A DNA stretch of 64,000 nucleotides from Anthopleura xanthogrammica (lineage: Eukaryota > Cnidaria > Anthozoa > Actiniaria > Actiniidae), in NCBI GenBank assembly GCA_964019055.1, contig OZ025216.1, positions 9,063,414 to 9,127,413 on the forward strand, written 5' to 3'. A program made the position numbers and the translations under genes. Position 1 is the first letter of the stretch, and every line of letters begins with the position of its first letter. Below the pieces are notes generated by a model. That model was not told the origin of the DNA, did not search any database, and saw nothing but the letters and a program-made list of their open reading frames with translations. This document shows positions 1 to 64,000 of this stretch, one piece after another.

Positions 1-351
1 CTGATGAAACACGATCTGCGAGTTTTTTGATTTACTTAAAAAACTCATGCACTATTTTATAATAAACGTTTGGTCGTTTAAGAGCGACCATACACGTCAC
101 GAACATGGAAATATTTACTTCGATAAAGGTTTGACGTCACTGTCATGCGCAATCAGTTAAAAAGAGACTGCTACATGTTGAAGATAGCATGCCAAAGTTA
201 AGACAAGGTTGCTAGTCGACGTATGACTACATTTCGATGGTCGTCGGTGATCGTATGTGAGACTGACCTTGATGAGGCTTTAGGTCTTCATCTAAAATTA
301 GAGGCACCTTTATCTCTGCAAAAGTCGTCCTCATTAGTATTATTTATATAA

Positions 352-870
352 AGACACACGTGTGACGCAGACGATACACAGATATATCCGATCCGGATAA
401 ATCATAAGGCTTCATTAATTCAACTTGAGTCTTGTATCCAAGATATCAGAGCCTGGTCATTTCTTAACAAGCTTGTACTTCGGAGTGATAAAAAAAACCC
501 CAGAAATCGTCCATATTCTTTCTAGTTTCTCCAGGCAAGTTCCTATATCATCACTTGTTGTCTCATTTGGAAACTGCTTCTTATCCCCGAAGTCTGAAAC
601 TCGCAATCTCGGTGTTGTTTTTGACAAGCACTTATCACTGAAGGAACACGTTAATAGTATATGTCGTTCTGCATTATTTGCTTTGAGTAACATTGGAACA
701 TTGGAAAGATTCGCAAATTTCTTGACCAAAACACTGCTTAATCTTTGGTTCACTGTTTTGTCACATCTCGTCATGACCAATATAACTCCCTTTTATTTGT
801 ACTGCTTGGGTACGAAATACAAAAGCTCCAAAGGGTATTGAACACTGCTCCGTTAAACATTAGTTATACT
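352..870 (+). pseudogene. decayed non-LTR retrotransposon reverse transcriptase fragment
   Basis: Translation across two frames gives the RT catalytic neighbourhood (ADDTQIY at 367-387, where the usual Tyr before ADD reads Asp), then LESCIQDIRAW at 427-459. After a frame change comes LGVVFDKHLSLKEHVNSICR, the thumb region of CR1/Jockey-type elements. The frameshift and the lost residue show a dead copy. It probably lies in the intron upstream of the first visible gene 1 exon. Confidence 0.75.
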
Positions 871-978
871 AAAAAAGTATAATCTTATGCAAATTCTATT
901 GTTTTCTATTGTTTAATTAGCACTATTTTGTGCTATTTAGTAATTTGTATTTCACGGATATGCTGTTTTTTTCTATGA

Positions 979-1091
979 ATATTATCATGAAGGATATTTA
1001 GACAAATTATCCCTCATCACTATTTATCCAGAGGGATGTTAGAGCTTAAACATCCCTCTGGAAACATGTCCGAGGTAATCATGATATTATA
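979..1091. repeat. palindromic MITE-like repeat, copy 1
   Basis: Outer arms ATTATCATGA/TCATGATAT enclose a hairpin of CCAGAGGGATGTT and AACATCCCTCTGG. A related element lies at 56777-56910 in gene 4, so this is a dispersed foldback family. Confidence 0.6.
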
Positions 1092-1370
1092 GAAAGGTAC
1101 CTTGATCGCATATACTAATGAAGAAGATTTTTTTGGGTATAAGGATCAATGCACCAAATGATTAAAGAATTATTCATATGTTTTTGAAATATTACACAAA
1201 GTATCATTATTGTCGTACTCCTCCTCATCTTATCACCAACAACACCATCTTCATCACATCATTATCATCGTTATGTAGATTTCATGTTTGACAGCGTCAA
1301 TTGTTGATAGAAACCAACTGGTAGATTTAGTGGGTTAATTTGAGACTTATATTATATCATCAATTGACAG

Positions 1371-14795
<13,425 letters not shown>

Positions 14796-14835
14796 ACTGT
14801 TCGCGTAGTTCCCTTTTCTCTATAAACACATCTTG

Positions 14836-14841
14836 ATTAAA
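14836..14841 (+). promoter_or_regulatory. putative polyadenylation signal ATTAAA, gene 1
   Basis: ATTAAA lies 41 bases after the stop codon, in a block (ATCTTGATTAAATAGG) conserved after genes 1, 2 and 3. Confidence 0.6.
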
Positions 14842-14910
14842 TAGGTTTACTTGCTCGTCGCTCTAATTCTTGCTTCAAATATATACGAATAAGAAAAAGA
14901 GAATAGTTCC

Positions 14911-15731
14911 CTTCACAGTTCCCTGCGCCGTCTTGAAAGGTAGCCGTGCCTTTGCATCGAATCGAGACGAACTTAACGGTGACCTTGCAATGATAGAGAC
15001 CTTTTTTAACACGTCGGACAATAATTCACTTGTCTCTATCATTAGTGGGCAACAAAGCAAACAAGGGACTGGGTCCAAGTTTAAAACAATTATTTAACTA
15101 AGGTTCATGAAAAAATGACCCCATCACATGAAAGAGCAACATGCAACAAGCTTACTGACTAAGTTTTAGGAAGTTTGACCTTATAGAAACAATGTTATGA
15201 TCATTCAAACACTGCCAAAAGTACAGACGGAGAAATTATATTCTCTATATTTTGGAAATTTTAAAAATACCGTGATTTCGTTTCAATAGACCTTTTTCAG
15301 TTACCGATACTGCGGCCATCTTGAATTCTATTGTTTTAAGTAAGCATTATGGGATGTCGAGGGGTAATTATTGGAAAAATTATAGCTGTCAGGGTGGGTG
15401 TCTTTTTTAATATAATTTAACATTATCCAATGAGAAACATATCTAAAAACGAATTATCTTTTGTTCGTAAAATTATTTGAGAAAGTAACCCCACCATTCT
15501 ATATGCTTTATAAATATTTCCACGTTTGCCCCCTTGTCATCTCATAATTTAAGATGGCTGCCGTATCGGTAAAAAAAGTTTATTTCCTCAAACTTGATCG
15601 AATTTTCAGTTCTTACTCAGTAATTTTTATGTGTATTTTTTTATGATGGGCTCACCGTTCGTCTCACTTCGATGCAAAGGCACTGTTATCTTTCAAGATG
15701 GCGTAGAGAACCGACTGTGAAGGGGACTATT
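14911..15731. mobile_element. MITE family M2, copy split by ~600 bp of other DNA
   Basis: The left half (14911-15050) and right half (15650-15731, ending TGTGAAGGGGACTATT) match the element at 3499-3717. Between them lies a diverged M1-like element with arms ACCGATACTGCGGCCATC and GATGGCTGCCGTATCGGT (15302-15592). Confidence 0.6.
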
Positions 15732-16488
15732 CATCTTTAATTCTTAGAAAAAGCTTTTTGATAAAAAGAGTAACCATTTGAAAATCATCACAAGATTAGA
15801 CAACCGTTTGTAGAGGTTGAGATGTTTTTATCAAGGGATTTAGTCTGATGTGTGTGTAATAACAAAACATGTTAGTAATCAGTACAAGTTTTAGTTTTTT
15901 TTTACGAAGGAAGTGATTTCTAGTTGGTATTCTACGTTTCATTAAGTATATTTTCACATAATCTTTTATATAACTGGAGGTATATTATCCGGTCATTCCT
16001 GTACTCTTAGAGTCACTTAAGAAAAATAACTAGATTCCGCTACGCTTGTAACGAATCCGGTCGGTGTTTGTAATTTTTTTAGAACATTTATCATTTCGCT
16101 CTAATAGTTATTTAAATAAACCTTTGGATAGTGATATTTTCGTACTTTTTTTTTTTTTGAGCCAGAAAGTTTCTTATATTCTTTGTAGTATTGAAAAAAT
16201 CGAGACCTGAGACACACTGGCGAAAATACACGAGAACGAGATTCTTTAAATTGAAGGGCGGAAGTTTTTTATTGCGTTACTCTGATTTTCAATAAATGAC
16301 CATTACTGACCAATCTTCACGCGTTAACGTTTCTTTAGTTATAAGCCAATCCGTCTTATTATTGTTGCTGTAGCATATTTTCAGTATTAAGGGTATTGGT
16401 ACTTTCAAACCTTGTCTGAAGGCTGAAACAGTTTTTATTACAATACTCTGATCTGTTTGACCAATACTGACCATTCGTCACGCCTGGC

Positions 16489-17233
16489 TTAAGGCAATGG
16501 GCTCGCGCAAATTTAACCGATAGATTTTCCTATAATTTTGCATATAGATAGTTTTTGAGATGGACAAAACAGAACAACAACAAAAATCGGGGGTCATCGA
16601 CATAGATTTTGCGCTATGTTAGCTTGAACACGGCACTCCCCAGCGAGTCTAGAACGAAAACAACGCTTCTCAAAGTATTACGTCTAGTTTAATTCTGGTG
16701 GCTGCAATATGAAAAACAGAGGCTTTCAGAGGTACTAAAGTAAATAAACTTCTTTGAAAAACAGTTTAATGTCACAAAGTTCAGGAAAAATGCTAAGTTT
16801 TGACATTTCCAACTTGAAAAACAGTCGAAATTACGTGCGAATGTCAAGTCTTTTTTAGATGATGTTTCACGATTTTCTCGAAAACAAACCGATAGATTTT
16901 TTATTTTTTTCGATATGTACTAGCTTTAGTTAAAAGACATCGAATTCAGGAAAAAATTGTATAGGTCACCGTATTCATTTACAAGATATAAGTCGTAAAG
17001 CAACGCAAAATGAAGAGCGACAAACGGAAAGCACACAGGTAGCCCAATCCATGGGTTTTGTCGCGCATGCCTCGAGTCATCGAACATACACAAAATGACT
17101 GCCATGCGACTAATTGTCAAGTTATATAAATACAGTGTATTGTTTCACATTTTGGTCAATATATTATACAATTCTAAATAAATAAAAAAATGCGCAGAAA
17201 GATGCGCACGAGTGCGCGAGCCCATTGCCTTAA
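16489..17233. mobile_element. TTAA-bounded MITE family M4
   Basis: Exact 21-bp terminal inverted repeats beginning TTAAGGCAATGGGCTCGCG, flanked by TTAA as in piggyBac-type insertions. No intact transposase frame. Absent from the otherwise matching gene 3 flank. Confidence 0.8.
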
Positions 17234-18112
17234 CATATCGTTGTTGGTAATACAGATGAAAACACAGTGTTCAAAAATATCGGGATCCTTCAGGTCCTTC
17301 AGTACGGGCAAAGTTCCACTTACGTGACTAGGGTTGCTAATCAAACACTAAAACCCACTGAAAACACTCTCTTTTTTTAAGAATTGCTGTTGCTGGTACG
17401 TTTTATACAGGAGTTTATTGTAGCAAACTGTATTTGTAATTCGAATTTGATTTTTCTTGGAAATGACAGAAACACTTTAGCAAACAAATAAGTTTGAGTT
17501 TTTCATCACGATACGTGCAGTCGTAGATGATATATCCTACGTCTTGGAATCTTAGAACCATTAAAAACCGGCATTGATTCTGATTGATATCTACTAAATG
17601 CTTCATACGTATTTACTCGCTGCAAATACAATTCATTATCTTAATCGAGGAAGCAAATATTTTCTTGACAAATCATTTTGATACCTTTAAATGAAAGGCT
17701 TATCATGATCGACTTTAATTTTGAAACTTTTTAAGTACCAAGACCATTAACATCAGTAGAACTCATCGCTAGCTAACTACTTCATTGTCTTAGCTGTGAT
17801 CTGATTTAGACACAACAACTCATTGGGAGGGCAAATGGGTCTTTATTGCGTGACCGAAGAAAATAATCCCCCCCTGATTGGGGGGTAAAAGAATTGTTTT
17901 TACACTGTTGCTGTTTGTTCGCTCACTGATACTAATGAGGTGGCCATGCTAATCACTTGCTTATAACTGCTATGGGGCCAGGCCCCCAGAAATTATATGC
18001 ATCGCCTATGGTATTGAATTGTGATAAACAAGTCTGTCACTCACTTTAATTAGGAAAAACCTTTGATTACTTAACCCACATAGTTTAATTTAAAAAAATC
18101 TGGCTCCTTTAT

Positions 18113-18570
18113 AATAAAGGTCTAAGGCCAGCCACTAGAATATAGGACAAACACTGGATTCTATAGAAATCGTGCTTAGCGTTTACTGCAAACTTGATAA
18201 GTCAACAGGAAGTAAATTCCATACACAATAGGCTTTATTTTTTGTTGTCAGTGTCCTTAAACTTCTGTGCATGAACTATTAATTATTATTCGCGGTACTC
18301 TATGTGTCTCTTACTCAACTCTCATAAATTAAATATTGCTTCTGCGAGATATTTTTTCCCAATAACTTCTTTTGTAAATCTTTTGAACAGATGCCAATCA
18401 GTGTCATTTTCTCTTTCAACCTCGTTATCATTAGCCAATCAGATGAGTCACGTTTAAGGTGTGGCTTTACGATAAAGGATTTTGACTATTGAAAAGCGCC
18501 CCAGTCCTTGCTGTCCTTGCTGTATATACGCTGTCCTGATTTTTGTTTAATTTCAGGTTCAGTCTTTAGA
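18113..18570 (+). promoter_or_regulatory. putative gene 2 promoter block (conserved upstream of gene 3)
   Basis: The block containing GGACAAACACTGGATTCTAT and AAGTCAACAGGAAGTAAATT recurs upstream of gene 3 (31680-31915). A TATATA run at 18523-18528 lies about 95 bases before the start codon in gene 2 only. Promoter role is inference from position and conservation. Confidence 0.4.
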
Positions 18571-18622
18571 GTAAATCTTTGCAATCGTGCGCCGTGTCAG
18601 TGATTCCGAACATAACCAAGTC

Positions 18623-18739
18623 ATGGTAATTTTGCATCTTTTCATTGCTGTGCTTTTGTTCTTTGTTGGTGAAGTTCAGTCATCGCATTACAGAGGAGGT
18701 ACAATTTCCTACAGCCCAAACCCAAGCTCGCCGTACTCG
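18623..18739 (+). CDS. gene 2 exon 1: signal peptide and YRGGTISY start
   Basis: ATG at 18623 opens a hydrophobic leader ([13 protein letters not shown]) followed by [13 protein letters not shown]. 117 bp, ends phase 0. This start is chosen because it is the first ATG giving a compact signal peptide. Confidence 0.88.
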
Positions 18740-21700
18740 GTAATGTCAAAATTCTGTCTACTAGATTAACAAAGTTACTGCTTGGTTTTAAGCAAGTGAC
18801 GGCTCACGAAACATGACAGTTACTAAAAAATTCTATGTTGATTTTTTTGCCAGGTTGACTTCACATTCAGGCTCTCATTCCGTCGAGGTGCTGTCTTTTG
18901 TGACAGTAGTAGTGTCGCGAGCAGAAGCCTTGCATCCACGTCGTTTTCCAATAGATGGCAAGTAACAAGATATTACGGGTCATATTATTCCAGTTCTTCT
19001 AGTGGAAGTGCAAACATTTATTGCAGTGACTTTAACGTCGAAGAAGACTGGAGCGAAGGAAACAATACATTTACATATGTGGGGAGCTATAGCGATAACT
19101 GGTGGAATGTAAGGTATGTCAAATAGTAAAAATTTGTTTAAAAATGAATTTTAATTAAAAGCACCATTTTACAAGGTCAGACGGAGAAAACAGCTAGAAA
19201 ACTAATACAAGAATTAAGCGAGAGGTTCGTTTGGTTGTTATGCTTTGCCTGTTTTAGTTTCATTGTCTGCACTTTCTGTATAACTGCCGCCTACAGCAGA
19301 GACCACTGAACCAGTTAAAGTGCATATCACCCCTGATACAATACGTTCAGTACTGATTCTACATGAAGTAGATAGTTGAATAGCAAAATATTTCTTGATT
19401 TGAGTGATGCGTCTTTAAGTTATAAAGGTTTATATTTGCAATATGTTAATGACTGTGACGTCAGGCAAGGCTTCATTAAATATACAAAACTTTGATTGGC
19501 TGATAGCCGTGTTTACATGAGGCTATGTAAACACGGCAAGTTTCAATATGTTATAAAACATATAGAAAACGTTTTCCCGTGTTTACATAGCCTGATATAA
19601 ACACTCGGGAAAGTTTGGGAGAAGTCTTCAGCTCTGTGTAAACCTCGTCTGCGGCTCGGTTTTACACAACAGCTCTCGACTTCTCCCAAACTTCCCTCGT
19701 GTTTATATTTGTCATTTTTGGGATCAGCGTTGAATTTTATATAACATTACTTTCTAAAAAAAGTTTTCTAATTACTTTCGGCTTTAGTATTCAGTCACCT
19801 TAAATATTGGAAGTGATAAAAACATTCCATGGAAAGTTAGAAATACTTGTTGTTGTTCTCTAAAACGTTATTTCTTCATTTGTTTGCCTCTTTTATTAAG
19901 AATAACTGACAATGGAAATTGGATTCATGGAATCACATATTCCAATCCTTCGAATAACATGCATCTGGACGCAAGAGTCAACAGAACCGTCGGCGGTGCC
20001 TTCAATAACTCTTCACCAGTTACCAATCTTCCACTAACGGTCTACGTAGTTCAAGGTATCCCATCAGTCATTAAAATTCCTGTCGAAGATCCTGATGGTG
20101 ACATAGTGCGTTGTCGTAATGCAAGCTACCAGGAGTGTTACAGAGGAATGTGTACTTACTTTCCTCATGGAGTAATAGACGAGGTAAGCTACCGGCAGGA
20201 ATGTTACAGAGGAATGTGTACTTACTTTTCTCATGGAGTACTAGACGAGGTAAGCTACCGGTAGGAATGTTACAGAGGAATGTGTACTTACTTTCCTCAT
20301 GGAGTACTAGACGAGGTAAGCTACCTGCAGAAATGCTACAGAGGAATGTGTACTTACATCTTCATGGAGTACTAGATGAGGTAAGCTACCGGCAGGAATC
20401 TTACAGAGGAATGTGTACTTACTTTCTTCATGGAGTACTAGATGAGGTAAGCTACCGGCAGAAATGTTACAGAGGAATGTGTACTTACATCTTCATGGAG
20501 TACTAGAAGAGGTAAGCTACCTGCAGAAATGCTACAGAGGAATGTGTACTTACATCTTCATGGAGTACTAGATGAGGTAAGCTACCGGCAGAAATGTTAC
20601 AGAGGAATGTGTACTTACTTTCTTCATGGAGTACTAGATGAGGTAAGCTACCTGCAGAAATGTTACAGAGGAATGTGTACTTACTTTCTTCATGGAGTAC
20701 TAGATGAGGTAAGTTACCGGCAGGAATGTTACAGAGGAATGTGTACTTACTTTTCTCATGGGGTAATAGACGAGGTAAGTTACCTGCAGAAATGTTACAG
20801 AGGAATGTATACTTACTTTCCTCATGGAGTACTAGACGAGGTAAGCTAACCGCAGGAATTTTACAGAGGAATGAGTACTAACTTTCTTCATGGAGTACTA
20901 GACGAGGTAAGCTACCTGCAGGAATGCTACAGAGAAATGACTTATAAGTTACTTTCTTTGTGATCATTTTCAGGGAACTTGTAGTCTCAGTTATAATGGC
21001 GCTGGTTCGGTAGGGCAACTCTTCCCAATCATCTTGAAGCTTGAAGATTTTCCTTCAGGGACGACGCAGTTCGATTCGTCTAACAGTTTGGGCTCAGTGG
21101 ATCTGCAGTTTGTAGTACACATTGCTAATATGACAGGTAAGGGCAGATCAAGACCATGAATCGTAATTAATTTATATCTAGTTTAGCAACCAGTCACTAG
21201 CATATCAAGATATCGATCAATGACGGACCGATTCCTTTTGCATGGACTAGCGGTACGAAAGCTATCATGGTGTTACAAATAGCGTAAATCTATCACGAGC
21301 AAAAACCATTGCCCTTTTTGATAATTGGAAAATATAAACAAACGAACAAACAAACAAACAAACAAACAAACGAACGAACGAACAAACGAGTGAATGAATG
21401 AATGAATGAATGAATGAACGAATGGATAAGAATTAAGAGTAGATTCCATACTTATTTTATTAGAGTGCAGTAACTACACCGTGTTGAACGCACGTGACCG
21501 TTCTCAAGAAGTACACAGAGGTAACTTATTAATGTGCGATCAGTACACCCTCACACCAGGATGGTACCGCTTCATGGGTGATGCTGGTACTGCTATGCCA
21601 ACGTCTTGTGTACCTATGAATCATTGTGGTACTCATGCTTCTGGATGGATGCAAGGTTCACATCCCACCCAAGCAGAGGGTATCGTGACTCGTAGGGTGT

Positions 21701-23994
21701 GCTATCACTGGAGTAGTAACTGCTGTAACTGGAACAACAATATTCGTGTCAAAAACTGTGGAGGATTCTACGTGTACGAGCTTGTCAAACCATCATACTG
21801 TCACCTCCGTTACTGTGGCAACGGGACAGGTAAGTGTGGTTTTATTTTGTGCTTAATGTCTCTAGTTATAAGAAATTTAAGACTACTGAAACCTATCTAC
21901 TGATAAATGTGATATTCGATGCAAATATTTGTTACCAATATATATATTCAAATTGTATATGTGCGCTAACGCAAAGTACTCTTTATTCTAATGCTGTTGG
22001 GCTTTTCTTGTTCAGGTACGAACAACACATGCGCAAGCAGTCCTTGTCGTAATAATGGCACGTGTGCTAATACTTACTCTGGCTACAGGTGCTATTGTCC
22101 ATATGGTTACAACGGGACACAATGTGAAACAAGTTAGTTGTACTAGAATATATGCATGAATGTATATATAAAGTATGTGTTACCCAGACAAACATTGGTA
22201 TACTAACCGGTAGGGGAAAGGGATTGGAAATGAGCTCCATTTGAGACCCTTCGCATCCCCTAAACAAGAAAAATATATTTAAGACTCTCTTTCTCCAATG
22301 TTTACAGTCCCCTATCTCCTACTAGCCAACCAGTTTCGCTTATATATGTCGCCTTTCTCATTCATTAAACATTGGATGTTGGATGACATAATAGTTGGCT
22401 ATTTAACAATTAGTCCTCGAGTCCGAATGGTCTACGAGTCAATAGCCCATGAGGCCGAAGGCCGAAGGCCGAATGGGCTATTGACCCCTAGGCCATGAGG
22501 GCGAGAGGTCTAATTGTTTTAGTAAAAACCTACTAATCGGTCCAATAAAAGGATGCAAAAAGTTTTGGATTTTGCTTTAAATATATATTTTTTTGGTTTT
22601 CAAAACCGGCGCTTTTCGCTACTAGAGGTCTATCACTAATAGACCCCTAGTAGCTCAGCCAATCACAGGGCTCGATTGGTGATAGACCATTAGTAGGTTT
22701 TTTCTAATACTTTATAGTCCAGCAATTTGATGCAAAAGAATGCTCGAATTATGCACTTTTGGGTAAAGGCACAAAACTTGGCACGATGATAGCATAGGAC
22801 AACCTGATTGATTTCGGCTATGGGCCCACCTCGATTTCATTCAGGGGGAGGCAAAGTTGGTACTTAGGGGGGAGGGGAAGGGCAACATTTTTTACAAATT
22901 TTTAAACTTTATTATATCTTATCAAAGCACTAAACTTACCAGATATTCAGTGTTTAAGGTGGCTGCCTACTAAAGAAACGTGAAGCTACTGCGCACGCTA
23001 CTACGAAATCACAATGACGCTATAAAGCAGGCAATCTGACGCCACTATGTGCGCGCGCACGAATAACCTTCAAACTTTTATCGAAGAACCATATACGTTT
23101 TGAACTTCCATAGGGCAAAACCCTTTTTTTTGCACTCGTTTTAGACAAAATTGTCAAGGGCAAGACGAATAAAAAAATAAAAAGTTGACTATATTTCTCA
23201 ATATTTTCCAATTTTTTTGACTGATATTTGTAACACGATGTATAATTTAGTTTTCCTGAAAAAATAACGTCAAAAGCTTGATTACCGGTGAAGTTATGAA
23301 TTTTTTTCGTAGAGAGTTGGTTTTCGCTTCCTTTTCTTCATAAAGTTGTTGATATGCTTATGTTTAATCGTGAATATCTCGAAAACGGCCTCGGGACACC
23401 CCTTTCTTCTTTCCAGATTTGAAATCAGCATTAAATTTATGTTTAAAAAACTTTTTCATGATTTTTTTTAATAGTTGGCAGCCTCCTTAAACTATATGAG
23501 CGTTTTTTAAAAAATTTATTTCTCGTAAGTTTAGTGCTAATTTGATGATATATAAGAAAATTTAAGAAATTGCAACAATTTTTGCCCTCCCCTCCCCCTG
23601 AGTACATATTTTGCCTCCCCCTGAATTGAAATCGATAGTTAAAATCAATTGGCTTGCCTTATGCTATCATATCGTGCCAAGTTTGGTGCTTCTAACCAAA
23701 AATGTACAATTCGAGCACAATATTGCTGCACTATTACGCCTTTTCTTTCTCTATTATTATCCTTATTATCCTCCCCGCGTCAGTGGTAACTGAATCGAAC
23801 AGTTGCTCCCAGTGGTACTACACTTGTGAGAACTATGTAGTGTTTTTTTTCTGTACTTACTTGGATAACTTGGGGATATAGTTTTTTCATACAGTAGGAA
23901 ATGTTTTCCCTCGTTAACCGCCGCCCGGTTGGCTCAGTGGCTCAGTTGGTTGAGCACCGGACTTTCGTGCAGGAGGTCGTGGTTCGAGTCCCGG

Positions 23995-24033
<39 letters not shown>

Positions 24034-27000
24034 TGTGCTGCCTTTGTAATTACATCTGCAAACGGTTAGACTTTCAAGTGGCTCGGATGACCACTTTAAA
24101 TGGCGGTCTCGTCTCTCCACACTTCATCACTAACCAATATCGGAGGGACGTAAAAGAACCACTGAGGACGTAAAGAAACCCTGGCAGTGACCATCCTCGG
24201 TGTCTACACCTTATACTAACCACCTCTCATGATTGTAAAGCGCCTTTGATTATATATACATAGAAAGGGCGCTATATAAATAAAAAATCATTATCATTAT
24301 CATTAGAAAATAATATTATAATTCCTTTTTCTGAGTCCTTGAATTGATTGTTATCAATTTTATGGCTCGAGTTCTTTCGAGGGAAAATATTGTCACATGA
24401 AGAACTGCTACATCTTGCAAGTATCAAACTTGGCAACCTTGCAATCATGCCTCCTAAAGAGGGACAATATTATATTTCAAATCACTTAAAAAAGTAACGG
24501 TGGTGCATCAATTGGAAACTTCGTGAATCAAAAACTGAACCGACACGTAAAATTTTACACATACACTGGACTGGTCATTAAAATGGGAGACATTTTAATG
24601 ATTAAAATCGATTAAAATCATTTTTGTACAAAGTTACAAACAAATGGGTCAACTGGAATACCGTTTTTTGAAAACAAATTTATTTTGAATCTAGGCCTGA
24701 ACCAGCCGTGTAGCAGTAACCCTTGTCGTAACGGAGGTACTTGTCGTGGTGGTCCTGGCTGGTACAGATGTGACTGTCTTAGTGGATACTTTGGACAACA
24801 ATGCCAGACTTGTAAGTAGGTCTAAGCCAAAAATCAGAGCATTGTATTTTACGCCACAGTTGATCTCTAAAATTATTAAATGTCGTTGTTCTAATATGAG
24901 AAATCCCATTTATTTTGAATCTAGACATGCCGTGTCACAGTAATCCTTGTCGTAACGGAGGTACTTGCCGTGGTGGTTATGGCTGGTACAGATGTGACTG
25001 TCCAAGTGGATTGACTGGTCAACAATGCGAATCAAGTATGTTGAGTACCCATGTGGTGCTTTGTTTAGATATAATATTTCAGTAATATAACAGTAGTACT
25101 ATCACCGTCACTACTAGAGCAGATTTTGTATGAGCGTGAAAAGTCATGGCACTCGGCACGGTTACGGCGCGGCGCGGACACGGCACGGAATTTCGAATGT
25201 TTTCATACACGGCAAGGCACTAACACGGTCAGTACGGTACGGTGCGGTTCGTGCTGTACGTTTTTCAAAGTCATACGAAAACTGCTCTATTAGAACACCA
25301 CAAACTTTCACACCCACCCACACCACCACGCCTTTCACGCCTCAAAAAATCAATCCTAACAGTAACAAATAATCGAACACTACATATATATTTCCATTTC
25401 AGACCTTAACACAAATGTAACTTGTGGTGAGAATTACATGCAGATTGACTTGGAGGACTCGTACTTCTCTGACATTGATTGGCGTAATCTGCACCTGATG
25501 GACCCATCATGTAGGGCAACAAAAACAGCCGATACAAGGAGACTACGAGCACCTCTAAACCAGTGTGGTACGACGTACACAGAAACCCAGAAAACAATCA
25601 CATTCTGGAACGAGGTAAATCATTTAAGGTGACTGGCTACTTTTGGAAAAAATTGTAAACTTTTTTTAAATACGATATCTTAGAGTGAAATTTAATGCTG
25701 ATTCCGAATATGAAAAGAAAAATTGGTGTCCAGCGCCATTCAAAAATAAATTTACATTTTAAAACGGGCGGAGAAACTCGGAAAGGAGCATGGTATTGCT
25801 TAACCAAATAAATCAATCTTCAAGAAAGATTTCTTAGGAATACTACACCTGACTTTGAGCTCTTAGATGCTTTCGTCTCAACTGACCAATTGTATAGAAC
25901 ACTCGACAAAATTTCTCGATTCTGATAGAGTAGAGTCCCAATTAAGTTGCTATGGAAATACGGCTTTAAGCGGCAAATTTCCCAAAACTTCCAAAAATAA
26001 AACCGCGAAACTTCCCGCGTACCACGTGATCACCGAGCAGGTTTCAAATATGTCTAAGTCATCAGGTCTAATCGGGTGTCGTCCTTACTATGTCATGACC
26101 ACGATAGTGGAGATTCCAATAATTTTAATTGAATAGACAGTGACTTGTGACTGCTGTGATTGGTCAACAGATGCCTTTAATCCCGTACCGTGACCTTGCT
26201 GTGTAACTTTTTACAGTTATGCGAAATGAACTTATTATTACCACAGCTAGTTTCAAAACACTATAAGATGATTAAAAGCTTAATACTGTACCTATATTGC
26301 ATGGTTTAATGATAGGTGAAAACCGACAACCGCTACCAGCCAATAGGGAATGGCCCGGTAATCTCACGTGACAGACACCTTCTTCTGCGGTTCTTTTGTG
26401 CGTATGAACGAAGCCGTTTTGTCAGCACGTCCTTCTCACCATCAAAGAAGTCGGTGGTTGCATCTGAAGGTATATAAATTGGATATAACTTTTTTTCTTG
26501 CGCAAAACAATTGTTCTTGACGTTTTGTGGGGATGATATTTAGTAAATAAACCCCTCCTGGTAGCCTCCTGCGCAGCCGCTGTGAGGCGCTTCCGGTTCC
26601 CGTCATTCCCCCACTAGCGTCTGCTCCAACTGGAACAACATTCCTTTCTATAAATTTGACCAATCAGAGAGAGCCCCACAAAAGCTTGTGGGTACGACCT
26701 TGACCTTGGCCGTCTTTCCCTAGAGAATGAGCGTATGGATGACTATTATAGCAAAGTAAGCCAGGATTTTTGTATAAGTAAGTTCAAAATTCATCAGAAA
26801 AAAGCCATAGATGCCGTAATTTTAGAAAATAAAGACGTTTTTGTGAATCTTTCCTACTTGATGATATTGATTATCCTCGTCATTGAAATACTAATCTAGT
26901 ATAGGAATCACGCTCGTTTAAAAGTATTAAAATTACTGAGCTACAATGTACAAGTAAATAAACCCTACTGGCTGTCTCTCTTCTACTATTCCTCGGTCCC

Positions 27001-29628
27001 TCACAATATGATGTAGGACTAAATGACAATATATTTGAACTTTTCAAGAGTACTTTTATGAATACTAAACACACCGCATCACGAGAGGTCTACTCTCGTT
27101 TACAGAGTTTAAATCACTAATTCCTTCGGTTACAGTTAAACCACTAAACCAGTGAATTAGATATTAGACTAATACACTTTAGTAGACCCTAATTTCATCG
27201 TATATTTGACAATCTAGCAATTATTATCTCACAGGTTTAGCGACTTCACTAGCACTATAAACAGCAACGGCAACTCAAAATAGAAAATTTGCATATCACC
27301 TAGCGATTTGATTGTTCCAGTTGGAGCAGACGCTAGTGGGGGAATGACGGGAACCGGAAGCGCCTCACAGCGGATGCGCAGGAGGCTACCTCCTGGCGGC
27401 TGGGATATTGGCTGATAATGTCCGAGGATGAGAAATGGTCCGAAAAAAGAACATTTGGCCGAGAAGCGAAGCTTCGAGGGCAAATGTGATATTTTGAGGA
27501 CCATTTCTCATCCAAGGACATTATCAGCCGACATTCCAGTGAGCCAGAGGGGGTTTATTTATTTTATAACCCAACGACTTCACTGAAATGAATTCAGCAA
27601 ACTGCATCGACTCGTCATCTCCAGAGTTTTCAAAAAATAATTCTCTCTCGTCTCCAAGCTGGATATAAAAACAATTATTTTGGTAAATGAAAGCTGTTTG
27701 ACATTGAATCATTCTATGGTTTGACATTTGTTGTCGAATTGTTTGTTGGTTTTTTAAGTAGTTTATAAAAACAATTTCGAAAAGAAACCAAAAACTTCAT
27801 TCACGAAACATGGATGCTTACCATTGAAGACATTTACAGTATATTTTGTTGATTTTTTCGTGTTTCCTGGCGTAGTTTTCTCAACCAGTCTTTGTATTTT
27901 ACTCTCACTTGTTTGTAAAAAGCGAGTTTCTTTGTTTTCCGTGTTTTTTCTTTTCTATCTTAACGTTTTTACCTTCTGCTGGACGAATATCACTTCGGAC
28001 GGGGGATATCGCCTGATACCCGTCCTGCACGTGACCCATTTGAACCAATGACAGCGCGCGAAAATTCATCGTTGGGTTATAACTATTAATAGTTTTGAGA
28101 GTAACAAAACCTTTGCCCATCGTTTCATGATCGGATTGGAATTTAGAAGTATTGACTTTTGCGGAGGAAAAACCCCAGAGAAAATCCAATATCAGGAACA
28201 TTATTAATAAACCAAGTAGCAATTCTCATATGATAAATAGAGTACTGCATAAAATAATTGATCCAAAGCAGTGCACCATGGCAGTGAGAGAAGGACATTA
28301 AAACTCCTTTCCCTCAACGTTCCCTATTAACCGCGGCAGCCCGCGGAGAATATCCGAACACTAACACTAACAGGAGCCCCGGGGGGGGGGGGGGGGGGGG
28401 GGAACAGGAGATCGTAGACTACAATAATTAATATAGCTAGGTTTATTATTTGGATGAAAAGATATGATTAAAGAGGTAAGGATGAAAACGTAATCAAGCG
28501 TAATCAATTTGTAAGGATTAATAAAACACGACTGAAGCTTTGTTACTGAGGTATTAATCTCTTTCTTCAGGATCTTATGGGAACTTCACATTTACAATGA
28601 ACCTTTATCAGACATCACGATACCGAACACCCTACTCCCCTTTTGCTTACCCAGTGGTTGTCTACCCAAACCAGCCTCTGTGGGTTCAGTATGAAGTCAA
28701 AAATACCAACGCTGATCTGGTCGTGTTTGCTGAGAATTGTCGTGCTACGCCTTCTAATGATCCCAATGCGACTCCACAGCACGTGTTTCTACAAAGAGGG
28801 TAAGGGTCTCACCTTTGCTTAGTGTGGACAAATCCTCAACATCTTTGACGTAAAATGTTTAAATAAAACACATTTAAACACCACGATAAGACATATTACT
28901 CTTTTGACAGATGTGTACGCGACCGAACCATGGTCTACTGGTACAACGCATCCAGTAAAGTCCAGCGGTTCTCCATCAAATCGTTCCGATTCGTGTATTC
29001 CAACACCTTTCTGGTGTATCTGCACTGTGAGCTGCTTGTCTGTCACCGTAACACTAACAACTCAAGGTGCGCACAAGGTTGTATCAGCGGCTCCCGAAGA
29101 CGTCGAGAAACTGCAGACATGGACGGCTCCAAGGCATATGACTTGTCTGCTGGACCATTGAAAGGAGACAAGATCAACGCTAAGAGTAACAATCAAGAAG
29201 GTAAGATGATACTTAATGGCTGTAGTTCCAGCCCTCTAGGTCTGTTGGTCCGGGTCTATGGAGGTCTATAGGTCTAGCCCCTAGGTCAGTTGGTCCAGGT
29301 CTATTGGAGTCTATAGGTCTAGGCCTCTAGTAGTATGGAACTAACTAAAGTGTACATTGATCAAAGTCCGTTAGGACTTCGTGCAGAAAGTCATGGTATT
29401 TAAACGCTTGTTTCGACAGCATCGTTGATGTCAAAGCAGCTCATTGGTGGACTAGGAGCCGTTGGTGGTGTGTTCTTTGTCATCACCATACTCCTCTCGG
29501 TCATTGTCTATCGCAACCGTAGGCGTGGTCAAGACAACAAACCAACCAGCATCGCTCTGGATGTTACTGTCAACTCGTATGAACAGGACAACGTGGACAG
29601 TGACGAGAAGGATGACATTGAACTTTAA
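18623..29628 (+). CDS. gene 2: YRGG-D8C-EGF(3)-ZP transmembrane protein (complete)
   Basis: Spliced model: 18623-18739, 18854-19113, 19901-20183, 20974-21136, 21464-21829, 22016-22132, 24695-24811, 24925-25035, 25403-25614, 26316-26469, 28571-28799, 28911-29200, 29420-29628, giving 875 residues in frame. Order: signal peptide, YRGGTISY ectodomain (four exons), D8C, three EGF, ZP, transmembrane helix, acidic tail. The third exon has 12 tandem copies of its 5' splice site; donor 2 (20250) would add 22 residues in frame, while later donors run into TAG at 20262. No SRCR exon is seen. Expected role: cell-surface or matrix protein that polymerises through ZP; ligand unknown. Confidence 0.85.
18854..19113 (+). 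CDS. gene 2 exon 2: YRGG domain
   Basis: 260 bp, phase 0 to 2. Reads [46 protein letters not shown]. Aligns with gene 4 exon 55196 (SEEGWSEGNNSF). Confidence 0.88.
19375..19475. repeat. dispersed repeat also found inverted at 55655-55780
   Basis: AAATATTTCTTGATTTGAGT and TGTGACGTCAGGCAAGG here appear reverse-complemented in the equivalent intron of gene 4. Confidence 0.6.
19507..19710. repeat. foldback element
   Basis: Nested hairpins: GTGTTTACATGAGGC with its complement, then AAGTTTGGGAGAAGTC against GACTTCTCCCAAACTT. Confidence 0.75.
19901..20183 (+). CDS. gene 2 exon 3: YRGG domain with repeated 3' end
   Basis: 283 bp to the first donor (20184). Reads [70 protein letters not shown]. An alternative end at 20249 (donor 2) keeps the frame and adds 22 residues. 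Confidence 0.85.
20130..20973 (+). repeat. 65/66-bp splice-donor minisatellite, gene 2 (12 full units + 1 degenerate)
   Basis: Units start at 20130, 20196, 20262, 20328, 20393, 20459, 20524, 20589, 20655, 20721, 20787, 20853 and 20919. Donors GTAAGY are at 20184, 20250, 20316, 20381, 20447, 20512, 20577, 20643, 20709, 20775, 20841 and 20907. Units 4, 6 and 7 are 65 bp (ACATC for ACTTTC); units 4 and 7 are identical, suggesting a three-unit block duplication. The last unit blends into the acceptor TCATTTTCAG at 20973. Confidence 0.95.
20974..21136 (+). CDS. gene 2 exon 4: YRGG domain end
   Basis: 163 bp, phase 0 to 1. Reads [44 protein letters not shown]. Confidence 0.88.
21340..21425. repeat. 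AAAC / GAAT tetranucleotide microsatellite
   Basis: Runs of AAAC and ACGA are followed by TGAA repeats, in the intron 40 bases before the D8C exon. Confidence 0.85.
21464..21829 (+). CDS. gene 2 exon 5: D8C domain
   Basis: 366 bp, phase 1 to 1. Reads [84 protein letters not shown]. All ten Cys are present. Confidence 0.9.
22016..22132 (+). CDS. gene 2 exon 6: EGF-like domain 1
   Basis: 117 bp, phase 1 to 1. [30 protein letters not shown]. Counterpart of gene 4 at 63463 and gene 3 at 41732. Confidence 0.9.
22402..22692. mobile_element. foldback MITE family M3, copy 2 (rearranged right end)
   Basis: Left arm and interior match 9137-9430, including GGATGCAAAAAGTTTTGGAT. The right arm is replaced by AGTAGCTCAGCCAATCAC and a second hairpin. 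Confidence 0.75.
22722..23741. repeat. ~1-kb foldback element interrupted by a TTAA MITE
   Basis: The left arm (GCAATTTGATGCAAAAGAAT, ATGATAGCATAGG, GGGGGAGGCAAA) is the imperfect reverse complement of the right arm ending near 23741. The centre is occupied by the element at 22954-23490. Confidence 0.7.
22954..23490. mobile_element. TTAA-bounded MITE family M5, copy in gene 2
   Basis: Ends TTAAGGTGGCTGCCTACTA and TAGTTGGCAGCCTCCTTAA. Related to 34893-35355 and to the right end at 39025-39044. Confidence 0.7.
23921..24305 (+). mobile_element. tRNA-derived SINE family A, near full length
   Basis: The tRNA-like head holds TGGCTCAGTTGGTTGAGCA (A-box region) and GGTTCGAGTCCCGGCC (B box). A body and a short ATTATC tail follow. 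A partial minus-strand copy is at 54375-54548. I call it a SINE, not a tRNA gene, because of the body and the second copy. Confidence 0.85.
24695..24811 (+). CDS. gene 2 exon 7: EGF-like domain 2
   Basis: 117 bp, phase 1 to 1. [34 protein letters not shown]. Confidence 0.9.
24925..25035 (+). CDS. gene 2 exon 8: EGF-like domain 3
   Basis: 111 bp, phase 1 to 1. [35 protein letters not shown]. Preceded by the intron end ATTTATTTTGAATCTAG shared by most EGF exons of this family. Confidence 0.9.
25116..25289. mobile_element. MITE family M6, copy 1
   Basis: Ends AGAGCAGATTTTGTATGAG and CATACGAAAACTGCTCTA. A relative is at 39905-40112. The interior is rich in CGGCACGG-like words. Confidence 0.65.
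25403..25614 (+). CDS. gene 2 exon 9: ZP-N part 1
   Basis: 212 bp, phase 1 to 0. [40 protein letters not shown]. Confidence 0.92.
26316..26469 (+). CDS. gene 2 exon 10: ZP-N part 2
   Basis: 154 bp, phase 0 to 1. [14 protein letters not shown] in one frame is a shadow; the used frame reads [19 protein letters not shown] and RFFCAYERS. Confidence 0.92.
26553..27396. mobile_element. long-TIR foldback element (~80-bp arms)
   Basis: Left arm AGCCTCCTGCGCAGCCGCT...GGAGCAGACGCTAG-type sequence matches the inverted right arm (GTTCCAGTTGGAGCAGACG at 27313, GCGCAGGAGGCTACC at 27378). The ~670-bp interior has no convincing gene. Confidence 0.75.
27404..27535. repeat. palindromic repeat adjacent to the long-TIR element
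   Basis: GGCTGATAATGTCC and GATGAGAAATGGTCC pair with GGACCATTTCTCATCC and GGACATTATCAGCC. Confidence 0.75.
28381..28402 (+). repeat. poly-G tract (22 G)
   Basis: Uninterrupted G run after AGGAGCCCC in the gene 2 intron before ZP-C. Confidence 0.9.
28571..28799 (+). CDS. gene 2 exon 11: ZP-C part 1
   Basis: 229 bp, phase 1 to 2. [48 protein letters not shown]. Confidence 0.92.
28911..29200 (+). CDS. gene 2 exon 12: ZP-C part 2 with RRRR site
   Basis: 290 bp, phase 2 to 1. [51 protein letters not shown]. The first Cys is followed by RD instead of gene 1's FD. Confidence 0.93.
29215..29338 (+). repeat. intronic ~50-bp minisatellite, gene 2
   Basis: GGTCTGTTGGTCCGGGTCTA and TTGGTCCAGGTCTATTGG recur in tandem, about two to three units. 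Expanded further in gene 3 (50415-50632), one unit in gene 1. Confidence 0.7.
29420..29628 (+). CDS. gene 2 exon 13: transmembrane helix and tail
   Basis: 209 bp to [42 protein letters not shown]. Confidence 0.95.
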
Positions 29629-29666
29629 ACTGATCGCGTAGTTCCTTTCTTTATAAACACATCTTG

Positions 29667-29672
29667 ATTAAA
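29667..29672 (+). promoter_or_regulatory. putative polyadenylation signal ATTAAA, gene 2
   Basis: Same conserved ATCTTGATTAAATAGG block as after genes 1 and 3. Confidence 0.6.
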
Positions 29673-30521
29673 TAGGCTTGCTTTCTTGTCGCTCTGATTT
29701 TTGCTTTAAATGTACAGCTATTTCAAAAAGGTTGCTAAAGGTTTTGTTGCATTTTGCACGTTGATTAATATTGTTGCATGCTGTATATCGTCTACGAAGC
29801 TTGAAATGTTTTCTATTCATATGTAAATAATGTCATTACAAAAAAAAAAAAAAATGCTGGAAAAACCTGCAGACAAAGTTTGGTAAAGTCCCATATTATT
29901 GTTACCTTTCGCAACTTGAATTCAAATCACCCTTACTTCATTTGGGCTTGGTATTTAACATATGCAACATGCAACAAGCAAGAAAACTTTCACCAACCTT
30001 TTTAGAAATAGCTGTATAAGAATAAGAAAAAAAGAATTAATCTTTAATTCTAAAAAAAAAGCTTTTTTATAATAATAGTAACCATTTGAGAATTATCACA
30101 AGATTAGACAACCTTTTGTAGGGCTGGGATGTTTCATCAAGTGATTTAGTTTGATGTGTGTGTGTGTGTAATAACAAAACATGTTAGTAATCAGTACAAG
30201 TTTTAATTTTTTTTTTACGAAGGAAGTGATTTCTAGTTAGTATTCTAAGTTTCTAAGGACATTTTCATATAATCTTTTATAGAACTTGAGGTATTTTTGT
30301 GCAATCATTCCTGTACTCTTCGTTCATTGATGCAATACTATACTCTGCCACACTAGTAACGAAGTGAATTAGTGATCCTTTGATGATGTTGGTGATTTTT
30401 AACAACATGTATGATTTCGCATTTCTTTTAATAGTTACTAATAAACCTTTGGATAGGAATTTTTGCGTATTTATTTTAAAAGGAAGGCCGGCATTTTCAT
30501 TGCGATATTCTGATACATTTG

Positions 30522-30709
30522 GAGGCTCCTGAAATAGGAGCTGGGATTTGTCTTTTTTGGGGCTGGGAAAATGGGATTTCGTGCACTGGGACTGGGATTT
30601 TAATCTGGGATTTTTTTCATGGGGGGGGGGGGGGGGGGGGGGGGGGGGAGCTGCGATTTTACAAAGTATATTTTGGGCTGGGAAATTAGGGCTCCCCTTC
30701 AGGAACCTC
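30522..30709. mobile_element. MITE with central 28-G tract
   Basis: Ends GAGGCTCCTGAA and TTCAGGAACCTC, flanked by ATTTG on both sides (a likely 5-bp target duplication). The interior repeats CTGGGATTT and holds G at 30621-30648. Confidence 0.65.
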
Positions 30710-31679
30710 TATTTGAATTACTGACCATTCAACACTAGGAGGCAGTTGACTGGAACAATAGATTCCTCCAAGAGTAGACTCGCATTTATACAGGTTAAAT
30801 TAAACAAAGCTTTTTATTCTCATGAGTATAAATTAAATATGGCTGCCGCGTAAGTAAGGCCCATACTACTTGAACTCACAGTAGTATTTGTACATGGATT
30901 TCAAAAAACGTTGTCGGTGGGAGATCTGAAATCTGAAATCTGAGACCGAGTAACAAGCTGCAAAATGTAATATATTCACAGCCAAACAACGTAGCCGGCT
31001 TTTAGATTGGAATATGAAGCATGACCTTTGAGTAAGGAATATAATTTTTCGTATTTTAGCCAGAAAACATAAATGCACAAAAGTCCGTTTAGTGTTAGAT
31101 TGCCCATTTCATATCTCCAATCGGCAACGTGTTTTGAAACAGGTGTATATTTAAGCAAAGGGTACCTGTAAAATTGATTCTTAATTTTTTTTGGTTGGAA
31201 TATATAACAAAATTTTTTTAGCAAACAAATAAATGTATATAAGCTTGACTTTCCTATCACGATACGTGCAGTCGTATACATGGATATCCTACGTCATGGA
31301 CTCTTAGAACAATTACAAACCAATTCTAATTAAATATCTGCTGAGGTTTCTAAATATTTACTTGCTACGAAGACAATTGATCCTCGTTTAGCCTCTTGCT
31401 TTCACACCATGTCCAATTAAAAGGAGAACCGATAGGATTATGAATTAAGGAAGCAAGTATTTTTATTTTGACATTTCCTTACAAATTATTTTGATACCTT
31501 CAAATAAAAAGCTTATTAACTTTTGAAACTTTTTTGAAGTACATTATATCCAAGATCATCAGTAGACTGCTCAACATAGCTAGCTACCTCATAATTTCAT
31601 TGTCTTAGGGAATCTCACATTTGTTTTTCAAACTTATGATCTTAATTGGATTAAGTTAAAGAAAGTCTGGCTTTTGTTT

Positions 31680-31915
31680 AATCAAGGTCTAAGACCAGCC
31701 ACTAGAAAATAGGACAAACACTGGATTCTATAGGAATCGTGCTTAGCATTTACTGCAGACTTGATAAGTCAACAGGAAGTAAATTCCATGCACAATAGGC
31801 AGATTATTTTTTCTATCAGTGTCCTTAAACTTTCGTGCATAAAGGATTTTGAAAATATCAGAGCGCCCCAGTCTTTGTCTATGCACTGCCCTGATATTTT
31901 TTAAATTTCAGTTTC
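31680..31915 (+). promoter_or_regulatory. putative gene 3 promoter block
   Basis: Matches the block upstream of gene 2 (18113-18570), including AGCGCCCCAGTC just before the start, but without the TATATA run. Confidence 0.4.
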
Positions 31916-31982
31916 GCCTTCCTTGCTTTTAATAAAAGGTCCTTAGTTTACCAATAGGACTAAATCGGCTTGCTATCGGCAC

Positions 31983-32088
31983 ATGCAGACCAGCAAAATG
32001 AAGGCTACAGTTCTTCCACACGGAGTATCGAGTTTCTTCTCCTTCGTGTTGGTCATCTCACTTCTTCTCCCAGGATGCCAAGCTGTTG
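31983..32088 (+). CDS. gene 3 exon 1: signal peptide
   Basis: ATG at 31983 (a second in-frame ATG at 31998) leads to [17 protein letters not shown]. 106 bp, ends phase 1. No YRGG motif follows. Confidence 0.85.
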
Positions 32089-35000
32089 GTAAGTACCAGT
32101 TTTGTTAGTTTATCTATCAACACTAGACTTGATTTTGTTTCTATTTTGCACTCCTTGTAGCTAAGTCTTCTTTTCTTTAAGCAAAATGATCAAAAATGAA
32201 CTATACAACTGTCGGTTGCTTTGAGAACTATTGGCTTCTTAACACAGTATTTAGTTGTTTTTTTGGGCTATTGAAAATGGAAAGTGTCACTGATGGACAT
32301 ATCTTTGTTTTGCTCCCAATCTTTGTTTTTACCATCATATTTATTGTGTGTCCCAAGGGGATTTTAACACCGTTCTTATACACCTATTTCAAAAAATTTA
32401 AAGGTTGTCGAAGCTGAAAGCAACGAGCAAAAGTCAAGGACGAAAAAGAACATCTGTATTTTACTCCTCATTCATCATTTAGACGCGATTATTTAAGTCG
32501 TTTTGTAACGGTAGGCTGCAACTGTTTTGATTCTTGATCATGAAGTATTGTCTCGAATCTTTAGCTAATTCGCTTGTTGCTTTCGGCTGCGACAACCTTG
32601 GTTGAAATGAGGTGTATATAGTTCAAACTTTAACTTGTTACCACGACTTAACTAAAGCGCCTAAGTGAGGGTTAGGACTTTTTTTACATTATAAATAATA
32701 AATAAATATATTCTAATATAGCTATGAAATATGCGCCACCCCCTTACAGTATACCTTGCGAGCGAGCGCAAGAAATTTGTTGTCATCGGATTCCTTTCCA
32801 CCAGAAAACGAAATACCTTTACTAGGTGCAAATCTAGGGAAGGGCGGGAAGAAAAAATTATGTGCATTTCATGGAAATAGAAACCGTAGGAGTCTTTTGC
32901 TAATACCTTATAACATGAAAGTTTTGCGACACTTTATATTCGCGATTCTGAGATAAAATCGTTTGTAAACTAGTATTTCGACGGCCGTCAATCAGGATAC
33001 TTTTTTTAACAAACATGGCACTTACGCCAGTCTAATTTTTGGCTGATTTCTTTTAATTTTGAGCCCTTAATATTAAATTGTATTACCCCTCATCGCAAAC
33101 TTTGGTCATAAATACGAGGCATGTTTTTCTAAACCAATAAACTCGTTCCCGGTATTTTGATCACGGGTCGCACTTCAACTTTAACGGCTATAATTTCGCG
33201 ATTTTATTGAATAAATCATTAATAATGGTTTCCAAATGCGCACAAATTCTTTAAAAAACCACTTTACTACTTAACATTAAAAACAATGCATTAGTTCCTT
33301 GGTTTAGACTTGAGTAATGAATATTGGTACTTATCCGTCATTCAGTGTTGAACAAGGTCAATAGGTGATAGGGCTTTGTTCTTATTTACGACGTCTTTTA
33401 TCCTTGCTTTTTCATGTTCATTAAATTCGTTTTTTTTGTTTTTTTTTTCAAAAAAGGGGGATTGTATTTTTTTTCGCGTCATTATATTTTCGCGACATTT
33501 TAATTTCGCGATTTTTTCGAAATCGCGAAAATCGCGAAATTAAGATTTACGTCACGTAAATTTTATGTAATAAGGTGATTTAAAAGAAACGACCTAACCT
33601 GCATGTCTTGCCAATTTGAATACTCTTTACAACTCCAGCTGAGAGAACACTAGCTAAGTCATCCCGCAAAGCATTGTTGATCAAAACCTACGGCCCTTCA
33701 CTCTTTGGGAATAAAAAACATTTCTCGAGTGGTTTTTAGATATATCACAGATGAAATATCACTCTCATTAAAAGTTTTGGATTTATCTGAGACTTAAATT
33801 TAATTAGATTCAATTGTCAATAGTTTTCAGGTAGACAAAAGTGCTTGAACACAGGGCCGGTCATAAAAATTCATAACGGACTGCGATTGGTTAGAAAATT
33901 TAATGTCGCTCAGCTGGCCATGGCTTGCCATAACGACATCAGCCTCATGAAAGTTTTAGAGCTTTACATATGACTTTGTAATTTGTTATTTTCTTGAAAT
34001 ATTTTGATTATTTTCCATAGGATGCCAGAATCGAGCTGTCGGAATAGCAGATCCTAACAAAATACCAGATTACAGATTTACAGCAAGCTCACATTTTAGC
34101 TCAACTTTTGCACCAACGAAAGCGCGTTTGAATGGTGGTAACAGAGGATGGGCTCCTAAAACAACCACTGACCCTAATGACTATCTACAGATAGATTTGG
34201 ATCAAGTGTTTGTTCTCTGTGCAGTAGCTACACAAGGTTCTTCAACAGCTGATGAATGGGTGACAGAATACAATATATCAATATCTGTTGATAATAACGT
34301 CTGGACTGCTTTCCCAAACGATGCTTCACCAAAGGTAATCAAGCTTTTCATCCGAAAGCTATGTTTGTTTTCGCGCTACCCTTGCTCTAGTATACCAAGT
34401 CTAGAAAATTGCATAGTATACAAAGAACGAATCAAAAAATCCTTGAACGAGCTGACTGGAATATTTATAAGTATCGCGATTCTCCTATAAGTTTGATCGG
34501 GAGAAAGCCGCCAATATACACCCGTATTTGCGGCTCAAAATCGCAATAAGTTATAATCATTAAAATACAGATGGAACAAGCTTTTAAAAACTTTTTTCCT
34601 CTCCAACAGTTATTTACTGGCAATACAGATAGAAATACAGTGGTTAAAAATATCTTGAATCCTTCAGTGCGAGCAAAGTTTATCAGGTTTATACCAACAA
34701 GATACAATTCCTGGAAAATGCTACGAATCGAGGCGTATGGATCTCCGACAGGCAAGTATATAAAATCATACAACGTTCTGTCGATCTACTGCGAAGAAAA
34801 ATGTTAGTAGTGCACATGTCCGAAGTTGAAGGAAACGGAGTAGAACTGAGAACGCGAATAATGAAAGCTTTTACGAAATTGTAATTTTTGGCTTAAGGTG
34901 ACTGACTACTTCTAAACGTTGAATTTGAGCCCACGATGTGCTCGCGCACAAAAACTGCGATAAATGCATAATAACCATCAAAATTTTATTGAGGAACCAG

Positions 35001-38000
35001 AATCTTTTGAGAACGATTTTCGATTTATTAAGCTAATAAAATGCTGAATTTGGAGATTATCTTATCTTTAAAACGTTCTTCAAATATTTTTAATTAGTCT
35101 TCGAAAATAATGTTTGAAGTAGATGTCCTGAGAAAATTACTGCAATAGCTTTTTTAGTTTTTGAGTTATGGATTTTTTTGTACAAAGAATTATTTCCGGC
35201 ACTTTTCTTTCGAAATCTTGTCAAGATGGTAATATTCGAAATTTATTATCGGGATAACTAGCTCGGGACCCCCATTTTTCCCGTCATTTTTGGAACCAGC
35301 GTCGAATTCTGTATAAATTCTAAGAACATTTTGCTAAAGTAGTCAGTAACCTTAATTTTTTGGATACTTGTTTTATGTCAAGTCAGACAAGAGAGCCCAA
35401 ACTTGAAATAAGAAAACTGTTTTGAGAATTCTTGTTTTATCTCGACTGGTTTTGTCTTGATGACGTCATCATTTTGTAATTTCTATATTGAATATCTCGG
35501 TAACAAAAAGAGATATCAAAGAATAGTAAACGCCATTCTTATTACTCGGGCTTCCGTAGGAACGCCCGAGTCTAAAAATGCAGGCCGTTCGTCGTTGTAT
35601 TTGGTCGCCAAATGGGGGGTCATAGTCCCAGGCGTTCCTAGCTGAATCGCTGGGAACTGGGGGCGAGAATCATAAGCGCATGCTAATCTCCGTCTGCTTC
35701 GGTTCGTCGGACTATAAACTTTACGGAATTCTGTGTCGCATGAAGAAATATTTGGAAAGTGCTATGCCTTATAATACGATCATCCCACATACAAACGCAA
35801 TCGCCATTCGTGGTAGGCCCACACTAAAAGATGTAGATCCTTTTCGAAACGGGTCGGTCCACGAATCTTATAGCTTGAAAGCGTTGAAATCTTTGAAAAG
35901 AAATTTGCTATATTTGAGCACAAACCTCGAAAAGACTGACAAAACTATGACTAGTAGCTCAACAAAAAACTATGACGCTGAAATGAACTTCTCGGATGTT
36001 GAAAAAAACGAAAATCTCCTTGTTCAGAACTTCGAAGATGAAGCAAACAAGCAAATCGCCATATTGGATAATGAGTATACTCAGCGAAGCAATTTGAAAA
36101 GTAAATATCTAAGTTTAACTTTCTTGTTAAATATCTTGACTCATTTGTTTTTTTATATTTTTATTCAATAGTCGTTAAATACGATTTGATTTTGCACAAA
36201 TAATCATTTGTATTATCGTACAAGCGATTGTGAGTATTTTTTTTTGTACGAAATTATGTATGATCGACAACTTCACGCCTGCATGCACTGAACTGGATTC
36301 TCTGTGCTTTGAGGTCTTTTGACCACAGGGAGCCCAACTTAGATAATAGTAGAAATATGAACACTACTCATATCTGACACTAACAGTAAGCTGCCCCTGC
36401 TTTGATTTATTACCGTTTAAACATGCTAGAAAATAGGTTTACTTGTCTTAACGAGAGACTGAGATGAGATGTTAGAGCAGGAGAGTATACCCTCTTGAGT
36501 CAGTTACCAAACACCGAGATCCTTTCCCTTCTCCCTCCCCACTTCCCTTCCTCTCCGGTAAGCTGATAAAAATGATGTAATTATAATATACAGTAGAGGG
36601 AAAAAACCGAACAATTATTTTATCTCCATTGGGTGTTTTAAAATTTGAACAAGAGATTTTACTACGAATAAAAAAAACATTTTTCATGCGGCGTTACCAA
36701 AAATTAAATATCACAGCGCATCGCCACCACGCAAATGACGTGGTCACGCGTTCTTGCGCCGTCCTCCCTTAAGGAAGCCCGAGTTAACGCTTCAATAGCG
36801 TCTAGTTTATTTAATAAGAGCTTTCAAATCCCAAAGCATCCTGTAAGCATTAGGTCAACTTAAAAGATATATTAATTCCACTGATGTAAAACTGGAATTT
36901 ATCATTTTACGGCGTGGCGCTACATCACATAATAGTCAGCATGTGGTCTTCTATAGTTGCGCCAATTTTTATGCTTGTACTCAAAAAGTGAACAATTCAG
37001 TACAATTCGTACACCATATTCCTGCATTATTACGGTATATCTTGTATATCTGCTTTTTCATGTTTATTAAATCCGTTTTATTTTCTCAAAAATTGAGGAT
37101 TGCTTAATTTTCGCGTCATTATATTTTCGGGACACTTTATTTTCGCGATTTTTTCAAAATTGCGAAAATCGCGAAATTAAGATGTAAATTTTATGTAATA
37201 AGGTGATTTAAAAAAAAAACCACCTAACCTCCATGTCTTGTCACTTTGAATACTCTTTACAACTCCAGCTTAGCGAACACTAACTCATCGCGCAAAGCAT
37301 TGTTGATCAAAAACTGCGGCCCTTCATTGTTTGGGAATAAAAAACATTTCTCGAGTGGTTTTTAGATATATCACAGATGAAATATCACTCTCATTAAGAG
37401 TTTTGGATTTTTCTGTTGTTAGATTCAATTGCCAATAGTTTTCAGGTAGAAAAAACTGCTTGAACACAGGGCCGGCCATAAAAAATCATAACGGACTGTG
37501 ATTGGTTAGAAAATTTGATGTCGCTCAGCTGGCCATGGCTTGCCATAACGACATCAGCCTCATGAAAAATTACCATTTTTTATTGTAAGTTTTTGAGCGT
37601 TACATATAGCTCTGTAATTTGTAATTTTTTTGAAATCTTTTGATTATTTTCCATAGAATGCCAGTATGAAGCTGTTGGTATAGCAGATCCTAACAAAATA
37701 CCAGATTACAGATTTACAGCAAGCTCACATTATGACAACACATATGCTCCAAAGAAAGCGCGTTTGAATAGTGGTAACGGAGGATGGGCTCCCAACACAA
37801 CCATTGACCCTAATGACTATCTACAGATAGATTTGGATCAAGTGTTTGTTCTCTGTGCTGTGGCTACACAAGGTTCTTCAACATCTGATTCATGGGTGAC
37901 AGAATACAATATATCAATATCTGTTGATAACAACGTCTGGACTGCTTACCCAAACGATGCTTCACCAAAGGTAATCAAGCTTTTCATCCGAAAGCTATGT

Positions 38001-41000
38001 TTGTTTTCGCGCTACGCTTGCTCTAGTCTACCAAGTCTAGAAAATTGCATAGCATACAAAGAACGAATCAAAAAATCCTTGAACATGCTGAAGAGAATAT
38101 TTATAATCATTAAAATACAGATAGAACAAGTTCTTATTTATAAAACTTTCTTTAAAGTGCTAGTCTTACGAGAATGACACTATCCCTGAAGAATAAATCT
38201 TATAAAAGTAGACATGTTATATAGTTCATTGTCAAAATTTTATTTTGATACGAGACCGGGAAGATGTTGTATTTAGCCTTTAAAGTTCGGCATTTTCGGT
38301 CCGCCATTAAACGAATGCGTTCCGGTGAGGTTGGTAACAATTCAACAGAAGTGACGTCATACGCGCAACGATTAAAATTTCGCGGCACATACTAGATACT
38401 CTGGTCTTGCTATAACAACAACACTAAGCGCATGTTTTACCAGTTTCCACTAAAAACCTGAAGTTTTAAACACAATTACAATTAAAGCATGGAGAGCATG
38501 GAGAGCAAAGTCAGAAGTGCGCATATGACGTCACGAATAAATTAAATACAGATCCGCTGACCAAACTAATCGCTGTGACCGAACAATGGAGGACTAACTT
38601 TTTAGCGATTTTAAGAACAAAATTCATTCCCTTAATTATTTTTTTTCGATCCGACTTTTGTTAATTCGTAAACTATACGACCTATTTGTGGATAATAATC
38701 ACAGAAAAGTGATGATTTTACAGTGTCATTCTCGTAAGACTAGCACTTTAAATATTTTTAGTTAGTCATCTTCGAAAATATGGTTTAAGATAGATTTCCT
38801 GAGAAAATTGCTTCCAGAGCTTTTTTAATTTTTGAGTTATGATTTTTTGTGTGCAAAGCTTGATTTCCGCCATTTTTCTTTCGAAAACTTGTCGAGATGG
38901 TCATATTCAAAATTCATTATCTTGAAAACGAGCTCGGGACACCCATTTTTTTTTCATTTTTGGAATCAGCGTTAAATTTTGTGTAAAATATCTTTCTAAG
39001 AACATTTTGTAATTATTCCTTGCTAAAGTAGTCAGTCACCTTAAAAGCTTTTTTCTTCTCCAACAGTTATTTACTGGCAATACAGATAGAAATACAGTGG
39101 TTATAAATATCTTGAATCCTTCAGTGCGAGCAAAGTTTATCAGGTTTATACCAACAAGATACAGCTATTACAAAATACTTCGAGTCGAGGCTTATGGTTC
39201 CCTGACAGGCAAGTAGATAAAATCATACAATGTTCTGTCGATATCGACTGCAAAGAAAAATGTTAGTAGTGCGCATGTCCGAAATAGAAGAAAACGGAGG
39301 AGCACTGAGAGCGAGTTTACAAATGGAAGACGAGCTTTGTTTTATGGGAAGCACGGGTGGTGTAGCGGTAAGAGCGCTCGCCTCTCACCAAGGCGTCCCG
39401 GGTTCGAGTCCCGCCGGGCTCTGTGTTGTATGGGAGTAGAGTTTGTTGGTTTTCTCCTGTGCTTCGAGGGTTTTCCTCTGGGTTCTCCAGTTTTCCTCCC
39501 ACCGCAAAAATCAACTTCTAAATTCTAATTCGATCTAGAAGGGCCTAGATGAAAATTACTTCGTGTAACTCACTAGTTCCAAGTAGTTCCAACTCAGTCT
39601 CTAGCCAATAGCAAACGACAATGACAAGTTCCAGAATATCGTGTGGGTCCCTACCCTCAATAAAACAAATTTTCGCTCATCGATGACATTTTCCCGGAAA
39701 ACGACCGGAAACGACCCGAATATGTTAATCATCCCAACGACTTAATTTATTATTAATGGGTTACCTGTGGTATAAAGAATGACGAAAGAGATCGTTATTT
39801 TCAAGGAAAGTACCTTCTTATACTTGATAATTTATTACGTTTCAAAACGTTTGACTAGTTCCGTGGCACTAGTGGAACAATTCTGGATCCACCCCTGCGA
39901 ATTTTTTGGTTTTCGTATGAGTGGGAAACGATGCGGTAGATTCGTAGCCGTACTTTAGCCGTACCGTATCTTAACGTAACCGTAACTACGAGTTGTGATT
40001 CGATGAACTGCTGGAAAACAATGGGGAGCCATTTCAATGTTACGGTATGTGGTACCGTGTATGTGCTGTAAGTCAGTACCGTATGTTTCCCACTCATAAG
40101 AAAACCGCTCTAAACACTTCATGCTGTTCTTTGCTTACGAAATTATTGTAATCTTAGGGTTTGAATACGGTTTCGTCAACACATTTATCTTTTCAACTGA
40201 CCTACAATATAATTCTAATTCTTTTTAACTATTTTTAAGTGACACGCTGACCCAAACAAAACTCCTAAACACTTTGGTTTTCTAACCATAATAATATCTG
40301 ATTACAGGTAGGTTACGATAGTGAGTGCGACAGCTATGTAAGATTTCCGGGAAATCCCAAGTTTCGACGTTTACTCAGCGTGTCAACACCAAACCTTTCC
40401 ATTCTACAAATGTCGTCCAGCGTTCACTTGACTATAAATATCAATCATTACCGAAAACTATCAAAATGTTTTAATCTTTACTGAACATAGAATAAATCTA
40501 GCAAAGAGTAGTAAACAAGTGATTAGCCACACCATTCCAATTGAATGAGTCGAGTTACACGTCATCCTTTCCAATTCTGGTTTGCACTGATTTCTTTCTA
40601 GATACTTTCTTGGAATGTAGTAACTACACCGTGCTGAGCTCATCAGACCGAGCAGCAAGCTATAATGGAAGCGCGTACAAGTGCGATAAGATTGACATCA
40701 CCAAGGGATGGCACCGATTCATGGGAGATGCTGGGACTACCATAGCGACATCGAATATTGATATGTTCCACTGCGGAACTTCTTACCCAGGATGGATGGA
40801 AGGTTCCCATCCCACTCAAGCAGAGGGTATCGTAAATCGTACGGTGTGCTATAGTACGGGACCGTGCAGTTACTACTATAACAATATTCGTGTCAGAAAC
40901 TGTGGAGGATTCTACGTGTACGAGCTTGCCAAACCAGAACACTGTATGTTTCGTTACTGTGGCAACGGGACAAGTAAGTGCATTTTTTTCGATGCTTTTC

Positions 41001-44000
41001 ATTCTTCAGCTACAAGTCTAAACCTAATTCAAGTCTAAACCTATTGATAATGATGAAAATATGATATAGTAGACTAGTAGAGATGAGTAGATATTATTTC
41101 CATTGTTTTCTTTTGTGTTTATTTGACTGTTGCACACAAACAAGTTTCGTAAGTTAGGTAAAACTACTCTAATGCAGGTTAATTTTTTAAAAATACACCA
41201 GTTTCGTATTTTATGCGTACCGCTGTTTTTGAAGACCACTCATTTGCACAAGCTTAGCTTAATTTATCAGTCAACTATTCACAGATTATCCAATAAAAGT
41301 CCGTGAGATTTTAAAACATTAGTATTCAACTTGCACATTCTTTATTTATTGCAGTTCGTTTTTGCAAATGATTTGCTCTTAAACGAGGCTAATTCTGTGC
41401 AACATGTACAGACCCAGTGGGTCTGTTGTCTTCAAAAACAGCGGTATGCATAGAATGCGAAACGAAAGCTCAGATGCACGGTGCAAAATTCCTTCCAACT
41501 TCATGATTACAGTACTATTTTAGCAGCCAAATCCGAAAAGGTCTCGATTTTTTCGTTTAATTTACGAGGATAATACAAATAACATAAACAGAATAAAACA
41601 GACGTTCAAACTTTTATATTTTAGTGTGATGTTGCATGCAATGTTGCACCGTGTGCCGGAGCCTTTATGACATATTATATATGTGTACAAAAAAGAATTA
41701 TTTCTAATGTTGTTTGATATTTCTTATTCAGGTAGGAACAACGCATGCGCAAGCAGTCCTTGTAATAATGGCACATGTCTTGCTACCTACCCTGGCTACA
41801 GGTGCTATTGTCCATATGGTTACAGTGGAAGACAATGTGAAACAAGTAAGTTCTACTAAGACAGTACTAGATTTAGAAATCATACAATGTACGTAGACCT
41901 GGGTCTTGTCGTAATAATGGCACGTGTGTTGCTACCTACCATGGCTACAGGTGCTGTTGTCCATATGGTTACAGCGGGACACAATGTGAAACAAGTTAGT
42001 TGTACTAGAATGTATTGAATTGTATGAAGTATGTGTTAGCAAGACAAACATTGTGAATAGTGGAATACTAACCGGGAGGGCAAGGAGATTCAAGGTGAGA
42101 CCTTTCAATGACCTCACTCCTATACAAGAGGGAAACTACATTTACGACTCTCGCTCACCCTTAATGGACTACTTCGACGATGCGGCGGCCATCTTGAATC
42201 TGATTAATGAAAAGAACCGTGTAAGAAATGCCGGAGGTATACGTAGATTCTGATGAAGAAAAAACAAATTCTGGGTTTCTCTGGCCATATCATGCTAGTT
42301 AAGTGACAAGCTTTTTAAGTTTCTACGTAGTATCAGTCATTCCTTTTACATCTTGAATGGCAAGGCATTATGGGGCGTCCAGGGGGCAAAACAAAACAGA
42401 AATGTCGGATAAAATAAGGAGTTTCGTTTATTTGTCTTTCTTTCGCGTCCATCTTCTTAATTCATCTCTTGTCAAGTTGTCTTGTGGTGAAATGTTAATG
42501 TTAATTGACGCCATTACTGTAAAAACGATTTGTATAGTTGCCCCCTAACAAGATGGCCGCCGTATCGTCGAAGTAGTCCATTGTTTGCAGTCCCTATCTC
42601 CTACTGGCCCACCAGTTTTGCTTGTGTATGTCGCTCATCGCCAGAAAACTGCGACATGCAAGTGCGGTCAGCGGTATTCAATGGGCGCATTGCGCATGCG
42701 TTTAATAAGTGGAAACAGAAAAAAACTTACTCTATCGAAGATATTTAAACAAGGGAATCAAGATTAAGGCCCATCTCGACTTTATCTTAGAATTTTTTTA
42801 GTGGAAACTCGCGCGTTTTTCAAAAGTTCCCGCAAGTTTATTAAAGACCGCTCACATTTCTGATTCATTCGCGGGCTTACGGACCTTCCTGCGATGGTAC
42901 ATACATTTGGGCGCTATTTTCTGGGGGTCCCACTGGATATTCGGACCAAATATGCTATTGTGTGCCCCGATCGAGAGTTGTTCTTCAAAATGGCGTTTCA
43001 ACTATGAGATTTGGCTTATTCTTTGCGAAGATATCAAGCCCCGAAGTCAGGGCATTTTGCGAACTTTAACGGGGAAACATGGAGGTATTTTTAAGCTGTT
43101 TAACTGCTGTTATTGTTCAGCAATCGAAAGGAAACCTCGGATTTTATCCTAGAGCCGAGACTTAGTTTCGAGCTGGTGCTCAAATAATTAAACAATATTT
43201 CTGAATGCAGACATTTGTTTCTTTTGTCGTCTATTCTCTGTTTCGGCGAATTACAAACTAATTTAACTTTCGTTTATTTTTCCGTTCTCATACAAACCTC
43301 TGCTTTCAGTGCGATTTCTCTAGGAGTCATTTTGAAATTTAAAAAGGAAACCTCAAATTTAGATTAAAGTAATATTTTTCTTGCAGGTTATAATGTCCTA
43401 TAAATGAATTACAAATTGTGATGCAGACATTTTTGATCCGCCAACACACAGGCTATATTTTAGACACTTTTTGTTTTAAACCCATACATTTCTCATAACT
43501 TTTCGCCGGCCGTATTTTCTTCTGAGCCGGGTTAACCATGCGTGACATGGGTAGCGGCGCGGTTTTCTGGCGATGTTTTTTCACTCAAAATTGGATGTTG
43601 GATGACATAATACGTATAGGTTAGGACTACATGCTGTCCAATTTGGAAATAATTGGATGAAAATATTCCGAGGACTGATAAAATGGGACGAGGCCAATAT
43701 GCCAAGTCTAATTTCATCAGTAATTTGGCAGTCAAGAGGTATTTTTTACTTACAATTATAAAAAGAAAACACGTATAATGAACTAGAAATTAGCCGAAAT
43801 ATAACAATAGTTGCATTGATTCTTGTCTTGCCATCCGCCAAGAGTTAAGTCAAACACTTCAGTATTTTTCTCTGGTGAAGTACAATATTTTGCGAGGTTT
43901 TACGGTAGTTAAACGAGTTTCACTGACAAGTAATTTTATCCATATCGCGGCGGTACCTTTTGTGTAGTTTTGTTCACGTTTCCTTCTCGTATGTGACTTT

Positions 44001-47000
44001 TCTGGATATATTTTTTGGAATCGAATAAACGCTTAATGCTGTTCTTTGCTTAGGAAATTATTGTAATCTTAGGGTTTGAATACGATTTCGTCAACAAATT
44101 TATCTTTAGAAATAATTTTACATCAAAGTTTTCGGGTCTCAGGAAAACGATGTTTGACAATACATACATACATACATAGTTTATTCAAATCGCAAATAAA
44201 TTGTTGACAACTAATAAAATTAAGAGCAAATACAAGCAAAAGGCGATACAAATCGGACAATAAAGCTAAATAATAGGCGACTTGAAAGGAAGTTATGAGG
44301 TTAACCCTATGTAAAAACTCCCCCCAAAAAACGGCAAAACAAGACAAGAAATACATTGAAAAAGAAAAAATCCCTAAGCAGCGTAATTAGCGAAAAATTC
44401 GTTATAAAATGGGAATATAAATATATTAATATTTGACAGAAATGACAGAAATCTTAACATCGTTAATAGTCAGGTCTGTTAGCGAAAAGATTGTTCACTT
44501 TTGAGAGCAATCACCAAACTTGGCACAGATGTTCGTTGGGTTTGAGTTTGGTGCTTGTAATCGAAAGCGCACGAACTTCGCTATTTTTCTCGCTTAGGCC
44601 CGGTTTTAACGTCGAATTTCACATGTGCCGAATCTAATACAAATGAAGTCAATCAAAAGATTTTGTTCATTTGCATTAGATTCAGCACATGTGAACTTCA
44701 ACATCTAGACCGGGCCTAACAGACCTGATTATAAACAAAGCCAAATTTTCTTCTTCCTCGATCCGCCATTTGGAATCCAGGGCAAAGTAAACGAAGCCGA
44801 CAAGCATAAGCTGCGCGCTGATTGGTTGAAAGTCAATTTCTATTGTTTTTCCTAAGTCATGTTTAGATTGGCTGAGAGAAACTTACTGAGTAGTTGGACG
44901 AAAACGATCCAAATTGATCTTAAATATTCTATAATTTCTTTTTCTAATTCCTTAAATTGATTTTTTATCATTTTTATGGATCACGAGCTCGGCTTCTTTC
45001 GATGGAAAGGATTGTCACACAATTCGAGGCATTAAATTGGGTGGCTATATGCTATATCTTGGCTGAAAATTTTAAAACTTAGAACCTTTAATGAAATTAT
45101 TACTGCTAAAAAGTGACAACATTGTATTCTAAATCGCTTAAAAAAGTAAGAACGTTATTAGCAAGCGAATGAGATGCAAATGAGACAATAAGCATTGTAT
45201 CGACCCGATAGCCTCACTTGTATGATTCTTAAAACAAAAGAATATATCATTTGCATGCATCCGTAATGACAGCTATTGGAAACTTGATGAATCAAAAATT
45301 GAAAACAAGGCTGAATTTGTCTGCGCAATTTTGACACGGGAAACTTTCACACATACACTTCTCCCTAAACTCCATATGAGTGAGAAGATAGTCAGTCATT
45401 GGTGTCGTAAAGTTAGGAATCCGGCGAAAATATATATTAATCCCAAAAGCTAGAAACAAATAGGCCTAGGTCAACTGGAATGGTGTTTTTTTTTAAGAGA
45501 AAATTATTTTGAATCTAGATATGTACCCGTGTAACAGTGGTAACCCTTGTCGTAATGGAGGTAGTTGTTACGGAGGTTATAACTGGTACAGATGTTCCTG
45601 TCGTAGTGGATACACTGGACAACAATGTCAGACTTGTAAGTAACAGTCATACAATTAAAGTATCGTATTTTATGCCACAGTTGGTCTCTAAAATCATTAA
45701 ATGTCGATTTTTCTAAAATGGTGTGACAAATCCTATTCATTCCTTAATCTAGACGTGTACCCGTGTAACAGTGGTAACCCTTGTCGTAACGGAGGTACTT
45801 GTCGTGGTGGCCATGGTTGGTACAGATGTTCCTGCCCTTATGGATACACTGGACAACAATGCCAGACTTGTAAGTAACACAGTAATAGAAATTATCATAT
45901 GACCGTATTTCACTGTACGCGTGATTCTAAAAAAAACCTTTGGGGAAAATGTCGTCAGCAAAAAAAGTACGCTTTTCCGAAAAGTGTAATAACTTCCCGT
46001 TCGGACTCGCCGTTCGGACTCGCTGCCGTCAATCATGTAAAAACTACGCATTTTGATTCGCATTTATTAAAAACGCTTTGAAATCGATTTTTTATATGTG
46101 GTCATATGATAAAATGCTTATTGACTGAGTTAGGGTCGGTCCGAACGGGAAAATATTTGGCTCTCGGTCCTTGGCACGGAACTCGCTGCGCTCGTTCCGT
46201 ACTTCAGGACCTCGAGCCAAATATTTTCCCGTTCGGACCTCCCACTCAGTCAATAAGTACATATTATTAAATTGTTATATTACAATAGAATATCGTATTT
46301 TACGGCATAGTTGATCTCTAAACTTATTAAATGTCGTTTTTCTAAAATGAGAAATCCCATTTATTTTGAATCTAGACATGCCGTGTCACAGTAACCCTTG
46401 TCGTAACGGAGCTACTTGTAACAATGGTTATTCGGGCAGATATTACTGTTCCTGTCGTAGTGGATACACTGGCAGTCAGTGTCAGTCTTGTAAGTAACAG
46501 TCAAACAACAGAATATTGTATTTTACGCCACGGTTGATCTCTAAAAGTCATTAAACCAGTTTAACAGGAATACTGTTTCTCTAACATGAGAAATCCCGTT
46601 CTTTTTTTAATGTAGACGTTTACCCGTGTAACAGTAGCCCTTGTCGTAACGGAGGTACTTGTCTCGGTGGTCCTGGCTGGTACAACTGTTCCTGTCTAAG
46701 TGGATACACTGGAAAACAATGTCAGACTTGTAAGTAGAAGCCAACAATCAGGGTCCGGTTGTACGAAGCCTGGATAAAGTTATCCACCGGGTAAGAGTTA
46801 TCCAGTGTAAAGAATGTGTATAGGCGTTATCCGCTGGATAATAATTTATCCGGTGAATAGCGCTACTCAGCCTACATACAACCGGCTCCAGAGCATTATA
46901 TTGTTTCCCGAAGCTCCAAAACATTAGACCAGTTTAACGGGAATTCCAATATTCTGATATGAGAAATCCAATTTATTTTTAATCTAGACGTGTACCCGTG

Positions 47001-50000
47001 TAACATTGGTAACCCTTGTCGTAACGGAGGTACTTGTCAGGGTGGTCATGGTTGGTACAGATGTGACTGTCGTAGTGGATACACTGGACAACAATGTCAG
47101 ACTTGTAAGTAGAAGCCAACAATCAGTGTCCGGTTGTACGAAGTCTGGATAAAGTTATCCACCGGGTAAGAGTTATCCAGTGTAAAGAATGTGTATAGGT
47201 GTTATCCGCTGGATAAGGATTTATCCGGTGGATAGCGCTACTCAGCCTACGTACAACCGGCTCCAGAGCATTTTATTTTTTCCCGGAGCTCCAAAACATT
47301 AGACCAGTTTAACGGGAATTCCAATATTCTGATATGAGAAATCCAATTTATTTTTAATCTAGACGTGTACCCGTGTAACATTGGTAACCCTTGTCGTAAC
47401 GGAGGTACTTGTCAGGGTGGTCATGGTTGGTACAGATGTGACTGTCCTAGTGGATACACTGGACAACAATGTCAGTCTTGTAAGTAACAGTCATACAATC
47501 AGAGTATTGTATTTTATGCCACAGTTGGTCTCTAAAATCATTAAATGTCGTTTTTTTCTAATGCGACAAACCCAATTCATTTTGAATCTAGATATTTACT
47601 CGCCTATTTACACTCCGAAAACTTTTGCTTGTACCTTGTATTTCCGCGGTATTTATCATGTACACATTACTCTGAAAACATACATTGTTTTTTGGCTATG
47701 TTTATCAATTTATTTTTATATGATGTTAATTTACAGCTGCAAATGCCTCGTGCTCTTGTCTTAATGGAGGAACGTGCAGATACACTTGGTATTCTGGATA
47801 TCGTTGTGACTGTCCTAACGGCTACACTGGTAGAGCATGCGAAACAAGTATACTAAGTAAGAAGAGCTAATTATTGATAAACAAAGTTAGGCAACAAAAA
47901 CACAACATACCAATCTGTTCAGTTCTATGATCACCATCAAGTACACCATCACTTCTCACTCCCAGTAGCAACACTCCCACCATCGCTACCATTATGACAA
48001 CACTAACTGACTTTCACACCCACCCATACTACCACAAGACCTCCATAACTCAAACCACCACCACCGCCACTATCATCCGTATCACCACTAACAACAACAA
48101 CCGACCTGAAAACTAGCCACAACAAATAAACTTACGGACACACGGTGTAACATTGTGTGCAATGTTGCAGGCAATCGATGTTGCGAGCCATGTCACACAA
48201 CGCAATTTGCTGCACGCAATGCTGCTGAAGTAGAAAACGATCCTACTTCAACAACATTGCCTGCAATATTGCGCGCAATGTTACACCGTGTGTCTGCGCC
48301 TTAATCGAACACCACCTATTTCCATTTCAGATCTTAACACAAATGTAACTTGTGGTGAGAGTTACATGCAGATTGACTTGGAGGACTCGTACTTCTCTGA
48401 CATTGATTGGCGTAATATGCACCTGAAGGACCCATCATGTAGGGCAACAAAAACAGCCGATACAAGGAGACTACGAGCACCTCTAAACCGATGTGGTACG
48501 ACGTACACAGAAAACAAGAAAACGATCACATTCTGGAACGAGGTATCTTCAGCAAAAAAAATTAAACTGAGTTAAAGAATCCTAGTCAACTACAATTGCG
48601 CAATTCCGTGCCGTGACCGTGCCCGGTGTAACTTTTTACAGTTATGCGAAATAAACGTATTCTTACCACTAACAGTATGAATTATTGTTAGAGAATGAAC
48701 ACCCTTATACTGTAAGTACATTGTATGTTCCAATGACAGGTGAAAACCGACAACCGCTACAAACCAATAGGGAATGGCCCGGCAATCTCACGTGACAGAC
48801 ACCTTCTTCTGCGGTTCTTTTGTGCGTATGAACGAAGCCGTTTTGTCAGCACGTCCTTCTCACCATCAAAGAAGAAAGTGGTTGCATCTGAAGGTATATA
48901 AATTGGGTGTAAATTCTTGTTTTGCGCAAAACAATTGTCCCTGTTTCGTGTCGATGATAGCTCTTAATAGCTCTGAGTTTAGCAAACCCTTGGACCTCGT
49001 TTTAAGTTCGGATTGGAAGTATTAAATTTCCAAGGGGGAGGGGTAGAACCCGGAGAACCCAGAGAAAATCCACCGTGAGGAATATTATGAAAAAGGAATG
49101 AGCAATTGATCCCACGACCATAGCAGTTAGAGGTGGCGCATTAACCCCCCGTCCCTCAACCGTATTAAGCGGCAGCCCGCGAAGAATGTCCCGGTCGTCA
49201 ATAAGTAGAATTGTTATATACCAACTGTCAAAGTCCATTTTTCTCGTACTCTTATTGGGCGAGAGGGCATCACGTGAACGAGAACAAGTTTCGATGTTTC
49301 CCCGGCAACGGCTCTCTGCGGGCAATAATATGTTATCTACCGAAAAAAAAAAAAAAACTGGAAGTGATTTCACCGGAAACGTAAGATCTTTTCTAAGCCG
49401 TTCTTAAAGTCACATAATTAAAACAAAAACAATTTTGTTGGGTTCTTTGACAAAGCACTGAAACCTACCTCGGGAAAGCAGTGTGTTTTGTGGTCCCTCG
49501 ATTGCGATGAAACACACTGTTTCCCTCCGTCCCAGCCAATAAGTGTTAAGTGACTGTTAAATTTAGATTCCTCATAAGATGCGTGAAAAATTATTGGAAC
49601 ATTACATGGAGATCGTAGAACACAAAGTGGCCGCTTAATATACGTTTAATACCTGGCTGGAAAAGAAATGAAGAGGTTCAGGAGAATAATACTTAAATTA
49701 TGCGTTTATCGATTTGTAATGATTAATGATCATGAAAACCGACTGAAGCTTTGTTACGATGCAGTATACTGAGTTATTAATCTCTTTCTCAAGGATCGTA
49801 TGGCAACTTCACTTTCACCATGGATCTCTACCAGTATTCTAACTATTCAACACCCTACTCCCCTTTTGCTTACCCAGTGGCTGTCTACCCAAACCAGCCT
49901 CTGTGGGTTCAGTATGAAGTCAAGAATACCAACGCTGATCTGGTCGTGTTTGCTGAGAATTGTCGTGCTACGCCTTCTAGTGATCCCAATGCGACTCCAC

Positions 50001-50920
50001 AGCACGTGTTTCTACAAAGAGGGTAAGGGTCTCATCTTTGCTTAGTGTGGACTAATCCTCAACATCTTTGGCGTAAAATGTTAAATTAAAAACTATTACC
50101 CTTTTGACAGATGTGTACGCGACCGAACCATGGTCTACTGGTACGACGCATCCAGTAAAGTCCAGCGGTTCTCCATCAGATCGTTCCGATTCGTGTATTC
50201 CAACACCTTTCTGGTGTATCTGCACTGTGAGCTGCTTGTCTGTCACCGTAACACTAACAATTCAAGGTGCGCACAAGGTTGTATCAGCGGCTCCAGAAGA
50301 CGTCGAGAAACTGCTGACATGGACGGCTCCAGGGCGTATGACTTGTCTGCTGGACCACTGAAAGGAGACAAGATCAACGCTAAGAGTAACAATCAAGAAG
50401 GTAAGATCTAAGTCAATGGCTCTAAGCCCAGCCCTCGAGGTCTATTGGTCCAGGTCTATCGACGCCTGTAGGTCAAGCCCCCTAGGTCTGTTGGTCCGGG
50501 TCTATTGGAGTCTGTAGTTCTATCCCTCTAAGCTAGTCCGTTATTCCAGGTCTATCAATGTTTGTTTGTCCAGCCCTTTAGGTCTTTTGGTCCAGGTCTA
50601 TGGAGGTCTATAGTTTTAGACCTCTAGTAGTATGGATCTAAGTGCACGTTAATCAAAGTCCGTTAGTACTTTTGCAGAAAGTCACGATATTTGAACGCTT
50701 GTTTTCGACAGGATCGTTAACGTCCAAGCAGCTCATTGGTGGACTAGGAGCCGTTGGTGGTGTGTTCTTTGTCATCACCATACTCCTCTCGGTCATTGTC
50801 TATCGTAACCGTAGGCGTGGTCAAGACAATAAACCAACCAGCATCGCTCTGGATGTTACTGTCAACTCGTATGAACAGGACAACGTGGACAGTGACGAGA
50901 AGAATGACATTGAACTTTAG
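31983..50920 (+). CDS. gene 3: discoidin(2)-D8C-EGF(8)-ZP transmembrane protein (complete)
   Basis: Spliced model: 31983-32088, 34021-34334, 34610-34751, 37657-37970, 39067-39208, 40602-40973, 41732-41845, 45519-45635, 45753-45869, 46376-46489, 46616-46729, 46988-47104, 47363-47479, 47737-47856, 48331-48542, 48740-48893, 49794-50022, 50111-50400, 50712-50920, giving 1137 residues in frame. Order: signal peptide, two F5/8-type C (discoidin) domains, D8C lacking two Cys, eight EGF, ZP, transmembrane helix, tail. The discoidin domains usually bind glycans or phospholipids. They replace the YRGG ectodomain of the sister genes, although the upstream flank is shared with gene 2. Two introns use GC donors. 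Confidence 0.85.
32089..34020. other. gene 3 intron 1 (1.9 kb)
   Basis: No gene seen. The segment from about 33440 (TTTCGCGATTTTTTCG palindrome, then CATGTCTTGCCAATTTGAAT) recurs at 37070-37656, as part of the duplicated discoidin unit. Confidence 0.6.
34021..34334 (+). CDS. gene 3 exon 2: discoidin domain 1, first part
   Basis: 314 bp, phase 1 to 0. [59 protein letters not shown], the typical F5/8C pattern. Confidence 0.9.
34610..34751 (+). CDS. gene 3 exon 3: discoidin domain 1, second part
   Basis: 142 bp, phase 0 to 1. [26 protein letters not shown]-like [19 protein letters not shown]. The donor is ACAG|GCAAGT, a GC-AG intron. Confidence 0.88.
34893..35355. mobile_element. TTAA-bounded MITE family M5, copy in gene 3
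   Basis: Ends TTAAGGTGACTGACTACTT and AAGTAGTCAGTAACCTTAA. Confidence 0.75.
35542..36787 (+). mobile_element. TIR-bounded element carrying a 163-codon reading frame
   Basis: Ends TTACTCGGGCTTCC and GGAAGCCCGAGTTAA bracket 1.25 kb in the gene 3 intron between the two discoidin domains. Present in only one of the two duplicated discoidin introns. Not a family I recognise. Confidence 0.5.
35680..36171 (+). CDS. unrecognised 163-residue reading frame
   Basis: ATG to TAG inside the TIR-bounded element. Features: LRMKK-like basic N-terminus (CRMKKYLES), a central charged region ([20 protein letters not shown]), acidic EDEANKQ, and a hydrophobic C-terminus ([20 protein letters not shown]) that could span a membrane. 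No catalytic motif seen. It may be a gene of the element, a remnant of a longer gene, or chance. Confidence 0.3.
   Translation: MLISVCFGSSDYKLYGILCRMKKYLESAMPYNTIIPHTNAIAIRGRPTLKDVDPFRNGSVHESYSLKALKSLKRNLLYLSTNLEKTDKTMTSSSTKNYDAEMNFSDVEKNENLLVQNFEDEANKQIAILDNEYTQRSNLKSKYLSLTFLLNILTHLFFYIFIQ
37657..37970 (+). CDS. gene 3 exon 4: discoidin domain 2, first part
   Basis: 314 bp, phase 1 to 0. [59 protein letters not shown]. Nearly identical to exon 2. Confidence 0.9.
38152..38751. mobile_element. TTAA-bounded MITE family M7, nested in an M5 copy
   Basis: 28-bp perfect terminal inverted repeats starting TTAAAGTGCTAGTCTTACG, with TTAA at both outer ends. Sequence on the two sides (CTTTCTT and ATATTTTTAGTTAGTC) joins into the M5 interior as seen at 35075-35105. 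Confidence 0.8.
38752..39044. mobile_element. right part of MITE family M5
   Basis: Matches 35085-35355, ending AAGTAGTCAGTCACCTTAA. Its left end is truncated. Confidence 0.7.
39067..39208 (+). CDS. gene 3 exon 5: discoidin domain 2, second part
   Basis: 142 bp, phase 0 to 1. [40 protein letters not shown]. The donor is again ACAG|GCAAGT. Confidence 0.88.
39348..39545 (+). mobile_element. tRNA-headed SINE family B, best copy
   Basis: GGTGTAGCGGTAAGAGCGC (A-box region), GGGTTCGAGTCCCGCCGG (B box), then CTGTGCTTCGAGGGTTTTCC and a non-tRNA body. Confidence 0.8.
39905..40112. mobile_element. MITE family M6, copy 2
   Basis: Arms GGTTTTCGTATGAGTGGGAA and CCCACTCATAAGAAAACCGC. Confidence 0.7.
40602..40973 (+). 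CDS. gene 3 exon 6: D8C domain missing two cysteines
   Basis: 372 bp, phase 1 to 1. [81 protein letters not shown]. The Cys after ATS and one of the adjacent CC pair are replaced, leaving eight. Confidence 0.9.
41732..41845 (+). CDS. gene 3 exon 7: EGF-like domain 1
   Basis: 114 bp, phase 1 to 1. [35 protein letters not shown]. Confidence 0.9.
41897..41995 (+). pseudogene. dead EGF exon copy
   Basis: CGTAATAATGGCACGTGTG to GGGACACAATGTGAAACAA matches the EGF exon of gene 4 at 63463. The 5' third, with the first Cys, is missing, and the frame does not fit a phase-1 junction. Confidence 0.8.
42165..42580. mobile_element. MITE family M1, copy 2
   Basis: Ends TGGACTACTTCGACGATGCG and ATCGTCGAAGTAGTCCA. 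Interior is inverted relative to 2752-3122. Confidence 0.75.
42581..45518. other. gene 3 long intron before the EGF array
   Basis: No gene seen. The segment 44036-44110 duplicates 40118-40195 (TTATTGTAATCTTAGGGTTT). A MITE lies at 44594-44719. The stretch near 44935 is the conserved pre-EGF intron block shared by all four genes. Confidence 0.6.
44594..44719. mobile_element. short palindromic MITE
   Basis: Ends TTAGGCCCGGTTTTAACGTC and GACCGGGCCTAA. Inner arms CACATGTGCCGAATCTAAT and ATTAGATTCAGCACATGTG. Confidence 0.8.
45519..45635 (+). CDS. gene 3 exon 8: EGF-like domain 2
   Basis: 117 bp, phase 1 to 1. [36 protein letters not shown]. Confidence 0.9.
45753..45869 (+). CDS. gene 3 exon 9: EGF-like domain 3
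   Basis: 117 bp, phase 1 to 1. [36 protein letters not shown]. Confidence 0.9.
46117..46257. mobile_element. palindromic MITE
   Basis: CTTATTGACTGAGT and CCGAACGGGAAAATATTTGG pair with CCAAATATTTTCCCGTTCGG and ACTCAGTCAATAAG. Confidence 0.8.
46376..46489 (+). CDS. gene 3 exon 10: EGF-like domain 4
   Basis: 114 bp, phase 1 to 1. [36 protein letters not shown]. Confidence 0.9.
46616..46729 (+). CDS. gene 3 exon 11: EGF-like domain 5
   Basis: 114 bp, phase 1 to 1. [35 protein letters not shown]. Confidence 0.9.
46753..46889. mobile_element. palindromic MITE M8, copy 1 (intron)
   Basis: CCGGTTGTACGAAGCCTGGA and TACATACAACCGG ends, with TTATCC-rich inner hairpins. A near-identical copy is at 47123-47262. 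Confidence 0.8.
46988..47104 (+). CDS. gene 3 exon 12: EGF-like domain 6
   Basis: 117 bp, phase 1 to 1. [36 protein letters not shown]. Confidence 0.9.
47123..47262. mobile_element. palindromic MITE M8, copy 2 (duplicated with the EGF exon)
   Basis: Same ends and interior as 46753-46889. Confidence 0.8.
47363..47479 (+). CDS. gene 3 exon 13: EGF-like domain 7
   Basis: 117 bp, phase 1 to 1. [36 protein letters not shown]. Confidence 0.9.
47737..47856 (+). CDS. gene 3 exon 14: EGF-like domain 8
   Basis: [34 protein letters not shown]. Two donors are possible in the same phase: GTATAC after 47847 or the stronger GTAAGA after 47856 (used here, 120 bp). More diverged than the other array members. 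Confidence 0.82.
   Translation: MQMPRALVLMEERADTLGILDIVVTVLTATLVEHAKQVY
48137..48294. mobile_element. palindromic MITE just before the ZP exon
   Basis: GACACACGGTGTAACATTG and CAATGTTACACCGTGTGTC arms, ending 36 bp before the exon. Inner arms include GTTGCAGGCAAT and ATTGCCTGCAAT. Confidence 0.85.
48331..48542 (+). CDS. gene 3 exon 15: ZP-N part 1
   Basis: 212 bp, phase 1 to 0. [40 protein letters not shown]. Confidence 0.92.
48740..48893 (+). CDS. gene 3 exon 16: ZP-N part 2
   Basis: 154 bp, phase 0 to 1. [28 protein letters not shown]. Confidence 0.92.
49794..50022 (+). CDS. gene 3 exon 17: ZP-C part 1
   Basis: 229 bp, phase 1 to 2. [38 protein letters not shown]. Confidence 0.92.
50111..50400 (+). 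CDS. gene 3 exon 18: ZP-C part 2 with RRRR site
   Basis: 290 bp, phase 2 to 1. [51 protein letters not shown]. Confidence 0.93.
50415..50632 (+). repeat. intronic ~50-bp minisatellite, gene 3 (about 4 units)
   Basis: Units carry TTGGTCCAGGTCTATCGA, TTGGTCCGGGTCTATTGG, TTATTCCAGGTCTATCAA, TTGGTCCAGGTCTATGGA. Confidence 0.75.
50712..50920 (+). CDS. gene 3 exon 19: transmembrane helix and tail
   Basis: 209 bp to [33 protein letters not shown]. Confidence 0.95.
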
Positions 50921-50958
50921 ACTGTTCGCGTAGTTCCTTTCTCTATAAACACATCTTG

Positions 50959-50964
50959 ATTAAA
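50959..50964 (+). promoter_or_regulatory. putative polyadenylation signal ATTAAA, gene 3
   Basis: Same position relative to the stop and same context as genes 1 and 2. Confidence 0.6.
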
Positions 50965-53263
50965 TAGGCTTGCTTGCTCGTCGTTTTAATTTGTGATTCA
51001 AATATATACGAATAAGAAAAAACGAATCCATGTTTAAGTCTCAAAAAAAGCTTTTTTATAATAATCAAAACCATAATTTCAAATCATCTTAAGATTAGAC
51101 AACCTTTTGTAAGGTTGAGATGTTTGAAGTACAGAATAAACTGTTCAAAAACTCATGAATAATCCATATTAAACCTTTGATCCAATTGGAGCGATCATAT
51201 ACGTCACGTGCATGAACCTTTATACTCAATATAGTCTTCTTCATTAGTATTCAGTTGAACTTCACAAGAACAAGAGACAGAATTATTAATCCAAAATGAT
51301 AATTTTCTTTGTCAGCCTTTGGAAATGTTCTTGTATATCTTTTTATTTTATCGACTCAGTAAAAGACCAAATTATGACATGGTCTTATAAGCTTACGAGA
51401 ACATGTTGTTCAACAACATAAAATAGACCTATCGCTCATTCATGTGCAATTACTAGCTGGAAAAGTTAAATAAATGGCAAATATGTGGTGGAATATGTAT
51501 TCCTTTTTATATTTAATTCAACATGAAATTAAATTATGTACAGAAATATTAAAACCATTGAGAGAAAGTCATCTTTGATTTGCCGATCGGAGGCGAACAA
51601 AATAAGTAAAAATATACGATTGTTCGCTAAAAAAAACACCTGTATTCTTGAAGACTAATTCTTGATCCATAAAAATGTTTATCATATGTCGAAAAGCAAT
51701 GTTTTTTTTTATCTATTTGCGAGGCAAAGTTCGCTTTGAAATCAAGCGGGAACCCTGTGGTGGTACACGCCCGGACGTCGTCGTCGTCGTACGTATGGAC
51801 AAGGCGATGGCGCAATCAAGCCATGACAAATCAACTCGATGGGTTACCATTTTTTCGTAAGCATGGCCATGGTGCTCCGCTATGAATATTTGCAAATTTA
51901 TTGCGAGCAAGAAATGTCAATTGAATTTGTTTCTTATACTCTTCGTAGTATTGAAATAACCAATACCTGAAACTGTGAAAACAAACTACATAGTTTTACT
52001 CTAAAATGTATTTCCATATATAAACTGTTTTTTTGGAAGCGCCACTAGGTTTTTCGCATTTTCCTAACCCCAATAAAATGTACGGAGATTAGATTACAAG
52101 TCAGATTTCTAGGAAAATCAAATCTGATATACAAAATGAACAATTGCCCGTTGACATCAGTCAGACTTCCAAGAAAAAGATTATAAATAAGTTCTATTTG
52201 TGTTTTCGAAACTTAAATATAAGTATTTTTCATAAATATCTTATCAAACCAAGTTACATTTTGAAATTGTTAGTTTTTATTTTCCACAAATGGTTTTAAC
52301 GAAAATTATAAAATAACTTTGATATTACGCGCGCTCTGATTGGTCAAAAAGCCATGTTTTATGAGAGCATAATACATGCTCACGTCATTTTTTTCTCTCT
52401 TGAAAAGTTAGTTATTTTATAAAAGCAATAAAAAACAGTTTTCCGTGTATATTACTCTGATAAAGACACGCGGGATGTGGAGAGAACACGAGGGAAGCGT
52501 AGAAAACCACGACGCGTACTTTTTATTCCTTAATTTCAGTGCTGCGTAGAAACTGCTAAAAATGTATCAGGAGCGGATTTGGACCCCTATACGCGCTACC
52601 TCAAATTGTGCACGGACTTTACAATATTTTGCCATGAAAGTATACATTTTCTAAAAAGCTAAATAAACGTAGTTTTTAAAAATCCATTTAGAATTTCCTG
52701 TTTTGGAACACCAAAAAATAAATAAGTTATTGGGTTCAAAGTGACACTCTATACCGCACTTCGATCCTGATACCTTAGATCTTCTTACAAACCAACACAA
52801 ATGTCACAGCACAAATTTCTTTGATATCAAATGTTTATGAAAATCAATAAAAAATGCGTATTTTCTTTGGATTGTCAATAAATATTTCCTTTAAGGAGGT
52901 TTCTCTGTTTATCAACATACGATGTGCTTGTACTAATCTTCGTTGATTTACCTGAGTATATCTATTTGTGACGCTTTTTACTTTCATTTGGCTGGGTCGA
53001 TGAACCTTGAGGGTAAGGGGGAATAATATGTCCGAAATCGAAAAATGTTTTTTATAAGAATCGTCAATAATTATAATACGTCATTATAGAGGGTACCCCC
53101 CTGATTTCATTATCTATCATCTCGTAATTCAAAGTTTTTGGAATCAAGTTCCTGTTCCAGAACGCGTGTCTTCGATGTGTGGGGCAAAGCGTCTTAGAGA
53201 TTTTTCAAAGTCAAATCACGCGATCCCAATATTTCTTAGCCTCGTCACAGGACAAGCTAAGGC
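50965..53263. other. gene 3 to gene 4 intergenic region
   Basis: No gene seen. It contains the repeat at 52563-52782 (related to 13771-14055). It does not show the promoter block shared by genes 2 and 3, so gene 4 may have a different upstream control region. Confidence 0.5.
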
Positions 53264-63579
<10,316 letters not shown>

Positions 63580-64000
63580 GTTAGTTGTACTAGAATATAT
63601 GCATGAATGTATATATGAAGCACGTGTTACCCAGACAAACATTGGTATACTAACCGGGAAGTGGATGTTGGATGTGGATGTTGGATGACAAAATAGTTGG
63701 CCATTGCTTTAAGCCTCTCTTTCTCTAAGTGCCTGAATTTTACGTCAATTTTTTTGTCTCATTCTCCTCCCCGTGTCTCGTAACTGATCGAACAGTTGCT
63801 CCCAGTGGTACTACATGTACACTTGTGAAAACTATGAAGAGTATTTTTTTCTGTACTTACTTGGATACCTTGGGGTATAGTTTTTTTGTGTCATCCCTCA
63901 CTTCGAAAATAATATTCTATAATTTGTTTTTCTGAATCCTTGAATCGACTGATATCATTTTTATGGATAACGAGCTCGAGTTCTTTCGAGGGAAAGTATT

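Follow-up and report, generated by a model that had tools for sequence, protein, structure and literature searches.

A probable mirage-type minisatellite repeats the 5' splice site of one intron in at least nine sea anemone genes

Results

The stretch of Anthopleura xanthogrammica DNA analysed here (the window, 64,000 nucleotides, whose first letter is position 1 of all plain coordinates below) carries three genes, numbered 1 to 3, which share the feature that we describe. Gene 2 was modelled by hand (Table 1). Its fifth exon scores 89.4 bits against the D8C_UMOD family PF23283, with a cut-off of 27, which places the product among UMOD-like D8C proteins. On an unscored reading, this exon is followed by what look like three EGF-like exons and, further on, by exons resembling a ZP domain and a membrane anchor; at least one exon is missing from the model between 25614 and 28571, and the frames beyond contain stops and are unsettled.

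The third exon of gene 2 ends within a tandem repeat. Tandem Repeats Finder reported a repeat at 20130-20939 with a period of 66, 12.3 copies and 91% matches, and its core, TGTTACAGAGGAATGTGTACTTAC, occurred 21 times in the window at up to 3 mismatches and not once in 100 shuffles. As the 65/66-bp unit straddles the exon 3 donor, the repeat is tandem, minisatellite-like and placed across an exon/intron boundary. All 12 donors read GAG/GTAAGY (10 GTAAGC, 2 GTAAGT) with one acceptor downstream, and the intron length ranges by donor from 790 nt (donor 1) down to 67 nt (donor 12). A sequence-only reading had described this array as a 12-fold exon-end unit with a decayed 13th copy merging into the acceptor, every full unit keeping a GTAAGY donor, and this description holds for positions 20121-20973. 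Its estimate of some 54 exonic bases per unit was too short, the homology extending back 63 bases to GCAAGC. Our frame check agrees with it on two further points, namely that use of donor 2 lengthens the product by exactly 22 codons without shifting the frame, and that products of donors 3 and later are stopped by a TAG at 20262. Another tandem repeat found by the same program in the window (46549-47502, period 375, 2.5 copies) has a consensus that seems to include an EGF-like exon with an intron, and seems to reflect duplication of a whole exon with its intron, not a boundary repeat.

Table 1. Features of the array-bearing genes in the window
Feature	Position	Strand	Description	Basis
Gene 2 exon 1	18623..18739	+	signal-peptide-like start and 10-residue motif	hand-built model, consensus splice sites, open frame; domains by eye
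Gene 2 exon 2	18854..19113	+		hand-built model
Gene 2 exon 3	19901..20183	+	ends in the repeated unit; same exon in eight further genes	model
Gene 2 exon 4	20974..21136	+	phase 0 junction	genome search and hand-built model
Gene 2 exon 5	21464..21829	+	D8C_UMOD domain (PF23283)	domain search, E 1.8e-25
Gene 2 exonic unit 1	20121..20183	+	63 bp, GCAAGC...GACGAG, coding copy of the unit	unit parsing/alignment
Gene 2 full downstream units	20184..20906	+	11 units of 65/66 bp, each opened by a donor	Tandem Repeats Finder and unit parsing
Gene 2 donors 1-6	20184, 20250, 20316, 20381, 20447, 20512	+		unit parsing
Gene 2 donors 7-12	20577, 20643, 20709, 20775, 20841, 20907	+		unit parsing
Gene 2 terminal decayed unit	20907..20973	+	67 bp; donor 12, exon-like sequence, then TGATCATTTTCAG acceptor	
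Gene 2 in-frame TAG	20262..20264	+	closes products of donors 3 to 12	
Gene 1 array	1591..1849	+	exonic unit, 2 full downstream units, terminal unit; 3 donors	Tandem Repeats Finder and parsing
Gene 3 array	56098..56466	+	one exonic and five downstream units; first two donors intact, positions 3-5 decayed	
Gene 3 insertion between array and acceptor	56467..57408 (approximate ends)	+	about 56776-57395 is part of a dispersed repeat	

The array is a property of a gene group. We searched the whole genome (289.8 Mb in 125 contigs) with the unit DNA, exon 3 and exon 4, the resulting counts being lower bounds. All three queries alike recovered at least nine loci, seven on contig C11 (including the three in the window) and two on contig C14, and in 9/9 genes found with the exon 3/exon 4 pair the array occupied the identical junction. 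Lettering these genes A to I, with genes 1, 2 and 3 as D1, E2 and F3, the donor positions number 6 in A, 14 in B, 9 in C, 3 in D1, 12 in E2, 5 in F3, 10 in G, 4 in H and 2 in I. Of the total of 65, 60 are GTAAG; the exceptions are three in F3 (GAAGC, TTAAG, TTAAG) and a GTTAG in each of C and H. GAYGAGGTAAGYTAM had 55 hits across the genome, 49 of them inside the nine loci and 6 occurring singly elsewhere. On C11 the full downstream units range from 63 to 70 bp, with 65-66 bp the usual length, and they measure 63 bp in H and 65 bp in I; the exonic unit is 63 bp in every gene and starts with GCAA in eight and ACAA in H. In 8/9 genes the repeats fill nearly the whole intron. The dispersed repeat inserted in gene 3 had 929 candidates in the genome, of which 40 were scored, the gene 3 copy among them; the array of the same gene is the one that has lost three of its five donors.

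Tandem repeats are prone to misassembly, and exact copy number at each locus could be wrong. However, the presence of the array at nine separate loci makes an artefact limited to one of them unlikely, and with distinct unit variants in most loci, arrays shorter than about 1 kb and a genome in 125 contigs, we regard collapse or expansion during assembly as an exceedingly improbable source of the arrays.

Copy number is unstable between paralogs of this one genome, with 2 to 14 donor positions across the nine. A case in point is that of B and D1, whose downstream flanks agree at 99.9% of 1500 bp and upstream flanks at 96.5% of 1503 aligned bp, and which nevertheless have 14 and 3 donors. Part of the difference between arrays comes in blocks of three units (about 198 bp): unit identity at lag 3 in the four longest arrays (B, C, E2, G) was reached by 0 of 2000 shuffles of unit order, although lag 3 was picked after inspection and lag 2 is slightly higher in B. 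As a gauge of concerted evolution within arrays, we asked which unit each of the 56 full downstream units most resembles: for 28, about half, the single best match lay in the same gene, 8 were ties and 20 were nearer to another gene, the single full unit of I having no own-gene partner in this count. Some unit types may therefore predate the gene copies. The first and last units retain features of their own in the unit alignment.

Exonic and intronic units have also parted company. In H and I the exonic unit has diverged: of the 4 full intronic units of these two genes, every one resembles the seven C11 exonic units without exception (79-89% identity) more closely than the exon of its own gene (75-78%). 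The intronic units thus preserve an earlier form of the exon. The exonic unit of gene G (locus L051) carries CTACACGAG, a variant also present in several of its own intronic units, and this sharing suggests exchange between coding exon and intron array.

Whether the array created the intron or was received by it can be judged from a more distant family. Five genes on contig C18 (L057 and L059-L062, within about 255 kb) have the same exon 3/exon 4 split, the junction being flanked by ...ILDE at the end of exon 3 and by R(N/K)C at the start of exon 4. In 5/5 the intron sits at the same position and phase as in the array genes, measuring 301, 308, 431, 435 and 474 nt, and at none of these five loci was an exon-end match found in the intron, or a tandem repeat by Tandem Repeats Finder. 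The intron is thus old and the array derived. The opposite order, in which a tandemly duplicated exon segment gave rise to the intron, with GCAAGC changed to a GTAAGC donor and GACGAG to a CAG acceptor, was the idea that we favoured once the units had been aligned and the match to exon 4 seen. Alignment of the terminal unit with exon 4 is in frame and collinear in several genes (for example C11:9843390-9843593 against query 37-105, 84%, with one stop), which speaks for such a birth; the relatives without the duplication, however, all have the intron at exactly this site, and we dropped the idea on their account as very improbable. A match on contig C13 in the search that gave this C11 example was chance-like (E 4.45), and aligning exon 3 with exon 4 yielded nothing useful.

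The sequence-only reading had offered three explanations for the array, the first being that it tunes protein length. Alternative donors would then add one or more 22-residue CYRGMC loops, and the donor-2 product is indeed open in 5/9 genes (A, C, E2, F3, G), products of donors up to 7 in C and up to 8 in G being open when frames are traced over the initial 150 nt of exon 4. In the other four it is closed, at once in B, D1 and H, and in I after 19 codons, near the end of unit 2. A maintained extension would be expected to stay open and to show coding constraint. Counting distinct changes of gene, position and base, the 56 full downstream units contain 76 nonsynonymous, 22 synonymous and 12 stop events, where 77.9, 25.8 and 6.2 are expected, and C and G together contain 17, 7 and 1, where 17.7, 5.9 and 1.4 are expected. 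There is no sign of protein-level constraint on the downstream units, C and G included, and on these counts a protein-length function was set aside. Six of the 12 stop events are a TAC-to-TAA change, counted once per gene. This change, at column 9 in the third codon after the donor (GTAAGCTAAC/T), is present in 12 units from 6/9 genes (A, B, C, D1, E2, H; for instance at 20841-20852), and it yields both a stop and, as CTAAC, a branch-point-like motif; its recurrence across genes may reflect common descent or parallel change.

Searching protein databases with the stretch encoded by exons 3-4 returned 98 candidates, among which P0003 was the sole match at E ≤ 0.001. This uncharacterized protein of Actinia tenebrosa (family Actiniidae) is 79% identical over 83% of the stretch, and across the junction (19 residues) it has the donor-1 form, without the extra loop; as a single database protein, it is an indirect hint of donor choice. 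When the repeated loop served as query, P0003 was again the one protein matched at E up to 1, and it lacks the repeat. As P0003 is without the loop and no loop-carrying protein was found, donor 1 is probably the productive site. The device for varying protein length is therefore unsupported as a maintained function and, in our estimation, quite unlikely, although leaky use of donor 2 may give 22 additional residues in the five open genes.

The second explanation was that of a decoy array limiting productive splicing. Donor 1 was left out of our final test of donor constraint because constraint is expected at the presumed productive site. GTAAG is intact in 51/56 of the remaining positions and is the best-kept 5-mer in the 42 scored columns, the next being AATGT at 48/56. 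It required 4 parsimony steps against 9.3 expected (binomial p 0.037, column permutation p 0.069), with little change when the last donor was also omitted (p 0.035, permutation 0.058). Earlier tests that included donor 1 gave p 0.018 with a permutation value of 0.033, and p 0.034 with terminal units. When gene 3 was excluded in addition to donor 1, post hoc, 2 steps remained against 8.2 expected (p 0.008, permutation 0.03). Taken together, these values are a weak hint of donor constraint beyond neutrality.

Decoy donors of this kind would compete for U1 and for the acceptor, setting the share of transcripts that is unproductive, with copy number tuning the output of each paralog. The downstream donors do stand in nearly the exonic context of donor 1, mostly with the same GAG/GTAAG core, and both the rank of GTAAG and the post hoc test fall on this side, as does the excess of stop events, with the caveat that the TAC-to-TAA half of it may be shared by descent. 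Against this, the near-identical B and D1 have 14 and 3 donors, gene 3 has lost three of its five, the statistics are weak with AATGT close behind, and boundary repeats in amphioxus are reported, as far as those accounts describe it, without disturbance of splicing (PMC3087553, PMC3902484). We consider dosage control by decoys unlikely. Recursive splicing through the GACGAG/GTAAG junctions was put aside on inspection by eye, which showed two further AGs separating the junction from the pyrimidine-rich stretch.

Discussion

The arrays are probably best described as a mirage-type minisatellite at an exon/intron boundary. As the sequences stand, the array is most likely unstable, mostly neutral and tolerated by splicing, which is close to the third of the earlier explanations, a neutral expansion kept alive by splicing constraint. 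This fits best of the three: copy number differs greatly between near-identical genes, the codons of the downstream units show no sign of constraint, and GTAAG is, by a narrow margin, the best-kept 5-mer.

In the nine genes, an intron whose position and phase predate the group holds tandem copies of the final 63-66 bases of its upstream exon together with the 5' splice site. For its origin we propose the following course of events. The founding duplication may have run between the exonic GCAAGC and the donor GTAAGC through short homology, and a later deletion may have fused the old acceptor tail, TATGATCATTTTCAG, to a unit cut short, with loss of the old intron interior; this is the simplest reconstruction of the two steps and of their order. 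Productive mRNA would be made from donor 1, with donors 2 and later mostly silent, or giving rise to minor extended mRNAs or truncated ones prone to decay. The copies would persist through their youth and through regeneration by unequal exchange, not through any need for additional protein loops. A selected splicing rheostat, in which near-equal downstream donors are preserved to divert part of the transcripts into unproductive forms and rapid change in copy number sets the output of each paralog independently, strikes us as an unlikely account of the same arrays.

The closest counterparts that we encountered are the mirages of amphioxus. In Adh3 and the globins BflGb6 and BflGb9, minisatellite-like duplications extend over an exon/intron boundary, are unstable in length and include many units with AG/GT, and the Adh3 data and globin RT-PCR, as presented, suggest that regular splicing is undisturbed (PMC3087553). 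The resemblance lies in a boundary-spanning minisatellite with many units that keep their splice signal and an unstable copy number, within an otherwise ordinary gene. On the structural tests and on instability between paralogs, the present array joins the mirage minisatellites. It differs from those described for amphioxus in being cnidarian, in lying at a donor boundary, in being shared by nine paralogs, in reaching as many as 14 donor positions, and in making up nearly the whole intron in eight of the nine. Regular splicing in amphioxus was inferred from RT-PCR; our array was analysed in genomic DNA. Tandem repeats overlapping splice sites are also described for lancelet PGBD5, where accurate splicing is suggested to be kept and mirages in Adh and troponin C are cited (PMC3902484); as far as described, that case concerns one gene with few copies.

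Other systems share parts of this picture. Human paralogs within segmental duplications contain internal tandem repeats at exon-intron boundaries, and there, as here, repeat number varies among recent paralogs; the human repeats are reported to be able to form new introns with transcript support, whereas the present intron predates its repeat (PMC2812944). In a further system an exon segment with a donor-like site is tandemly duplicated, as in our array (PMC3443670); in ours no new intron position was created. Proteins of Nematostella are reported to contain many tandem repeats (PMC2805694), and a term search of the accessible text of that report for introns or splicing found no mention of either. 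Our literature search on tandem donor arrays and competing donors returned nothing closer than the amphioxus and human cases, and no work recognisable by its description as concerning this locus.

What sets this array apart from known mirages is how many donors it has, that nine paralogs carry it, and that its host is only distantly related to lancelets. Mirage minisatellites, described in lancelets in the works cited here, would thereby extend to a cnidarian genome. The nine genes also constitute natural tests of donor competition, each setting from 2 to 14 near-identical donors, in near-identical exonic context, against one acceptor. They could reveal how the spliceosome chooses among equal donors, and whether position alone decides.
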